Below, piece after piece: positions 1 through 64,000 of a DNA stretch of 64,000 nt. This stretch comes from Novosphingobium indicum (GTDB lineage: Bacteria; Pseudomonadota; Alphaproteobacteria; Sphingomonadales; Sphingomonadaceae): assembly GCF_014645195.1 (NCBI RefSeq), contig NZ_BMLK01000006.1, positions 124,001-188,000 of the forward strand. The letters are read 5' to 3'. Each line of letters begins with the position of its first letter. Within the stretch, counting starts at the first letter, position 1. The position numbers and the translations under genes were made by a program. The notes beneath the pieces were generated by a model, which was given only the letters and a program-made list of their open reading frames with translations, searched no databases and had not been told where the DNA came from.

Positions 1-2703
1 AGTGGCCGCATCGGCATCACGCTGAAAGGTGCCGGTGCCTTGCGCGGCGGTTTCGAAGGCGAATTGGCAGCAGTCGTCCCCGATCCCGTTCTCGCCGGCT
101 GCATGGCCCATCGCGCCAGTCTCTACGGAAAGTTGACGACCAAGGCGCAGCAGCCGCGCTTTGTAGGCCCGGTGCGTCTCGCCAACCTGTCCTGTCCGGA
201 TCGGGGCATTGCCCTCAGGCAGGCAGGACTGAAACTGGACGTGACGCTGGACAAGGCTCTCGATGGCGCTCGCGGCAAACTGGGGATCAATGCCGGGGCA
301 GGGCGCTATGCGGAAAGCCGAATCGACGGGGCATCCGGAACGGCCGACTTCACGTACCGCGACAGCGGGCTGAACGCCCGGTACGCTCTCAAAGCGCGCG
401 GCGTCACGACACCTCAGGTTGGCTTTGCCAGCCTGTCTTTCGATGGCCGTGCCCGGTCGGCACAGGGATTTGATCGCTTCGACATCGAGGGCGACGTCAG
501 CGGCGACGGTGTTAAGCTGGGCAGGCAAATCGATAAGGCTCTGGCCGAGGCTGAGACGTCTGGAGCAGACACCCTCGTGGCGCCATTGGCGGCGCGGATG
601 CGCGGAGCGCTGGCACGCGAGGCAAGAAGCAGCACGCTTGCCGCCAATGTGATCGTCCGACGGACTGCGGAAGGCCTGAGCGTGGTGGTGCCGCGCGGGT
701 CGCTGAGAGGTGGCAGTGGCTCCTCTTTGCTTACCCTGTCGCGCGTGAAGGCCATGTTTGCTAACGGAGATGTGCCGCGCGTGACCGGCAATTTTGCCAC
801 GGGCGGTCGCGACTTGCCGAACATTTCGGGACGGATGGAAAGCGGCGGCGGTCGGCGTCTGACAATGCACGTTGCAATGCCCGAATATCGTGCCGGAAAT
901 GCGAGCATCGTGCTTCCGCAACTGGAGTTGGTCCAGAATGCCAACGGGGCGCTTGCCTTCAACGGGCGCGCCGGAATTTCCGGCGATCTGCCTGGCGGTT
1001 ATGCGGATAATTTGAAGGTTCCTGTCGAAGGGCGATGGAGCGCCGCGGGGGATCTGACGGTATGGCCTGGGTGCACTCAGGTTACGTTCGATAGCCTTCG
1101 CTTCGCCAATCTTACGCTCGATAGGCGCAGCCTGGCCATATGTCCTGGCAAGGGAGGTACAATTGTCCGCACCGACCGATCGGGGCTGCACCTTGCCGCA
1201 GGCGTCTCGGATATGGATCTGGCTGGACGTCTGGGCGAAACGCAGATCCGCATAGCGAGCGGACCGCTGGGATATGCACAGAACGGGACGCAGCCGGGTG
1301 TCATTGCAGCCAAGGCGCTCCAGGTTGATCTTGGTCCCGAAGACAGCGCATCGCACTTCGCCATCGCCGATCTCAATGCCAATGTGGCGGATCAGGTTGC
1401 CGGAAGGTTCGACGGTGCCGATATAAGTCTTTTCGCTGTGCCGCTGGACATGCACCAGACTACCGGGGACTGGGCCTACAAAGACGGGGTGGTAACTGTC
1501 GACGGCGCCAGCTTCGTGCTTGTCGATCGCCAGAAGGCGGCGCGCTTCAAGCCGATGATGGCGCGTGACGCCACCTTACGGCTTGAGAGCAATGTCATCA
1601 CGGCGAAAGCCCTGATCCGCGAGCCCGAGAGTGACCGGGAGGTGGTTCGCGCCGATATTGTCCACGACCTGTCGGACAGCACGGGCCATGCCGATCTGGC
1701 CGTCGATGGTATCCGTTTCGACGATGACCTTCAGGCAGATGCCCTGTCGTCGCTAGCCCTCGGTGTGGTCTCGAATCTGCAGGGCGTTGTCCGTGGGCAG
1801 GGTCGTATCGACTGGAACGCGCAGGGCGTTACCAGCGACGGTACGTTCTCGACCGATGGCGTGGATTTCGCCGCAGCGTTCGGCCCGGTGAGAGGCCTCT
1901 CGGGCAAAGTCGTGTTCACTGATCTGCTCGGTCTGGTAACCGCGCCGGACCAGACATTGCACATCGATTCCATCAACCCCGGTGTCGAAGCGACGGATGG
2001 TACTCTGTCGTTCGAGATGCTGCCCGATTACAATCTGCAGGTGAACGGCGCCCGCTGGCCGTTCATGGGCGGCACGCTGACGCTCGATCCGGCGCACATG
2101 AAGATCGGCGTTGCGGAAACGCGATACTACACGCTGAGGGTCAAGGGGCTAGACGCATCGATTTTCGTGCAGCGGCTGGAGCTTTCCAACCTCAATGCTT
2201 CGGGCGTCTTTGATGGCCAGTTGCCGCTCGTGTTCGACGAGAACGGGGGAAGAATCGAGGAAGGGCACCTGCTGTCCAGGCCTCCGGGCGGCAACGTCGC
2301 CTACGTCGGTGAACTGACCTACAAGGATCTGTCGGCGATGGGAAACTTCGCCTTCGATACGCTCAAGTCCGTGGACTACACGAGCATGGAAGTCACTATG
2401 GGCGGGGAACTCGCCGGGGAGATTATCACCCGGGTCAGCTTCACCGGGCTCAGTCAGGGCGCCGGCGCATCGAGCAATTTCCTGACCAAGCAAATTGCCA
2501 GGCTGCCCATACGCTTTGTGCTCAACATCAAGGCGCCGTTCTTCAGCCTCTTTTCGCCGCTGCGTTCACTCTACGATCCATCTTATGTGACCGATCCGCG
2601 CACGCTCGGCCTCATGGGCACCGACGGGCGCCCCAGGACCTTCGGGCAGCAATCAGTTCCAGGCCCTGCCATTCAGCCTTCAGTCAGCGAGAATAATCCA
2701 TGA
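1..2703 (+). CDS. ydbH: YdbH-family intermembrane lipid transport protein, 5' end cut by the window
   Basis: The frame is already open at base 1, so the true start lies upstream; about 900 C-terminal residues are visible. The protein is rich in beta-strand-like alternation and ends in the conserved YdbH tail (DGQLPL, GGNVAY, ALRDLxYTSM-like segments around residues 720-800 of the visible part), which resembles the AsmA-like family. Family knowledge: YdbH is an inner-membrane anchored bridge thought to carry phospholipids to the outer membrane. Its stop overlaps an ATG at 2700, and ynbE and ydbL follow, giving the usual ydbH-ynbE-ydbL order. The assignment rests strongly on this context; substrate is inferred. 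Confidence 0.8.
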   Translation, partial: SGRIGITLKGAGALRGGFEGELAAVVPDPVLAGCMAHRASLYGKLTTKAQQPRFVGPVRLANLSCPDRGIALRQAGLKLDVTLDKALDGARGKLGINAGAGRYAESRIDGASGTADFTYRDSGLNARYALKARGVTTPQVGFASLSFDGRARSAQGFDRFDIEGDVSGDGVKLGRQIDKALAEAETSGADTLVAPLAARMRGALAREARSSTLAANVIVRRTAEGLSVVVPRGSLRGGSGSSLLTLSRVKAMFANGDVPRVTGNFATGGRDLPNISGRMESGGGRRLTMHVAMPEYRAGNASIVLPQLELVQNANGALAFNGRAGISGDLPGGYADNLKVPVEGRWSAAGDLTVWPGCTQVTFDSLRFANLTLDRRSLAICPGKGGTIVRTDRSGLHLAAGVSDMDLAGRLGETQIRIASGPLGYAQNGTQPGVIAAKALQVDLGPEDSASHFAIADLNANVADQVAGRFDGADISLFAVPLDMHQTTGDWAYKDGVVTVDGASFVLVDRQKAARFKPMMARDATLRLESNVITAKALIREPESDREVVRADIVHDLSDSTGHADLAVDGIRFDDDLQADALSSLALGVVSNLQGVVRGQGRIDWNAQGVTSDGTFSTDGVDFAAAFGPVRGLSGKVVFTDLLGLVTAPDQTLHIDSINPGVEATDGTLSFEMLPDYNLQVNGARWPFMGGTLTLDPAHMKIGVAETRYYTLRVKGLDASIFVQRLELSNLNASGVFDGQLPLVFDENGGRIEEGHLLSRPPGGNVAYVGELTYKDLSAMGNFAFDTLKSVDYTSMEVTMGGELAGEIITRVSFTGLSQGAGASSNFLTKQIARLPIRFVLNIKAPFFSLFSPLRSLYDPSYVTDPRTLGLMGTDGRPRTFGQQSVPGPAIQPSVSENNP

Positions 2704-2819
2704 CGGTATGCGAATTGACCGGACGTGTTCCGGCTGCAAGTAATCCCGCAACGCAAGGTTGGGGTGGAAACATTGTGCAGCAGGATAGCGGAAGGTCCGG
2801 CAGGCGCGCCGTTCGTGCC

Positions 2820-3005
2820 ATGATTAAACATGCGCCGGTGCTGATGTCAGCATGCGCGATCGGGGGGCTTGGCGGCTGCGTGAACGTGTCCGCGCCCGAC
2901 AAGCCGATCGTGATCGAGCTGAACATCAATATCCGGCAGGAAGTCGTCTATCGCCTTGACGCGCAAGCGGCCAAGACGATCGAGGAGAACAGGGACATTT
3001 TCTGA
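2820..3005 (+). CDS. ynbE: YnbE-family outer-membrane lipoprotein
   Basis: A 61-residue protein with a short signal peptide and lipobox (LGGC, Cys20), then the conserved YnbE stretch containing INIRQEVVYRLD. An in-frame ATG at 2700 would add 40 residues in front of the signal peptide; that is unlikely for a lipoprotein, so the 2820 start is chosen although its ribosome site is weak. In Escherichia coli YnbE is the outer-membrane partner of YdbH, and the two form a bridge between membranes. Its stop overlaps the ydbL start (TGATG), which indicates translational coupling. Confidence 0.85.
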   Translation: MIKHAPVLMSACAIGGLGGCVNVSAPDKPIVIELNINIRQEVVYRLDAQAAKTIEENRDIF

Positions 3006-3406
3006 TGACCACGATGTCGATCAAGAGTTTGAAATTCGTCGCAATCGCCATTGCGGCAGCATTGCTGGCCACGGGCTCTGTCGCTGTCCATGCCGATGGT
3101 CGCAGCCCCGAATATGCCGACGCGCGTGCCTCCGGCAAGGTGGGCGAGCAGCAGGACGGTTATCTCGGTGTTGTCGGCAGTCAGCCAGCTTCGATCGTCG
3201 CGATGGTGCGGGACCTCAACAACAAGCGCCGCGCCGTCTATACCGAAGGTGCGGCTGCCTCGAAAAGCACGGTTCAGGAATACGCCACCGCGACTGCCTG
3301 CCGCCTGCTGGCGGACACCAAGCCTGGTGAGAAGTATCAGGCGCCCGACGGCTCCTGGCAGACGCGCGGCTCCGCGATGCCGCCGCGTCCGTCCGGCTGC
3401 AAGTGA
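3005..3406 (+). CDS. ydbL: YdbL-family periplasmic protein (DUF1318)
   Basis: A 133-residue secreted protein. Residues 1-30 form a signal peptide ending in an Ala-rich segment (SVAVHA). The mature part has the family signature of a short helix followed by GKVGEQQDGYLGVV near residues 43-57. Family knowledge: YdbL acts in the periplasm with YdbH and YnbE and is thought to control YnbE assembly. It is the last gene of the operon and a strong hairpin terminator follows about 45 bases downstream. Length and position agree with the family. Confidence 0.85.
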   Translation: MTTMSIKSLKFVAIAIAAALLATGSVAVHADGRSPEYADARASGKVGEQQDGYLGVVGSQPASIVAMVRDLNNKRRAVYTEGAAASKSTVQEYATATACRLLADTKPGEKYQAPDGSWQTRGSAMPPRPSGCK

Positions 3407-3448
3407 CGGCGGGAGCGCGTTGGACACAATCCGACTTTGATTCGTTTG

Positions 3449-3489
3449 AAAGGGCCGGCTGACAGCATTGTCATCCGGCCCTTTTTTTT
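3449..3489 (+). terminator. Rho-independent terminator after ydbL
   Basis: AGGGCCGG at 3451-3458 pairs with CCGGCCCT at 3475-3482, and an inner TGACA/TGTCA stem extends the hairpin. A run of eight T follows. It closes the ydbH-ynbE-ydbL operon. Confidence 0.85.
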
Positions 3490-3693
3490 GCAGCATCGCC
3501 AACGCGGTATTGGATCGGGACTATCTGGGGTCGGGGCCAAGTCTGCATCGTTTGGGCGGCGGTTGAGCGTCGATAGTTGCAGTGCAGCACCGGCCACGGT
3601 TGACTCGGGAAAAGCCGCAACCTAAGGGGGCGGCGCCCTGGGCGGGCAGCCGTTGAACGCGTCATTCGTTCCTGTGTCAAAGAGGAGCCTGAC

Positions 3694-4014
3694 ATGAACG
3701 ACGAGCCACCTGCCCCGGACCCTGTTGGCGAGGATGCGCGGATCGACGCGCTCGATGAAAGGCTCAAGGCCCTTCGAGAGCGGGAAGAGAAGCGTAACCA
3801 ACCGACGGCAAGCGCGGGAACGGACGAGAATTATCGTCTCGGGAACCGGGTGTTGTCGGAATTGCTGGGGGGACTTGCGGGTGGACTGTTTATCGGTTGG
3901 GTGATTGATCACTTCGCCGGAACGTCTCCCTGGGGTCTGTTGGTAATGTTGTTCTTCGGAATATTCGTTGCCTTCAGAAACATTATCCGGATTTCGAACC
4001 GGCGTCCTGACTGA
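3694..4014 (+). CDS. atpI: ATP synthase accessory protein AtpI/AtpZ
   Basis: A 106-residue protein with a charged N-terminal half (residues 1-50, coiled-coil like) and two membrane segments near 54-72 and 78-96, the AtpZ/AtpI arrangement. It is the first gene before atpB. Family knowledge: AtpI helps assemble the c-ring and may move Mg2+ ions. The start is preceded by GAGGAG-like bases at 3680-3686. The stop is 54 bases before the atpB start, consistent with one operon. Confidence 0.88.
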   Translation: MNDEPPAPDPVGEDARIDALDERLKALREREEKRNQPTASAGTDENYRLGNRVLSELLGGLAGGLFIGWVIDHFAGTSPWGLLVMLFFGIFVAFRNIIRISNRRPD

Positions 4015-4068
4015 CCCAAGGGGGGTGGGAAGGGACGCTGCTGTTCAGTAGGCGACAGGAATATTCGC

Positions 4069-4854
4069 GTGGCAGCCGAAGGCAAGGTCGACCCGATGCA
4101 CCAGTTTACCATCCAGCCGATGTTCGGCTCGGATGGCTGGAATATTGCTGGTTACAATGTCGCTTTCACCAACAGTTCGCTGTGGATGGCGATTGCAGCA
4201 GCGCTGCTGTTCGTCTTCGTGGCGGGCGGTGCGAAGCGTCAGCTCGTGCCCGGACGCTGGCAGATGGCGGTGGAAACGTTCACCGGCTTCGTCGATGGCA
4301 TGCTTGCCGCCAATGTCGGCGCCAACGGCAAGAAGTATGTGCCTTACATCTTCTCGCTGTTCATGTTCATTCTCTTCGCGAACTTCCTCGGCCTGATGCC
4401 GCTGGGTGTGCTGGGCCTCCATCCCTTCACGTTCACCAGCCACTTCTCGGCTACCGGTGTACTTTCGATCCTGTCTTTCTCGATCGTGATCATCGTCGGT
4501 TTCGCCAAGCACAAGCTGCACTTCTTCTCGCTGTTTGTGCCGCACGGTACGCCCGCTCTGATGATCCCGGCCATTTTCGTGGTCGAGTTGATCTCGTTCC
4601 TGGTGCGCCCGTTCAGCCTCGGCCTGCGTCTCTTCGTCGCGATGATGGCGGGGCACGTTTTGCTCGAAGTGCTTTCGAGCTTCGTAATCAGCTCGGGCAA
4701 TGCCAACCTTGGCCTTTTCGCCATCGCTGGTGTGCCCAGCTTCATCCTGATGGTCGGCATCTGCGCTCTTGAGCTGCTGGTCGCTGGCATTCAGGCTTAC
4801 GTTTTCGCTCTTCTCACTTGCGTCTATCTCAATGACGCCGAGAACCTTCACTGA
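4069..4854 (+). CDS. atpB: F0F1 ATP synthase subunit a
   Basis: A 261-residue multi-span membrane protein that forms the proton half-channels next to the c-ring. The conserved segment RPFSLGLRLFVAMMAGH near residues 178-194 holds the essential Arg. The frame starts with GTG at 4069 (sequence AAEGKVDPMHQF); an internal ATG at 4096 would leave MHQF as the start, but the longer N terminus is typical of sphingomonads. It lies between atpI and atpE. Five or six hydrophobic segments are visible. Confidence 0.97.
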   Translation: MAAEGKVDPMHQFTIQPMFGSDGWNIAGYNVAFTNSSLWMAIAAALLFVFVAGGAKRQLVPGRWQMAVETFTGFVDGMLAANVGANGKKYVPYIFSLFMFILFANFLGLMPLGVLGLHPFTFTSHFSATGVLSILSFSIVIIVGFAKHKLHFFSLFVPHGTPALMIPAIFVVELISFLVRPFSLGLRLFVAMMAGHVLLEVLSSFVISSGNANLGLFAIAGVPSFILMVGICALELLVAGIQAYVFALLTCVYLNDAENLH

Positions 4855-4893
4855 TTTTACAGCCAATCGAGTTTTCCAAAGGGAGTTTTTGAA

Positions 4894-5118
4894 ATGGACG
4901 CAGAAGCTGCAAAGCTGCTTGGTGCTGGTTTCGCCGCTATCGGCGCTGGCCTCGCTTCGATCGGCGTGGGCAACGTTTTCGCCAAGTTCCTCGAAGGCGC
5001 ACTGCGCAACCCGGGCGCCGCTGACGCCCAGCAGGGCCGCCTGTTCATCGGCTTCGCCGGTGCCGAGCTTCTGGGCCTGCTCTCGTTCGTTATTGCCGCG
5101 CTGCTGATCTTCGCCTGA
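4894..5118 (+). CDS. atpE: F0F1 ATP synthase subunit c
   Basis: A 74-residue hairpin of two membrane helices with the polar loop RNPGAADAQ (residues 38-46). The proton-carrying carboxylate is Glu58 in GFAGAELLG. A Glu at this place with Ala/Gly-rich helix 1 (GAGLASIGVG) indicates a proton-driven ring. A good ribosome site (AAAGGGAG, around 4878-4885) precedes the start. The 102-base gap to the next gene carries two overlapping hairpins, described separately, which may help raise c-subunit dosage. Confidence 0.97.
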   Translation: MDAEAAKLLGAGFAAIGAGLASIGVGNVFAKFLEGALRNPGAADAQQGRLFIGFAGAELLGLLSFVIAALLIFA

Positions 5119-5140
5119 TCGCAACGCAGTTCCGTTCGGC

Positions 5141-5191
5141 CGAACCGCTCTGACCCTTTGGTGGAGCGGTTCGATCGGCGGATCGAAATTT
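5141..5191 (+). promoter_or_regulatory. Two mutually exclusive hairpins between atpE and atpF'
   Basis: CGAACCGCTC at 5141-5150 pairs perfectly with GAGCGGTTCG at 5164-5173. A second perfect hairpin, TTCGATC (5170-5176) with GATCGAA (5181-5187) around a GGCG loop, is followed by ATTTT. The stems share bases 5170-5173, so they cannot form fully together. The layout looks like an attenuator or mRNA stabiliser that sets c-subunit dosage; the role is inferred. Confidence 0.5.
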
Positions 5192-5220
5192 TGACGGCCA
5201 CCACGAGACAGGGCTGACCA

Positions 5221-5715
5221 ATGCCTCAGATCGCACAGCTAGCCGCGACCTATTCCAGCCAGATTTTCTGGCTGCTGATCTTTTTCGGTTTCACCTTCTT
5301 CGCCGTTGGGCGGGGCATGGTGCCGAAAGTGATGGATACGGTGGCGCAGCGTGACAAGCAGATTGCCGACGACCTTCTCGCCGCGGAGCGTGCTCGCAAG
5401 CAGGCTGACGAGGAAGAGGAATCGTGGCGCAAGCGTGAAAACGCCAACCGTGCCCAGGCCCAGGCCCTGATCGCTGAAGCGCGCAGCAAGGCTGCTGCTG
5501 CTACCGAAGAGCGTCTGGCCGCTGCCCAAGTCCTGATCGACAGCAAGCTCGCGGAAGCCGAAACCCGTATCGCCGAAGCGCGCCGCTCGGCTGCGGCAGA
5601 GATCGAAGACGTCGCTGCCGACGCCGCGCGCGACATCGTCAGCCGCGTTGCCGGCCTTTCGCTGGACGACACTGCCGTGCGTTCGGCCGTAAAGGAGAAC
5701 CTGGTCCATGGCTGA
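5221..5715 (+). CDS. atpF': F0F1 ATP synthase subunit b' (peripheral stalk)
   Basis: A 164-residue protein with one N-terminal membrane helix (FWLLIFFGFTFFAVGRGM, residues 16-33) and a long charged, Ala-rich helix typical of the stalk dimer. Phototrophs and alphaproteobacteria carry two different b subunits, b' and b, and this copy precedes the second one. The last 8 bases overlap the start of atpF, suggesting coupled translation and equal amounts of both stalk partners. The C-terminal segment ends VKENLVHG. Confidence 0.93.
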   Translation: MPQIAQLAATYSSQIFWLLIFFGFTFFAVGRGMVPKVMDTVAQRDKQIADDLLAAERARKQADEEEESWRKRENANRAQAQALIAEARSKAAAATEERLAAAQVLIDSKLAEAETRIAEARRSAAAEIEDVAADAARDIVSRVAGLSLDDTAVRSAVKENLVHG

Positions 5716-6286
5716 TGATGTTGCTATTCAGCACAACCTTTCCGCGGAAGGGGCCGCCCTCGCGGGTGCCGAAACCCATGCCACGGTAGAGCATCACGCC
5801 GAACCGGCTCTGCTCGGTATTGCTCCACCCGTCGCGGTCGTCAGTACGTCTATGATCGTGCTGCTGGCCATCGCGGTCTGGAAGGGGTTGCCCGGCATGC
5901 TCACCAAGGGGCTCGATTCCCGCATCGCGGAGATCAAGGCTCAGCTTGAGGAAGCAAAGACCCTGCGCGCCGAGGCAGAAGCCTTGCGCAAGGAATATGC
6001 CGACAAGATCGCCAACGCCGAAAAGGACGCGGCGGCCATGATCGAGCACGCCCAGCACGAGGCAGAAGCCATCGTTGCCAAGGCGGAGCATGACGCTGCC
6101 GAGGTGATCGTTCGCCGTGAAAAGATGGCGCAGGACAAGATCGGAGCTGCCGAACTCGCCGCTGTGACCGGTCTGCGCAATCAGGCCGCAGCAGCGGCCG
6201 CCGCCGCAGCCAAGGGGCTGATTGCTGCCAACCACTCGGCCGATGCCGACAAGGCACTGGTCGATCAGGCTATTGCCGGTATCTGA
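5708..6286 (+). CDS. atpF: F0F1 ATP synthase subunit b (peripheral stalk)
   Basis: A 192-residue protein. Residues 1-35 form a soluble extension, a membrane helix lies near 39-60 (STSMIVLLAIAVWKGLPGML), and the rest is a charged helix rich in AEA/EA repeats that pairs with b'. It overlaps atpF' by 8 bases and is the last Fo gene, followed by a terminator at 6321-6348. The F1 genes (atpHAGDC) are not in this window, the usual split in alphaproteobacteria. Confidence 0.93.
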   Translation: MADDVAIQHNLSAEGAALAGAETHATVEHHAEPALLGIAPPVAVVSTSMIVLLAIAVWKGLPGMLTKGLDSRIAEIKAQLEEAKTLRAEAEALRKEYADKIANAEKDAAAMIEHAQHEAEAIVAKAEHDAAEVIVRREKMAQDKIGAAELAAVTGLRNQAAAAAAAAAKGLIAANHSADADKALVDQAIAGI

Positions 6287-6320
6287 ATTCCGGCCGTTTC
6301 GGCCATCTGTAGATTTTGAA

Positions 6321-6348
6321 AAGCCTCCGCTGATTGCGGGGGCTTTTT
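6321..6348 (+). terminator. Rho-independent terminator after atpF
   Basis: AAGCCTCCGC at 6321-6330 pairs with GCGGGGGCTT at 6336-6345 (ten pairs, one T-G) around TGATT, followed by a T run. It ends the Fo operon. Confidence 0.85.
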
Positions 6349-6436
6349 CATTTTCCGGCTCAAAGATCTATCTCCTGCTGGCGTCCGGCACACGAAGCGC
6401 TAGGTTCGTGCCATAATAGCAAGGAGAGTGGATGCC

Positions 6437-6625
6437 ATGTTCATCAAGCTGACCGGGATCGATCGGACGCCAACCGCGATCAACGCGTCTCAGGTCACGT
6501 TCGTGACGCAGGTTTCCGACGGCACCCGGATACGGTTCGGCGAGGGCCGCAGCGTTACCGTGGTCGAGCCGCTGGATGAGGTGATGGATCGCCTCAACCG
6601 CACTTTGTCTTTCCCTGACACCTAG
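6437..6625 (+). CDS. FlbD-like small protein of unknown role
   Basis: A 62-residue protein that begins MFIKLT and has alternating strands (AINASQVTFV, TRIRFGEGRSVTVVE) then a helix (LDEVMDRLNR). This pattern resembles FlbD, a short protein found next to flagellar genes, but no flagellar gene is near. The ATG at 6437 is chosen over a GTG at 6428 because AAGGAG at 6421-6426 is well spaced only for the ATG. It sits alone between the Fo operon and the convergent gloB. Function is unknown; the family link is tentative. Confidence 0.65.
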   Translation: MFIKLTGIDRTPTAINASQVTFVTQVSDGTRIRFGEGRSVTVVEPLDEVMDRLNRTLSFPDT

Positions 6626-6652
6626 CTTCTTACGGCGCGGTGGTGACGGTGC

Positions 6653-7414
6653 TCAGAAGTTGTCCTTCGCCGCGCGCAGGGCAGCAAATGTCGCCACCGC
6701 ATCACCGCCGCCACCCCAGCGGGCCTCCATGTCCGGATCGTCGGCGCGCAGGAACGGATTGGTCTTGAGTTCGCGGCCCAGCTTGGCGGGAACCGTCGGC
6801 AATCCTGCCTCGCGCCAGCGTGCGATGTCCTTCGCGTAGGCTGCGAGTTCGGCGTTGTCGGGATCGGCATGCAGGGCGAAGCGGAGATTGGCCTCGGTGT
6901 ACTCGTGTGCGCAGTAGATCATCGTTTCGGGTGGCAGCGCCTTGAGGCGTTTGAGGCTGTCCCAGAACTGCGGAGCCGTCCCCTCGAACATGCGGCCGCA
7001 GCCCAGCGCAAATAGCGAATCCCCGACGAAGGCCATGGTGGCGCCTGCAACGTGGTAGGCAATGTGTCCGAGCGTATGCCCGCCGACGTCGATGACACCG
7101 GCCTGCCAGTCGCCGATAGCGACGATGTCGCCCTGTTCTACAAGACGGTCCGCGCCTTCGATCTTTTCGGCATCGCCCGCCGGTGCGGTGATCTGGCAAC
7201 CGGTGACGGCCTTGATGGCCTCGTTGCCGCCCGCATGGTCGGGGTGCCAGTGGGTGTTCCAGATCTGCGTAATCTGCCAGCCCTTGCGGCCTGCCTGACG
7301 CAGATATTCGTTCGCATCGGGTGTGTCGATGCAGACGGTCTCCTCGCTGTCCGGATCGTGCAGCAGGTAGCCGTAGTTGTCGGACAGGCAAGGGAACTGG
7401 TGGACTTCGAGCAT
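6653..7414 (-). CDS. gloB: Hydroxyacylglutathione hydrolase (glyoxalase II)
   Basis: A 253-residue metallo-beta-lactamase fold enzyme that hydrolyses S-lactoylglutathione to lactate and glutathione, the last step of methylglyoxal removal. The binuclear metal motif THWHPDH gives His55, His57, Asp59 and His60; further ligands lie in GHTLGH and in FVGDSLF. The C-terminal glyoxalase II helices contain the NPFLR segment that contacts glutathione. Length matches the family. It is convergent with the FlbD-like gene; the rpsA terminator lies just upstream of it. Confidence 0.95.
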   Translation of the reverse strand: MLEVHQFPCLSDNYGYLLHDPDSEETVCIDTPDANEYLRQAGRKGWQITQIWNTHWHPDHAGGNEAIKAVTGCQITAPAGDAEKIEGADRLVEQGDIVAIGDWQAGVIDVGGHTLGHIAYHVAGATMAFVGDSLFALGCGRMFEGTAPQFWDSLKRLKALPPETMIYCAHEYTEANLRFALHADPDNAELAAYAKDIARWREAGLPTVPAKLGRELKTNPFLRADDPDMEARWGGGGDAVATFAALRAAKDNF

Positions 7415-7451
7415 CTCAATCTCCTTGCCCCCAATGTAGCCATGTTACGGC

Positions 7452-7487
7452 AAAGCAAAAGCCCGCCCGGATCGCTCCGGACGGGCT
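7452..7487 (-). terminator. Rho-independent terminator after rpsA
   Basis: Read on the minus strand, AGCCCGTCCGG pairs with CCGGGCGGGCT around a six-base loop, one G-T pair, then a T-rich tail. It lies 45 bases beyond the rpsA stop and before gloB. Confidence 0.85.
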
Positions 7488-7531
7488 CTTGGTGATTTGC
7501 TTTGCCGTGTCCCCGAAGGGACGGCACAAGA

Positions 7532-9232
7532 TCAACGGTTCTTCAGCGCCTCGCCGAGGATGTCGCCGAGCGATGCACCCGAGTCGGACGAACCGTACTG
7601 TTCCACGGCTTCCTTCTCTTCGGCGAGCTGACGCGCCTTGATCGAGAAGTTCGGCTTCTTCGAACGGTCGAAGCCGGTGACCATGGCGTCGATCTTCTGG
7701 CCGACCTGGAAGCGGTCCGGACGCTGTTCGTCGCGGTCGCGGCCGAGGTCCGAGCGCTTGATGAAGCCGGTTGCGCCGTCTTCGCCAGCCTGCACTTCGA
7801 GGCCGCCATCGCGGACTTCGAGAACGCTGACGGTGACGACTTCGCCGCGGCGGAGCGAACCGCCGGTTGCGACACCGGCTGCCGGAGCGCCACGCTCAAG
7901 CTGCTTCATGCCGAGGCTGATGCGTTCCTTCTCGACGTCGACGTCGAGAACGACAGCTTCGACTTCCTCGCCCTTGCGGTGCAGAGCCAGGGCGTCCTCG
8001 CCCGAGATGCCCCAGGCGATGTCCGACATGTGGACCATGCCATCGACGTCGCCGTCCAGGCCGATGAACAGGCCGAACTCGGTGGCATTCTTGACTTCGC
8101 CAGCAACCTGCGAACCAACCGGGTGCTTCTCGGCAAAGGCTTCCCAGGGGTTTTGCTGAGCCTGCTTGAGGCCGAGCGAGATGCGGCGCTTGTCGGAATC
8201 GACTTCCAGCACCATGACTTCGACTTCCTGCGAGGTCGAAACGATCTTGCCCGGGTGGACGTTCTTCTTGGTCCAGGACATTTCGGACACGTGGACGAGA
8301 CCCTCGATGCCCGGTTCCAGCTCCACGAAGGCGCCGTATTCGGTGATGTTGGTGACCGTACCGGTGAGCTTGGCGCCGACCGGGTACTTGACCGCTGCAC
8401 CTTCCCACGGATCGCTCTCGAGCTGCTTCATGCCCAGCGAGATGCGCTGCGTTTCGGTGTTGATGCGGATGATCTGCACGGTGACGGTGTCACCGATATT
8501 GATCACTTCGCTCGGGTGGTTGACGCGCTTGTAGCTCATGTCGGTGACATGGAGCAGGCCGTCGATGCCGCCGAGGTCGACGAACGCACCGTAGTCGGTG
8601 ATGTTCTTGACGACGCCGTCGATGACCTGGCCTTCGCTCAGCTTGTCGATCAGCTCGCTGCGCTGCTCGGCGCGGGTCTCTTCGAGAACGGCGCGGCGCG
8701 AAACGACGATGTTGCCGCGGCGACGGTCCATCTTGAGGATCTGGAAGGGCTGCGGCACGTCCATCAGCGGAGCGACGTCGCGCACCGGACGGATGTCGAC
8801 CTGCGAGCCGGGCAGGAAGGCCACGGCGCCGTCGAGGTCGACGGTGAAGCCGCCCTTGACGCGACCGAAGATCACGCCTTCGACGCGCTTGCCTTCGCCG
8901 AATTCGTTTTCGAGCTTGTCCCACGCGGCTTCGCGGCGGGCGCGGTCGCGCGACAGCATCGCTTCGCCGTCGGCGTTCTCGACGCGGTCGACATAGACTT
9001 CGACTTCGTCGCCGACCTTGAGGCCGTGCTCGTCTTCACCACGCGCGAATTCGCGCAGCGGCACGCGGCCTTCGCTCTTGAGGCCTACGTCGATGACGGC
9101 CTTGTCGTTTTCGATGGCGGTGATGGTGCCCTTGACGACGCGGCCTTCGAAGCCGTCGTCAGCGACGCCACCGAGCTGCTCGTCGAGCATTTTCGCGAAA
9201 TCGTCGCGAGTCGGATTGGCAGAAGTAGCCAT
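7532..9232 (-). CDS. rpsA: 30S ribosomal protein S1
   Basis: A 566-residue protein with six S1 RNA-binding repeats, beginning near residues 29, 115, 200, 285, 375 and 460; repeats 3 and 4 carry the classic GAFVxL segment (DYGAFVDLGG, EYGAFVELEP). It binds mRNA on the 30S platform and helps start translation of weakly led messages. The start is preceded by an AGGAAA site. It follows cmk across a 234-base gap, the conserved cmk-rpsA order. The strand opposite carries a 691-codon open frame, judged a coding shadow. Confidence 0.98.
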   Translation of the reverse strand: MATSANPTRDDFAKMLDEQLGGVADDGFEGRVVKGTITAIENDKAVIDVGLKSEGRVPLREFARGEDEHGLKVGDEVEVYVDRVENADGEAMLSRDRARREAAWDKLENEFGEGKRVEGVIFGRVKGGFTVDLDGAVAFLPGSQVDIRPVRDVAPLMDVPQPFQILKMDRRRGNIVVSRRAVLEETRAEQRSELIDKLSEGQVIDGVVKNITDYGAFVDLGGIDGLLHVTDMSYKRVNHPSEVINIGDTVTVQIIRINTETQRISLGMKQLESDPWEGAAVKYPVGAKLTGTVTNITEYGAFVELEPGIEGLVHVSEMSWTKKNVHPGKIVSTSQEVEVMVLEVDSDKRRISLGLKQAQQNPWEAFAEKHPVGSQVAGEVKNATEFGLFIGLDGDVDGMVHMSDIAWGISGEDALALHRKGEEVEAVVLDVDVEKERISLGMKQLERGAPAAGVATGGSLRRGEVVTVSVLEVRDGGLEVQAGEDGATGFIKRSDLGRDRDEQRPDRFQVGQKIDAMVTGFDRSKKPNFSIKARQLAEEKEAVEQYGSSDSGASLGDILGEALKNR

Positions 9233-9466
9233 TGTTCAGGTGTTTCCTGTCTTTACGATTTTTCCGGCCAGGCGGTTGTTTCCGCCGGTCTTTCTCCGCC
9301 ATCCGCACCATTGCATCGGCGGGCCAAAAGGGCCGAACTGCCGCAGGCGCCGAACGCGGTCTGCGGCGTTCTCCGGCCACTGGAGCCTTCGAACCGGCGC
9401 GCCGTACGCGCGTGTGTGCAGAAATGCAAGGAAAATGGCGTGCAAAGCGGCAGCGCGCCGTCGGTT

Positions 9467-10096
9467 TCAGCGGTGCTCGGCGAGCAAGGCGTCGACAGCC
9501 GCGATCGCTGCGGCAATGGCTTCCTCGCGCCGCAGGCCCGATGTCTCGATCACCAGCGCATCTTCGGCGACCACTAGGGGCGAATCCTTGCGCGTGCGGT
9601 CGCGTTTGTCACGGGCTGCGAGGTCGGCGGTGATGTCCTCGATCGAGACCGCGCGATCCTGTTCGAGCATTTCGCTATGGCGGCGCTCGGCGCGGGCTTC
9701 GACACTTGCTGTCACGAAGAGTTTGGCGTCTGCTTCGGGTGCAATGACGGTGCCGATGTCGCGCCCGTCAAGGATGGCACCGCCGGGTTGGGTCGCGAAG
9801 CTGCGTTGACGCTCGTAGAGGGCCTTGCGCACATCGGAATGGATCGAGACGCGGCTTGCCAATCCGCCAGTTGCCTCGGAACGCAGCTCGGGATCGTCAA
9901 GCAGGCTATCGGGAAACGTGCAGGCGGCGCGGGCATCGGCGGGATCGTCCGGGTTGCCGCCGTTGAGCGCGCATTGTCGCCCGACTGCGCGATAGAGCAG
10001 TCCGGTATCGAGATGCGGCAGCCCGAAATGGGCGGCGAGGGCCCGCGCAATCGTGCCTTTGCCTGAAGCGGTCGGTCCATCCACGGCGATAATCAT
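9467..10096 (-). CDS. cmk: Cytidylate kinase
   Basis: A 209-residue kinase that phosphorylates CMP and dCMP with ATP. The P-loop is DGPTASGKGT near residues 6-15 and the CMP-binding segment includes DGRDIGTVIAPEA. The ATG at 10096 is chosen because the family starts with MIIAVDGP. The same frame is open far upstream into the deaminase only because of a frameshift there, so a 381-residue fusion should not be taken at face value. It sits between the deaminase and rpsA, and aroA lies further upstream, a common order (aroA-cmk-rpsA). Confidence 0.95.
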   Translation of the reverse strand: MIIAVDGPTASGKGTIARALAAHFGLPHLDTGLLYRAVGRQCALNGGNPDDPADARAACTFPDSLLDDPELRSEATGGLASRVSIHSDVRKALYERQRSFATQPGGAILDGRDIGTVIAPEADAKLFVTASVEARAERRHSEMLEQDRAVSIEDITADLAARDKRDRTRKDSPLVVAEDALVIETSGLRREEAIAAAIAAVDALLAEHR

Positions 10097-10149
10097 GCCG
10101 TTCCCATGACGCGCCGCGCCGGGGTTGGCAAGGCTGAGCCGTGTTCGGT

Positions 10150-10612
10150 TCAGTCGGCGATGTCTTCCGCCCATAGCGCGCCGTTCTCGGCAATGAAGCG
10201 CGCCATCAATGCGATGCAGCGGGGATCGTCGACGATGTCGACGGCAACGCCATGATCGTGCAGGAACTGCTCGTTCCCGCCGAAATTGCGGTTCTCGCAG
10301 ATGACTGCGGTTCTCGCAGATGACGACGTGGGGGATCTTGAATTGCACGATCGTCCCCGAACACATCATACAGGGCGACAGCGAGGTGTAGAGCGTGCAG
10401 TCGCGGTAGCTGGTCTGGCGTCCGGCGTTCTGCAGACAGTCCATTTCGCCGTGGAGGATAGGATTGCCTTGCTGCACCCGCCGGTTGTGGCCGACTGCGA
10501 TGATCTCGTCGCCGCGGGTCAGTGTCGAGCCGATCGGCAAGCCGCCTTCATGATAGCTCTTGAGCGCCTGTTCGTAGCAGGCATCGATGGCCCGCTGGCG
10601 GATGCCGCTCAC
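10150..10612 (-). pseudogene. Nucleoside/cytosine deaminase, frameshifted by a 19-bp tandem duplication
   Basis: The N-terminal part is a zinc-dependent deaminase like yeast-type cytosine deaminase, with the catalytic HGE motif (LHGEMD) and the SPCMMC zinc cysteines. After HVVICENR the frame breaks because bases 10287-10305 are repeated exactly at 10306-10324. Removing one copy restores a 147-residue protein whose tail reads NFGGNEQFL...FIAENGALWAEDIAD, the normal family ending, with a stop at 10150-10152. The start overlaps the aroA stop by 4 bases (ATGA). It may be a true recent mutation or a sequence error. Confidence 0.88.
10287..10324. repeat. Exact 19-bp tandem duplication inside the deaminase gene
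   Basis: Two identical adjacent copies of TGCGGTTCTCGCAGATGAC, at 10287-10305 and 10306-10324. Nineteen is not a multiple of three, so the extra copy shifts the deaminase frame by one base. Confidence 0.97.
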
Positions 10613-11949
10613 GCCGAGAGCCCATCCAGCATTGCCTCGAACACTGGGAAGCTGGTGGCGATGGGGCGCGTGTCGTCGACTTCCACGCCGTCACGACTCG
10701 CGAGGCCGGCGACGGCCATGGACATCGCGATGCGGTGGTCGAGATGGGTCGCGATGGGGCCTTCGGTGCCGGGCAGGGGATCTCCGCCGGAACCTGTGAT
10801 CACGAGGCCGTCCGCGCGTTCGTCGATTCGCGCGCCTGAGGCGGTGAGGGCGGCTGCCATCACGGCGAGGCGATCCGATTCCTTCACACGCAGCTCGTCG
10901 AGCCCGCTGGTGACCGTCTCGCCCTCGGCAAGCGCGGCAGCGACGAAGAGGGCAGGGAATTCGTCGATCATGCTGGGGGCGATGGCGGGATCGACCTCGA
11001 TGCCTTTGAGGGTGGAGTGCTTCACCAGAAGATCGGCCACCGGTTCACCGCCGACTTCGCGCGGATTCAGTTCCTCGATATGGCCGCCCATCTGGCGCAG
11101 GACGTCGACCAGTCCGGCGCGGGTCGGGTTGAGGCCGACATTCTCGATCACGACTTCGCTGCCCGGCGTAATCAGTGCAGCCACCAGAAAGAAAGCGGCC
11201 GAGGATGGGTCGCCGGGTACGTCGATCACTTGCGGGCGGAGTTCGGCTTCGCCCCGGATCGAAATCACGCGGGTGCCGTCCGGTTCTATCTCGACATCGA
11301 GTTCGGCGCCGAAGCCGCGCAACATGCGCTCGGAGTGGTCGCGCGTCGGTACCGGCTCGATGACCGTCGTGATGCCCGGCGTGTTGAGTCCGGCGAGCAG
11401 CACCGCGCTCTTGACCTGCGCGGAGGCGACGGGAAGGCGGTAGGTGATCGGAACGGCCGGACTGGCGCCTTTGAGGATCAGGGGGAGGCGGCCCCCTTCG
11501 CTTGCCTCGAAACTGGCGCCCATTTGCGAGAGCGGATCGATCACCCGCCCCATCGGCCGTTTCGACAGCGAAGCATCGCCCGTGAAGGCCGCCGTTATCG
11601 GGTGGCTGGCGATAAGTCCCATGAGGAGCCGCGTGGATGTGCCGGAATTGCCCATGTCGAGCGGGCTCTGAGGCTGCAGCAGCGCGCCTACGCCCACGCC
11701 ATGCACCGACCAGGCGCCTTCACCGTTGCGCTCCACCGTTGCGCCCATCGCCCGCATCGCGGCGGCGGTGGCCAGAACATCTTCGCCTTCGAGAAGGCCG
11801 GTCACCCGTGTTTCGCCGACCGCCAGAGCGCCGAGCATGATCGAGCGGTGGCTGATCGACTTGTCACCAGGCACGCGAATCCGGCCCTTGAGCGGCCCTG
11901 CAGGCAGGAAGCGGCGGGGACGCATGACGGAATCGGGGGCGTGGCTCAA
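10609..11949 (-). CDS. aroA: 3-phosphoshikimate 1-carboxyvinyltransferase (EPSP synthase)
   Basis: A 446-residue enzyme that joins shikimate 3-phosphate and phosphoenolpyruvate on the way to chorismate and aromatic amino acids. The N-terminal shikimate-phosphate site [10 protein letters not shown] lies at residues 26-35, and the PEP-site loop [12 protein letters not shown] at 101-112. The two-domain inside-out barrel length is normal. It is first in a minus-strand group with the broken deaminase, cmk and rpsA, and diverges from the zinc-ribbon gene at 12128, so promoters for both should lie in 11950-12127. Confidence 0.97.
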
Positions 11950-12127
11950 GGATCTGGCTTTCGTTGCAGGGCAGGCCGGAAAATCGCGCGGCTTTTGACA
12001 GCGCGGGCCGCCTATGGCAAGGCGCGCGCCCTGATGCGATCCGGATGCTTGATTTTGAGTCCGGGCCTTACCATCAATTAGGATTTTACGCCCTTACCCA
12101 TCCGGGTAGGCAAGACGAGGACAATTC

Positions 12128-12448
12128 ATGGCCAAGCCTGAGTGGGGCGCCAAGCATGGCTGCCCGAAATGTGGCACCCGCTTCTATGACCTGGGCAAGG
12201 ACGACCCGGTTACCTGCATCGAGTGCGGTTACGAGTGGAACCCCGAGCCGGTGCTCAAATCCAAGCAGCCGATTCCCTTCGAGGAAGTCCAGAAGAAGGA
12301 AAAGGTCGAGACCGAGGACGATGATCTGGCCGATGACGATCTGGACATCGATGAGGACAGCGATTCGCCCGACAACGACGTCGATCTCGGCGGTGACGAT
12401 GATCTCGGCATCGGTGGCGGCAAGGACGAGGACGATCGCGACGAGTAA
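12128..12448 (+). CDS. TIGR02300 family zinc-ribbon protein (FYDLN acid domain)
   Basis: A 106-residue protein with an N-terminal zinc ribbon: Cys12-x2-Cys15 (GCPKCG) and Cys30-x2-Cys33 (CIECGY), with the family hallmark RFYDLGKDDP between. The C-terminal half is an extremely acidic low-complexity tail (runs of Asp from about residue 62). The family is common in alphaproteobacteria and has no assigned function; a role in protein or nucleic-acid contact is only a guess. It diverges from aroA and is followed by tRNA-Ala. Confidence 0.88.
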   Translation: MAKPEWGAKHGCPKCGTRFYDLGKDDPVTCIECGYEWNPEPVLKSKQPIPFEEVQKKEKVETEDDDLADDDLDIDEDSDSPDNDVDLGGDDDLGIGGGKDEDDRDE

Positions 12449-12590
12449 GGACGCAGGGGGCGTCCGGTAAAAAATCGGATGCCTCCAATTTCCCTCTTGC
12501 CAAGCGGGAAAGCCCCCATTAGAGGGCGGCCTCCCAAGCGCAAGCAAGGAGATAGACGGACCTCCCAGGGCCGTCTGAACGAAATGGCAC

Positions 12591-12666
<76 letters not shown>

Positions 12667-12700
12667 TTTCGCTACATAAGTTTCGCGCGATAGCGACACG

Positions 12701-12787
12701 CTGGTTGACGAGGTTTCGTCCACCGGCGTTTTTCGCGTAATATGGCGCATGCGTCGGTCGGCGAGGTTTCGTCCACCGACGTTTTTG
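12701..12787 (+). repeat. Two structured direct repeats after tRNA-Ala
   Basis: A 25-base unit, CGAGGTTTCGTCCACCG[G/A]CGTTTTT, occurs at 12709-12733 and 12762-12786 with one mismatch. In each copy the GGT before the unit can pair with ACC inside it, and the single base difference keeps pairing with its own upstream arm. Each ends in five T. They could act as two successive terminators for tRNA-Ala or leader elements for ffh; this is inferred. Confidence 0.55.
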
Positions 12788-12862
12788 GCGTTTTGCAGAC
12801 TTCGCCAGTCTGCGTGATGGAATTCGGCGCGATGTTCGCCCGGAGTGAGGACAGGAACGACA

Positions 12863-14323
12863 ATGTTTGATTCTCTATCCGATCGTCTTGGCGGCGTATT
12901 CGACAAGCTGCGCGGTCGCGGCGCGCTCAAGGAGCAGGACGTCCGCGATGCCATGCGCGAAGTTCGCATCGCGCTGCTGGAAGCCGATGTGGCGCTGCCG
13001 GTGGTTCGCCGCTTCGTCGATCAGGTTACCGAAAAGGCGATCGGTCAGTCGGTCCTGCGCTCGGTCACGCCGGGCCAGCAGGTCGTCAAGATCGTCAACG
13101 ACGCGCTGGTGGAGATGCTGGGCGGCGATACGACGCCCGAACTCGACCTCAATGCCGCGCCGCCGGTCGTGATCATGATGGTCGGTCTGCAGGGCTCGGG
13201 CAAGACCACCAGCACTGCCAAGATTTCCAAGTTCCTCAAGGACAAGCAGGGCAAGAAGGTCCTGATGGCCTCGCTGGACGTGAACCGTCCGGCTGCTCAG
13301 GAACAGCTCAAGGTGCTGGGTGAGCAGGTCGGCGTTGCCACGCTGCCGATCATCGCCGGCCAGCAGCCGACCGAGATTGCCACCCGCGCGCTGCAGTCTG
13401 CCAAGCTGCAGGCAGTGGACGTGCTGCTGCTCGATACCGCAGGCCGTCTCCACGTCGATCAGCAGCTGATGGACGAGATGAAGGCGGTCTCCGCCATCTC
13501 GTCGCCGCGCGAGACGCTGCTGGTGGTCGACTCGCTGACGGGTCAGGACGCTGTCAACGTTGCCCAGAGCTTCTCCGGCGAAGTTGACCTGACCGGCGTC
13601 GTGCTGACCCGTATGGACGGTGATGCGCGCGGCGGTGCTGCGCTTTCCATGCGCGCCGTCACCGGCAAGCCGATCAAGTTTGCCGGCACGGGCGAAAAGC
13701 CCGAAGCTATCGAGATCTTCCACCCCAGCCGCGTTGCCAACCGCATCCTCGGCATGGGCGACGTCGTCAGCCTTGTCGAAAAGGCCGCCGAATCTGTTAA
13801 GGTCGAGGAGGCTGAAGCGCTGGCCAAGCGCATGGAGCAGGGCAAGTTCGACATGAACGACCTGCGCATGCAGCTCAAGCAGATGCAGAACATGGGCGGT
13901 CTCGGCATGCTGGCGAACATGATGCCGGGCATGAAGAAGGCCAAGGCGGCCATGGCCGCCTCGAACATGGACGACAAGGTGCTGGTGCGCATGGACGCGA
14001 TCATCGGTTCGATGACGCCCAAGGAACGCACAAATCCCGCACTTCTCAACGCCAAGCGCAAGATCCGCGTCGCCAAAGGGTCCGGCACGCAGGTCCAGGA
14101 CATCAACAAGCTGATCAAGATGCATCAGGAAATGTCCAAGGCGATGAAGCAGATCAAGAAGATGGGCGGCCTCAAGGGCCTCGCCGCGATGTTCGGCAAG
14201 GGCGGCCTCGATGGCGCCATGCCGGGTCTCGGCGGGCAGGGCCTCGGCCCGGGTGCCGGCGGATTGCCCGGGCTCGGCGGCGGAGGCGGTCAACCCGATC
14301 TCAGCAAGTTTCTAAAAAAATAA
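12863..14323 (+). CDS. ffh: Signal recognition particle protein Ffh
   Basis: A 486-residue SRP GTPase that binds signal peptides with 4.5S RNA and delivers ribosomes to FtsY. The NG domain shows GLQGSGKTT, DTAGRLHVD and TRMDGDARGG; the Met-rich M domain begins near residue 300 (MQLKQMQNMGGLGML, MMPGMKKAK). The C terminus is Gly-rich. The ATG at 12863 is used rather than an upstream GTG at 12845, since the family begins MFDSLSDRL and AGGAAC precedes the ATG. It heads the ffh-rpsP-rimM-trmD-rplS operon. Confidence 0.98.
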   Translation: MFDSLSDRLGGVFDKLRGRGALKEQDVRDAMREVRIALLEADVALPVVRRFVDQVTEKAIGQSVLRSVTPGQQVVKIVNDALVEMLGGDTTPELDLNAAPPVVIMMVGLQGSGKTTSTAKISKFLKDKQGKKVLMASLDVNRPAAQEQLKVLGEQVGVATLPIIAGQQPTEIATRALQSAKLQAVDVLLLDTAGRLHVDQQLMDEMKAVSAISSPRETLLVVDSLTGQDAVNVAQSFSGEVDLTGVVLTRMDGDARGGAALSMRAVTGKPIKFAGTGEKPEAIEIFHPSRVANRILGMGDVVSLVEKAAESVKVEEAEALAKRMEQGKFDMNDLRMQLKQMQNMGGLGMLANMMPGMKKAKAAMAASNMDDKVLVRMDAIIGSMTPKERTNPALLNAKRKIRVAKGSGTQVQDINKLIKMHQEMSKAMKQIKKMGGLKGLAAMFGKGGLDGAMPGLGGQGLGPGAGGLPGLGGGGGQPDLSKFLKK

Positions 14324-14352
14324 TTTCAAGAGTTTGATAGAAAGGTAGAAAA

Positions 14353-14796
14353 ATGTCCGTTGCTATCCGTCTTTCGCGCGGTGGTGCCAAGAAGCGCCCC
14401 TACTACAAGATCGTCGTTGCCAACTCGCGCGCTCCGCGCGACGGCAAGTACCTGGAGCAGATCGGTACCTACAATCCGCTGCTCGCCAAGGACGACGAGA
14501 ACCGCGTGAAGCTGAACGAAGATCGCGTGAACTACTGGCTCGGCGTTGGCGCCCAGCCGACCGACCGCGTTGCGCGTATGCTCGACAAGGCCGGCCTCAA
14601 GGAACGCGCCCCGACCAACAACCCGCAGAAGGGTGAACCGGGCGACAAGGCCAAGGAACGCGCTGAAGAGCGTGCCGAGAAGCTGCGCGAAGCTGAAGAG
14701 GCCGCCAAGGCTGCTGCCGAAGCTCCGGCTGCTGAAGAAGCACCGGCCGAAGAAGCTGCCGCTGAGGAAAGCACCGAGGAATCGACCGAGGCTTAA
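14353..14796 (+). CDS. rpsP: 30S ribosomal protein S16
   Basis: A 147-residue protein. The first 80 or so residues are the S16 fold ([22 protein letters not shown]). The remaining about 65 residues form a charged Ala/Glu-rich extension ([15 protein letters not shown]) that is much longer than the Escherichia coli protein (82 residues) but common in sphingomonads. It lies 29 bases after ffh, with an AAAGGTAG ribosome site. Confidence 0.97.
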
Positions 14797-14814
14797 GCCC
14801 GGAGATTTTGCGGT

Positions 14815-15321
14815 ATGGCTACCGACATGCCTGTCACGCTCGCAGCCATTGCCGGCGCGCATGGCGTGACGGGCGAAGTCCGCCTCAAGCTGTTCGGAGA
14901 AGGCGTGGCAGCGCTCAAGTGCTACCGCGCCTTCAACGATTCCACGCTGACGCTGAAGAAGCTGCGCGACGACGGCAAGGGTGGCGCTATCGCGCGCTTT
15001 GAGGAAGTGCCGGATCGTACAGCTGCTGAAAAGCTGCGCGGTACGGCTCTTACAGTGCCGCGCTCGGCCATGCCGGACCTCGCGGAGGGCGAGTACTACC
15101 ACGCCGATCTGATCGGCCTAGCCGCCGTTTCGGATGAAGGCGAAGCGTTGGGATCGGTCGTCGCCGTCGAGAACTTCGGGGCGGGGGATGTGCTGGAAAT
15201 CGAACGCGCTGAACCGGACGACAAAGGCCGCGTACAACGCTTCATGGTGCCCATGATCGCATCCGCAGTCCCCGAATGGGATGCGTCTCGCGTCGTTGTC
15301 GTGGCGGCATTCGTCGAATAG
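14815..15321 (+). CDS. rimM: Ribosome maturation factor RimM
   Basis: A 168-residue protein that helps 30S head assembly by binding S19. The N-terminal RimM barrel begins LAAIAGAHGVTGEVRLKLF (residues 9-27), and the PRC-barrel starts near YYHADLIGLAAV (residues 96-107). It follows rpsP by 18 bases in the conserved rpsP-rimM-trmD order. Here an extra membrane-protein gene sits between rimM and trmD. Confidence 0.96.
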   Translation: MATDMPVTLAAIAGAHGVTGEVRLKLFGEGVAALKCYRAFNDSTLTLKKLRDDGKGGAIARFEEVPDRTAAEKLRGTALTVPRSAMPDLAEGEYYHADLIGLAAVSDEGEALGSVVAVENFGAGDVLEIERAEPDDKGRVQRFMVPMIASAVPEWDASRVVVVAAFVE

Positions 15322-15377
15322 GGCATTGGGCCCTGAAGCGGCGCAGCGGGGCGTTTGAACTGGAAGGCGAAACGATC

Positions 15378-15713
15378 ATGGCAATTGTCACGCTGGCGAT
15401 CCTGTTCGTCGTTCCGGTTCTGATCGGGCTGGGGCTGGTCCTCTTTAGGTCAGGCATGGCAAGCTGGCTCTGCGGCCTGATCGCCACGGTGCCTGGCGCG
15501 GTCGCCATCTTCGGTATGGCCGCCTTCATCTACATCACTGCAGACATGAGCCCGTGCGAGACGCCGCCCTGCCACAATACGGGGCCTATGTGGTTTTATG
15601 CCTTGCTTGTGGTGGGTGTTGTGAATCTTGCGATCGGGTTCGGTCTGGGCATGGTTGGATATGTTCTGGGTCGGCAGCTGGCCAGGCGTCGGCCTGATGG
15701 CGGCCGGACATGA
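15378..15713 (+). CDS. Small membrane protein of unknown function inside the trmD operon
   Basis: A 111-residue protein with three hydrophobic segments near residues 3-21, 27-47 and 68-92, and a short loop with a cysteine pair (CETPPC) between the second and third. The C terminus is Arg-rich and cytoplasmic by the positive-inside rule. The ATG at 15378 is preceded by GAAGGCGAAA. The stop overlaps the trmD start by 4 bases (ATGA), so it is probably translated with trmD. I do not recognise the family; no function is assigned. Confidence 0.75.
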
Positions 15714-16456
15714 CCTTCGCCGCCACAGTCCTCACGCTCTACCCGGAGATGTTTCCCGGCCCGCTGGGCATATCGTTGGCGGGCAGGGCGCTTGAACAGG
15801 GCAAGTGGTCGATCACGCCTGTGCAGATCCGCGATTTCGCGACCGACAAGCATCGCACCGTGGACGACACGCCTGCGGGCGGTGGTGCCGGTATGGTGCT
15901 CAAGGCCGATGTTCTCGCCAGTGCCATCGACCATGCCCGCGGCCTCAATCCCGATGCGCCGGTGCTGGCCATGACCCCGCGGGGGAAGCCGCTGGCGCAA
16001 GCGCGGGTGCGGGAGCTCGCCGCAGGTTCGGGCGTCACCATCCTGTGCGGCCGTTTCGAGGGATTCGACGAGCGGATTTTCGCGGGCAGGGGTGTGGAAG
16101 AGATCTCCGTCGGCGACATCGTGCTTTCCGGCGGAGAACCGGCGGCTTTGATGCTGTTAGACGCTTGCATTCGGCTGCTTCCCGGCGTAATGGGCGCGGC
16201 TTCAAGCGGGACCGAGGAGTCGTTCGAGGACGACCTTCTCGAGTATCCGCACTACACCCGACCTGTCGAATGGGAAGGGCGCACGATCCCTGAAGTGCTG
16301 CGATCGGGGGATCATGCGAAAATCGCCGCCTGGCGGAAACAAAAGGCGGAAGAAGATACACGGTTACGCAGACCGGACCTTTGGGAGCGCCATGTCGGTG
16401 CTCGGGACCAGTCTGCCTCTGGCGCGCGGCACAGAACGAAGGACTTGGGTTCATGA
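15710..16456 (+). CDS. trmD: tRNA (guanine-37-N1)-methyltransferase
   Basis: A 248-residue SPOUT methyltransferase that methylates G37 next to the anticodon to prevent frameshifts. The trefoil-knot SAM site is seen in [11 protein letters not shown] and in [20 protein letters not shown] (about residues 130-149). N-terminal [10 protein letters not shown] is typical. It overlaps the preceding membrane-protein gene by 4 bases and the rplS start by 4 bases (ATGA), a tight translational chain. Confidence 0.97.
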
Positions 16457-16824
16457 ACCTGATTCAGCAGATCGAAGCCGAGGAAATCTCCAAGGCTGCC
16501 AAGGATATCCCGACGTTTCGCCCGGGCGACACCGTTCGCGTCGGCGTGAAGGTCGTTGAAGGCACCCGTACCCGTGTGCAGAACTTCGAAGGCGTGTGCA
16601 TCGCGCGTTCGAACCGCGGCATGGGTTCCAACTTTACCGTTCGCAAGATCAGCTTCGGTGAAGGCGTGGAGCGCGTTTTCCCGCTCTACTCGCCGAACAT
16701 CGATTCGATCACTGTCGTGCGCAAGGGCATCGTGCGCCGCGCCAAGCTGTACTACCTGCGTGGTCGTACCGGTAAGCGCGCCCGCATCGCCGAGCGTCGC
16801 GACTTCAGCGAAGCCAAAGGCTGA
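16453..16824 (+). CDS. rplS: 50S ribosomal protein L19
   Basis: A 123-residue ribosomal protein at the 30S-50S interface. Family motifs: [18 protein letters not shown] near residues 20-37 and [13 protein letters not shown] near 98-110. The frame is open further upstream, but the ATG at 16453 matches the family start ([11 protein letters not shown]) and overlaps the trmD stop. A terminator at 16856-16883 closes the operon. Confidence 0.97.
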
Positions 16825-16855
16825 GCTGAAAATATCCGCAAGGATGGACAGAAGG

Positions 16856-16883
16856 AGGCGGTTCGATTTCGGGCCGCCTTTTT
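16856..16883 (+). terminator. Rho-independent terminator after rplS
   Basis: AGGCGG pairs with CCGCCT, extended inward by TTCG/CGGG, followed by five T. It ends the ffh-rplS operon. Confidence 0.85.
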
Positions 16884-17217
16884 CGTGTCCGGCGCAGTGG
16901 GCTCCGTCGCCGCTCTCGATTAAACTATTTTCACCGAATCGAGATGCCTATCGTCGCCTGCGGCAGCCGGGCAGGAATGCTGCATTGCGGTGATTTGCTC
17001 CCATGCGCGAGTCGGCGCGCTGCGTCGTCGCGCATGTTGCATTGCACAAGCCCGAAATCGGCAAGAGAATGGCGGAAAAACGCGATAAACTGCGGATTTG
17101 ACGGTGGTTTAGCCCTTGCCACCGCCGTCAAAACCCGCTCAATTCCGTGCCTATCCGAGGCGATTCAAACATATCCCAACACAAACCGATTCCACTGAAA
17201 GGTAGGGGGTTCCCAGA
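16884..17217 (+). other. Non-coding region before the HU gene
   Basis: About 330 bases without a convincing gene. It holds an 8-base inverted repeat, ATGCGCGA (17003-17010) with TCGCGCAT (17028-17035), and an imperfect one, TTTGACGGTGG (17097-17107) with CCACCGCCGTCAAA (17119-17132). The promoter and leader of the HU gene should lie here, but no clear -35/-10 pair stands out. Confidence 0.5.
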
Positions 17218-17490
17218 ATGAACAAGAACGATCTCATCAGCGCAGTTGCCGACTCCAGCGGCCTTACCCGTAGCGATGCGACCAAGGCGGTCGAAAGCGT
17301 GTTCGACGCCATCACCGGTGCGCTGAAGAAGGGCGACGAAGTGCGTCTGGTCGGTTTCGGCACCTTCTCGGTTGCCAAGCGTAAGGCTTCGACCGGCCGT
17401 AACCCGCGCACCGGCGAGCCGATGGAAATCAAGGCTTCGTCGCAGCCGAAGTTCAAGGCCGGCAAGGGCCTCAAGGACGCTGTCAACTAA
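17218..17490 (+). CDS. hup: HU family DNA-binding protein
   Basis: A 90-residue nucleoid protein that bends and compacts DNA as a dimer. Typical HU features: N-terminal helices (MNKNDLISAVADSSGL), the GFGTFSVAKRKA segment near residues 46-58, and the beta-arm containing GRNPRTGEPMEI with the DNA-intercalating Pro. A GGTAGGGGG ribosome site precedes the start. It is transcribed alone, with a long upstream region and a very strong terminator. Confidence 0.97.
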   Translation: MNKNDLISAVADSSGLTRSDATKAVESVFDAITGALKKGDEVRLVGFGTFSVAKRKASTGRNPRTGEPMEIKASSQPKFKAGKGLKDAVN

Positions 17491-17532
17491 GGCGCCTTGC
17501 GGTCTGTAACGCCTCGCAGGCCAGAAACGATT

Positions 17533-17567
17533 ACGCCGCGCCAACCTCGGTTGGCGCGGCGTTTTTC
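17533..17567 (+). terminator. Strong rho-independent terminator after hup
   Basis: A perfect 13-base stem (ACGCCGCGCCAAC with GTTGGCGCGGCGT) around CTCG, then TTTTT. It also separates hup from the convergent lipoprotein gene. Confidence 0.92.
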
Positions 17568-17596
17568 GTTTTGAGCGAACTTTGTGAAAGCTCTGC

Positions 17597-18442
17597 TCAG
17601 TCTACCATTTTCAGGAGGGCGGTTGGGGCCGCCTTGGTGCGCGGATTGATTTCCCATTCCAGCGCCTGACCGCCGGGAGCAGACTTCGGCCCTTCATCGG
17701 TATTGTTGGCCAGGATCTGCGCATCGGTCAGGACAGTGAAAGTGCCATCCGCCAGGGCCGTGGGGCTGTCGTCCGACTTATCCGTGCTGGCCATGCCGGA
17801 CATCATACCGGCCATGGCCGCGCTGCCGCTCGGAGGACCGAAGCCGGGCGCGTCGATGCGAATGCTGCCGTCGTGGCGCAAGGAGACCTGGACAAAGGCG
17901 TTGCTCACCGGGAAGTCTTCCATGGTCGGAAAGACGAAGTCGTGGCCCAGCGTGCCGGAGATCGCGAAATCGACGTCGAACTTGCCTTCGCCCATGTACT
18001 CGACCTTGTTCCAGCCGGTCTGGCGCCGCAGCTTTTCAGCCATTGCCTTGCCGGCTTCGGGATTGCTCGGGTCCATTCCGCCCAGCATCATCTGGGCAGC
18101 CTGTGCCTTGCCTTTGTCCTTGCTGGCGTTTTCCTCCTCCCACTGCGCCTTCTGATCGCCGATTTCGGCAGGGGTGCAGTCACGTTTCTCATAGGTGTCG
18201 TCGTCGTAGCAGTCGTCGGGCTTGAAGGTGGCCTTCTTGTCCGATTTGCTCGATTCCATCATCGGTATCATCAGGATCTCGCCGGTGTAGCGGAACGAGA
18301 AACTGCGATCCTTGCGTATGTCGAGGCGAGACGTGAACGCGCCCGGCGCGAAGATACAGGCAGCGGCGAGCAGCGAGAGCGCGGCGACGGCAAATCCGGT
18401 CAGCACTTTGCGGCCGGCATTTCCGTTCGATAGTGTCTGCAT
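17597..18442 (-). CDS. Uncharacterised lipoprotein
   Basis: A 281-residue protein with a hydrophobic signal segment and a lipobox ending at Cys29 (LLAAAC). The mature part has a beta-strand N terminus (SRLDIRKDRSFSFRYTGEI), an Asp/Lys/Glu-rich middle with DDCYDDDTYEKRDC that may form a disulphide, a Met-rich helical stretch (QMMLGGMDPSNPEAG), and a C-terminal beta region (ALEWEINPRTKAAP). The strand layout resembles a periplasmic beta-sandwich. I do not recognise a named family. It lies downstream of rlmB on the same strand, 38 bases away. Confidence 0.8.
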   Translation of the reverse strand: MQTLSNGNAGRKVLTGFAVAALSLLAAACIFAPGAFTSRLDIRKDRSFSFRYTGEILMIPMMESSKSDKKATFKPDDCYDDDTYEKRDCTPAEIGDQKAQWEEENASKDKGKAQAAQMMLGGMDPSNPEAGKAMAEKLRRQTGWNKVEYMGEGKFDVDFAISGTLGHDFVFPTMEDFPVSNAFVQVSLRHDGSIRIDAPGFGPPSGSAAMAGMMSGMASTDKSDDSPTALADGTFTVLTDAQILANNTDEGPKSAPGGQALEWEINPRTKAAPTALLKMVD

Positions 18443-18480
18443 GATCCCCCTGATGTCTTCGATGGGCTTTTGTGTTCCTT

Positions 18481-19299
18481 TTACACGGTTTGGCGCATTG
18501 CTGCCGCATAGAGCGCAATGGCAGCGGCATTGCTGACGTTGAGGCTTTCCATTTCATGGCTGATCGGCAGGCGTGCGATGGCATCGCAATGTTGTAAGAT
18601 ATTGTGGCGCATGCCTTCGCCTTCGGCGCCCAGCACCAGCGCCACGGGACCGGCCGGCAGCGCATCTGCCAGAGTTGCTTCGCCTTCGCCGTCCAGTCCG
18701 AGGCGCCAGTATCCTGCTTCGGCAATTTCATCGAGCGCGCGGGCCAGATTGACCACGCGGATCCATGGCAGCGTTTCGAGAGCGCCCGAGGCCGACTTGG
18801 CGAGCACGCCCGATTCGGGCGGCGCATGGCGGTCCTGGGTCACGATGGCGCAGGCATCGAATGCCTTGGCCGAACGCATGATCGCGCCGACGTTGTGCGG
18901 ATCGGTCACTTGATCGAGAACCACGAGCGGCCTTGCCGGATCCCCGTCGAGTACGTCTGCGAGGAACAGGTCGTCCAGAGGTTCGCATTCGAGCACCAGC
19001 CCCTGATGCGGTGCATCGCGTGCCACCAGCCGGGCCAGATCGACCGGCTGCGCCCACTCGACGGGAAAATCCGCCGGCAGCTCTCCGCCGAGCGATTCGA
19101 CGGCTTCGCGCGTCGCCCAAAGCTTTCGGTGGCTGCGGTTGGGATTATTGAGGGCGGCCTCCACGGCATGACGGCCCCAGAGGCGTACCATGCCCGAAGA
19201 GGCCCGGCCGCTGCCACGCCCGTTTTTCATTCGGCCTGCACGGCCGCGCAGGGCCCGGGCCGGGCGTCCACCCTCCTGCCTGTCGCTGCGCTTGCTCAT
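18481..19299 (-). CDS. rlmB: 23S rRNA (guanosine-2'-O)-methyltransferase RlmB
   Basis: A 272-residue SpoU-family enzyme expected to methylate the ribose of G2251 in 23S rRNA. SpoU motifs: VLDQVTDPHNVGAIMRSA (motif 1), LVLGAEGEGM (motif 2) and PISHEMESLNVSNAAAIAL (motif 3), the knot that holds SAM. The first 40 residues are a basic linker (GRAGRMKNGRGSGR). The ATG at 19299 with AAAGGA upstream is chosen; the frame is open further upstream only because it runs antisense through tRNA-Tyr. Confidence 0.95.
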   Translation of the reverse strand: MSKRSDRQEGGRPARALRGRAGRMKNGRGSGRASSGMVRLWGRHAVEAALNNPNRSHRKLWATREAVESLGGELPADFPVEWAQPVDLARLVARDAPHQGLVLECEPLDDLFLADVLDGDPARPLVVLDQVTDPHNVGAIMRSAKAFDACAIVTQDRHAPPESGVLAKSASGALETLPWIRVVNLARALDEIAEAGYWRLGLDGEGEATLADALPAGPVALVLGAEGEGMRHNILQHCDAIARLPISHEMESLNVSNAAAIALYAAAMRQTV

Positions 19300-19472
19300 C
19301 GATTGTCCTTTCAGTGAAAAATGTGCCCCCGCTTTGGCAGCGACCCCATTGACAGGCAAGGCTCGGTTCGGCAAAGGCGCGGCTCCTCGGCAACGGGGCT
19401 CCGAAAAAAGGGCCTCGACCAAGCCGCTCCACCGCCTCGATGGCGGGAAGAGCAGCAGCCAGAAACTGGTGT

Positions 19473-19558
19473 GGACAGGTGGCCGAGTGGTTAAAGGCAG
19501 CAGACTGTAAATCTGCCCGCGCAAGCGTACGTTGGTTCGAATCCAGCCCTGTCCACCA
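19473..19558 (+). tRNA. tRNA-Tyr (anticodon GTA)
   Basis: An 86-base tRNA with the long variable arm typical of Tyr. Acceptor GGACAGG pairs with CCTGTCC, anticodon stem GCAGA/TCTGC encloses CTGTAAA, the T arm is TTGG-TTCGAAT-CCAG, and the CCA end is encoded. Confidence 0.97.
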
Positions 19559-19641
19559 CCAGCTTCCTTAAGCAACAGTGACGGTTCCGATGGTCCCCAT
19601 GCGTATGGGCGGGCATTGCGGTACCTGTGCACAGGGACTAG

Positions 19642-20400
19642 ATGAAGCTGATGGCGTCAGAAATACTCGATAATCAAGGCCGTGGTGAAGCATCATGGCA
19701 GTGGCCCTCCATTCATGCCGAAGGGCGCAAGTTCGGAGCGATCGCCGGCGGCGTAGCGCTGATTGGCTGGTTGCTGCTCGGCCCTTGGGTAGGCTGGCCG
19801 CTTGCAGTGCTGACGCTTTGCGTCCTGGCCTTCTTCCGCGACCCGGTGCGCGTGACGCCCCAGGACGACCGCGGCATTGTGGCGCCGGCCGACGGGCTGG
19901 TGACGCTGATCAGCAAGGTCGCGCCGCCGCGTGAACTGACGGTGGACGACGGGTCGGGCTCTGCGCCGATGCCGAATGCGCCGGTTACCCGTGTCTCGAT
20001 TTTCATGTCGGTGTTCGACGTGCACATCAATCGCGCGCCGATTGGCGGTACTGTCAAGCGCGTGATCTATATTCCCGGCAAGTTCGTGAACGCAGACCTC
20101 GACAAGGCGAGCGAAGAGAACGAGCGCCAGCACGTGCTGATCGAGCGTAGCGACGGCACCCGCATCTGTTTCACGCAGATCGCCGGCCTTGTGGCGCGGC
20201 GCATCGTGCCTTTCATCAAGCCGGGCGATTTCATCGCTGCCGGTCAGCGCGTCGGCCTGATTCGCTTTGGCAGCCGTGTTGACGTCTATCTTCCCGCTGG
20301 TGTGGAGCCGCGGGTGGTGATGGGTCAGAAGACGATCGCCGGCGAAACTGTCCTTGCCGAACTCGGCGCCGCACCTCTGATCGAGGGCGTTGTGCAGTGA
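19642..20400 (+). CDS. psd: Phosphatidylserine decarboxylase (short, alphaproteobacterial type)
   Basis: A 252-residue enzyme that converts phosphatidylserine to phosphatidylethanolamine. Its pyruvoyl group forms by self-cleavage between Gly210 and Ser211 in RFGSRVD. Two membrane helices near residues 31-65 anchor it, and [13 protein letters not shown] near 121-133 is a family signature. It lacks the LGST form of the long E. coli enzyme, as expected for the short class. The stop overlaps the GTG start of pssA, so the two steps from CDP-diacylglycerol to PE are made together. Confidence 0.96.
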
Positions 20401-21275
20401 GTATTGAACCCGGCGACGGATCGGCTCCGGAACACGATGGGTTTGTGGAGGGTAAGGGCGCCGGCCGACGCCGTCTCGCGCGCGGTCTCTCGATGCGCGC
20501 CATTGTGCCCAATGCCATTACTGCCGCCGCACTGTGCGCGGGCCTGACCGGCATTCGCTTCGCCATCGGTGGTGATTTCGAGCGTTCGGTGCAGGCTGTG
20601 ATCCTGGCCGGGCTGCTCGACGGTATCGACGGTCGTGCCGCGCGCCTACTCAAGGCGCAGACGCGTTTCGGCGCTGAGCTCGACAGTCTCGCCGATTCGA
20701 TTTCCTTCGGCGTCGCCCCCGCGCTGATCGTCTATCTTTGGAGCCTCCACCAGTTGCCGAGCGTGGGGTGGATCGCGGCTCTGGCCTTTGCGATCTGCTG
20801 CGTGCTGAGGCTGGCGCGTTTCAACGCGCGGCTCGACATGCTCGATCAGCCGCACAAGCAGGCCGGTTTCCTGACCGGCGTGCCTGCTCCTCTGGGGGCA
20901 GGTCTCGCTTTTCTTCCGCTCTATCTGTGGATCGCCAGCGGCGTTTCCGAGTTTGCCAATCCCATCCTAGTCAGCGGATGGATGGTTCTCTGCGCTTTCC
21001 TGATGATTTCCAGCTTGCCGACGCTGAGCTGGTCGCGGCTGCGGCCGCCTCCCAGCCTGCGTCTGGGCATGATTGCCCTTGTGGGGCTGACCATGGCGGC
21101 GCTGCTTACCGAGCCGTGGTTCACGCTTGTGGCGATTACGATCGTCTATCTGCTGCTGATCCCGATCGGTCTGGTGACGTACGCCAAGGTCAGGCGGCAA
21201 GCGCCAGCCCAGGCCACTCCAGACCCTGCGCCGGAGTATTTTGACGAACAGGGCGCACCGCTCGGTCCATCCTGA
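20397..21275 (+). CDS. pssA: CDP-diacylglycerol-serine O-phosphatidyltransferase
   Basis: A 292-residue membrane enzyme that makes phosphatidylserine from CDP-diacylglycerol and serine. The CDP-alcohol phosphotransferase motif is seen in [26 protein letters not shown] (about residues 80-105) with its D-G-x2-A-R and paired Asp. Seven or eight hydrophobic segments follow. It begins with GTG at 20397, overlapping psd by 4 bases. Its last 86 bases overlap a convergent small gene on the other strand. Confidence 0.96.
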
Positions 21276-21462
21276 GCGCGAACGGCCCGGGATAGCGCCT
21301 GCGTTCAATCGACTTCCAGTTGATGGCCATTTCCCCGGGACAGGCTTTCAGCTCGCCCCGAAGCGAAAGCGCGCGCTTGCCATGGCGACGCCAGCTTGCG
21401 GCAATGATGCCGGCAGAGATTAGGGCGGCAAAGGCGAAGAGGCAGGCAGCGAACGCAGTCAT
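21190..21462 (-). CDS. Small membrane protein of unknown function with SOS boxes upstream
   Basis: A 90-residue protein with one N-terminal membrane helix (residues 2-22, TAFAACLFAFAALISAGIIAA) and a basic cytoplasmic tail (SWRRHGKRALSLRGEL, SIERRRYPGP). A well-spaced AAGGA site precedes the ATG. The 3' end overlaps pssA on the other strand, so the final 28 residues may be poorly constrained. Two LexA-type boxes and a TTGACA element lie 73-126 bases upstream. Small single-span proteins under LexA control include cell-division inhibitors such as SidA of Caulobacter; that link is only a hypothesis. Confidence 0.6.
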   Translation of the reverse strand: MTAFAACLFAFAALISAGIIAASWRRHGKRALSLRGELKACPGEMAINWKSIERRRYPGPFALRMDRAVRPVRQNTPAQGLEWPGLALAA

Positions 21463-21534
21463 GACCGATCCTTTCGAGCCATCGTCCGCGACATGTGTGC
21501 AGGTCAGTGGACGGCTTGTGGAAAACGCTAATCT

Positions 21535-21588
21535 GTTCTAATAATGTTCTTGCGAGCTTTTGTTCGCTTTTTGTTCCTAAGTTGTCAA
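21535..21588. promoter_or_regulatory. Tandem LexA (SOS) boxes with promoter elements
   Basis: Two exact alphaproteobacterial LexA boxes, GTTC-N7-GTTC, at 21535-21549 (spacer TAATAAT) and 21562-21576 (spacer GCTTTTT). On the minus strand TTGACA (21588-21583) lies just before the second box, so LexA would sit on the promoter of the small membrane-protein gene at 21190-21462. On the plus strand TTGTGG (21516-21521) and TAATAA (21539-21544), 17 bases apart, could drive the VOC gene; this second promoter is weaker evidence. Confidence 0.75.
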
Positions 21589-21722
21589 GCGCTAATTGGA
21601 ACATTGCGTCGTAAGGCCATCATTCCGTCTCCCTCGGCGACAGCTCCGCCTGATTGGCGTAGGCTTCCACACCGCCCCGGATGCCTTCATCCGGGGATCC
21701 TGGAACGAAGATGAGGCAGGTG

Positions 21723-22094
21723 ATGGCAAAGGTTACGGGGTTGGGCGGCGTGTTCTACGTCGTGAAGGATCCGGCCGCTACGCGAGCGTGGTATCGCGAT
21801 ACGCTCGGCATCGATGGCGAATATGGGCCGATGCTGCTGTGGTCGGAAGAGAAGGGCGAGAAGCCCTATTCGCTCATCAGCCACTTTTCGGACGAGACCT
21901 ACATTCGGCCGGGCGCAGGCGCTTTCATGATCAATCTGCGCGTCGATGATCTCGATGCGTTCGTCCAGGATCTTCGCGCCAAGGGTATCGACGTGCTGGA
22001 TTCGGTCGACGAGGGGTACGGCAAGTTCGCGTGGCTTCTCGATCCCGATGGCGTGAAGATCGAGCTTTGGCAGCAATGCGAGGCACCGGAATAG
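21723..22094 (+). CDS. VOC-fold (glyoxalase/bleomycin resistance-like) protein
   Basis: A 123-residue protein with two beta-alpha-beta-beta-beta units of the vicinal oxygen chelate fold: GGVFYVVKDPAATRAWYRDTLGI at the start and FAWLLDPDGVKIELWQ at the end, the latter with the usual metal-site Glu. The N-terminal metal His is not evident, so enzymatic activity is uncertain. The ATG at 21723 follows AGGCAGG; an in-frame ATG at 21711 is an alternative. It is flanked by two small membrane-protein genes on the opposite strand and by SOS boxes upstream. Confidence 0.85.
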   Translation: MAKVTGLGGVFYVVKDPAATRAWYRDTLGIDGEYGPMLLWSEEKGEKPYSLISHFSDETYIRPGAGAFMINLRVDDLDAFVQDLRAKGIDVLDSVDEGYGKFAWLLDPDGVKIELWQQCEAPE

Positions 22095-22181
22095 GTCGAC
22101 CGAACACGATCCAGAGCAGGACGATCCCGTTAGGTGTCAGGCTTACGAAGGTAACTGGCCGCGAGCGGGCCGGTCGGAAAG

Positions 22182-22472
22182 TCAGGCCGCGCTTCTGGCC
22201 GTGCGCGCGTAATGATGCAGGCGATGCGTAATCGGTTTGGGCCGCAGACGGCGGCGCATGTGTCGCGGCAGTGGCAGAGCGTCAATCTCCAGCTCAGCCC
22301 CGGCACGAGGATCCATGGTGTGAATGGTAATCTCTTGTACCGTATGGGCACCCGCCAGCTCGGTGCGTAGTCGTGCGATTGCAGGAAGGGCGGACTTGAG
22401 ACTTATCCAGATGGTCACGAATGCGGCGATTGCCGCAAGGGTGAAAAGTAGAGATGGAATGACACTCATCAT
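22182..22472 (-). CDS. Small membrane protein of unknown function
   Basis: A 96-residue protein with an N-terminal membrane helix (residues 5-26, IPSLLFTLAAIAAFVTIWISL), a helix with the LRTELAGA segment, a predicted strand (VQEITIHTMD) and a very basic tail (RHMRRRLRPKP). An AAGGAG ribosome site lies 5 bases before the first of two adjacent ATGs, which supports expression. The layout recalls the neighbour at 21190-21462 (membrane helix followed by LRxEL), so the two may be distant relatives. Function unknown. Confidence 0.7.
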   Translation of the reverse strand: MMSVIPSLLFTLAAIAAFVTIWISLKSALPAIARLRTELAGAHTVQEITIHTMDPRAGAELEIDALPLPRHMRRRLRPKPITHRLHHYARTARSAA

Positions 22473-22844
22473 GTGTCTCCTTCGGCGATATCACCCCCCG
22501 GTGACTTTCAAAAACCCCCAACAGATATTCGCGTTCTTGAAGTGTTAGCTAATTTACTGTCATATTTGCCGATTAAAAGCTTTTAAGAGCCTGCCGTTCC
22601 CAAAACGGACCGGAATCTGTTCCGAAACGGAGGAAAGTGCGGCGAATCGCCCGAAGTGCGCGATAGAAGGGGGCTGGCTTTCCATCGTGAATGCCTCTAA
22701 GGGCGAGCGCGCTTAGGCGATCGGCCCCGAATCGGGGGGCGGCAACCTCTGCAAATCCACATGGAAAGCACACATACCGGTGCCGCGGCGGGCTGATCTG
22801 CACGGTTCCAGCTTTCCAGAGGCATAACCGGAAAGGAATTACTT
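22473..22844 (+). other. Non-coding region before rpsB with a structured leader
   Basis: About 370 bases without a convincing gene. The left part serves the minus-strand small membrane-protein gene and has a near-match LexA box (GTTC-N7-GTTA at 22533-22547). The right part is the rpsB leader, with the hairpin listed separately. AT-rich DNA around 22540-22585 may hold promoters; no firm -35/-10 pair was fixed. Confidence 0.5.
22762..22818 (+). ncRNA. Candidate structured mRNA leader of rpsB
   Basis: An outer stem TGGAAAGC (22762-22769) with GCTTTCCA (22811-22818), and an inner stem ACCG(G)TGC (22776 on) with GCACGGT (22800-22806) with one bulged G. It ends 26 bases before the rpsB start and just before its AAAGGA site, where an S2-binding autoregulatory element would be placed. 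The role is inferred. Confidence 0.5.
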
Positions 22845-23597
22845 ATGGCGGCTCCTGTCGTCACCATGCAGCAGCTCATCGAAGCCGGTGCCCACTTCGG
22901 CCACCAGACCCACCGCTGGAACCCGCGGATGAAACCGTACATCTTCGGCGCCCGCAACGGCATCCACATCATCGACCTGTCGCAGACCGTGCCGCTCATG
23001 GCCCGTGCGCTCGATTTTATCTCGGCCACTGTCCAGTCGGGCGGCAAGGTGCTCTTCGTCGGCACCAAGCGTCAGGCTCAGGAGCCGATCGCTCAGGCTG
23101 CCCGCGCTTGTGGCCAGCACTTCGTCAACCACCGCTGGCTGGGCGGCATGCTCACCAACTGGAAGACGATCTCGCAGTCGATCAAGCGCTTCAAGGCGCT
23201 GGAAGAGCAGCTTGCCGGCGACACCCACGGCCTGACCAAGAAGGAAATCCTTCAGCTCACCCGTGAGCGCGACAAGCTTGAACTGTCGCTCGGCGGTATC
23301 CGCGACATGGGTGGCATCCCCGATGTCATGTTCGTGATCGACGCCAACAAGGAAGACCTCGCGATCAAGGAAGCCAACGTCCTCGGCATTCCGGTTGTGG
23401 CCGTGCTCGACACTAACGTGAACCCGCAGGGCATCGCGTTCCCGGTCCCGGGCAACGACGACGCCAGCCGCGCCGTTCGCCTCTACTGCGACGCCGTCGC
23501 TCAGGCTGCCACCAAGGGCGGCCGCGAAGCCGTGATCGACAGCGGTGCCGACATCGGCGCCATGGACGAGCCGACCGCGGAAGCCGTCGAGGCCTGA
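22845..23597 (+). CDS. rpsB: 30S ribosomal protein S2
   Basis: A 250-residue ribosomal protein with the S2 signatures [19 protein letters not shown] near residues 16-34 and VDTNVNPQG-type [20 protein letters not shown] near 186-205. A clear AAAGGA site precedes the ATG. It is followed by tsf, the universal rpsB-tsf pair, and preceded by a structured leader. Length is normal; the last 20 residues form an acidic tail. Confidence 0.98.
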
Positions 23598-23713
23598 TCG
23601 GCCCCGGCCACGACGTTTCGTCATGGAATTGTCGCGCGCCGGGTCCACAGGGCCTGGCGCGCACCCATATCGGGGGCCAGCAACTGGCTCCAGCAAACAA
23701 AAGGATTTGAGCG

Positions 23714-24637
23714 ATGGCTTACACCGCCGCTGACGTGAAGAACCTGCGCGAGCGCACCGGCGCCGGCATGATGGACTGCAAGAAGGCTCTCGACGAGTCG
23801 AACGGTGACCTCGAAGCCGCCGTTGACGCGCTGCGTGCCAAGGGTCTTGCCGCCGCCGCCAAGAAGTCGAGCCGCACGGCGGCCGAAGGTCTGGTCGGCG
23901 TTGCCGTTTCGGGCACCAAGGGCGTTGCCGTCGAGGTCAACTCGGAAACCGACTTCGTTGCCAAGAACGAGCAGTTCCAGGACTTCGTGCGCAACACCAC
24001 CGAAGTCGCGCTGGGCGTCTCGGGCGACGACATCGAAGCGCTCAAGGCTGCCAGCTATCCCACCGGCGGCACCGTTGCCGAAGCGCTGACCAACAACGTC
24101 GCGACCATCGGCGAGAACCAGCAGGTTCGCCGCATGAAGACCGTCGAAGTCGCCAACGGCGTCGTCGTCCCTTACATGCACAACGCTGCTGCGCCGAACC
24201 TCGGCAAGATTGGCGTTCTGGTTGCTCTGGAATCGGAAGCGCCGGCCGACGTTCTGGAAGCCCTCGGCAAGCAGATCGCCATGCACATCGCCGCGGCTTT
24301 CCCGCTGGCGCTGACCGCTGACGATCTCGACGCCGAACTGATCGAGCGTGAGCGCAAGATCGCCCAGGAAAAGGCCGCCGAATCCGGCAAGCCCGAGAAC
24401 GTGCAGCAGAAGATGGTCGAAGGCGCGATTGCCAAGTACGCCAAGGAAAACGCGCTGCTCTCGCAGGTCTTCGTGATGGACAACAAGACCCCGATCCAGC
24501 AGGTCGTCGATGCGGCCGGCAAGGAAGCGGGTTCGAAGATCGTCCTCAAGGACTACGTGCGCTTCCAGCTCGGCGAAGGCATCGAGAAGGAAGAGAGCGA
24601 CTTCGCAGCGGAAGTCGCCGCTGCGGTTGCCGGCTGA
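23714..24637 (+). CDS. tsf: Elongation factor Ts
   Basis: A 307-residue factor that exchanges GDP for GTP on EF-Tu. The N-terminal UBA-like domain has [16 protein letters not shown] (residues 10-25) and the core has the conserved [12 protein letters not shown] (residues 77-88). The C-terminal domain ends [12 protein letters not shown]. It lies 116 bases after rpsB, with a strong terminator downstream. Normal length. Confidence 0.98.
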
Positions 24638-24673
24638 TATTTCAGCCGCACTTCCTTTGGGAAACGAAACAAG

Positions 24674-24715
24674 GCGGGCCGGGAAGCGCAAAGGCTTCCC
24701 GGCCCGCTTTCGTTT
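24674..24715 (+). terminator. Rho-independent terminator after tsf
   Basis: A perfect 14-base stem, GCGGGCCGGGAAGC with GCTTCCCGGCCCGC, around GCAAAG, followed by TTTCGTTT. It separates rpsB-tsf from the pyrH cluster. Confidence 0.88.
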
Positions 24716-24871
24716 GCCAAGCCGCCGCTTGTCCGGATTAGACGGATCTTCGATTTTGTAGCTTACGTGTAGTCGAGCGCCAACATTCTCCCATCCACAA
24801 CCTCGCCCCTTGGCAATCCGCCTGCGCCCTCCTAAAGCCGCTCCAGACTAATCCCCAGGAGACCGAGCGGC

Positions 24872-25594
24872 ATGTCATCCTCCCCCTACAAACGCGTCCT
24901 TCTCAAGCTGTCGGGCGAAGTGCTGATGGGGAGCCAGCAATTCGGGATAGACTCCGAATTCGTTGCCGAACTGGCCAAGGAAGTGAAGGCGGCCAAGGAA
25001 ACCGGCCTCGAGATCTGCCTCGTCATCGGCGGCGGCAATATCTTCCGCGGCATGGCTGGCGCTGCCAAGGGCATGGATCGCGCACAGGCGGACTACATGG
25101 GCATGCTCGCCACGGTCATGAATGCGCTCGCAATGCAGAACGCGCTTGAACAACTGGGCGTGGAAACGCGCGTCCAATCCGCCGTACAGATGGATCAGGT
25201 CTGCGAGCCGGTGATCCGCCGTCGGGCCGAACGGCATCTCGAAAAGGGGCGGGTGGTGATCTTCGCCGCCGGCGTGGGCGCTCCCTATTTCACGACCGAT
25301 TCCGGCGCCGCGCTGCGTGCCGCTGAAATGCGCTGCGATGCCCTGCTCAAGGGTACCAGCGTCGATGGCGTCTATGACAGCGATCCGAAAACCAATCCGG
25401 ACGCCAAGCGTTACGAATCCGTCGATTACGACACCGTTCTCGCCGACAACCTGAAGGTGATGGATGCTTCCGCCGTGGCCCTGTGCCGCGACAACGCTAT
25501 TCCGATCGTCGTGTTCTCGATCCGCGAACAGGGCAATCTCGCCCGCGTTCTGGCGGGACAGGGAACGCAGACGATCGTGCAGAAAGGAGCCTGA
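24872..25594 (+). CDS. pyrH: UMP kinase
   Basis: A 240-residue amino-acid-kinase family enzyme that phosphorylates UMP to UDP. Motifs: KLSGEVLMG near residues 12-20, IGGGNIFRG near 53-61, and the ATP-site [17 protein letters not shown] near 162-178. A GGAG-type site lies before the ATG. It opens the pyrH-frr-uppS-cdsA-dxr-rseP-bamA cluster and follows rpsB-tsf, a widely kept order. The 160 bases upstream should hold the promoter. Confidence 0.98.
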
Positions 25595-25597
25595 ACA

Positions 25598-26155
25598 ATG
25601 GCCAAGTACGACAAGGCCGATCTCGAACGCCGCATGAAGGGCGCTGTCGAAGCGCTCAAACAGGACCTTGTCGGCCTGCGCACCGGCCGTGCATCGACGC
25701 AGCTGCTCGATCCCGTGCAGGTCGAAGTCTATGGCGCGAACATGCCGCTCAACCAGGTTGCCACGGTTTCGGTGCCTGAACCGCGGATGATCTCGGTGCA
25801 GGTCTGGGACAAGTCGAACATCGGCCCGGTCGAGAAGGCGATCCGGTCTGCCGGTCTTGGCCTCAACCCGATCAATGACGGCAACACGCTGCGCCTGCCG
25901 ATTCCCGATCTCACCGAAGAGCGCCGCAAGGAACTGGCGAAGCTGGCCAGCCAGTATGCCGAAAAGGCCCGCGTCGCGATCCGTAACGTGCGCCGTGACG
26001 GCATGGAAGCGCTCAAGGCCGACGAGAGCAAGAAGGAGATCTCCGAGGACGACAAGAAGCGGTCCGAAGGGGATGTCCAGAAGCTGACCGACGAGCAGAT
26101 CAAGGCCGTCGACGAGGAGCTGGCGCGCAAGGAAAAGGAAATCCTCAACAAGTGA
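25598..26155 (+). CDS. frr: Ribosome recycling factor
   Basis: A 185-residue factor that, with EF-G, splits the ribosome after termination. Three-helix bundle signatures include LRTGRAST near residues 27-34, the hinge region around [14 protein letters not shown], and [21 protein letters not shown] near 132-152. It starts 3 bases after the pyrH stop with AAAGGAG inside the end of pyrH. Confidence 0.98.
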
Positions 26156-26189
26156 GGGTTATGTCCCACCTTGCAGTGAGTGAAACGAG

Positions 26190-26876
26190 ATGAACGGGGA
26201 TGCGCCGCGGGCGCGCCATGTTGCCATTATCATGGATGGCAACGGGCGCTGGGCCAAGAAGCGCCGCCTGCCGCGTGCGCTGGGGCACCAGCGCGGCGTG
26301 GAGGCGGTGCGCAAGGTCGTGCGCGGGGCGCGTGACCTGGGTCTGGAGGCGCTGACCCTCTATGCCTTTTCGACCGAGAACTGGCGGCGACCCGAGGAAG
26401 AAGTCTCCGATCTGATGAGCCTGATGAAGCGCTTCATCGTCTCGGACCTCGACGAATTTGCCGAGGCCGGTGTGCGGCTCAAGATCATCGGCAATTATCA
26501 GGCGTTCAAACCCGATGTCGTCGAGCTGGTCGAAAAGGCCGTCGAGCGTACGGCGCGCAATTCGGGTACCACGCTGGCCGTGGCGTTGAACTACGGCTCG
26601 CAGGACGAGATTGCGCGCGCTGCCAGCAAGGCGGCCGCCAAGGGGGCGATCACCCCCGAGACGATTTCCGCGGAACTCGATACGGCGGACATGCCGCCGC
26701 TCGATCTGCTGATCCGGACGTCCGGTGAAGTCCGGCTTTCGAACTTCCTGCTCTGGCAAGCTGCTTATGCAGAGATGCTCTTTACCGACGTGCTCTGGCC
26801 GGATTTCACCGCCGAGCATCTGAAGGCCGCGCTGAACACCTTCGCTGCACGCGAGAGGCGTTATGGGGGGCGCTGA
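26190..26876 (+). CDS. uppS: Isoprenyl transferase (undecaprenyl diphosphate synthase)
   Basis: A 228-residue cis-prenyltransferase that makes the C55 lipid carrier for peptidoglycan and surface polysaccharides. The catalytic motif [12 protein letters not shown] holds Asp16; further conserved segments are FSTENWRR and the C-terminal [18 protein letters not shown] with the isopentenyl-diphosphate Arg/Ser residues. It lies 34 bases after frr and before cdsA. Confidence 0.97.
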
Positions 26877-26909
26877 GCAGCTTGGCGATCAGGCCCGGGC
26901 GAGAGGACT

Positions 26910-27668
26910 ATGACACAGACTAAGTCGGACCTTGGCATTCGCGTGATCTCCGCAGCGGTAATGCTGGTCGTGGCCGGCGCGGCCGTCTGGCTGGGTGGCC
27001 CCGTGTGGATCGCGTTCGTTTGCGCGGTTGCGGTCGCAGTGCTGTGGGAATGGGTCAAGCTAGCCAGGGCAGGGACGCAGAGCCCGGCCGAGCGCGGCCT
27101 GTGGAACTTTGCCGGAATGCTCTACGTCGGCATGGGAGCGGCGATGTTGCTGTTTCTGCGCCATCCGAGCTTTACCCTCGCGCCGCTGTTGACGGTGCTT
27201 GCTGCAGTCATCGCCGTTGACGTTGGCGCCTATTTCACCGGGCGCACGTTCGGTGGTCCCAAGATTGCGCCGGCTATCAGTCCTTCCAAGACATGGTCCG
27301 GCCTTGTGGGCGGCGCACTGGGCGGGACGCTTGCGCTGTTTGCGGCCGCGATGCTGTGGCGCAATGGCAGCATATGGCTGACGCAGGCGGGCTTCGTTGC
27401 AGATGCCCCCGCCTGCTTCGGCATGCAGCCCTGCTGGTATCTCGAGGCAGGTGCCATCCCGGTTTTCGCGATGTGCCTGATGACGGGCATCCTTCTGGCC
27501 ATCTGCGCGCAGGCAGGCGACTTCTTCGAAAGCTGGATGAAGCGCCGCGCTGGCGTGAAGGACTCCGGTAACCTGATTCCCGGCCATGGTGGCGCATTCG
27601 ACCGCGTGGACGGTCTTCTCGCCGTGCTGTTCGTGCTGGCCCTCATGCTGTTGTTCCAGCCGCGATGA
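26910..27668 (+). CDS. cdsA: Phosphatidate cytidylyltransferase
   Basis: A 252-residue polytopic enzyme that forms CDP-diacylglycerol, the precursor used by PssA and PgsA, both in this window. The CDS signature is visible near residues 208-232: SWMKRRAGVKDSG then IPGHGGAFDRVDG. Six or seven hydrophobic segments precede it. The stop overlaps the dxr start (ATGA). Confidence 0.96.
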   Translation: MTQTKSDLGIRVISAAVMLVVAGAAVWLGGPVWIAFVCAVAVAVLWEWVKLARAGTQSPAERGLWNFAGMLYVGMGAAMLLFLRHPSFTLAPLLTVLAAVIAVDVGAYFTGRTFGGPKIAPAISPSKTWSGLVGGALGGTLALFAAAMLWRNGSIWLTQAGFVADAPACFGMQPCWYLEAGAIPVFAMCLMTGILLAICAQAGDFFESWMKRRAGVKDSGNLIPGHGGAFDRVDGLLAVLFVLALMLLFQPR

Positions 27669-28825
27669 GTGCGCAGCGCAGCCTCTCTGTTTTGGGCGCC
27701 ACAGGCTCGGTAGGAGCCTCCACGCTCGATCTCGTGCGTCGTGAGCGTGAAAACTGGAGCGTCGTAGCGCTCACCGCCCATTCCAATGCGCTGGAACTGG
27801 CACGCCTTGCCCGCGAGTTCTCTGCCGAAATAGCCGTGGTCGCGGATGAGGCTCGCTTGCCGGAATTGCGCGAGGCGCTCGCCGGGACCGGCATAGAGGT
27901 GGCCGGCGGTTGCAATGCCCTGATCGAAGTGGCTGGTCGCGGCGTTGATGTGACGGTCGCGGCCATCGTTGGCTGCGCCGGGCTGGCACCGACCATGGCG
28001 GCCATCGAAAAAGGTGGGGTGATCGCCCTTGCCAACAAGGAGGCCCTTGTATCGGCCGGCGAAGTCATGACGGCGGCTGTCGCGAAGCATGGCGCCACAT
28101 TGCTGCCCGTCGATTCCGAGCACAACGCGATCTTCCAGTGTCTGCAGGGCAACGATGTCGCGCACGTCCGCTGGATTACCCTGACCGCGAGCGGGGGGCC
28201 GTTTCGCGACTGGTCATGGGAACAGCTTTGCGCGGCGACGCCGGCACAGGCGATCAAGCATCCCAACTGGGATATGGGCGCCAAGATCAGCGTGGATTCG
28301 GCCACGATGTTCAACAAGGGGCTGGAACTGATCGAGGCGCATCACCTCTTCCCGGTGGGCCTCGACCGCTTGCGCATCATCGTTCACCCGCAATCGATCG
28401 TGCATTCGATGGTGGAATACCGCGATGGATCGACGCTCGCGCAACTCGGCCCGTCCGACATGCGGGTGCCGATTGCGTCCGCGCTGGCGTGGCCCGAACG
28501 CATGAACACGCCCTGCGATCCGCTCGATCTGGCGGCCATCGGCGAACTTACGTTCCGCATGCCCGATGAGGTGCGCTTCCCGGCGACGCGGCTGGCACGC
28601 GATGCGGCGCACGCGGGAGGCGCTATTCCTGCAGTGCTCAATGCCGCGAACGAAGTGGCCGTTGCCGCCTTTCTCGCCGGTCAGATTTCGTTCACCCGGA
28701 TTGCTGCACAGGTAGAAGACGTGCTCAATACCTATATGCCCGTTCCGCCTGCCAGCCTGTCCGACGTCCTCGATGTCGACAGCGAAGCGCGGCAGCGGGC
28801 GCGGGAACTGATGGAGGCTGCCTGA
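27665..28825 (+). CDS. dxr: 1-deoxy-D-xylulose-5-phosphate reductoisomerase
   Basis: A 386-residue NADPH enzyme of the MEP isoprenoid pathway, which feeds UppS. The NADPH site is LGATGSVGASTLDL near residues 9-22; NKEALVSAGE and the metal/substrate site VDSEHNAIFQCL near 146-157 are typical. It overlaps cdsA by 4 bases, and rseP starts one base after its stop. Confidence 0.97.
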   Translation: MSAQRSLSVLGATGSVGASTLDLVRRERENWSVVALTAHSNALELARLAREFSAEIAVVADEARLPELREALAGTGIEVAGGCNALIEVAGRGVDVTVAAIVGCAGLAPTMAAIEKGGVIALANKEALVSAGEVMTAAVAKHGATLLPVDSEHNAIFQCLQGNDVAHVRWITLTASGGPFRDWSWEQLCAATPAQAIKHPNWDMGAKISVDSATMFNKGLELIEAHHLFPVGLDRLRIIVHPQSIVHSMVEYRDGSTLAQLGPSDMRVPIASALAWPERMNTPCDPLDLAAIGELTFRMPDEVRFPATRLARDAAHAGGAIPAVLNAANEVAVAAFLAGQISFTRIAAQVEDVLNTYMPVPPASLSDVLDVDSEARQRARELMEAA

Positions 28826-28826
28826 C

Positions 28827-30212
28827 TTGACCGGATCGCCCAATTTGCTGACGACGATCTTCGCTTTTCTTCTCGTGCTGGGGCCGTTGGTCCTGATCCA
28901 TGAGCTGGGGCACTACCTCGTCGGTCGCCTGTTCGGTGTGAAGGCCGATGCCTTTTCGGTCGGTTTCGGCAAGGAGCTTGCTGGCTGGACGGACAAGCGC
29001 GGCACGCGCTGGAAGCTGTCGGCTCTACCGCTGGGGGGCTATGTCCAGTTCGCGGGAGACATGAACCCGGCGAGTGCGCCATCGGCTGCAGACGACGGCC
29101 TGACGCCGGAGCAACGCTCGCACACTTTCCATGTAAAGCCGCTGTGGCAGCGCGCGCTGATCGTGTTCGCCGGACCAGCCACCAATTTCCTGCTCTGCGT
29201 GGCCATTCTGGCCGCCTTTGCCTTTTTCAACGGCCGCACGGTTGCCGAGGCCGAAGTCGCTGCCTTTACCGTGAATTCGCCAGCGCAGGCGGCGGGCATG
29301 GAGATCGGGGATCGTATTGTCGCGATCGACGGCGACAAGATCGACAGCGCTACCGAGGTGCCCGGCCGGGTCGCGTATTTTGCCGGGAAGACGCTGCCGG
29401 TCACGATCGAGCGCGATGGGCGCACTTTGGTGCTGCCGGTTACGATCGCGAGCGAGCAGGTCAGCGACGAGTTCGGCAATACGGCGAAAATCGGTGACAT
29501 CGGCATCGATTTCGTTCCGCCGATCATTGGCGGCTTCTTTGGCGAATCGCCTGCCGAACAAGCCGGTTTGCAGGCGGGCGACCGCATCGTCGCCATTGAT
29601 GATGCCGACGTTCGCAGCTTTGGCGACATCCCCGAACTGGTTCAGCCTTTCCCCGGAAAGCAGGTGACGGTCACGGCGCTGCGTGATGGCGAGGCGCGGG
29701 TTTTCCCGGTCACGATCGGCTCGATCACCGCCAAGGGGCCTGATGGGCAGGAGAAGGCGTTCGGCCAGCTCGGTATCCGTGCCGGTTTCGGTGAAGTGGT
29801 GCCCGTGAGCCCGACCGAAGCGGTGGAACTCGGCGTTTCGCGCAGCTTCACGATCATGGGCACGATGGTGACGGGGATCCGCCAGATTTTCACGGGCGAC
29901 CGATCCGTGAAGGAGCTTGGTGGGCCGATCAAGATCGCCAAATATTCGGGCGAACAGTTCAGTCTGGGCTGGGATGCCTTTGTCGGATTTGTGGCCCTGA
30001 TCTCGATTAACTTGGCATTCATCAACCTCCTGCCAATCCCTGGCCTCGACGGTGGGCACCTGGCTTTCTATGCGGCCGAAATGGTCCGCCGCAGGCCCTT
30101 GGATGTACGCAGTCAGGAATGGGCGATCCGCACCGGCGTGGCGCTGGTACTTGCGCTGATGCTGTTTGTGACTGTCAACGATCTGGTGTCTCTACCGATT
30201 TTCGGGGGATAG
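28827..30212 (+). CDS. rseP: RIP zinc metalloprotease RseP
   Basis: A 461-residue intramembrane site-2 protease that cuts anti-sigma factors and remnant signal peptides. The zinc motif HELGH is at residues 25-29 in the first membrane helix, and the third ligand is in LPIPGLDGGHL near residue 415. Two PDZ-like domains (around 125-200 and 225-300) lie in the periplasm. The start is TTG at 28827, one base after dxr; no better start fits because the HELGH helix is at the extreme N terminus. Confidence 0.96.
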   Translation: MTGSPNLLTTIFAFLLVLGPLVLIHELGHYLVGRLFGVKADAFSVGFGKELAGWTDKRGTRWKLSALPLGGYVQFAGDMNPASAPSAADDGLTPEQRSHTFHVKPLWQRALIVFAGPATNFLLCVAILAAFAFFNGRTVAEAEVAAFTVNSPAQAAGMEIGDRIVAIDGDKIDSATEVPGRVAYFAGKTLPVTIERDGRTLVLPVTIASEQVSDEFGNTAKIGDIGIDFVPPIIGGFFGESPAEQAGLQAGDRIVAIDDADVRSFGDIPELVQPFPGKQVTVTALRDGEARVFPVTIGSITAKGPDGQEKAFGQLGIRAGFGEVVPVSPTEAVELGVSRSFTIMGTMVTGIRQIFTGDRSVKELGGPIKIAKYSGEQFSLGWDAFVGFVALISINLAFINLLPIPGLDGGHLAFYAAEMVRRRPLDVRSQEWAIRTGVALVLALMLFVTVNDLVSLPIFGG

Positions 30213-30370
30213 CCTGGAGGTTTTATCCAACGATCACAATCTCGCCGGGTTTGGCTGCTTGATCGCAGGCTTTCCATCGGGCAGATGGCTGCGATTGCCT
30301 GCTGGGCAAGCATCAGGCGTGTCCGGCATGTAGGGTTCATCGCGAAAGCGAAAACGGGAATTTGCGTAGA

Positions 30371-33049
30371 ATGATGGGATGGGAAATGGTTCGCAGCACT
30401 GATGCCCGCCGTGCGTCGCAGCTTGCGGCAGTGCTTCTTGGGACCACGATCCTCGCGGGTGTTCCCGAAGCGGCTTTCGCCCAGGATGCCGAGCAGGCAC
30501 CGGAGGTTGCTCCGGCTGCAGCACCTGCACCGACTGAGACGCCCGATCCTGCTCCTGCCGTTCAGACCATTCAGTCGATCCGGGTGACAGGTGCCGAGCG
30601 TCTCGAGCCCCAGACGGTGATGTCCTACATCGATCTGCGTATCGGCCAGCCTTACTCCAAGGCTGCGGCCGACCAAGCGCTGAAGGACCTCTACTCGACC
30701 GAACTGTTCAAGGACGTCCAGGTCACAAACGACGGCGGCAATGTGACCATTGCCATTCAGGAAAACCCGGTCGTCAACCGCATCATTCTTGAGGGCAACA
30801 AGCGGATCAAGGACGACAAGATCCTGCCCGAGATCAAGGTGGCACCGCGCCAGATCTTCACGCGCTCGAAGATCCGCGCCGACGTCGCCCGCATCATCGA
30901 ACTCTACAAGCGTCAGGGCCGCTACGCCGCGACGGTCGAGCCGAAGATGGTCATGCTCGACCAGAACCGCGTCGACATCGTTTTCGAGATTACCGAAGGA
31001 CCCAAGTCCAAGGTTCGCCAGATTAACATCATCGGCAACGAGCACTTCTCCGACGGGAAGCTGCGCGGCGAGATGGTCACCAAGGAAGCGCGCATAACGC
31101 GCATTTTCAGCTCGGGTACGAGCTATGACCCCGACCGCATGGCCTTCGATCAGCAGAAGCTGCGTCAGTTCTACCTGACTGAAGGCTATGCTGACTTCCG
31201 CGTGGTTTCGGCCGTGGCCGAGCTTACGCCGGACAAGAAGGACTTCATCATCACGTACGTGGTGGAAGAAGGTAAGCGCTACAAGTTCGGCGACGTGAAG
31301 GTGGAAAGCCAGCTTCGCGATTTCGACGGCGAGAAGCTGGCGAAGAACCTGCCGATGAAGGCTGGCGACTGGTACAATGCCAAGCAGGTCGAAGATACCA
31401 TCGACAGCCTCAACGAGACGGCCGGTGCCTTCGGTTACGCCTTTGCCGATGTCCGTCCGGAATACGACCGCAACAAGGAAGACCTCACCATGGGGATCAC
31501 GTTCGTGATCCAGGAGGCTCCGCGCGTCTATGTCGAACGGATCGACATCAACGGCAACACGCTGACCCAGGACAAGGTCATCCGCCGCGAGTTCCGCCTT
31601 GCCGAAGGCGACGCATTCAACTCGCTGCAGGTCAAGCGCTCGACCAACCGCATCAAGTCGCTGGGCTACTTCCAGGAGAAGTTCGAGGTCGAACAGAAGC
31701 CGGGCAGCGGCGAGGACCGGATCATCCTCGAAGCCAATGTCGAGGAAAAGCCGACCGGCGAACTCCAGCTGTCGGCTGGTTTCTCGAGCCTCGAAAGCTT
31801 CATCTTCCAGGCCTCGGTGCGTCAGCGCAACTTCCGCGGTCGTGGTCAGACGGTCGGCCTGTCGGGCAGCTATTCGCGCTATTCGAAGAGCGTGCAGGCG
31901 AGCTTCGTCGAACCCTATCTGTTCGACAAGAACGTGTCGCTCGGCGTCGACATCTATCGCCGCGACTACAACAGCTTCAACTATTATAACTCCAGCCGCA
32001 ATACGACCTACAAGCAGGCGACGACCGGCTTCCAGGTGCGTGCCGGTGTTCCGTTGACCGAATATGTCACGGCCATCGGTCGCTACACGCTCAACTACGA
32101 CGACGTGTCGCTGAGCAGCAACCAGTTCTATTCGACCGACGAGAATGGCGTTTATGGCTGCGATCCGCTGCGCGCCGGTCGCTATCTGTGCGAAGCAATC
32201 GGCAAGCGCCTCAGCTCCATCCTCGGCCTCTCGCTGGTCTACGATACGCTCGACAACCGTATTCGCCCCTCGCGCGGCGAAACTGCGTCGATCAATGTCG
32301 ACATTGCCGGTCTTGGCGGTGACGTGAAGTATGCGCGCCTGCGTGCCAACGCGGCAAAGTACTGGTCGCTTGGCAGCGGGTTTATCTTCTCGCTCTCGGC
32401 GGAGGGCGGTGCCATCACCGGCTATGGCGGCGACGAAATCCGTCTGACCGACCGCTTCTATCTTGGCGAGCCGCAGATCCGCGGCTTCGGCATCCGCGGT
32501 GTGGGCCCACGCGTCATCCGCCAGTACCTCAGTCAGGACGAGAACGGCGACTACACCGTTCAGAGCAACAAGTCCGACGATGCCCTGGGTGGCAAGTACT
32601 ACTACATGGGCCGTGCCGAGCTGGAGATCCCGCTTGGCTCTGGTGCACGCGAGATGGGACTGCGTCCATCGATCTTCGTCGACACCGGCGCTGTTTGGAA
32701 CATCAAGGCGCCCGACACCATCGACTGCGGTGCCGGCTGCTTCATCGGAACGCGCGACAGCGACGGCAATCAGCTCTACTACCCTGCCAACGGTGATGGT
32801 ACCTTTGATACCACCACGACGACGACGTCCGAGCAGACCAACGGTACTGACAACCTGGCAGTCGGATCGACGCAGTATTTCACCGAGCGTTTCGTCGGCG
32901 ATAGCTGGAAGCCCCGTGTCGCGGTGGGGTTTGGTGTGAACTGGAACTCGCCCTTCGGGCCGTTCCGCATCAACATTTCCAAGGTCCTCCTCAAGGAGGA
33001 TGGCGACGATCCCAAAACATTCACATTTAACGTGGGAACCCAATTCTGA
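30371..33049 (+). CDS. bamA: Outer membrane protein assembly factor BamA
   Basis: An 892-residue outer-membrane insertase. A signal peptide ends near residue 38 (EAAFAQ), a Pro/Ala-rich linker follows, then five POTRA domains (about 60-400) and the C-terminal barrel with the RGFGIRGVGPR motif (VRGF/Y type). A run of six Thr sits in a late extracellular loop. Start choice is uncertain: TTG at 30362, ATG at 30371 or ATG at 30386 are possible, none with an ideal ribosome site. Its stop overlaps the ompH start (TGATG). Confidence 0.97.
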   Translation: MMGWEMVRSTDARRASQLAAVLLGTTILAGVPEAAFAQDAEQAPEVAPAAAPAPTETPDPAPAVQTIQSIRVTGAERLEPQTVMSYIDLRIGQPYSKAAADQALKDLYSTELFKDVQVTNDGGNVTIAIQENPVVNRIILEGNKRIKDDKILPEIKVAPRQIFTRSKIRADVARIIELYKRQGRYAATVEPKMVMLDQNRVDIVFEITEGPKSKVRQINIIGNEHFSDGKLRGEMVTKEARITRIFSSGTSYDPDRMAFDQQKLRQFYLTEGYADFRVVSAVAELTPDKKDFIITYVVEEGKRYKFGDVKVESQLRDFDGEKLAKNLPMKAGDWYNAKQVEDTIDSLNETAGAFGYAFADVRPEYDRNKEDLTMGITFVIQEAPRVYVERIDINGNTLTQDKVIRREFRLAEGDAFNSLQVKRSTNRIKSLGYFQEKFEVEQKPGSGEDRIILEANVEEKPTGELQLSAGFSSLESFIFQASVRQRNFRGRGQTVGLSGSYSRYSKSVQASFVEPYLFDKNVSLGVDIYRRDYNSFNYYNSSRNTTYKQATTGFQVRAGVPLTEYVTAIGRYTLNYDDVSLSSNQFYSTDENGVYGCDPLRAGRYLCEAIGKRLSSILGLSLVYDTLDNRIRPSRGETASINVDIAGLGGDVKYARLRANAAKYWSLGSGFIFSLSAEGGAITGYGGDEIRLTDRFYLGEPQIRGFGIRGVGPRVIRQYLSQDENGDYTVQSNKSDDALGGKYYYMGRAELEIPLGSGAREMGLRPSIFVDTGAVWNIKAPDTIDCGAGCFIGTRDSDGNQLYYPANGDGTFDTTTTTTSEQTNGTDNLAVGSTQYFTERFVGDSWKPRVAVGFGVNWNSPFGPFRINISKVLLKEDGDDPKTFTFNVGTQF

Positions 33050-33741
33050 TGAAAAAGATGTTCAAGACCGTGGCGCTGGGCTCGGCCCTCGCGCTTGCCA
33101 CCGTCGCCGCACAGCCGGCTCTGGCCCAGAAGGCGAGCAAGGCAGAAGGCGGTACCATCGTTCCTGGCCTTGGCGTTGCCAACCTCGACGCCGTGATCGC
33201 CAACTCGAATGCCTACAAGACGGCCGAGCAGCAGCGTGAGACGACCTACAAGGCACAGTACGATCAGGCGCAGGCCCGTCGCGACCAGCTGACCGCTCAG
33301 CTTCAGCCGATGGTCGACAAGTTCAACACCGATCGTCAGGCGGCCAATCCGAACCAGGCTTCGCTGCAGCAGCAGGCCAATGCGATCCAGCAGATCCAGG
33401 AAAAGGGCAAGGCCGAACTTCAGCAGATCCTGCAGCCGGTCGCGATGTCGCAGGCTTATGTTCAGGAGCAGATCGAGGACAAGCTCAACGACGCTCTCAA
33501 GGCTGCGATGAACAAGCGCAGCGTCTCGATGGTCCTGTCGCCGGAATCGGTCATTGCTTTCAACGGTGCGGCCTACAACCTCAATCAGGACATCCTGAAC
33601 GAGCTGAACACCGCCCTCCCGTCCGCGCAGCTGGTACCGCCGGCAGGGTGGGAGCCGCGTCAGGTTCGCCAAGCTCGTGCTCAGCAGGCTGCTGCCGAGC
33701 AGGCTCAGCAGAGCACCAGCACGCAGCCGGCCGGCCGCTGA
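33049..33741 (+). CDS. skp: OmpH/Skp family periplasmic chaperone
   Basis: A 230-residue secreted protein. Signal peptide at residues 1-26 (PALAQ), then a core that starts with [14 protein letters not shown] and continues as long Gln-rich coiled-coil helices (about 60-150), the tentacle layout of Skp, and a Gln/Ala-rich tail not seen in E. coli (161 residues). It would hold outer-membrane proteins on the way to BamA. The start overlaps the bamA stop, and fabZ follows by 19 bases. Confidence 0.92.
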
Positions 33742-33760
33742 TAGAGCGCGAGTACCGGGC

Positions 33761-34213
33761 ATGAGCGACAACACCGAAGTGGAATACGACACCGCGAAGA
33801 TCCTGGCGGCGCTTCCGCACCGCTATCCGATGCTGCTGGTCGACCGCGTGGCTTCCCTCGCCGAAGAGGAAATCCATGCCGTGAAGGCCGTGAGCTTCAA
33901 CGAGGACTTCTTCCAGGGCCATTTCCCCGGCCGTCCGATCATGCCCGGCGTTCTCCAGATCGAGGCGCTGGCGCAGGCCGCGGGCATTCTCGCCATCGAG
34001 AGCCTCGGCCTCGCCGGAACCGGCAAGCTGGTCTATTTCATGGCGATCGAGGATGCGAAGTTCCGCAATCCGGTCACGCCGGGCCATTTGCTCGATCTGC
34101 GTGCGGGCTTCGTCCAGAAGCGCTCGCGCGTCTGCAAGTTCTGGGGCAAGGCCTCGATCGGCGACAAGGTGACGTGCGAGGTGAACTTCACCGCGATGAT
34201 CGCAGACAGCTGA
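33761..34213 (+). CDS. fabZ: 3-hydroxyacyl-[ACP] dehydratase FabZ
   Basis: A 150-residue hot-dog fold enzyme that dehydrates 3-hydroxyacyl-ACP in fatty-acid synthesis. The catalytic helix motif [20 protein letters not shown] carries His54 and Glu68. The ATG at 33761 matches the family length; an upstream extension overlapping ompH is dismissed. It ends the cluster that began with pyrH. The lpxD, lpxA and lpxB genes that often neighbour it are absent in this window. Confidence 0.96.
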
Positions 34214-34337
34214 TTTACGCGGTCTCCTGCGCGACGGCAGGTGCACGGAGTCTTGCAATTATAAGCTTCCGGCGCTATGGGCGCCGCTTTCCTAGGCAGG
34301 CCGGTCGGAACCGGCCACATGCAGAGAGTACCGAATA

Positions 34338-34565
34338 ATGAAGGCCGATACGCATCCCGACTACCACATGATCACGGTGCAGATGACCGATGGCACCACC
34401 TTCCAGACCCGCTCCACCTGGGGCGCTGAAGGCGATACGCTGGTGCTTGAAGTCGATCCGACCTCGCACCCGGCCTGGACCGGCGGTACGCAGCGCGTCA
34501 ACGAAGGCGGTCGTGTCGCCCAGTTCAACAAGCGTTTCGGTGGTCTGTCGCTCAAGAAGAAGTGA
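34338..34565 (+). CDS. rpmE: 50S ribosomal protein L31 (zinc-free form)
   Basis: A 75-residue L31 protein with [19 protein letters not shown] at the start and [13 protein letters not shown] near the end. The CxxC zinc residues found in many L31 proteins are missing, so this is the form without zinc; other bacteria can switch between forms under zinc control. It has its own upstream gap of 124 bases and a bidirectional terminator after it. Confidence 0.95.
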
Positions 34566-34582
34566 GCGATCGGCATATAGCC

Positions 34583-34620
34583 AAAAAGAAAAAGGCGGTC
34601 CGGATCGGACCGCCTTTTTT
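34583..34620. terminator. Bidirectional terminator between rpmE and the PilZ gene
   Basis: A 12-base stem AAAGGCGGTCCG with CGGACCGCCTTT around GAT, with an A-rich run before and six T after. It can stop both rpmE and the convergent PilZ gene. Confidence 0.9.
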
Positions 34621-34623
34621 CGT

Positions 34624-34971
34624 TCAGCCATCCAGGCCGAAGTTCATGAGGTCGTGCCATTCCCTCTGATCGGGCGGGACAGCGCGCAGGAATTCCATAC
34701 CGGCGGCCTGACCACGTACCCAGCGCACGATCGCGGGCAGCATCGAGTTCTCGCAAAGTCCGATCGAGACGAACCCGCCCTGACGCAGCGCTTCGCCTTC
34801 GGTCTGGACGCAGCAGCCGTGCAGGGAGATGTCGGCCAGCAGAACGTCGAAGCGGCGACCCTGCGATGTTTCGAGAGTGGCTTCAAAGTGCGTGGCGTGA
34901 CGCCGTTCGCGGCGGCGGTCATCCAGCGCGTCCTGATTGCTGGCGTATAGTCTTCCGATTGGTGCGTTCAC
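34624..34971 (-). CDS. PilZ domain protein (c-di-GMP binding)
   Basis: A 115-residue single-domain protein. The c-di-GMP binding signature is present: an Arg-rich N-terminal switch (DDRRRERRHA, residues 17-26) and the D/N-x-S-x-x-G box in ADISLHGC (residues 46-53), followed by strands up to WVRGQAAGMEFL. It should bind c-di-GMP and act on an unknown partner. It is monocistronic and convergent with rpmE. A GGDEF/EAL protein at 48382-50106 is the only other c-di-GMP gene in the window. Confidence 0.9.
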   Translation of the reverse strand: MNAPIGRLYASNQDALDDRRRERRHATHFEATLETSQGRRFDVLLADISLHGCCVQTEGEALRQGGFVSIGLCENSMLPAIVRWVRGQAAGMEFLRAVPPDQREWHDLMNFGLDG

Positions 34972-35100
34972 AGCGATTCCCGTCTTTTGTGGCGCTAGGA
35001 GAGACGCGCATTGTCGCTCTGCAATCGTTAATCATCGCCCACGATACAGGCTTGCCAACGCGGTAACCCTGTTTCGACGGTGCGGAGATTGCCTTTGCAG

Positions 35101-35124
35101 GGAACGTTCCTAGTCTGACGCGTT
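35101..35124 (+). promoter_or_regulatory. Possible sigma-EcfG-like promoter before sodC
   Basis: GGAAC (35101-35105) and CGTT (35121-35124) resemble the alphaproteobacterial general stress promoter, but the spacing is 15 instead of 16-17 bases. It lies 122 bases upstream of the sodC start. Tentative. Confidence 0.3.
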
Positions 35125-35245
35125 GTGAAAACAGGTGTGGTTTGCACCACGGCCACCGGGGCGTGCTTTTCCTGATGGGGAGGCACCCGGTCGGTGGCGT
35201 CAAGTGATGGAAAGAGCCGAGAAGGTTCCGACAAGGAGAAGCGCT

Positions 35246-35794
35246 ATGATCCGATCAGTCCCTATCGCCGCTGCATGTGCCCTGGTGCTGTCTGCATCCG
35301 CAGCCGTTGCGGAAGATTCGCCGGCGGCCGCCAAGGGCGAAACGGTGCATGCCACCGTCGTTGGATTGGATGGAAACTCGCTCGGCATGATCACCTTGCA
35401 GCAGACGCCGACCGGCGTCCTTGTGTCGACCGATCTCAAGGGGCTGCCCGAAGGCGAGCACGGCTTCCACTTTCACGAAAAGGGCATCTGCAGCCCGGCT
35501 GATAAGTTCACGACATCCGGCGGGCACTTCGCCGGCAGTCATGCCAAGCATGGGCTCATGGTGGAGGGTGGTCCGCACGCGGGCGATATGCCGAACCAGT
35601 ACGTGGGACCGGATGGTGTACTGAAGGAGCAGATCTTCAACACCGGTGTGACGCTGACGCCCGGCCCGAATTCGCTGCTCGATGCAGACGGTTCGGCACT
35701 TGTGATCCACGCGGGTGCTGACGACTACATGAGCCAGCCTTCTGGCGCAGCAGGTAACCGTATTGCCTGCGCGGTGATCAGCGCTGGCGAATGA
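35246..35794 (+). CDS. sodC: Periplasmic Cu/Zn superoxide dismutase
   Basis: A 182-residue secreted enzyme that removes superoxide. Signal peptide 1-22 (SAAVA). Copper ligands His75, His77, His94 and His155 lie in HGFHFHEKG, SGGHF and VIHAGADD; zinc ligands include His111 and Asp114 in GPHAGDMPN. Cys82 and Cys175 form the conserved disulphide. The ATG at 35246 follows AAGGAG. A stress-type promoter may lie upstream. Convergent with the oxygenase gene at 35828. Confidence 0.96.
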   Translation: MIRSVPIAAACALVLSASAAVAEDSPAAAKGETVHATVVGLDGNSLGMITLQQTPTGVLVSTDLKGLPEGEHGFHFHEKGICSPADKFTTSGGHFAGSHAKHGLMVEGGPHAGDMPNQYVGPDGVLKEQIFNTGVTLTPGPNSLLDADGSALVIHAGADDYMSQPSGAAGNRIACAVISAGE

Positions 35795-35827
35795 TGCTGA
35801 ACCTGGGGCAGGGCGGTTGCCTCCGTC

Positions 35828-36472
35828 CTAGCCCCAGGGTCTTTCGCGATACCATTGCGTGATCACGTACTTGCGGCCCGCGCGCACTTTCATCGCGTGG
35901 TGCAGCGTTGCGGCATTGAGCGAACCGTCGGGTTTGCGGTTGTTCCACGCGATCAGCTTGCCGCATTCCGGCTGAATCGTCTTGTTGATAGCCCGGAACC
36001 GAGTGGCGCCTCCGGCCTCCACATCGTTCAGGTAGATCATGAAGGTCCAGGTGCGCTGGCCGGCAACCGCGCAATAGGTCTCGTAGTCAGCGCTTTTCGG
36101 CTCGAAGTAGTCGGTATGCGCCTTGAATTCCTGACCGACCTCGTAGCGCTGGCCCTGAAGCGGTTCGGCATGCGCGAGATCGATTCCGGAAAGGTGCGAG
36201 AGCTTTTTCGCCAGTGCCGCGACGGCGGGGATTTCGGACGAGAGGTCGCAAGTCGAACTCGTGCGGAAGGCATTGTCGCCGTTGCTGTCGGCCACGGTGG
36301 AAGGTCGGTGCTGGGCTTCGATCAGTTCAGCGAGTGCCGCGCATTCCTCACGTGAGAGGAAGTCGCGCACGATGAACAGGTCCAGTCGCGATGACGGGAA
36401 GCGCTGAATGCCCGCGCGGGATAGCAGCCCCGCTGCCGATGATTCGCCTGGTTGCGTCATGGCGGCACCCAT
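35828..36472 (-). CDS. 2OG-Fe(II) oxygenase (prolyl 4-hydroxylase-like)
   Basis: A 214-residue protein with the iron facial triad His119, Asp121 (AHTDYF) and His191/192 (LHHAMKV), and Lys201 for 2-oxoglutarate (RKYVITQWYRERP, the P4H alpha-subunit ending). It would hydroxylate a protein or small substrate that cannot be told from sequence. Two starts are possible, ATG at 36472 or 36460, neither with a strong ribosome site. It stands alone between sodC (convergent) and tRNA-His. Confidence 0.9.
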   Translation of the reverse strand: MGAAMTQPGESSAAGLLSRAGIQRFPSSRLDLFIVRDFLSREECAALAELIEAQHRPSTVADSNGDNAFRTSSTCDLSSEIPAVAALAKKLSHLSGIDLAHAEPLQGQRYEVGQEFKAHTDYFEPKSADYETYCAVAGQRTWTFMIYLNDVEAGGATRFRAINKTIQPECGKLIAWNNRKPDGSLNAATLHHAMKVRAGRKYVITQWYRERPWG

Positions 36473-36639
36473 AGCGGCGTGGCAAGGGAGAGAAAATCGC
36501 GTGAGTTGTGCCCCGATCCGATTTTTTGCTTTGCAAGAAGGGCCGCCATGTGCAAATGCGCCCTCCCGCGCTTGGGGTGTTATGCTACGCCCTTCGCGAA
36601 ACAGGACGCAGCTTGCAAAATAAGCGCATCCCGGGTGTG

Positions 36640-36716
36640 GCGATCGTAGCTCAGTTGGTTAGAGCGCCGGTTTGTGGTACCGGAGGTCGTGGGTTCGAAC
36701 CCCATCGATCGCCCCA
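36640..36716 (+). tRNA. tRNA-His (anticodon GTG)
   Basis: Acceptor GCGATCG pairs with CGATCGC, anticodon stem CCGGT/ACCGG encloses TTGTGGT, the T arm is GTGGG-TTCGAAC-CCCAT, and CCA is encoded. A G at 36639 opposite C73 is the extra G-1 typical of tRNA-His. Confidence 0.97.
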
Positions 36717-36824
36717 TTTTTTCCTTTCATCGCGGCATCAGGTCCCTATTGCGGGTGACAAGCAAGACGCCTTGTTGTCCAACCCCTTGTTCCTTTCGCA
36801 ACGGTCTTTAGAAGCGCGCCTGTC

Positions 36825-37556
36825 ATGCATGGCTTTGCCAACCCGGCCCGATTCCTTCGCATCGCGCGATGGTTGATGCCCCTTTGCATGGGGGCGGGAA
36901 TCGTCGTGGCTTTCGGCGCCCTCGGCTGGGGGCTCTTGGCCGCACCGGCAGAGCGCCTTCAGGGCGAGACCGTGCGAATCGTCTATCTTCACGTCCCGGC
37001 TGCCTGGCTCGGCATGGCCGGGTGGATGGGAATCGCCGTTGCGAGCTTCACCGAATTGGTCTGGCGGCACCCGCTGGCGGGCATCGCCGCGCGGGCCTGT
37101 GCCGTGCCGGGTGCGGTGTTCACGGCTGTCTGTCTGATCACCGGATCGCTCTGGGGCCGCCCCGCCTGGGGAACCTGGTGGGTGTGGGACGGGCGTCTCA
37201 CCAGCATGCTTGTTCTGCTGTTCCTCTATTTCGGCTGGATGGCGCTGTCGCAGGCCAGCGAGGCATCGGACGGCGGGCAGAGCAAGGCGCCCGCGATCTT
37301 CGGACTGGTCGGTGCTGTGAACATTCCGATAATTCACTACTCGGTGACCTGGTGGAACAGCCTGCACCAGCCGCCCAGCATCACCATGGGCAAGTCGGCC
37401 ATGTCCGGCGCTTTCCTGTGGCCGCTGCTGTTCGCCATGCTCGGGTTCACGCTGATTTTCGGCGGTGTCGTGCTGGCGCGCATGCGGGCTATTCTCGCCA
37501 ATCAGCAGGCAGAGGCTCGCCTTCGCCGCAAGGCCCTGGCGGCAGGAGACCTGTAG
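36825..37556 (+). CDS. ccmC: Heme transporter/handling protein CcmC
   Basis: A 243-residue protein with six membrane helices that loads heme onto CcmE. The tryptophan-rich WWD loop is WGTWWVWDGR at residues 115-124, flanked by His55 (YLHVP) and a second His near residue 176 (IIHYSVTWWN). It opens the ccmCDEFGHI operon directly after tRNA-His. ccmA and ccmB, its usual upstream neighbours, are not present here. Confidence 0.96.
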   Translation: MHGFANPARFLRIARWLMPLCMGAGIVVAFGALGWGLLAAPAERLQGETVRIVYLHVPAAWLGMAGWMGIAVASFTELVWRHPLAGIAARACAVPGAVFTAVCLITGSLWGRPAWGTWWVWDGRLTSMLVLLFLYFGWMALSQASEASDGGQSKAPAIFGLVGAVNIPIIHYSVTWWNSLHQPPSITMGKSAMSGAFLWPLLFAMLGFTLIFGGVVLARMRAILANQQAEARLRRKALAAGDL

Positions 37557-37696
37557 TGCGCGAAGCCATGGATCCCTGGACATTCATTGCGGCGTCCTAT
37601 GCCATCGGCGTGGGGGCCACGGTCGCCATGATCGGGTGGTCGTTGCTGTCGATGAGGCGCGCTGAAAAGCGCCGCGACGACGCGAGGAAGCGCTGA
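37556..37696 (+). CDS. ccmD: Heme exporter protein CcmD
   Basis: A 46-residue protein with one membrane helix (FIAASYAIGVGATVAMIGWSLL) and a basic tail (RRAEKRRDDARKR), the normal form of CcmD, which helps release holo-CcmE from CcmC. The GTG at 37556 overlaps the ccmC stop (TAGTG) and is well spaced from AGGAG at 37544-37548; an ATG at 37568 giving 42 residues is the alternative. ccmE starts 2 bases after the stop. Confidence 0.88.
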   Translation: MREAMDPWTFIAASYAIGVGATVAMIGWSLLSMRRAEKRRDDARKR

Positions 37697-37698
37697 TC

Positions 37699-38151
37699 AT
37701 GGCTATCAAGGCAAAGCACCAGCGTCTGGTCCTGCTCGTGATCGCGCTTGTCGTGCTGATCGGCGCCGGGCTGCTTGCGGCCTGGGCACTGCGCAATCAG
37801 GCAAGCTATTTCTACGTGCCCAGCGAGATCGTTGCCGACCCGCCCGCGCCCGACCGAGCGGTGCGGCTTGGCGGCATGGTCGAGCAGGGTTCGATCAAGA
37901 CACAGCCCGACGGGGTAACGATCTCCTTCGTCGTTCAGGATGGCGAGGCGCGCGTGCCGGTGACCTTCAAGGGCATTGCTCCGTCGCTCTTCGTCGAGGG
38001 CTCCGGCGTGGTCGCCGAAGGCAAGATGCGGACGGACGGCACGTTCATCGCCGACAATCTCCTGGCCAAACACGACGAGAACTATGTGCCGCGTGAAATG
38101 CAGAACATGACTGACGCGCAGGCCAAGCAGGTCGTGGCCGAAACCCAATGA
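37699..38151 (+). CDS. ccmE: Heme chaperone CcmE
   Basis: A 150-residue periplasmic heme carrier anchored by an N-terminal helix (residues 10-31). An OB-fold follows, and the covalent heme site is His125 in AKHDENY with Tyr129. It accepts heme from CcmC and passes it to CcmF. The stop overlaps ccmF by 4 bases (ATGA). Confidence 0.97.
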   Translation: MAIKAKHQRLVLLVIALVVLIGAGLLAAWALRNQASYFYVPSEIVADPPAPDRAVRLGGMVEQGSIKTQPDGVTISFVVQDGEARVPVTFKGIAPSLFVEGSGVVAEGKMRTDGTFIADNLLAKHDENYVPREMQNMTDAQAKQVVAETQ

Positions 38152-40112
38152 TTGCCGAACTCGGTCTTGCCGCCCTCTGGCTGGCTGCGGCACTGGCCGC
38201 GCTTCAACTCGTTTCGGGCTCACTGGGACTGACCCGGCGCGGGACGGCGATGAGCGGCGTCGTCCGGCCTCTTGCAGTCGTTCAGGGACTGCTTGCGTTG
38301 CTCGCCTTCGGCTGCCTGATCTATGTCTTCGCCGTCACGGACCTGTCGGTAAAGCTGGTCGCGGCGAATTCGCATTCGATGAAACCGCTGGTTTTCAAGA
38401 TCGCCGGTGCCTGGGGCAACCATGAAGGTTCGATGCTCTTGTGGGTGACGGTGATGGGTATGGCCGGCGCTGTCGTCGCGCTCGTCGAGAAACGGCTGCC
38501 CGAACCGACCATGCTGGCCACGCTGGCCGGGCAGGCGTTCGTTTCGCTTGGCTTCTATGCCTTTCTGCTGCTGTCCTCCAATCCCTTCGAGCGGCTCTCG
38601 CCGGTTCCGCCTGAGGGCAATGGGCTCAATCCGCTGCTGCAGGATCTTGGCCTCGCGTTCCATCCGCCGACGCTTTACCTTGGCTATGTCGGGCTCTCGG
38701 TCGCCTTCAGCTTCGCCATTGGCGCACTGATTACCCGTGAGGTCGGCCCCGCCTTTGCCCGTGCCATGCGTCCCTGGGTGCTGGGAGCCTGGATTTTCCT
38801 GACCATCGGTATCACGGCCGGCTCCTATTGGGCCTATTACGAGCTCGGCTGGGGCGGTTGGTGGTTCTGGGACCCGGTCGAGAATGCCTCGCTGATGCCC
38901 TGGCTCGCCGCGACGGCGTTGCTGCATTCGGCCAGCGTTCTGGCTTCGCGCAACGCCTTGCGGGCGTGGACCATAATGCTGGGTGTGGTCGCTTTCTCGA
39001 TGTCGATGATCGGCACCTTCCTGGTCCGTTCCGGCATTCTCACCAGCGTTCACGCTTTCGCCGTCGATCCCGAACGCGGCACTTTCATTCTTGGCCTGCT
39101 GGCGATCTATATCGGCGGTGCGCTGACGCTGTTCGCGCTGCGTGCGGCGACCGTGACCGAAGGCAAGCGCTTTGCGCTTGTCAGCCGCGAGGGGGCGCTC
39201 GTCTTCAATAACGTCATGCTTTCGGCCATTCTGGGCATCGTGCTGTTTGGCACGCTCTACCCGCTTCTGGCCGAGGCGATGGGGGCGAAGGTCTCTGTAG
39301 GCCCGCCGTACTTCAATCCGATGAGTGCGCTGTTCGCAGTGCCTATGCTGGTCGTGCTGGCTGTCGGTCCGTTGCTGCGCTGGCGTCGCGACAAGTTCGC
39401 ACGCGTGGGCAAGGCGCTGGTGATCCCGGCCATGCTGGTGGCCGTGGCAGGTATCGCGGTTGTCATGATCGGCGGTGTATCGTTGCTGCCCTTCCTGGGG
39501 CTTGTTCTGGCGGTGGGCCTCGCGTGGGCGAGCTTCCTTCCCCTGCGCGACCGCAACCTGCGCCGCACGCCTTTGCCCGTCTGGGGCATGGTCATAGCCC
39601 ATTTCGGCATTGCCGTGGCCCTGTTCGGCATGAGCTGCGAGAGTGCGTTCACGGTCGAGAAGCTTGTGGCGGTTCGAACCGGTGACATTACCGAGGTCGG
39701 CCCGTGGGGCGTGAAGCTCGATGCCATCGAACCGGTGGCGGGGCCGAACTGGACTGCTCTCGAAGCCCGGTTGCTGGTGCGGTATGGTCCCGATGGCAAG
39801 GTTACCCGCATGCTGCCTCAATCGCGCAGCTTCTGGGCACCGCCGCAGCAGACCAGCGAATCCGCGCTGCTGACGCGCTGGAACGGGCAGCTTTATGCCG
39901 TGCTTGGCGGAGAGGGCGAGGATGGCCGCTGGCAGCTTCGCCTGTGGTGGAAGCCCTTCGTGCCGCTGATCTGGATTGGCGGGCTCCTGATTGCTCTTGG
40001 CGGCGTCTTTGCGCTGATCGGTCGGGTAAAGAGCGATGTGCGCCGTCTGGTGGCCAAGGGCAGGATTGCCGACCGCCATGAAGGGGAAGCGCAGTTGGGG
40101 ATGCGGCCATGA
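38148..40112 (+). CDS. ccmF: Heme lyase CcmF
   Basis: A 654-residue polytopic protein that attaches heme to apocytochrome c. The WWD loop GWGGWWFWDPVENASLMPW lies near residues 235-253 and conserved His residues flank it. About 14 hydrophobic segments are visible and the periplasmic domain before the last helix is of normal size. Overlaps ccmE and ccmG by 4 bases each. The opposite strand has a 619-codon open frame, judged a shadow. Confidence 0.97.
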   Translation: MIAELGLAALWLAAALAALQLVSGSLGLTRRGTAMSGVVRPLAVVQGLLALLAFGCLIYVFAVTDLSVKLVAANSHSMKPLVFKIAGAWGNHEGSMLLWVTVMGMAGAVVALVEKRLPEPTMLATLAGQAFVSLGFYAFLLLSSNPFERLSPVPPEGNGLNPLLQDLGLAFHPPTLYLGYVGLSVAFSFAIGALITREVGPAFARAMRPWVLGAWIFLTIGITAGSYWAYYELGWGGWWFWDPVENASLMPWLAATALLHSASVLASRNALRAWTIMLGVVAFSMSMIGTFLVRSGILTSVHAFAVDPERGTFILGLLAIYIGGALTLFALRAATVTEGKRFALVSREGALVFNNVMLSAILGIVLFGTLYPLLAEAMGAKVSVGPPYFNPMSALFAVPMLVVLAVGPLLRWRRDKFARVGKALVIPAMLVAVAGIAVVMIGGVSLLPFLGLVLAVGLAWASFLPLRDRNLRRTPLPVWGMVIAHFGIAVALFGMSCESAFTVEKLVAVRTGDITEVGPWGVKLDAIEPVAGPNWTALEARLLVRYGPDGKVTRMLPQSRSFWAPPQQTSESALLTRWNGQLYAVLGGEGEDGRWQLRLWWKPFVPLIWIGGLLIALGGVFALIGRVKSDVRRLVAKGRIADRHEGEAQLGMRP

Positions 40113-40663
40113 GCGACCTTCCCGCCAACAAGCCCCGGCGCTGGGTGATCTGGCTGCCGCTGGCGCTTTTTCTCGGCTTTGTCGTGCTCGTGATGATCGG
40201 TCTGTTCCGTCCGGCAGACAGGAATGTCGCCAGCGCGCTCGTCGGCAAGCCGATGCCTGAGTTCAGTCTGCCGCCGGCGCTGCCGGGCCGTCCGGGACTG
40301 GACAGCAAGCTACTGGCCAATGGCAAACCGCATCTCGTGAACATTTTCGCGAGCTGGTGCGTACCCTGCCGTGTCGAGGCTCCCCAACTGGCCGCACTGG
40401 CAAAGGCCGGTGTCCCGATAGAGGGCATCTCGGTTCGCGACACGACCGAGAACCTGCAGGCCTTCCTTCAGCAAAATGGTGATCCCTACCAGCGGATCGG
40501 GGCCGATGACGATGGGCAGGTCCAGCTTGCGCTGGGCTCTTCCGGTGTCCCCGAAACCTATGTGATCGATGGCAAGGGGACGATCGTCTATCAGCACATC
40601 GGTGAAATTCGCCCCGAACATCTGGGGCTGCTGCTCGACAAGCTGAAAGAGGCCGGCCGATGA
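40109..40663 (+). CDS. ccmG: Thiol:disulfide oxidoreductase CcmG/DsbE
   Basis: A 184-residue membrane-anchored thioredoxin-like protein (helix at residues 12-33). The active site is FASWCVPCRVE with Cys84 and Cys87, and the cis-Pro lies in SSGVPETYVID. It keeps the apocytochrome CxxCH cysteines reduced for heme attachment. Overlaps ccmF and ccmH by 4 bases. Confidence 0.97.
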   Translation: MSDLPANKPRRWVIWLPLALFLGFVVLVMIGLFRPADRNVASALVGKPMPEFSLPPALPGRPGLDSKLLANGKPHLVNIFASWCVPCRVEAPQLAALAKAGVPIEGISVRDTTENLQAFLQQNGDPYQRIGADDDGQVQLALGSSGVPETYVIDGKGTIVYQHIGEIRPEHLGLLLDKLKEAGR

Positions 40664-41106
40664 TGCGCGCGGCTTACAGCTTTGTCGCGGGCATGGTTCT
40701 CGCTCTGGGACTGGCCACGGGCACGCCGGGAATGGCGCAGGAGGAACGCTCGACCGCGCCCTATGCCTATCGGCAGCTCGATGATCCCGCCAAGGAAGAG
40801 CAGGCGCAGGACTTGATGGAAACGCTGCGCTGCCTGCAGTGTCAGGGCCAGTCCATCGCCGACTCGGATGCACCGATAGCCGGCTCGATGCGTTCGCTCG
40901 TGCGCGAGCGCATCGCCGCGGGCGAGGAGCCCGAAGCGATCCGCTCCTGGCTGATCGAGCGTTATGGTGACTACGTGAGCTATGCGCCCCGGATCACCGG
41001 TCTGACGTGGCCGCTGTTTGCGGTGCCTGCCGTGCTGGTCCTGCTCGCATTCCTGCTGCTGCGCCGCCGGTTCGGCGCGAAAGCGGATGAAGGAGGCGAG
41101 GCATGA
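40660..41106 (+). CDS. ccmH: Cytochrome c maturation protein CcmH
   Basis: A 148-residue protein with a signal peptide (to about residue 27, GMAQ), the redox motif LRCLQCQGQ (Cys58, Cys61), a three-helix domain, and one C-terminal membrane helix (LFAVPAVLVLLAFLLLRRR). It works with CcmG and CcmF on apocytochrome thiols. It is the short form; the TPR part is a separate ccmI gene that follows with a 4-base overlap. Confidence 0.96.
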   Translation: MMRAAYSFVAGMVLALGLATGTPGMAQEERSTAPYAYRQLDDPAKEEQAQDLMETLRCLQCQGQSIADSDAPIAGSMRSLVRERIAAGEEPEAIRSWLIERYGDYVSYAPRITGLTWPLFAVPAVLVLLAFLLLRRRFGAKADEGGEA

Positions 41107-41765
41107 CCTGGGTCTTCGTCATTGCCCTTGCCCTGATTGCATTCGGGCTTATCGTTTTCGCCTTCAAGACACCGCGCGGGACGCGTGAGGCCGTTGCAGC
41201 TGCATTGCTGCTCGGTCTTGCCGGCTACGTCACGCAAGGTTCGCCAGCCATGCCGGGCGCACCGAAGCCGCCGAGCGAATCCATGTCGCGCGATGCCGCC
41301 TCGCTCGTCGAAGCGCGGCTCAAGGTCACCAACAAAGGCATCCCGCCAAACAACCAATGGGTGGTGATCGCCGATGGTCTGGCGCGGAACGGCCGTTATG
41401 CCGATGCCGCAAAGGTTCTGCGCGGGGCTATCGAGAAGGATCCGGGCAATTCGGAAGCCTGGCTCGCGATGGCCAATTCGCTGATGGCGCATTCGGAAGG
41501 TGTCCTTACGCCTGCTGCGATCTATGCCTATCGCCGTGCGGCAAAGGCTGACCCCAATGCGCCGGGACCGCCATTCTTCTTCGGCTTGGCACTGCTGCAG
41601 AGCGGGAACGTGGCCGAGGCACGATCGCTCTGGGCCGATGTGCTGGACCGCGCGCCGGAGGACGCCGAGTGGCGCGCGCCTCTGGAACAACAGTTGAAGC
41701 GACTCGATGCAGTGCTGTCGCAACAGCCTGCGGGCGCTTCCGATTCGGTTCCGTCCCAACCGTGA
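41103..41765 (+). CDS. ccmI: Cytochrome c maturation TPR protein CcmI
   Basis: A 220-residue protein with one N-terminal helix (residues 3-19) and a second hydrophobic segment near 28-42, then tetratricopeptide repeats (WVVIADGLARNGRYADAAKVLRGAI; SEAWLAMANSLMAHS; GPPFFFGLALLQSGNVAEA). Family knowledge: CcmI binds apocytochrome c C termini and presents them to CcmFH. It ends the ccm operon. Confidence 0.9.
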   Translation: MTWVFVIALALIAFGLIVFAFKTPRGTREAVAAALLLGLAGYVTQGSPAMPGAPKPPSESMSRDAASLVEARLKVTNKGIPPNNQWVVIADGLARNGRYADAAKVLRGAIEKDPGNSEAWLAMANSLMAHSEGVLTPAAIYAYRRAAKADPNAPGPPFFFGLALLQSGNVAEARSLWADVLDRAPEDAEWRAPLEQQLKRLDAVLSQQPAGASDSVPSQP

Positions 41766-41879
41766 ACGGGCTTTTGACCGCACTTTCTGCGGCGTTGCTT
41801 GGCCCAACGCATGCTGCTAACGGCCACACCCTTGCCGCAGTGGCGAAATGGGCCTGCGAATCCATGACGGGGCGCACGA

Positions 41880-43838
41880 ATGAGTGATGCAACATCGGAT
41901 ACGGCTGACGGCCCGGCGTTTATCGATCCGGTCACAGCCTCCGCAACACCGGGGCATGGTGGCCATGGCTCGGGCAATATCGCGAAACTGGCGTTCGGCG
42001 CTGTCGGTGTCGTCTTCGGCGACATCGGTACCAGCCCGATCTACGCTTTCCGTGAAACGTTCGTCGGCCCGCACCCGCTGGCGATCGACGAACTGCACAT
42101 CCTCGGCGTCGTCAGCCTGATTTTCTGGTCGATGACGCTGGTCGTCTCGGTCCAGTACGTCAGCATTCTCATGCGGGCGGACAACAAGGGGCAGGGCGGC
42201 AGCCTTGCGCTGGTCGCGCTGATTTCCGGCGTGCTCAAGAAACGCCGATACAGCGGCTTGATCGTCCTTCTCGGGGTTTTCGCGACATCGCTTTTCTACG
42301 GCGATTCGATGATTACGCCGGCAGTTTCGGTGCTGTCTGCGGTGGAAGGTCTGACCGTCGTCCAGTCCAGTCTCGCGCCGTTCGTGCTGCCGATCGCTCT
42401 GATACTGCTGATCGGCTTGTTCGTTCTGCAAAAGAGCGGGACGGCCAAGGTCGGTGCGCTGTTCGCGCCGGTGATGGTCATCTACTTCATCACGCTTGCC
42501 GTTCTCGGCATCTATCATCTGGTGCAGATGCCCGGCGTGCTGGTGGCACTCAATCCGTGGTACGCGATCCAGTTCTTCCTCACCGACAAGATGCTGGGCT
42601 TCCTCGCGCTTGGTTCGGTCGTGCTGGCCGTGACCGGCGCAGAGGCGCTCTATTCGGACATGGGGCACTTCGGGCGCGGTCCTATGCGGCTTTCCTGGTT
42701 CGGCTTCGTAATGCCGTGCCTGCTGATCAACTACTTCGGTCAGGCCGCCATGATTTTGGGGCTCGACGATGCCTCGGCGGCAGAGGCCATGGAGAACCCG
42801 TTCTTCAACCTTGCGCCGGACTCGCTGCGTCTGCCGCTCGTGATCCTTGCAACCTGCGCGACCTTCATCGCCAGTCAGGCGGTGATTTCGGGTGCATTCT
42901 CGATCACGCACCAGGCAATGCAGCTCGGTTTCATTCCGCGTCTTTCGACCCGGCACACCAGCGAGCATGAGGTCGGACAGATATACATTCCGTTCGTGAA
43001 CTGGGCGCTGATGACGGGCGTGATCGTACTGGTTCTGGTGTTCCAGAACTCGTCGAACCTTGCGTCGGCCTACGGTATCGCGGTTACCGGTGCGATGCTG
43101 ATCGACACCTGCCTGATGGCGGTGCTGCTGATCGGCTTGTGGCGATGGAAGATGTGGCTGGCCGTGCCTGTCATCCTGCTTTTCTTCATCGTCGACGGCG
43201 CCTACTTCGCCGCGAACGCGGCCAAGATCGCCGACGGCGGCTGGTTCCCGCTGCTGATCGGCGGCATTGCCTTCACGCTGCTGACGACCTGGAACAAGGG
43301 CCGCAAGCTCATGCGCGACCGCATGACCGAAGCCGCGCTGCCGCTGAACGTGTTTGCCAAGAGCGCGCATGGCAGTGCTGCCCGCGTTCCGGGTACCGCG
43401 ATCTTCATGGCTTCCAGCAATATCGGCGTACCCTCGGCGCTGCTGCACAACATCAAGCACAACAAGGTCCTCCACGAGCGCGTCGTCGTGCTCACGATCG
43501 AAGTGCAGGACGTGCCCTATGTCGAACCGCGCGATCGGTATGAAGTCATCGATCTGGGGCAGGGCTTCTTCCGCATGACGCTGCGCTACGGCTTCATGGA
43601 AGAAACCGACGTGCCCCATGCGCTGGCCTATGCGCCGATGTGCGGGGCGCCGTTCGAGATGATGAAGACCAGCTTCTTCCTCTCGCGCCAGACGCTGGTC
43701 GCATCGGAGAAGCCGGGCATGGCGATCTGGCGCGAAAAGCTGTTTGCGTGGATGATGCGCAACGCGGCCAGCGCGATGGAATTCTTCCGCCTGCCGACCA
43801 ACCGCGTGGTGGAATTGGGCAGCCAGCTGGAGATTTAG
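41880..43838 (+). CDS. kup: Low-affinity potassium transporter Kup
   Basis: A 652-residue potassium:proton symporter of the KUP/HAK family. The N-terminal signature [19 protein letters not shown] lies near residues 47-65; twelve hydrophobic segments are followed by a cytoplasmic domain of about 190 residues that begins near [19 protein letters not shown]. It lies 114 bases after ccmI and converges with the NTF2-like gene, sharing 4 bases at the stop. The opposite strand shows a 781-codon open frame that is judged a shadow. Confidence 0.97.
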
Positions 43839-44230
43839 TCTCCGGCGGCTTCCATCACCGCCAGCGGGTTCAGGTACTCCGTGTGCTCGACGATCACGCC
43901 GTCGCGGAAGCGCACGAAGATCACGTAGCTGTTCCGGTATGGCTTGCCATTGGCCATAGTCGTTTCGGCCTGCGCGGTCGCCACGACCAGGTCTGGGTCT
44001 TCGGTGCGCAGGATCACCTTGTTCGAGAAAACGAGCGGTGCGCGGCCCTTCGCCGAACTCTGTAGCGCAGCCTGTGCAACTTCGCGCTCTGCGAACTCGT
44101 TGGGCAGACCCGGAGGCATGAACGGCAGGCGCAGGATGAAATCGTCCGCCACCGGGCCGCAATAGCCTTCGAAATCGCCCTGCGGCATATGGGCAAGCCA
44201 GTCTTCGACTTGCGCGACGATGTCATTCAT
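43835..44230 (-). CDS. NTF2-like/SnoaL family protein
   Basis: A 131-residue cone-shaped NTF2-like fold: N-terminal helices ([21 protein letters not shown]), then the typical last strands [30 protein letters not shown]. Members are polyketide cyclases, isomerases or ligand-binding proteins; catalytic residues cannot be assigned. It overlaps the kup stop by 4 bases on the opposite strand. Confidence 0.82.
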
Positions 44231-44428
44231 CGCGGTGTTCTCCCGGTATTCTAAGCTAGACCCTCAGGCACCGGTCCATCGTGTCAGCCGTGCTTTGCAA
44301 AGGACAGCCGCCAGTTTGGAGCAAATCGGCGCATCGTTCGGGATTGGGCATCGGCTGCCGATAACCCTGCCGATCCGGGATCAATTGGTGCGGTCATGCA
44401 CTGGGTATTGTGAAAGGAGTTCAGTGCC

Positions 44429-44650
44429 ATGCCATTTCCCATCCGCACGCTGGTCCATGACTTCCGCTGGATACATTTGGCGGTCGGGCTGTCCGGCAAC
44501 ACGCTGTTTTTCGTCGGCAGTATCCTGTTCCTCCCGACGTTTGAGCCGTGGAAGACGCTGGCGGTATGGATGTTTATCGTCGGGTCCGCCCTGATGCTGC
44601 TGGGTTCGCTGGGCGAGCTGCTCAAGCAGACTTTGGCACCCAACGAATAG
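44429..44650 (+). CDS. YrhK-like small membrane protein
   Basis: A 73-residue protein with two membrane helices (residues 17-36 and 43-64). The segment SGNTLFFVGSILFLPTFEPWKTLAVWMFIVGSALMLLGS matches the YrhK domain pattern. AAAGGAG lies 8 bases before the ATG. Function of the family is unknown. It stands alone and is convergent with yciB. Confidence 0.8.
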   Translation: MPFPIRTLVHDFRWIHLAVGLSGNTLFFVGSILFLPTFEPWKTLAVWMFIVGSALMLLGSLGELLKQTLAPNE

Positions 44651-44667
44651 AGGGCTGCGCCGCCGCT

Positions 44668-45333
44668 TCAGTCGTGCGGCGGGTTCTCGATCAGCTCTTC
44701 CTTGGCCTCTTCGCCCATGCCGTGTTTCAGAACCATCGGCAGTTGCGAGAAGGTGAAGACGAACGACAGGACGGTGAAGCCCCAGAGCTTTGCCTGAAGC
44801 CAGGTCTCGAAGCTCACGGTATAGACCAGCGCGGTGTTGAGCACCGCGAGGAACAGGAAGAACCACGCCCAGTTGCGCGAGAGCTTCATCCAGCCTTCCT
44901 CGTTCAGACCCTCGAAAGCGGACTGGAGGAGGTACTTGAGCATCGCCTTGCCGCGCCACAGCCCGAAGAACAGCACGCCCGAGAACATCAGGTAGACGGC
45001 CGTGGGCTTGATGCGGATCCAGAAGTCGTTGTGGAAGATCACCGTCAGCGTGCCGAAACCGATAATCAGCACGGTTGTCAGCCACAGCATCGGCGAGACA
45101 TGGCCGAGCCGCCATTTGGAGATGCCGAGCGCAACCAAGGTGGCGATCATAAAGGCAACAGTGCCCTTGATGACGGCGCCGACCGTCGCCAGCGAACTGC
45201 CTTCGCCGGACGGTGAATAGTATTTGTAAGCAAGGAAGAAGACCAGCAGCGGGCCGAAATCGACGATGAGATTGACCCACGAGCTCTTGGGCTTCTCGGG
45301 CTGCTCTGCCTGTTGGGTGTTGCTGTCGGTCAT
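44668..45333 (-). CDS. yciB: Inner membrane-spanning protein YciB (septation protein A family)
   Basis: A 221-residue protein with five or six membrane helices and the conserved NLIVDFGPLLVFFLAY start (residues 21-36) and NDFWIRIKPTAVYLMF near 102-117. Family knowledge: YciB affects cell-envelope synthesis and septation. It is last in the dapF-mtaB-ftsY-yciB operon, with its ATG overlapping the ftsY stop (TAATG). Confidence 0.93.
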   Translation of the reverse strand: MTDSNTQQAEQPEKPKSSWVNLIVDFGPLLVFFLAYKYYSPSGEGSSLATVGAVIKGTVAFMIATLVALGISKWRLGHVSPMLWLTTVLIIGFGTLTVIFHNDFWIRIKPTAVYLMFSGVLFFGLWRGKAMLKYLLQSAFEGLNEEGWMKLSRNWAWFFLFLAVLNTALVYTVSFETWLQAKLWGFTVLSFVFTFSQLPMVLKHGMGEEAKEELIENPPHD

Positions 45334-46304
45334 TACGCAATTCCGGCGATAACGCGGGCCAGAAGGTCCGGATTGAAGGGACGCAGGTCATCGATCTTTT
45401 CGCCGACGCCGATGGCGTGGATCGGCAGACCGTATTGCTCGGCCGCCGCGACCAGCACGCCGCCGCGCGCGGTGCCGTCGAGCTTGGTCATGATCAGGCC
45501 GGAAACGCCCGCCACTTCCTTGAATATCTCGATCTGCGAGAGCGCATTCTGACCATTGGTGGCATCGAGCACCAGCACCACGTCGTGCGGTGCCTCGGGA
45601 TTGAGGCGGCCGAGGACGCGGCGGATCTTGGCCAGCTCGTCCATCAGTTCGCGCTTGTTCTGCAGGCGGCCGGCAGTGTCGACGATCAGCGCGTCGATGC
45701 CCTGATCGGTCGCCGACTTGACCGCATCGAACACGACCGAGGCCGGATCGCCGCCTTCGGGCCCCTTGACGATGGGAATGCTTAGCCGCTCGGCCCAGAC
45801 GCCCAACTGGCCGATGGCCGCCGCGCGAAAGGTGTCGCCGGCAGCCAGCATCACCGCGTAGTCCTGTTCCTGGAACAGATGCGCGAGCTTGGCGATCGTC
45901 GTGGTCTTGCCCGATCCGTTGACGCCGATCACCAGAATGACCTGCGGACGCGGGAAGGCAACGACGTCGAGTGGCTTGGCAACGGGGCGCAGGATCTCGG
46001 CGATTTCGCGCGCGACCACTTCCATGATGGCGCGCTCGTCGACATCGCGCTCGAAACGTTCTTCGGCAAGGCGGTCCCGGATGCGGGCAGCGGCGCGCGG
46101 GCCGAGGTCGGACATGATCAGCGCGTCTTCGATATCGTCGAGCTGTCCGTCATCGAGGCGTGTCTTGCCGACGATTCCAGCGAGGTTGCCGGTCAGCCGT
46201 TCGGACGTCTTGCGAAAGCCGCCGAACAGGCGGTCGGACCATTCACCGCCGTCATTGCCGGGATCGGCAGCCTCGTTCTCGGGCGTGGGGCCCTCGGTAC
46301 TCAT
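45333..46304 (-). CDS. ftsY: Signal recognition particle receptor FtsY
   Basis: A 323-residue SRP GTPase, the partner of Ffh encoded at 12863. The short acidic A domain (residues 1-30) is followed by the NG domain with GVNGSGKTTTIAKLA, DTAGRLQNK and TKLDGTARGG. The ATG at 46304 overlaps the mtaB stop by 4 bases; upstream open frame is the end of mtaB in another frame. Overlaps yciB by one base. Confidence 0.97.
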   Translation of the reverse strand: MSTEGPTPENEAADPGNDGGEWSDRLFGGFRKTSERLTGNLAGIVGKTRLDDGQLDDIEDALIMSDLGPRAAARIRDRLAEERFERDVDERAIMEVVAREIAEILRPVAKPLDVVAFPRPQVILVIGVNGSGKTTTIAKLAHLFQEQDYAVMLAAGDTFRAAAIGQLGVWAERLSIPIVKGPEGGDPASVVFDAVKSATDQGIDALIVDTAGRLQNKRELMDELAKIRRVLGRLNPEAPHDVVLVLDATNGQNALSQIEIFKEVAGVSGLIMTKLDGTARGGVLVAAAEQYGLPIHAIGVGEKIDDLRPFNPDLLARVIAGIA

Positions 46305-47479
46305 GCTTCCAGTATTCCTTCGACTACCCTTGCGGGCGTAACGCGGATCAAAGCGCCGGGCTGCGTGCCGGCGGGCAGACGTACGGGCGCGAAAGTTTCC
46401 GCATGTCCGGCTCCGCCTTTCTCGGCCAGCACCCATAGCGGCTTGCCGGTTTGCGCGGCAAGCCAGTCTGCGCGCACTTGTGCCACCTTTGCCCGCAATT
46501 CCGCGGCGCGGGCCTTCACGATGGACGGATCGACCTGCGGCATGCGCGCGGCCGGCGTGCCCGGGCGCGGGGAGAAGGGGAAGACGTGTCCGTGGACGAC
46601 TCCGGCCTGTTCGATGATCGAGAGGTTCGCTGCGTGGGCTTCCTCGTCTTCGGTCGGAAAGCCGGCGATCAGGTCGGCACCGACGGCGATTTCGGGGCGC
46701 CTGGTGCGAAGCCGCTCTACCAGTGAGAGCGCATCGGCGCGGCTGTGCCGGCGCTTCATGCGCTTGAGGATCAGATCGTGCCCGTGCTGCAGCGAAAGAT
46801 GCACGTGCGGCATCATTCGCGCTTCACCGGCGAGAAGGCCGAACAGTGCATCGTCCACTTCCGCACCATCGATCGAGGAGAGGCGCAGCCGGGGCAGGGC
46901 TGGAAACTTTGCGAGGATCGCTTCACACAGCGCGCCGAGGTGCGGGCTCCCAGGCAGGTCTGCGCCCCAGGATGTCAGGTCGACGCCGGTAAGCACGATC
47001 TCGTTCACCGCGGCATCGAGGTGCACGGCGACATCCTGCAGTACTTCGGCAATCGAGTGCGAGCGGCTGGGCCCGCGGCCCTGCGGGATCACGCAGAAGG
47101 TGCAGGCATGGTCGCAGCCGTTCTGCACCTGAACGAAGCCGCGCGTATAGCCACGCCTTTCGCGAACAAGTGGCGCTATCGGCACGTTCCACGCGCGCGG
47201 ATCGAGCTTGGCAGTGTTGGCCACGAGGCCGTCGACTTCCGGCATCGCGCCGAGCATTTCGCGTTCGACTTCCGCCGCACAGCCCGTGACGATCAGCCGC
47301 GCATCGGGGCGGGCGCGGCGCGCACGGCGGATCGCCTGGCGCGTCTGGCGCACGGCCTCGCTGGTTACCGCGCAGGAATTGACGACGACGAGGTCTTCGC
47401 TGCCGCCCAGCATGACGCGCATGGCCTCGCTCTCGGACAGGTTGAGGCGGCAGCCGAGCGAATGGACTTCGACAGTCAA
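46301..47479 (-). CDS. mtaB: tRNA t6A37 methylthiotransferase MtaB
   Basis: A 392-residue radical SAM enzyme that converts t6A37 to ms2t6A37 in tRNAs reading ANN codons. The first cluster uses Cys in HSLGCRLN, NSCAVT and TGCAAEV; the radical SAM cluster is CDHACTFC. The TRAM-like C terminus follows residue 330. The start is TTG at 47479, overlapping the dapF stop (TTGA) with GGGAG upstream; the frame is open further upstream but lies inside dapF. Confidence 0.93.
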   Translation of the reverse strand: MTVEVHSLGCRLNLSESEAMRVMLGGSEDLVVVNSCAVTSEAVRQTRQAIRRARRARPDARLIVTGCAAEVEREMLGAMPEVDGLVANTAKLDPRAWNVPIAPLVRERRGYTRGFVQVQNGCDHACTFCVIPQGRGPSRSHSIAEVLQDVAVHLDAAVNEIVLTGVDLTSWGADLPGSPHLGALCEAILAKFPALPRLRLSSIDGAEVDDALFGLLAGEARMMPHVHLSLQHGHDLILKRMKRRHSRADALSLVERLRTRRPEIAVGADLIAGFPTEDEEAHAANLSIIEQAGVVHGHVFPFSPRPGTPAARMPQVDPSIVKARAAELRAKVAQVRADWLAAQTGKPLWVLAEKGGAGHAETFAPVRLPAGTQPGALIRVTPARVVEGILEA

Positions 47480-48306
47480 TCCGTGCTCCCGGCCGCAAGA
47501 CCGTAGTCGGCGGGATCGAAGTTGCCGCGGAAGCTCTCGGTGGCGGGCCCCGTCATGACGATCTCGCCGTCCTCGCGCCATTCGATCTGGAGCGGGCCGC
47601 CAGGAAGGGTGACGGTCACCTTGCGGTCGACGAGGCCACGGGTCATCGCGCCGATCGCGGTGGCGCAGGCGCCGGTACCGCAGGCCCGGGTCAGGCCTGC
47701 ACCGCGTTCCCAGACACGCAGGGTGATCGCATCGCGCGCCGTGATGCCGGCAACGTTGACGTTTACGCGCTCGGGAAAAACGGGGTCAGTCTCGATCAGC
47801 GGTCCGAGGCGCTCCATGTCGATGGCATAGGGATCGTCGACGAAGAAGATCACGTGCGGGTTGCCGACGTTGACCGCTACCGGGCTTGCGAGGCCTTCCC
47901 AGGCGAGCGGCATCGTGTGGGTATCCATGGCATAGGCCAGCGGGATCGCATCCCAATCGAACCGCGGCTTGCCCATCTCGACGGAAATTCCGCCATCGCA
48001 AGGGCTGGCGGATATCATGCCGCCCAGGGTCTCGATCCTTGCTGGCCGACCATGGAGCAGACCGACAGCGCGTGTCGCATTTCCGCAGGCCTCCACTTCG
48101 CTGCCATCGGCATTGAAGATGCGCATGCGAAAATCGCCGTGCTCGGAGGGCTCCAGCACAATAAGCTGGTCGCATCCGATGCCGGTATGGCGGTCTGCCA
48201 GCGCAGTCGCAAAGGCAGCATCAAGGGCCGGAAGGCGCTGCTTGCGTCCATCCAGCACGACGAAGTCGTTGCCGAGCCCGTGCATCTTGGTGAAGTCGAT
48301 CCGCAT
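47476..48306 (-). CDS. dapF: Diaminopimelate epimerase
   Basis: A 276-residue enzyme converting LL- to meso-diaminopimelate for lysine and peptidoglycan. The two catalytic cysteines are Cys74 in EACGNATRA and Cys209 in RACGTGACA. KMHGLGNDFVV at residues 7-17 is the family start. The ATG at 48306 is used; a longer frame from 48336 lacks support. It heads the overlapping dapF-mtaB-ftsY-yciB operon. Confidence 0.97.
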   Translation of the reverse strand: MRIDFTKMHGLGNDFVVLDGRKQRLPALDAAFATALADRHTGIGCDQLIVLEPSEHGDFRMRIFNADGSEVEACGNATRAVGLLHGRPARIETLGGMISASPCDGGISVEMGKPRFDWDAIPLAYAMDTHTMPLAWEGLASPVAVNVGNPHVIFFVDDPYAIDMERLGPLIETDPVFPERVNVNVAGITARDAITLRVWERGAGLTRACGTGACATAIGAMTRGLVDRKVTVTLPGGPLQIEWREDGEIVMTGPATESFRGNFDPADYGLAAGSTD

Positions 48307-48381
48307 GGCGCGCGATCTAGGTGTTGCCGGCGCCAAGGTCCAGAGGAATGCGGGCGATTGCGCGATCGACCGAAGGCGGTG

Positions 48382-50106
48382 TCAGGCGTTTCCGACGCGC
48401 TGCGGAGACTTGGCGGGCTCTTCCGTTTCGGAGCTTGCACCGGCTTCTGCCTTGGCAGCGTCGTCTGCCGTCATCGGCTTCTGGATCAGGAACGGCATGT
48501 CCGGCTGAGAAGGGCTGCCGAGCTGCGCCAGCCATTCGGTGATCTCCGCAGCCGGGCGCGGACGGCCGTAGTAGTAGCCCTGACCCTTGATGGAGCCGTA
48601 CTGCATGAGGTGCTCGAGCACTTCGCCGGTCTCGATACCCTCGACGGTGACGGGAAGCTTGAGGCCCTGACCCAGCATCGCAATGGCGTGAACAATGGCG
48701 GCATTGTCCTTGTTCTCGATCAGGCTCGTCACGAAGCTGCGGTCGATCTTGATGCGGTCGAAAGGCAGGCTGCGCAATTGCGCGAGCGAGCTGTAGCCCG
48801 TGCCGAAATCGTCGAGGCTGATCTTGATGCCCTGATTCTTCAGGCTGGTGATCAGCGAACGGGCCTGCGCGATGTTCTGGTGCAGGCAGCTTTCGGTGAT
48901 TTCAATCTCGAGCCGGTGCGGCGGGAAGTTCGCTTCCACCAGCAGGCGCAGCAGCTTTTGCGAGAACCACGGATCGCGAAGCTGCATAGGCGAGATGTTT
49001 ACCGCCAGCGTCAGGCGGGAATCCCAGCCCTTGGCATCTTCCAGCGCTTGCCGGATCACGCTTTCCGACAGATCGCCGATGGCGCCGATGTCTTCGGCAA
49101 CGGGAATAAAGATATCGGGAGACACGATGCCGAAATGCGGCGAGTTCCAGCGCGCGAGCATTTCGAAGCCGGTGAGTTCTCCGGTCTGCACATCGATCTG
49201 CTGTTCGTAGTAGGGCACGAACTCACCGCGCGGAATGCCCTGGCGGATGCCGCTTTCCAGTTCGGTGCGGAAGCGCATCTCGTCGGCCATCAGGCCTTCG
49301 AACCAGAAGAAGTCGTTCCGGCCTTGGCGCTTGGCGTGGTACATGGCGATATCCGCCATTTCGAGCATCGCATGGGCATCGGGGCGGTTGCCGTCGACGC
49401 CGGGCACGTCCGACCGCGCCATGCCGATCGAGGCTGTAACCTCAATGCTGATGGCGTTTATTTGCGTGCTCTCGCCAATCGCCTTCACGAGCGAGGATGC
49501 CGTCTGGTTGAGCGTGTCTGCGCGCGACTTGTCGAACACGAACGCGGCCGCGAATTCATCGCCGCCGATGCGTCCGAGCAGGGCGCTCTTGGGCAGGCTC
49601 TGGGAGATGCGCTGAGCGCACTCGCGCAGCAGCAAGTCGCCGGTGCTGTGCCCGTTGAAGTCGTTTACCTGCTTGAAGTTGTCGAGATCGATCATCATCA
49701 GCGCAACGGCCTGGCCGCTGGCCTCGGCGCTGTCGATCAGCCGGTCGACGCATTCGTTGAAGCTGCGCCGGTTGAGAAAACCGGTCAGCGGATCGGTTTC
49801 GGCCAGTTGCCGTGCCTGCCTCTCGGCCGCCTTGCGGAGCTGGATTTCCTCGCAGAGCTGGCGATAGCGGCTCCATCCGAAAATGATGATCGCGATATTG
49901 AGCAAGAAGGCGTTGAGCATGAAGTTGTCAGGGCCGGGACCCCGTTCCATCAGCGAGTCCATCACTGATGGGGCGACTTCACTGCCGGTTGCGACAAACA
50001 ACAGGATCGCTGCGGTAACGATACCGAGCGCGACAACATCTACCTGGCGAGCGTTCTCGCCCGTTTCTTCTCCGGTTACAGTGTTACCGGATAATGTTGC
50101 CTTCAC
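48382..50106 (-). CDS. GGDEF-EAL protein (c-di-GMP turnover)
   Basis: A 574-residue protein with two membrane helices (about 24-40 and 63-78) and no further sensor domain. The GGDEF motif is intact at 181-185, but no RxxD inhibitory site is seen before it. The phosphodiesterase domain has EML at 315-317 in place of EAL, NISPMQLR, EITES and DDFGTGYSS at 432-440, so hydrolysis is likely. It probably makes or degrades c-di-GMP at the inner membrane. It lies after dapF on the same strand but separate from it. Confidence 0.93.
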   Translation of the reverse strand: MKATLSGNTVTGEETGENARQVDVVALGIVTAAILLFVATGSEVAPSVMDSLMERGPGPDNFMLNAFLLNIAIIIFGWSRYRQLCEEIQLRKAAERQARQLAETDPLTGFLNRRSFNECVDRLIDSAEASGQAVALMMIDLDNFKQVNDFNGHSTGDLLLRECAQRISQSLPKSALLGRIGGDEFAAAFVFDKSRADTLNQTASSLVKAIGESTQINAISIEVTASIGMARSDVPGVDGNRPDAHAMLEMADIAMYHAKRQGRNDFFWFEGLMADEMRFRTELESGIRQGIPRGEFVPYYEQQIDVQTGELTGFEMLARWNSPHFGIVSPDIFIPVAEDIGAIGDLSESVIRQALEDAKGWDSRLTLAVNISPMQLRDPWFSQKLLRLLVEANFPPHRLEIEITESCLHQNIAQARSLITSLKNQGIKISLDDFGTGYSSLAQLRSLPFDRIKIDRSFVTSLIENKDNAAIVHAIAMLGQGLKLPVTVEGIETGEVLEHLMQYGSIKGQGYYYGRPRPAAEITEWLAQLGSPSQPDMPFLIQKPMTADDAAKAEAGASSETEEPAKSPQRVGNA

Positions 50107-50235
50107 CCGAAAGCTCCCCTGGTCTGTCAGCCAAGGGGCATTTGTGAACGTCTACTCTGAAATTTCCGTTAAGCGGGGCCATATCCGCAGCTCTGCATTT
50201 GCCGGAATAGAGCCCCGCCCAGTTTATTTACCCTG

Positions 50236-51171
50236 TCAGGACTTGAGGCCGATCTCGCGCAGACGCTCCTGCAGATAGTCGTCCGCCGTGATCGATTCCG
50301 GATAGCGGTCCGGACTGTCGGCGCTGATACATTCGGGCAGCGTCACGAAGCGGAAGTCGCTGCGCAGGTGCAGGAAGAACGGCATCGAGTAGCGGCTGTA
50401 GGTCGCCCGGTCGCCGGTCGGATTGCGGACGCGGTGAGTCGTCGAGGGCAGCACATGATTGGTGAGGCGCTGCAGCATGTCGCCGATGTTGATGACCATC
50501 GCGCCTTCCGGCGGTGCGACCGAAAGCCATTTGCCGTTCTTTCCGAGGAGCTCAAGACCTGCCTCCTGCGCGCCCAGCAGCAGGGTGATGAGGTTGATGT
50601 CCTCATGGGCGCCTGCCCGGATGGCACCACCGGCACCTTCGCTCACCGGCGGGTAGTGCAGCAGCCGCATGACGGAGTTGCCGTCTTCGATGGCCGGATC
50701 GAACCAGCGGGCGTCGAGGCCCAGGTCGACGGCGATGGCGGAGAGGACTTCGGCGCCGGTCTTGTCGAACTGGTTGTAGAGTTCGGTAAAGGTCTCGCGG
50801 AAGCCGTCGATCTCTTCAGGCCAGACATTGGGGGGCATGGTCGCGGCAAGGGCGGAGCCCTCCGGAAGGTCGCGGCCGATGTGCCAGAATTCCTTGAGAT
50901 CCTTCTCGGTGGCGCCTTTGGCCACTTCAGTGCGGAACGGCGTGTAGCCGCGTGCGCCGCCCTGACCGGAATTGAAATACTTCATCTTGGTTTCGACCGG
51001 CAGATCGAAGAACTGTTGTGTCAGGTCCCAGGCCCGGTCGATCAGGCCCTGATCGATGCCGTGATCGCGAATCATCGTGAATCCGAAGGTGCGAAAGCTC
51101 TCTCCGATCCGCGGGGCGAGCCGGTCCCGATCGGTCTCGAGGCTCAGGACGGGAATTTCAGCAAGTTCCAT
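50236..51171 (-). CDS. Isopenicillin N synthase family 2OG-Fe(II) oxygenase
   Basis: A 311-residue oxygenase. The iron ligands are His189 and Asp191 (AHEDIN) and His246 (TTHRV), and the 2-oxoglutarate motif is RYS at 260-262. N-terminal IPVLSLE and FRTFGFTMIRDHGI are typical of the family that includes flavone synthase-like and bacterial amino-acid oxidases. The substrate is unknown. The ATG at 51171 fits the family; the upstream open frame is discarded. Confidence 0.92.
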   Translation of the reverse strand: MELAEIPVLSLETDRDRLAPRIGESFRTFGFTMIRDHGIDQGLIDRAWDLTQQFFDLPVETKMKYFNSGQGGARGYTPFRTEVAKGATEKDLKEFWHIGRDLPEGSALAATMPPNVWPEEIDGFRETFTELYNQFDKTGAEVLSAIAVDLGLDARWFDPAIEDGNSVMRLLHYPPVSEGAGGAIRAGAHEDINLITLLLGAQEAGLELLGKNGKWLSVAPPEGAMVINIGDMLQRLTNHVLPSTTHRVRNPTGDRATYSRYSMPFFLHLRSDFRFVTLPECISADSPDRYPESITADDYLQERLREIGLKS

Positions 51172-51252
51172 GGTGGTGGTGCAATCCGTTTTGAATCGTT
51201 TATGCGACCCCTTTAGGGATCTCGACCCATAATCGAAATGGAAAGGCGATGC

Positions 51253-51666
51253 ATGTCTAAGCGCTACTGGCTGATGAAGTCTGAACCGGACGCGTACAGC
51301 TGGGACGATCTGGTGGAAGAGGGCGAAGGAACGTGGGACGGTGTGCGCAACCACCGGGCCGCCAACAACCTGCGAGCCATGCAGGTGGGCGATGAAGCTT
51401 TCTTCTACCATTCGAACATCGGCAAAGAGATTGTCGGGATTGCTACGATCAGCGAGGCGGGCCTGACCGATCCCAGCGATCCGGAAGGCAAGTGGGCGGC
51501 CGTGAAAGTGAAGCCCGTACGCAAGCTCGCAAATCCGGTTACGCTCAAGCAGATCAAGGCCGACCCGAAGCTGGCCGATATCGAACTGGTGAAACTGTCA
51601 CGCCTTTCGGTCGCGGTGATCACGCCCGAGGAATGGAAGTACATCATTTCCATGGCGGAAGGCTGA
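51253..51666 (+). CDS. EVE domain-containing protein
   Basis: A 137-residue PUA-like fold protein of the EVE family (YWLMKSEPDAYSWDDL at residues 4-19, and GTWDGVRNHRAANNLRAMQVGDEAFFYHS). Related domains bind modified DNA or RNA bases through an aromatic pocket. The ATG at 51253 follows AAAGG. It diverges from the oxygenase gene and is followed by CsbD. Confidence 0.93.
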   Translation: MSKRYWLMKSEPDAYSWDDLVEEGEGTWDGVRNHRAANNLRAMQVGDEAFFYHSNIGKEIVGIATISEAGLTDPSDPEGKWAAVKVKPVRKLANPVTLKQIKADPKLADIELVKLSRLSVAVITPEEWKYIISMAEG

Positions 51667-51713
51667 GCCCGGCCCGATACGGGACGAGCGGATGTCCTGG
51701 CAGGGTGGGCGGC

Positions 51714-51739
51714 GGAACCGCCTTCGTTCGCCAGGCGTT
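51714..51739 (+). promoter_or_regulatory. Sigma-EcfG (general stress) promoter before CsbD
   Basis: GGAAC at 51714-51718 and CGTT at 51736-51739, separated by 17 bases, match the alphaproteobacterial EcfG promoter. It lies about 54 bases before the CsbD start, and CsbD genes are typical members of this stress regulon. Confidence 0.6.
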
Positions 51740-51792
51740 CTCTTCATGAAAGCGGCAGATCTTTTCTGCCCTGCAATCATGGAGTGAAAATC

Positions 51793-51975
51793 ATGGGTGA
51801 ACTCAAGGACACCGTAAAGGGCCTCGGCAACGAAATCGCAGGCAACGCCAAGCAGGCCGTCGGCGAGGCCAGCAATGACAAGGACAAGAAGGCTGAAGGC
51901 AAGGCGCAGGAAGCCAAGGGCGAAGTCCAGCAGGGCATCGGCAAGGTGAAGGGCGCTTTGGGCGACAGGATCTGA
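51793..51975 (+). CDS. CsbD-like stress protein
   Basis: A 60-residue hydrophilic helical protein with the CsbD repeat pattern (GELKDTVKGLGNEIAGNAKQAVGE, GKAQEAKGEVQQGIGKVKGALGD). Function is unknown, but expression rises in general stress responses in several bacteria. The ATG at 51793 is chosen because GGAG at 51781-51784 is 8 bases away; a GTG at 51784 would give 63 residues. A sigma-EcfG type promoter and a terminator flank it. Confidence 0.88.
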   Translation: MGELKDTVKGLGNEIAGNAKQAVGEASNDKDKKAEGKAQEAKGEVQQGIGKVKGALGDRI

Positions 51976-52008
51976 CCGCTCGCTTCCGCGCTATCCAGCG
52001 AATCATGG

Positions 52009-52034
52009 AAAGGCCGCCTTCGGGCGGCCTTTTT
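52009..52034 (+). terminator. Rho-independent terminator after CsbD
   Basis: AAAGGCCGCC pairs with GGCGGCCTTT around a TTCG tetraloop, followed by T residues. Confidence 0.9.
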
Positions 52035-52156
52035 CGTGTAAACTGAGCGGTTTGAACGGCATGGAATTAGTGCGCTTTCCGCACACTCGTCCCGTTATGG
52101 GAAGCCGTTTTCGAGGCGCTTGGCAAAATCGTAAACAAATTCTTAAGACGTGCGTT

Positions 52157-52387
52157 ATGAGAAAAATGACACGTCGCGCTCTCGTACTCTCACAGGAATC
52201 GGCCGGGCATCCCTTCCGTCGGTCGTTGCCACCCCATGTCTTTACCGAACCGCTCGGTGTCGATGCCGATGAAGAGGACGATAACGCACGTGCAGCCCGT
52301 CGTTGGCGCATGGCAGGGGGAGACTGGCGAGGGTTCCTCGCGGCTTACTGCGCAAGCTTCGTGGCGATCAGCATCTTCATCGCCTGA
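52157..52387 (+). CDS. Small protein with C-terminal membrane helix, unknown function
   Basis: A 76-residue protein that begins MRKMTRRALVLSQ and has a polar middle (PHVFTEPLGVDADEEDDNARAARRW) and one C-terminal helix (WRGFLAAYCASFVAISIFIA), a tail-anchored layout. ATG at 52157 or 52166 are possible starts; a longer frame from 52052 is less likely because it runs close to the CsbD terminator. The preceding DNA is A+T rich. No family recognised. Confidence 0.55.
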   Translation: MRKMTRRALVLSQESAGHPFRRSLPPHVFTEPLGVDADEEDDNARAARRWRMAGGDWRGFLAAYCASFVAISIFIA

Positions 52388-52402
52388 CGGGCGACAGGCC
52401 GG

Positions 52403-53713
52403 TCAGGCGGTAACCGCCGACCGTTCCGCCCGAAACAGCAGGTAGCCGAGCCAGGCCGAAGCGCCGCAGCTCAAGGCGACCACCAGCAACTGCCGCACCA
52501 CCGGAAGGCCGCTCAGCGTCATTGCTTCGGTCAGGACTGCGCCCAGAACCATCGCGCCGGAATTGACGATGTTGTTTGCCGCGACCGTGCGGGCGGTCTG
52601 CGACTTGTCGACGAATGTCGTCAGGAAGGCGTAGAGCGGAACCACGAACATACCGCCGCTGATGGCAATACCGAGCAGTGTCAGCAGCAGCGGGACAGCG
52701 AGAGGCTGAACCACGAAAGTGGCGACATCCATCAGTTCTTCGGGGCCGTTGTGCGGTGGCCAGATCGCGCAGACCTGCTGGAAGGCCACCAGGAAAACGC
52801 CCATCCCGATGACAGAGATCGGCGACCACTTCGCCGATACAGTCCCCTTGAGCATGGCATTGATGACCATCGATCCGATGGCCACACCGACCGAGAAGAT
52901 CACGAGGAAAAGGCTCGCGACCTGCTTGCTGGCCATGAGGATGTTCTTGGCGAGTGGCGGGAACTGGATGAACAGCACGGTGCCGATCGCCCAGAAGAAG
53001 CTGATGGCGCAGATGGCCAGAAAGACGCGGCGATCCTTCATCGTTGTGCGCACAAGCGTCACTGACGAACGTATCACGTGGTAGTCCAGCGGTTCGACTT
53101 TTCCCAGCGGCGGCGCGGGCGGGACCTTGCTGCCGGCGAAAAAGCCGATCCCGGCAACCGCAACGACGGCGATGGCTGCCGCCTGCACGCTGATCCAGCC
53201 AGCAACGATGGTGCCTGCCAGAACCGCCAGATATGTACCGGCCTCGACCATGCCGGTGCCAGCCAGAACTTCTCCGCGCTCCAGATGCTGGGGCAGGATG
53301 GCGTACTTGATCGGCCCGAAGAAGGTCGAGTGGATGCCCATGGCGAACAGGGCTGCGAGCATCAGTGGAATGGCCATCGTATGCAGTGCGACACCCTGCC
53401 AGGCGAGCACGAGACCGGCTCCGCCGATCAGCATAATGGCGATTTCGCAGGCCTTGATGATGCGGATCAGCAGGGCCTTGTCGCGCATGTCCGCCAGCTG
53501 CCCGGCCAGCGCCGAGAGCAGGAAGAACGGAATGATGAAAATGGCCGAGGCCAGAGCGCTGAAGCGGGCTTCCTGTGCCTCGGAATTATAGACCTCGTAC
53601 ACGACGTAGAGGATCATCGCGTTCTTGAACAAATTGTCGTTGAACGCCCCGAGGAGCTGGGTGACGAACAGGGGAAGGAAGCGTCGCGCCCGTATCAGTT
53701 GGGTCGTGGTCAT
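52403..53713 (-). CDS. MFS transporter, LplT/Aas-type lysophospholipid flippase-like
   Basis: A 436-residue transporter with about 12 hydrophobic segments. The N-terminal FLPLFVTQLLGAFNDNLFKNA and FFGPIKYAILPQH segments are hallmarks of the LplT/Aas MFS branch, which moves lysophospholipids across the inner membrane for re-acylation. No acyltransferase domain is fused to it and none lies next to it, so the substrate remains an inference. The ATG at 53713 is chosen over an upstream in-frame ATG at 53752. It diverges from pgsA. Confidence 0.88.
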   Translation of the reverse strand: MTTTQLIRARRFLPLFVTQLLGAFNDNLFKNAMILYVVYEVYNSEAQEARFSALASAIFIIPFFLLSALAGQLADMRDKALLIRIIKACEIAIMLIGGAGLVLAWQGVALHTMAIPLMLAALFAMGIHSTFFGPIKYAILPQHLERGEVLAGTGMVEAGTYLAVLAGTIVAGWISVQAAAIAVVAVAGIGFFAGSKVPPAPPLGKVEPLDYHVIRSSVTLVRTTMKDRRVFLAICAISFFWAIGTVLFIQFPPLAKNILMASKQVASLFLVIFSVGVAIGSMVINAMLKGTVSAKWSPISVIGMGVFLVAFQQVCAIWPPHNGPEELMDVATFVVQPLAVPLLLTLLGIAISGGMFVVPLYAFLTTFVDKSQTARTVAANNIVNSGAMVLGAVLTEAMTLSGLPVVRQLLVVALSCGASAWLGYLLFRAERSAVTA

Positions 53714-53830
53714 GTCGGGTTGTAACCGGCCTGCCTTTCGTTGCCGGGACACTTAATGCGGTGGGCAGGGGGCACAACCCCTGATCTGCACTTTATTCCA
53801 TGCTCGCTTAGGGGCTATGGGCGGGCGGAC

Positions 53831-54424
53831 ATGCTGACCTTGCCCAACATCCTGACGCTATCGCGTATCCTCACCGTCCCGCTGCTGGCTTTCCTGCTGT
53901 GGTGGCCTGACTGGGAATTCGGCTACGGACTGGCCTTCGGGCTCTACTGCCTGATGGGGATCACCGACTATTTCGATGGTTATCTCGCGAGGTCGAGCGG
54001 CACCGTTTCAAAGCTCGGCGTTTTTCTCGACCCGATCGCCGACAAGATCATGGTCGCGGCCGTGATTCTGGTGCTGACCGCGCAAGGCATTCTGCGCGGC
54101 CCTTACGTGGGCGATATGCACGTGATTGCAGGGCTGGTCATCCTGATCCGAGAGATCGCCGTATCGGGTCTGCGCGAATTCCTTGGTCCGCTGCAGGTCT
54201 CCATGCCGGTAAGCAAACTCGCCAAGTGGAAGACGGCTTTCCAGATGATCTCTCTCGGCGCTCTGATACTCGGCGCGGCGATGCCCTGGTGGAACATGTT
54301 CGTGGGCAGCGTGGAGATCAACATTCCCCATACTGCTGGCCTTGCGACTCTTTGGGCAGCAGCGGCTCTCACGCTGATCACCGGTTGGGACTATCTGCGC
54401 GTCGGCCTCAAGCACATGGATTGA
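53831..54424 (+). CDS. pgsA: CDP-diacylglycerol-glycerol-3-phosphate 3-phosphatidyltransferase
   Basis: A 197-residue membrane enzyme for phosphatidylglycerol synthesis. The CDP-alcohol motif is DYFDGYLARSSGTVSKLGVFLDPIADK with D-G-x2-A-R-x8-G-x3-D-x3-D (residues about 46-72). MLTLPNILTLSRI is the family start, so ATG 53831 is used rather than the longer frame from 53741. Four or five membrane helices. It uses CDP-diacylglycerol from CdsA, as does PssA in the same window. Convergent with oxyR. Confidence 0.97.
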   Translation: MLTLPNILTLSRILTVPLLAFLLWWPDWEFGYGLAFGLYCLMGITDYFDGYLARSSGTVSKLGVFLDPIADKIMVAAVILVLTAQGILRGPYVGDMHVIAGLVILIREIAVSGLREFLGPLQVSMPVSKLAKWKTAFQMISLGALILGAAMPWWNMFVGSVEINIPHTAGLATLWAAAALTLITGWDYLRVGLKHMD

Positions 54425-54445
54425 AGGCCAGGGCGAGCACGTTGC

Positions 54446-55342
54446 TCAGCCTGCGCGAAGTTCGTCCGCCAGCATCTTGAACTCGTCCGAACGCGGCGAA
54501 TTCTTGCGCCAGACCAGCGCGATCTCGCGGTTTGCATTGGCAGAGAGCAATGGCCTTGCGACGACATTGGTCCCGTTGAGGATGCCGGCGTCGAGCGCCA
54601 TTTCGGGCAGCATCGTCAGGCCAAGGCCGTTGTCGACCATCTGTACCAGTGTGTGCAGGCTGGTGCCGATCATGGTCGCGCTGGCGCGCAGTTCCGGGCG
54701 ATTGCAGGCGGCGAGGGCATGATCCTTGAGGCAGTGCCCGTCCTCGAGCAGCAGCAGCCGGTTCTCGTCGATGATTTCCGGTGAAACCTCGGCTGGCGGA
54801 TTGCGTGGATCGTCGTGGGGGAAGGCGACGAAGAAAGCGTCTAGCTCGATAGTTTCCTTTTCGACCTCACCGGTCGGGTAGGGCAGGGCGAGCAGCACAC
54901 AGTCGGCCCGGCCGTGGTGCAGCGACTCGATGGCCTGCTGGCTCGGCTCCTCACGCAGGAACAGCTTCAGGTTGGGCCGCTCGCGTCGCAGTCGGGGCAA
55001 CATACGAGGGAGCAGGAATGGAGCGATCGTGGGGATCACGCTCATGCGAACTTCGCCCGAGAGCGGCTTGCCGCTCGACTGGACGAGTTCGGACAGTTCC
55101 TCGGTCTCGCGCAGGATGCGGTGCGCCTTGGCCACGACCTGGTTGCCCAGCGGCGTGAATCGGACGGCACGCTTGGTACGCTCGACCAGCGTTACACCCA
55201 GCAGCGATTCCAGATCGCGCAGGCCCGCGGAAAGCGTGGACTGGGAGACGAAACAGGCCTCGGCCGCGCGGCCGAAATGCCCATGCTCATGCAGCGCCAC
55301 AAGGTACTGAAGCTGCTTGAGCGTAGGCTGATAGACAGTCAT
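54446..55342 (-). CDS. oxyR: Hydrogen peroxide-responsive regulator OxyR
   Basis: A 298-residue LysR-type regulator. The winged helix-turn-helix lies at residues 5-64 (FGRAAEACFVSQSTLSAGLRDLE), and the redox pair Cys204 (DGHCLKD) and Cys213 (AACNRPE) matches Cys199/Cys208 of E. coli OxyR. Disulphide formation by peroxide would activate target genes; no kat or ahp gene lies nearby. It follows rnd with a 4-base overlap (ATGA), so the two are co-transcribed. Confidence 0.95.
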   Translation of the reverse strand: MTVYQPTLKQLQYLVALHEHGHFGRAAEACFVSQSTLSAGLRDLESLLGVTLVERTKRAVRFTPLGNQVVAKAHRILRETEELSELVQSSGKPLSGEVRMSVIPTIAPFLLPRMLPRLRRERPNLKLFLREEPSQQAIESLHHGRADCVLLALPYPTGEVEKETIELDAFFVAFPHDDPRNPPAEVSPEIIDENRLLLLEDGHCLKDHALAACNRPELRASATMIGTSLHTLVQMVDNGLGLTMLPEMALDAGILNGTNVVARPLLSANANREIALVWRKNSPRSDEFKMLADELRAG

Positions 55343-56556
55343 GGGGCGCTTTGGTCGTCCGTTTGGTCAGCGAGTTCGTCGGTCTTGGCATCGTCGACGT
55401 GAGTCATCTTCAGCTTGCCGTTTTCCACCGCGAAGGCAAGCTTGCCCTCGACGAGATCGAGCGCGTCGCGACCGAAGATTTCATAGCGCCATCCCTGCAG
55501 GATCGGCAGGTTCTTGCGAACGCCGGCGGCCAGCATCTCCATCTCGTCGCTGCGCGTGAGCAGGCGGGCCGCCACATCGATTTCGCGCGAGCGGATCTTG
55601 AGCAGCAGCTTGAGGAGATCGGCCACGAGCGCGCCTTCCTTGCCGAGGGGAGCACCGCGCCCGCCGCGGGGCGGCATCTCGTCGTCGGGCAGGGGCTGGG
55701 CCTTGCCGATGGTCGCCATCAGGCGCTTGCCGATCTCGTTGTCCTTCCAGCCCTGCGAGAGACCACGGACCTTGGCGAGATCCGACTGCTGTTTGGGTGG
55801 ATGGCTGGCCAGATCGGCCAGGGTTTCGTCGCGGGCGATGCGGCCACGCGGGATGTTCTTGCCTTGGGCTTCGTGCTCGCGCCACTCGGCGATAGCTTTC
55901 AGGCGGCCGAGCATCTGCGGATTGCGGCCCGATGCCTTGATCCGCTTCCACGCCAGCGTGGGATCGTTGCGGTAGTTCTCGGGGTCGGCGAGCTTTTCCA
56001 TCTCTTCGTTGAGCCAGGCGCCCCGTCCGGTCTTGATCAGGCGCTTGAGCATCTTGGGGAAGATCTTGGAAAGATGGGTGACGTCGCCGATGGCGTAGTC
56101 GATCTGCCGTTCGGTGAGGGGGCGGCGCGACCAGTCAGTGAATCGCGCGCCCTTGTCGACGGTGATACCGAGCCAGGATTCGACAAGGTTGGAATAGCCG
56201 ATCTGTTCGGACTGGCTGATCGCCATCATCGCGATCTGCGTATCGAAGATCGGATGCGGGGTGCGGCCCGTAAAGTTGTAGATGATCTCTACGTCCTGAC
56301 CACCGGCATGAAAGACCTTGAGCACGTCTTCGTTGTCGGTGAGCAGATCGAGCAGCGGCTTCAGATCGATCCCATCGGCCAGCGGGTCGATGGCGGCGGC
56401 TTCCTCGGTATTGGCGATCTGGACCAGGCAGAGTTCCGGCCAGTAAGTGTTTTCGCGCATGAATTCGGTGTCGACGGCAACGAATTCCGACTGGGCAAGG
56501 CGCGCGCACAGATCGGCGAGCTCTTCGGAGTTGGTTATCAGCGGATGAATTTTCAT
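55339..56556 (-). CDS. rnd: Ribonuclease D
   Basis: A 405-residue 3'-5' exoribonuclease that trims tRNA and small RNA ends. The DEDDy active site shows Asp29 and Glu31 (AVDTEFMRE), the Asp in AGGQDVEI, and Tyr/Asp in YAIGDVTHL. HRDC domain(s) follow from about residue 205. It overlaps oxyR by 4 bases. A 402-codon frame on the opposite strand is a shadow. Confidence 0.96.
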   Translation of the reverse strand: MKIHPLITNSEELADLCARLAQSEFVAVDTEFMRENTYWPELCLVQIANTEEAAAIDPLADGIDLKPLLDLLTDNEDVLKVFHAGGQDVEIIYNFTGRTPHPIFDTQIAMMAISQSEQIGYSNLVESWLGITVDKGARFTDWSRRPLTERQIDYAIGDVTHLSKIFPKMLKRLIKTGRGAWLNEEMEKLADPENYRNDPTLAWKRIKASGRNPQMLGRLKAIAEWREHEAQGKNIPRGRIARDETLADLASHPPKQQSDLAKVRGLSQGWKDNEIGKRLMATIGKAQPLPDDEMPPRGGRGAPLGKEGALVADLLKLLLKIRSREIDVAARLLTRSDEMEMLAAGVRKNLPILQGWRYEIFGRDALDLVEGKLAFAVENGKLKMTHVDDAKTDELADQTDDQSAP

Positions 56557-56627
56557 TGAACAGGGGCGTTACGCCTAACCGTTGAGGGGATCAACGCCGA
56601 CGTGGAGGTTTTGCAGCGGGCTTGCGC

Positions 56628-56852
56628 TCACTTTCGACCGAAAATGCGCTGCAGCAGGCTGGGTTTTTCGACCGCAGCCAGTTCGTCGATGCTTTCCTGC
56701 GTAACAAGGCGGCGGCGCAATTGCTTGCCCGAAGTGTGCGACCCTTCGGTGCTGGTTGCGTAGTCTTCGTAAAATCCGTCTTCCATTATGGAATCGACAC
56801 CGAGGTGGAATGCGTTTTCCACCAGAGCATCGTCTTCGGCATCGGCCGACAT
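56628..56852 (-). CDS. Small acidic protein of unknown function
   Basis: A 74-residue acidic protein (MSADAEDDALVENAFHLG) with a basic end (SLLQRIFGRK). GGAG and AGGAAA precede the ATG at good spacing. The middle (GFYEDYATSTEGSHTSGKQLRRRLVTQESIDEL) is polar. No family recognised. It lies between rnd and the divergent aspS, upstream of rnd on the same strand. Confidence 0.6.
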   Translation of the reverse strand: MSADAEDDALVENAFHLGVDSIMEDGFYEDYATSTEGSHTSGKQLRRRLVTQESIDELAAVEKPSLLQRIFGRK

Positions 56853-57036
56853 TTTCCTGACTCCAGATAACCCGGGTCATCAGGGATAATCGCTAAGGGT
56901 TTATTTGAAGTTACCAACCGCGCCCCGACGTGTGCCAGCAAAGCCAGAGGAAAACGGCATCTGGAAATCACCGCGGCACTCGACTAGGGGGCACGGCTTG
57001 CACATTCCGTTATCAGTGAAGAAGCGCGAAACCGCC

Positions 57037-58863
57037 ATGACTCATCCCTACCGTTCCCACACATGCGCCGCCCTGACGGCTGCGGACGTCGACCAGACCG
57101 TCCGCCTTTCGGGCTGGGTTCACCGCAAGCGCGACCACGGCGGCGTCCTCTTCGTAGACCTGCGCGACCACTACGGCATCACCCAGGTAGTGACCGATGC
57201 CGACAGTCCGGCGCTGGAGCTGCTCGATTCGCTGCGTCTCGAAAGCGTCGTCACCATCGAAGGCAATGTGAAGGCACGTACGCCCGAGACGGTTAACCCG
57301 AACCTGCCGACCGGCGCGATCGAAGTCTATGCCCGCTCGGCCACGGTGCTGTCGAAGGCCGAGGAACTGCCGATGCCGGTAGCCGGCGAGCAGGAATATC
57401 CGGAAGACATTCGCCTGCGTTATCGCTTCCTCGATCTGCGCCGCGAGACGCTGCACGCCAACATCGTGACGCGCACCAAGATCATTTCGGACATGCGCCG
57501 GCGCATGGAAGACATTGGCTTTACCGAATACGCCACGCCGATCCTGACGGCTTCGAGCCCTGAGGGCGCGCGCGACTTCCTCGTGCCCAGCCGCATTCAT
57601 GCCGGCAAGTTCTACGCGCTGCCGCAGGCGCCGCAGCAGTACAAGCAGCTGCTGATGGTTGCCGGGTTCGACCGCTATTTCCAGATCGCGCCGTGCTTTC
57701 GCGACGAGGACCCGCGCGCCGACCGTCTGCCGGGTGAGTTCTACCAGCTCGATCTTGAAATGAGCTTCGTCACCCAGGAAGAAATCTGGGAGACCATGGA
57801 GCCCGTGATTCAGGGTGTCTTCGCCGCATTCGCAAACGGCAAGCCGGTGACGCCTTCGGGCGAGTTCCGCCGTATCCCTCATGCCCAGGCCATGCTCGAC
57901 TACGGTTCGGACAAGCCGGACCTGCGCAACCCGATCCTGATCAAGGACGTGACCGAGCACTTCCAGGGCTCGGGCTTCGGCATCTTCGCCGGAATCGTCG
58001 AGAATGGCGGTGTTATCCGCGCAATCCCGGCGCCGGGTGCCGGCGCGGGCAGCCGCAAGTTCTTTGACGAGATGAACAACTGGGCGCGCGGAGAGGGCTT
58101 CTCCGGCCTTGGCTATATCAACATCAAGGACGGCAGTCCGGGCGGTCCGATCGCCAAGAACCACGGCGAGGAAAAGACTGCGGCGCTGATCGAGGCGCTG
58201 GGCCTCGGCCCCAACGACGGCGTGTTCTTCGCCGCCGGCAAGGAAGAGCAGGCCGCCAAGCTGGCCGGTCTTGCCCGCACCCGCGTGGCCGAACAGCTCG
58301 ACCTGATCGACAAGGATCGCTTCGACCTTTGCTGGATCGTCGATTTCCCGTTCTACGAATGGGACGAGGACAACAAGAAGGTCGATTTTGCGCACAACCC
58401 GTTTTCGATGCCGCAGGGCGGGATGGAAGCGCTGACTTCCCAGGACCCGCTGACGCTCAAGGCCTATCAGTACGACTTGGTCTGCAACGGCTTCGAAATT
58501 GCCTCGGGCTCGATCCGTAACCAGTCGCCCGAACTGATGGTCGCTGCCTTTGAAAAGGTCGGCCTGTCGAAGGCAGATGTGGAGGAGCGCTTCGGTGGTC
58601 TCTACCGCGCCTTCCAGTACGGCGCGCCGCCGCACGGCGGCATGGCCGCCGGTGTCGATCGCATCGTTATGCTTCTGTGCGGTGCGCAGAACCTGCGCGA
58701 AGTGGCGCTGTTTCCGATGAACCAGCGTGCCGAGGACTTGCTCATGGGCGCACCGTCCCCGGCAGAACTCCGGCAGCTTCGCGAACTGCACCTCCGTGTG
58801 GTCGAGCCGCAGAAAACGGCTTCTGCCGCGCCGGGACGTGTGGTCGCGCCCGACGCCGGGTGA
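57037..58863 (+). CDS. aspS: Aspartate-tRNA ligase
   Basis: A 608-residue class II synthetase. The OB-fold anticodon domain holds [23 protein letters not shown] near residues 25-47; motif 2 is in [19 protein letters not shown], and motif 3 is in [14 protein letters not shown] near residue 540. Bacterial-type GAD insertion lies about 290-410. The ATG at 57037 fits the family; the earlier open frame to 56905 is not used. It likely charges both Asp and Asn tRNAs if no AsnS is encoded, which cannot be judged here. Confidence 0.97.
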
Positions 58864-58999
58864 GTGTACGGGCGGTAGCGGGGAAAACTGCCGAATTTCC
58901 TGCCCGCCCAAAGTGCAGCGTGGTACTTGCCAGCACGCGCGCCAGACATTAGGGCGGCTGGCGAAGAATTATCCTCCGAATGTTTGAAGGGGTCATAGA

Positions 59000-59236
59000 A
59001 TGAGCGATACCGCCGATCGGGTTAAGAAGATCGTCGTCGAACACCTGGGTGTGGAAGCCGACAAGGTTACCGAGGATGCCAGCTTCATTGACGATCTGGG
59101 CGCCGACTCGCTCGACATCGTCGAACTGGTCATGGCTTTCGAGGAAGAGTTCGGCGTTGAAATCCCGGACGATGCGGCCGAGAAGATCAGCACCGTCTCC
59201 GATGCCATCAAGTACATCGAAGAGAACAAGGGCTGA
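59000..59236 (+). CDS. acpP: Acyl carrier protein
   Basis: A 78-residue acidic helical protein. The phosphopantetheine site is Ser37 in [12 protein letters not shown]. It carries acyl chains for FabF and FabZ in this window. The ATG follows AAGGGG by 6-8 bases. It is separated from fabF by 127 bases with two hairpins, which may help give the high acpP to fabF ratio. Confidence 0.98.
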
Positions 59237-59345
59237 GCCAGGCCCTGCGCCGCTGACACGTGCCTGGCTCTCTGCTTGGCACGGCAAAAGGTGCAGCCAT
59301 GAATTGAATTCGACAGGCTCGACCTCTAAGGGGGCGGGCCTGTCG
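59235..59345 (+). promoter_or_regulatory. Two hairpins between acpP and fabF
   Basis: GAGCCAGGC (59235-59243) pairs with GCCTGGCTC (59262-59270), and CGACAGGC (59311-59318) pairs with GCCTGTCG (59338-59345). Neither has a long T run. They may act as partial terminators or mRNA processing sites; inferred. Confidence 0.5.
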
Positions 59346-59363
59346 CCGTTTCGGAGAGCTTGA

Positions 59364-60623
59364 ATGCGTCGCGTTGTCGTAACCGGACTTGGTCTCGTTA
59401 CCCCGCTTGGTGGTGATGTCGAGACGACCTGGGCCAATATTCTCGCCAGCAAGAGTGGGGCGGGGCCGATCACGAAATTCGATGCCGCCGACCAGAAGTG
59501 CCGCATCGCCTGCGAAGTGAAGCCGGCCGATCACGAATATGGCTTCGATGCCAACAAGCGCGTCGATGGCAAGATCCAGCGTCAGGTCGATCCGTTCATC
59601 GTGTTCGGCATCGATGCCGCTGGCCAGGCGATCGAAGACGCCGGGCTCGTGGACATGGACGAAGCGACCAAGCTGCGTGCCGGTTGCTCGATCGGTTCGG
59701 GCATCGGCGGTCTTCCGGGCATCGAGAGCGAATCGCTGGTGCTCGCTAACCGCGGCCCCGGCCGTGTCTCGCCGCACTTCGTGCATGGCCGCCTGATCAA
59801 CCTGATCTCCGGACAGGTCTCGATCAAGTATGGCCTCAAGGGCCCGAATCATGCTGTCGTCACTGCCTGCTCGACCGGCGCGCACTCGATCGGCGATGCG
59901 GCCCGCATGATCCGCGATGACGACGCCGACATTATGCTGGCAGGCGGTGCGGAAGCGACCATCTGCCCGATCGGCATTGCCGGCTTCGCGCAGGCGCGTG
60001 CGCTCAATTGCAGCTTCAACGACCGTCCTGAACAGGCCAGCCGTCCTTACGACAAGGATCGCGACGGTTTCGTCATGGGCGAAGGCGCCGGCGTCCTCGT
60101 GCTGGAAGAGTATGAGCACGCGAAGGCTCGCGGTGCGAAGATCTACGCCGAAGTCGTCGGTTACGGCCTCTCGGGCGATGCCTATCACGTGACCGCCCCC
60201 GATCCGCAAATGGACGGTGCGTTCCGTTCGATGTCGGCCGCTCTCAAGAAGGCAGGCATGACGCCTGCCGACATCGACTACATCAACGCGCACGGCACCT
60301 CGACCATGGCCGACACTATCGAACTCGGCGCGGTGCGCCGCCTGTTCGGGGATGCGATGGCCAATGTCTCGATGAGCTCCACCAAGTCGGCCATCGGGCA
60401 TCTGCTCGGCGGCGCCGGTGCAGTGGAATCGATCTTCTGCATTCTCGCCATGCGCGATCAGATTGTTCCGCCCACGCTGAACCTCGATACGCCTGATGAA
60501 GGCTGCGACGAAGTCGATCTGGTCCCGCATACACCGCGCAAGCGTGAAGTGCGTGCCGTGCTGAACAACAGCTTCGGCTTCGGCGGTACCAACGCCAGCC
60601 TTATCATGCGCAAGCTCGACTGA
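59364..60623 (+). CDS. fabF: Beta-ketoacyl-ACP synthase II
   Basis: A 419-residue condensing enzyme that elongates acyl-ACP with malonyl-ACP. The Cys-His-His triad is Cys169 (VVTACSTGAH), His310 (INAHGTSTM) and His346 (KSAIGHLLGG). The C terminus SFGFGGTNAS is typical. A GGAGAG site lies 5-8 bases before the ATG. mltG follows 15 bases after the stop. Confidence 0.97.
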   Translation: MRRVVVTGLGLVTPLGGDVETTWANILASKSGAGPITKFDAADQKCRIACEVKPADHEYGFDANKRVDGKIQRQVDPFIVFGIDAAGQAIEDAGLVDMDEATKLRAGCSIGSGIGGLPGIESESLVLANRGPGRVSPHFVHGRLINLISGQVSIKYGLKGPNHAVVTACSTGAHSIGDAARMIRDDDADIMLAGGAEATICPIGIAGFAQARALNCSFNDRPEQASRPYDKDRDGFVMGEGAGVLVLEEYEHAKARGAKIYAEVVGYGLSGDAYHVTAPDPQMDGAFRSMSAALKKAGMTPADIDYINAHGTSTMADTIELGAVRRLFGDAMANVSMSSTKSAIGHLLGGAGAVESIFCILAMRDQIVPPTLNLDTPDEGCDEVDLVPHTPRKREVRAVLNNSFGFGGTNASLIMRKLD

Positions 60624-60638
60624 GGCCAGGGCAGGGCG

Positions 60639-61613
60639 ATGGTGTCCCGGCGCGGGTGCTTACTGGTCGCGGTGCTCGCCGTGGCCGCCCTGCTGGCTAT
60701 GTGGAGCTTTTTCGGCGGCTGGTACGGTTCCGGCCCGCTGGAGAAGGACAGCAACTTCGTTGTCCCCAATGGCGCCAGCCTGACGGCGGTAGCCGAGCGT
60801 CTGGAAGACAAGGGCGTGATCCGCTCCGCCGGGGGCTTTACCCTGCGTGCGCGCATTTTCGGCGGCGGTGGCGGTATCAAGGCCGGTGAGTTCCGGATTC
60901 CGGCGCACGCTAGCCCGAGCCGGGTCTTCTCCATCATCTGCAGTGACGATGTCATTCGCCGTTTCGTCACCATTCCCGAGGGCATGCCTTCGATCATGGT
61001 GCAGGAACGGCTGATGGCGACGCCGGAGCTTACCGGCGAGGTCGCCGTGCCCGAGGAAGGTTCCGTCCTGCCCGACAGCTACGCTTTCCAGCGCGGGCAA
61101 ACGCGGGAATCGGTGCTCCTTCGCATGCAGGCAGCCATGCGCCGTACGCTCGAGGAGTTGTGGGCGAAGCGCGGGCCCGATCTCGCCGTGAAGAGCCCCG
61201 AAGAAGCCGTGATCCTGGCCTCCGTCGTCGAGAAGGAAACGGGCAAGCCCGAGGAGCGCCGCATGGTGGCGGGGCTCTATTCCAACCGCCTGAAGCAAGG
61301 CATGCTGCTGCAAGCCGACCCCACGATCATCTATCCGATCACCAAGGGCAAACCGCTCGGCCGCCGCATTCGCCAGTCTGAAATCCAGGCGGTGAACGAC
61401 TACAATACCTATACGATGGTCGGTCTGCCCAAGCATCCGATCACCAACCCCGGCAAGGCCTCAATCGAGGCGGTGCTGCACCCGGCCAAGACCGAGGCGC
61501 TCTACATGGTGGCGGACGGTACCGGTGGACATGCCTTCGCCAGGACGCTGGAAGAGCACAACGCCAACGTGGCCAAGTGGTTCGCCATTCGCCGCGAACG
61601 CGGGGAGTTGTGA
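60639..61613 (+). CDS. mltG: Endolytic peptidoglycan transglycosylase MltG
   Basis: A 324-residue inner-membrane protein with an N-terminal helix (residues 8-26) and a periplasmic YceG-like domain. The catalytic Glu lies in ILASVVEKETGKPEER near residues 196-211; the conserved YNTYxMxGLPxxPIxNPG motif is seen near residue 255. It cuts nascent glycan strands. It starts 15 bases after fabF, and its stop overlaps the next start by 4 bases. Confidence 0.95.
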   Translation: MVSRRGCLLVAVLAVAALLAMWSFFGGWYGSGPLEKDSNFVVPNGASLTAVAERLEDKGVIRSAGGFTLRARIFGGGGGIKAGEFRIPAHASPSRVFSIICSDDVIRRFVTIPEGMPSIMVQERLMATPELTGEVAVPEEGSVLPDSYAFQRGQTRESVLLRMQAAMRRTLEELWAKRGPDLAVKSPEEAVILASVVEKETGKPEERRMVAGLYSNRLKQGMLLQADPTIIYPITKGKPLGRRIRQSEIQAVNDYNTYTMVGLPKHPITNPGKASIEAVLHPAKTEALYMVADGTGGHAFARTLEEHNANVAKWFAIRRERGEL

Positions 61614-62158
61614 GCGAGGCGCCGCTCGACTGGAAAGCGACCGGGCCGCGAAAGCCCGGTGCACCGCTGCTGATCACGGCTGAACTGCCCGCCGACGTCC
61701 TGGCTTGGACCGATGCCCTGCGCCGCCAGCACTACCCACCCGAGCGCAATCGCCTGCGGGCGCACGTCACGCTGTTTCACGCCCTTCCGCCTTCGGTGGA
61801 AGAGGAGCTGCTGCAGGTGCTCGCCGATCTCGCGCGCAGCCCCGCCCCGGAGGCCCGCATCGACGGTATCATGAAGCTGGGCAAGGGGACTGCACTGGCT
61901 GTTCACTGCCCGGAGATGGTGGAACTGCACGCTGTGATCGCGGAGCGGATGCACGGCTTGCTCACCGATCAGGATACGCGGCCGTTGCGACTGCACGTGA
62001 CGATCCAGAACAAGGTGAAGCCCGAGGAGGCCAAGGCCTTGCAGGTCAAGCTGGAACCCGAACTGCGCCCGGTGTCCTTCCGCTTCCGCGGCTTCGGTCT
62101 CTATGCGTGGGAAGACGGTCTCTGGCGCCCGCTACGCGTCCTCACCTTTCGCGGGTGA
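61610..62158 (+). CDS. 2'-5' RNA ligase family protein (2H phosphoesterase)
   Basis: A 182-residue protein with the two HxT motifs of 2H phosphoesterases, His52-Val-Thr54 (RAHVTLFHAL) and His129-Val-Thr131 (RLHVTIQNKV). Members hydrolyse or form 2'-5' or cyclic phosphate bonds in RNA ends or small molecules. The start is GTG at 61610, overlapping the mltG stop (GTGA). Substrate unknown. Confidence 0.9.
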   Translation: MSEAPLDWKATGPRKPGAPLLITAELPADVLAWTDALRRQHYPPERNRLRAHVTLFHALPPSVEEELLQVLADLARSPAPEARIDGIMKLGKGTALAVHCPEMVELHAVIAERMHGLLTDQDTRPLRLHVTIQNKVKPEEAKALQVKLEPELRPVSFRFRGFGLYAWEDGLWRPLRVLTFRG

Positions 62159-62400
62159 ACTGAGCAAAAGTTTTTGCGGTGGAGCGAATTCTTCCCGCCC
62201 CGGACATGCGGGACTTCCCGAGAACTGGGTGGTCATCGAGCCAGCATGGTGGCTTTAAGAGCCGGCACTGGAGCGCGGCACTCAGGCGCATCCGTGGAAG
62301 CTCTGCCTAGAATGACTGCCCCTAGGGACAGGTTGTTGTTAGTCCACGATCTCCGCATATGTCGTGTCATCCCTGAACACAAATATGAAAAGAGGATGAA

Positions 62401-62556
62401 ATGCGTTTTGTGAAAGACCAAAACAAATATGCGTCTGACAATGTGAGAGGAGGAAGTGAAGAACATGTTGTGAGATATGTTCTCATGGCCAGCCTTTGTC
62501 TGTCGATACTGAGCCTCAGTGCGATATGGATTGGCCGTGCTCTGGCCCTGTATTGA
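62401..62556 (+). CDS. 51-residue single-span membrane micro-protein
   Basis: A 51-residue open frame with a hydrophilic N terminus (MRFVKDQNKYASDN) and one membrane helix near residues 26-50 (VLMASLCLSILSLSAIWIG). AGAGGA lies 5-6 bases before the ATG, and a 4-codon frame ending one base upstream (62385-62399) could couple translation. A possible promoter is TTGTTG (62333) with CATATG (62356). It sits 74 bases before the fasciclin gene. No family recognised; codon use is A+T richer than neighbours. Confidence 0.5.
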   Translation: MRFVKDQNKYASDNVRGGSEEHVVRYVLMASLCLSILSLSAIWIGRALALY

Positions 62557-62630
62557 TTGAAGAGCGTACCCGACCCGCAGCATTGTCCCCCCTGCAAACC
62601 CTAGCCCCCCAAAAAAATGGAGAGATCCTG

Positions 62631-63152
62631 ATGAAAACTCTTATCGTAATGGCCTCGGCAGTTGCCCTGACGGCCGCCACGCCTGCCTTTGCCGGTCATC
62701 ATGGTACTTCGACCATTGTCGAAACCGCCGTCGCATCGCCACAGCATGAAACGCTGGTCGCCGCGGTCAAGGCCGCGGATCTGGTCGATACGCTCGGCGG
62801 AGAAGGGCCGTTCACGGTATTTGCACCGACCGATGCCGCGTTCGCCAAGCTGCCCGATGGCACCGTTGCGCAGCTGCTGAAGGCGGAGAACGCCTCAACC
62901 TTGCGCTCGATCCTGACGTATCATGTCGTGCCCGGAAAAGTGTCGTCTACCGATCTGATCGGCATGATTGAGGACAACGGCGGTGAAGCGCGGCTCGAAA
63001 CCGTTCAGGGCGCTACGTTGACCGCCAGCCTCTCGGATGGAAACGTCATCCTTACCGACGCCAAGGGCGGCACGGCCACCGTCGTAAAGGCAGACCTGGA
63101 AGCCTCCAACGGCCTCGTTCACGCAACGGATTCCGTATCGATGCCCGGCTGA
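62631..63152 (+). CDS. Secreted fasciclin (FAS1) domain protein
   Basis: A 173-residue protein. Signal peptide 1-21 (ATPAFAG), then one FAS1 domain with the H1 motif GPFTVFAPTDAAFAKLP and the H2-like ending NGLVHATDSVSMPG. FAS1 proteins are extracellular or periplasmic adhesion-like modules; the bacterial role is not settled. The ATG at 62631 follows GGAG. A hairpin terminator lies 50 bases downstream. Confidence 0.93.
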   Translation: MKTLIVMASAVALTAATPAFAGHHGTSTIVETAVASPQHETLVAAVKAADLVDTLGGEGPFTVFAPTDAAFAKLPDGTVAQLLKAENASTLRSILTYHVVPGKVSSTDLIGMIEDNGGEARLETVQGATLTASLSDGNVILTDAKGGTATVVKADLEASNGLVHATDSVSMPG

Positions 63153-63202
63153 CATTTGAGCAAGTTGCATCGTTGAAACGGTCGACACCGTGTATTCTGA
63201 TG

Positions 63203-63236
63203 GCGGGGTAGCAATCTCGAATTGCTGCCCCGCTTT
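63203..63236 (+). terminator. Rho-independent terminator after the fasciclin gene
   Basis: GCGGGGTAGCAAT pairs with ATTGCTGCCCCGC (one G-T pair) around CTCGA, followed by TTT. Confidence 0.8.
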
Positions 63237-63291
63237 CTGCTTGCCCCTTGGCCTGACAGACGCTGCCGCGAATTCGCGGGCAAAGGCCGCG

Positions 63292-63319
63292 ATAACGCAG
63301 ACCAAGTGGTCTGCGTTAT
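63292..63319. repeat. Perfect 12-base inverted repeat near tRNA-Met
   Basis: ATAACGCAGACC (63292-63303) and GGTCTGCGTTAT (63308-63319) around AAGT, followed by TTTT on the plus strand. It may be a second plus-strand terminator, or an RNA element just downstream of the minus-strand tRNA-Met. Confidence 0.6.
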
Positions 63320-63343
63320 TTTCGGTCAACAATTGAAAGTAAG

Positions 63344-63420
63344 TGGTAGCGGAGGAGGGACTCGAACCCCCGACACGCGGATTATGATTCCGCTGCTCTA
63401 ACCGGCTGAGCTACTCCGCC
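63344..63420 (-). tRNA. tRNA-Met, elongator type (anticodon CAT)
   Basis: A 77-base tRNA on the minus strand: acceptor GGCGGAG with CTCCGCT (G1-T72 wobble), anticodon stem GCGGA/TCCGC enclosing ATCATAA, T arm GGGGG-TTCGAGT-CCCTC, encoded CCA. Sequence resembles elongator Met rather than initiator or the lysidine-modified Ile tRNA. Confidence 0.93.
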
Positions 63421-63568
63421 ACACCAATGCCGTCCAACCACGAGAGGCTTGATCCGGTGCACCGGGAGGCCGGTGCAGGCCGCGTCCTCTAGGGGGGAGG
63501 GTGCCTGTGGTCAATACCCAAAAAGCACCCTCCATCGCATTCATCGGGAAGGGCCCTGAAAGCGCCGC

Positions 63569-64000
63569 TTATCCAAGGTTCCGCACGTGCCGGAAATGGG
63601 CATAGCGGTTGAGCAGATCGTTGATCACCTGATCGGTGCCGAAGCCGGTAATATCGTGCGGCTGGTCACCTTCGGAGGAGTGCGCGATGGCACGGAAGTG
63701 CTTGCGGCTGTCGTCCGATTTGCTGCGACCTTCTGCCCACGCAAAGCTCGGGGCGCTGAACCCGCGAATGCGGATCGTGTAGCGGAATGCGCCGAGTTCG
63801 CCGTGCGGAACCGTAAATGACAGACCGTCTTCGACTTCGCTGACCACCGGCTCGAGGCCGCTTTCCTGCATCTGGGCCGACACGGCTTCGAGGGCAGGGC
63901 GCGCGGCATCGGTCAGGAAATGCGAGACCTCGCTCTTGCGATAGTGATGGACGATGCTCGTCAGGCGCTGTTGCCAGGACATGCCGACCTCCGAGATGGC
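63569..64000 (-). CDS. betT: C-terminal part of a BetT-like choline/BCCT transporter, cut by the window
   Basis: The visible 143 or so residues match the cytoplasmic C-terminal domain of BetT-type BCCT carriers: WQQRLTSIVHHYRKSEVSHFL, the SFTVPHGELGAFRYTIRIR segment and TGFGTDQVINDLLNRYAHFRHV. The frame is open to the window end, so the membrane part probably lies beyond base 64000. An in-frame ATG at 63982 has GGAGG about 5 bases before it, so a stand-alone domain cannot be ruled out. Family role: proton-driven choline uptake for osmoprotection. Confidence 0.65.
   Translation of the reverse strand, partial: AISEVGMSWQQRLTSIVHHYRKSEVSHFLTDAARPALEAVSAQMQESGLEPVVSEVEDGLSFTVPHGELGAFRYTIRIRGFSAPSFAWAEGRSKSDDSRKHFRAIAHSSEGDQPHDITGFGTDQVINDLLNRYAHFRHVRNLG

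Follow-up and report, generated by a model that had tools for sequence, protein, structure and literature searches.

The question raised by this locus is whether the paired LexA-type boxes at 21535-21576 in the window (the whole stretch of 64,000 nucleotides of Novosphingobium indicum DNA that was analysed) place the gene of a small membrane protein under SOS control, and whether its product could act on cell division. How alphaproteobacteria other than Caulobacter halt division after DNA damage is, to our knowledge, largely unknown, and homology is a poor guide to SOS inhibitors.

Two exact GTTC-N7-GTTC boxes are present on the + strand at 21535-21549 and 21562-21576, with starts 27 bases apart, as claimed in the first-pass annotation; the minus-strand TTGACA that it placed by the boxes (21588-21583) and the 90-codon minus-strand ORF with a ribosome site, 73 or more bases from the boxes (21190-21462), were likewise confirmed. 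In gene direction, box 1 (21562-21576) is the one nearest the -35 hexamer and lies between it and the inferred -10, while box 2 (21535-21549), 27 bases downstream of box 1, covers the inferred transcription start region; an operator of the GTTC-N7-GTTC type over a promoter, as expected for a member of the LexA regulon, is therefore found at 21535-21576. A single box is weak as evidence: the window contains three, where 1.96 are expected and 31 of 100 shuffles reach three, and genome-wide the single exact boxes are near chance (139 versus 117 for the reversed pattern). In the 4.96 Mb genome, boxes on the same strand with 5-30 bases between them occur as a pair only once, and the reversed control gives none; being the sole such pair, and being kept in relatives, the box pair is not due to chance.

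Both boxes fit a narrower motif, GTTCN5WTGTTC (GTTC-N5-WTGTTC), which has 36 sites genome-wide versus 9 for the reversed form, an enrichment that is partly post hoc, since the motif was picked after viewing the genome box list. The ORFs scanned beside part of the 36 sites (two sets of 10 proteins, 15 distinct) include RecA, LexA, RadA/Sms, DnaN, a PA0069-type radical SAM protein, MmcB and an S24 peptidase, together with proteins that have no evident SOS role, namely a GST, a glyoxalase, LuxR/sigma-like, TrwB-like and TraI-like proteins and a weak radical SAM match; two scanned neighbours gave no match, L065 in NCBIfam and L077 in Pfam, and several of the sites fall inside ORFs. The LexA operator of this genome is thus among the sequences that the motif picks up, along with some background. 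LexA-type boxes are found in the same genome upstream of the PA0069-type radical SAM gene and of dnaN (L061 and L067) and, on contig C24, near the TrwB-like and TraI-like conjugation genes and the S24 peptidase (L082-L084), which are possibly part of an SOS-linked mobile element. In Caulobacter, the LexA consensus is GTTCN7GTTC and about 97% of the SOS promoters carry a single box (PMC12700426); by this standard, tandem boxes are unusual.

At E 0.01, a search with the single protein sequence reached 25 of 61 genomes, with many weak matches; a profile of the 90-aa protein matches 103 of the 195 genomes of the same genus. All 108 profile places were examined (96 + 12), of which 103 are best hits (92 + 11) and five secondary. 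Every best hit (103/103, that is 92/92 and 11/11) has an exact box, oriented with the gene, in the 320 bases upstream of it, two or more boxes being found in 60 of them and one only in 43, while the reversed-pattern control gives 1/96 and 0/12 places; no box stands at the five secondary hits, of which four are tandem paralogues and the fifth (L311) lies elsewhere. These counts are not independent, the genomes being related, yet the sequence between the conserved elements has widely diverged. The named relatives with tandem boxes (15/15) are 13 Novosphingobium, one Porphyrobacter (a MAG) and Sphingomonas sp. IC081. Three loci (L117, L119 and L120) have three GAAC-N7-GAAC matches upstream rather than two, the last two overlapping. 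The earlier proposal of LexA control had named absence of the boxes from orthologous loci as its refutation; they were looked for and are present at all the best hits. Together with the occurrence of the motif at recA, lexA, radA and mmcB, this conservation makes it almost certain that the small membrane protein gene is under LexA control, and its SOS control is strongly supported by the sequence evidence.

The -35 hexamer TTGACA (21583-21588, minus strand) has at most one mismatch in 90 of the 92 loci and starts 9-12 bases before box 1, so that the spacer from the -35 to the inferred -10 is taken up by box 1; among the 54 loci having two or more boxes, the first-to-last spacing is 26-29 in 52. 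The leader contains a DnaA-box-like 9-mer, TTTTCCACA (21517-21525, minus strand), followed by a second GTCCAC at 21507-21512. This 9-mer is exactly TTATCCACA, which we take to be the DnaA consensus, in 28/92 loci, and a version with no more than one mismatch is found in 77/92, versus 0.8 in mononucleotide shuffles and 0 for the reverse complement; among the 40 such loci where it reads TTWTCMACA, 34 have it exactly 24 bases past the point at which the last box starts. In 47/92, a second TCCAC, CCCAC, TACAC or TAAAC follows, spaced as an adjacent 9-mer would be. The tandem DnaA-like pattern matches the genome at the leader site only, and as a general genome feature it was rejected on that ground. 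That DnaA acts at the leader is a tentative reading of these motifs, to which we give somewhat less than an even chance. At the colicin E8 promoter, similarly, two LexA molecules and a second DNA-binding protein (AsnC) delay induction (PMC4482635), whereas the gene described here is chromosomal and its second site is DnaA-box-like and putative.

The gene (21190-21462, minus strand) starts at 21462, behind a ribosome binding site, GAAAGGA (21469-21475, minus strand), which lies before the ATG and recurs in relatives. Its product is a 90-aa single-span membrane protein, with a TM at about residues 2-23 by hydropathy, the basic side towards the C-terminus and the end GLALAA; members of the family have 79-111 aa, including a long basic tail. 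A single TM near the N-terminus, as in small inner-membrane inhibitors of the SidA type, is found in 92/92 loci, and its C-side is more positively charged in 91/92, both by hydropathy only; the TM 19-mer is without charge in 88/92 and has a small-xxx-small pattern in 86/92. The AlphaFold model, of poor quality (mean pLDDT 66.5, pTM 0.34), has one helix at 2-40, followed by a low-confidence tail. For the part that does not overlap pssA, 23 chosen close sequences yield 251 usable pairs with a median dN/dS of 0.35; the fraction of pairs under 1 rounds to 1.00, with dS near saturation (median 1.06). Judged by these ratios, the protein is under purifying selection. Known families gave nothing in Pfam, in PADLOC or, above the cut-off, in NCBIfam: neither the Pfam search at E 0.1, with no family (SulA included) in any of 13 members, nor the NCBIfam search, with no hit above cut-off for the window protein, assigns it to the SulA family.

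Outside the genus the profile is blind, its matches in the order being limited to 9 of 296 genomes, all of the same genus; therefore, the neighbouring pssA was used as anchor for the locus. pssA was found in 112 of 118 genomes of the order and, among 40 same-genus genomes that the profile had missed, in 37; 30 loci of each set were examined to begin with, then the remainder of the family. With the window, G122 and G189 added to these 37, there are 40 loci of the same genus: 36 have a box in the 700 bases that follow pssA, 35 a one-span ORF at the right distance from the box, and in 34 such an ORF ends in AA. In other genera of the family (32 loci) the box is found in 26, box and one-span ORF in 23, and an AA end of such an ORF in 21, the reversed control at pssA loci giving 1/40 in the same genus and 0/32 in the others. 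For the family as a whole, 62 of 72 pssA loci have a box (window and G122 included), against 1/72 for the reversed control. In the other families of the order, neither the box (0/20) nor such an ORF (0/20) was found in 20 loci chosen from 77 with pssA, in some of which the pssA end may have been misplaced by the script; at one of these other-family loci (L272) a box lies 860 bases away from pssA.

The exceptions within the family are of different kinds. Three loci have a box and a TM ORF with another end (LTA in L180, RVA in L192, AVA in L325), while L189, L197 and L222 keep an ORF ending in AA and have boxes only with one mismatch. L187, L202, L204 and L205 have no such gene beside pssA; L213 and L318 run out at contig ends; L316 and L317 have a box and no ORF by the criteria used; and in L314 box and ORF are off the set distance. 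The recurrence of the arrangement beside pssA across the family, these exceptions and the failure of the profile together indicate a gene that looks widespread in the family and fast-evolving, and it is best explained, from sequence and position, as an SOS gene belonging to the Sphingomonadaceae.

In 91/92 loci the gene overlaps the 3' end of pssA (20397-21275, + strand) antisense, the overlap in the window being 86 bases, and an Ala-Ala end (LAA, AAA, VAA and similar), read to the first stop, is found in 103/103 best hits. Opposite the Ala-Ala-stop, the wobble bases of pssA are frozen while its second positions vary: against the last two Ala codons it reads A-x-G and C-x-G, with G at the third position of both codons in 91/91 rows (those in the common frame, which L096 does not share; they include L155, where the site is past the end of pssA). 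The codons at the first site are AGG in 64, AAG in 26 and ACG in 1, and at the second CGG in 83, CAG in 5, CCG in 2 and CTG in 1. Arg at the first site is always AGG (64/64), while in the rest of pssA AGG accounts for 30 and CGG for 487 of 1462 Arg codons. Positions where a change would be silent in pssA stay fixed and those silent in the small ORF do not, so it is the AA-stop of the small ORF that selection keeps; by this codon pattern, the AA end of the small protein is itself selected. Its origin as a by-product of pssA was rejected by the same pattern, by L155, which has no overlap with pssA and yet keeps the box and ends in AAA, and by the non-overlapping paralogues, of which 4/5 (window copy and four relatives) end in AA.

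The tmRNA (ssrA) tag of this genome is ANDNEALALAA, to which the GLALAA end of the window protein is similar. In CtrA, the motif DPNEQVNAA sits at the C-terminus. ClpX degrons ending in AA include ssrA AANDENYALAA and CtrA DPNEQVNAA, the latter labelled as N-terminus in the table of that source, where poly-Ala tails are also named (PMC8138137), and the terminal di-alanine is recognised by ClpX (PMC9601184). The tail described here shares the terminal AA with these ClpXP C-degrons, but it is written into the gene itself, that of a LexA-controlled membrane protein. A free Ala-Ala C-terminus is found in 103/103, on a tail whose accessibility is taken from a weak model; the AA tail is probably a protease signal, as judged from its sequence.

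The first-pass annotation had also considered the VOC/glyoxalase-like gene on the other side of the boxes (21681-22094, + strand) as a possible second target. This gene is at this place in only 3/92 loci, the window included, and was therefore rejected as a conserved SOS target; in L032 a tail remnant of it was noticed by eye. The part of the SOS claim that concerns the minus-strand gene stands, since the conserved -35 and the conservation belong to it, whereas control to both sides does not. A second small one-span ORF at 22182-22472 (minus strand) is paralogue-like, with a TM, an LRxEL motif and the end SAA, and a sequence with one mismatch, GTTCTTGAAGTGTTA, was seen by eye near 22533. It was rejected as a second SOS gene, with no exact box in the window and none (0/4) at the second copies of relatives (G029, G035, G025 and G111).

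In Caulobacter, sidA is presumably located near dnaE/rpsB. At rpsB loci of the wider class (30 examined of 133), there are 3 boxes within 1.5 kb versus 5 in the control, and no positional link to sidA is claimed. SidA of Caulobacter crescentus is a 29-aa SOS inner-membrane protein that binds FtsW; the small protein resembles it in being small, inner-membrane, SOS-controlled and alphaproteobacterial, with the LexA site GTTCN7GTTC (PMC4211646), but has 79-111 aa and a long basic tail ending in AA. Compared by description, the gene also differs from sidA in its tandem boxes (60/103) and in being antisense to pssA. DidA, from the same organism, is a 71-aa single-span division inhibitor (PMC4211646), although SOS-independent and driven by DriD. 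YneA of Bacillus subtilis is an SOS one-span division inhibitor whose TM binds TM7 of FtsW (PMC13396833) and which is cleared by proteases for recovery (PMC6051672); it has an extracellular LysM domain and is handled by YlbL and CtpA, while the small protein has no Pfam match to LysM, a tail predicted to be cytoplasmic and an ssrA-like end. Its shape also fits SosA, a further SOS division inhibitor. In the available part of a Sphingopyxis study, the induced SOS genes are lexA, recA, radA, dinG, imuAB-dnaE2 and SRAP, with no such small gene among them (PMC6472365). No paper on a sphingomonad SOS division inhibitor was found among the matches listed, a scope that leaves out most subscription literature, so that this absence is not proof.

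By analogy with these systems, there is an even chance that the small protein inhibits division. The best explanation, in which we place about as much belief as doubt, is a LexA-locked one-span SOS protein that delays septation and is cleared via its AA tail. LexA on the boxes would shut the promoter tightly, and DNA damage would release it; the protein would insert N-out, C-in, and its small-residue TM helix could dock on a late divisome membrane protein (FtsW, FtsI or FtsN, as for SidA, DidA and YneA), thereby delaying septation, the divisome target being suggested by analogy only. Once LexA returns, ClpXP or another AAA+ protease would pull the disordered AA tail and clear the protein, while the DnaA-box-like leader site may lock the promoter a second time, in step with replication initiation. 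Several observations speak against this explanation. The fast divergence (profile in 103/195 genomes of the genus and none beyond it in 296 genomes of the order) is unlike what a conserved contact with FtsW might lead one to expect; the structural model is poor; 43 of the 103 best hits have a single exact box; and L180, L192 and L325, with box and TM ORF, lack the AA end.

At this level of analysis, a toxin that depolarises the membrane would give much the same picture. SOS-induced small membrane peptides of the TisB/DinQ type I toxin class, which would depolarise the membrane and slow growth without acting on the divisome, share SOS control and the single span with the small protein; DinQ is a toxic one-span SOS peptide that may depolarise membranes and, according to a section heading of the source, leaves filamentation unaffected (PMC3567139). 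This identity is nevertheless unlikely, since the long basic tail of these 79-111 aa proteins is under purifying selection, the mostly uncharged TM rich in small residues is taken as unlike an amphipathic pore peptide, and Rfam at the gathering score finds only four tRNAs in the window and no antitoxin RNA, though an undescribed one could exist. That the SOS-controlled membrane protein serves some other purpose, such as anchoring or regulating repair, proteolysis or phospholipid enzymes, has a similarly small probability. In favour of such a role, there is no homologue of known function and the fixed neighbour, pssA, is a lipid enzyme; nothing specific speaks against it, but the best analogues known to us are division inhibitors.

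The overlap with the pssA 3' end would also allow an effect of the transcript itself, an SOS antisense RNA lowering phosphatidylserine synthase and coupling lipid synthesis to damage. This is improbable, because selection acts at the protein level, as indicated by dN/dS and by the selected AA-stop, and because L155 keeps box and AA end without the overlap. That the boxes are chance occurrences, or sites of another regulator, is a reading for which the near-chance number of single boxes in the genome could be invoked; it is very improbable, given that they are kept at all the best hits, against a reversed control of 1/108 places, and that the same motif stands at recA and lexA.

A wider form of the preferred reading, the LexA-locked delay of septation, would see in these genes a Sphingomonadaceae checkpoint family, with a LexA and DnaA promoter lock, an ssrA-like C-terminus and a division arrest that ends itself via ClpXP; it is speculative and rather unlikely in this complete form. 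If it were true, the arrest would respond to DNA damage and also to how far replication initiation has come, and the gene would lie on the back of pssA, whose codons bend so as to keep the degradation tail intact.

Promoter, position and C-terminus together track one gene across the family even where the protein profile fails, and the antisense overlap is a clear case showing which of two proteins dictates the codons. The built-in ssrA-like tail suggests a concrete mechanism of recovery, and the conserved signals of the gene are candidates for a switch-on by DNA damage and a quick destruction afterwards. Thus, by analogy with the known inhibitors, this small protein of unknown family is plausibly a good candidate for a division brake in sphingomonad bacteria.
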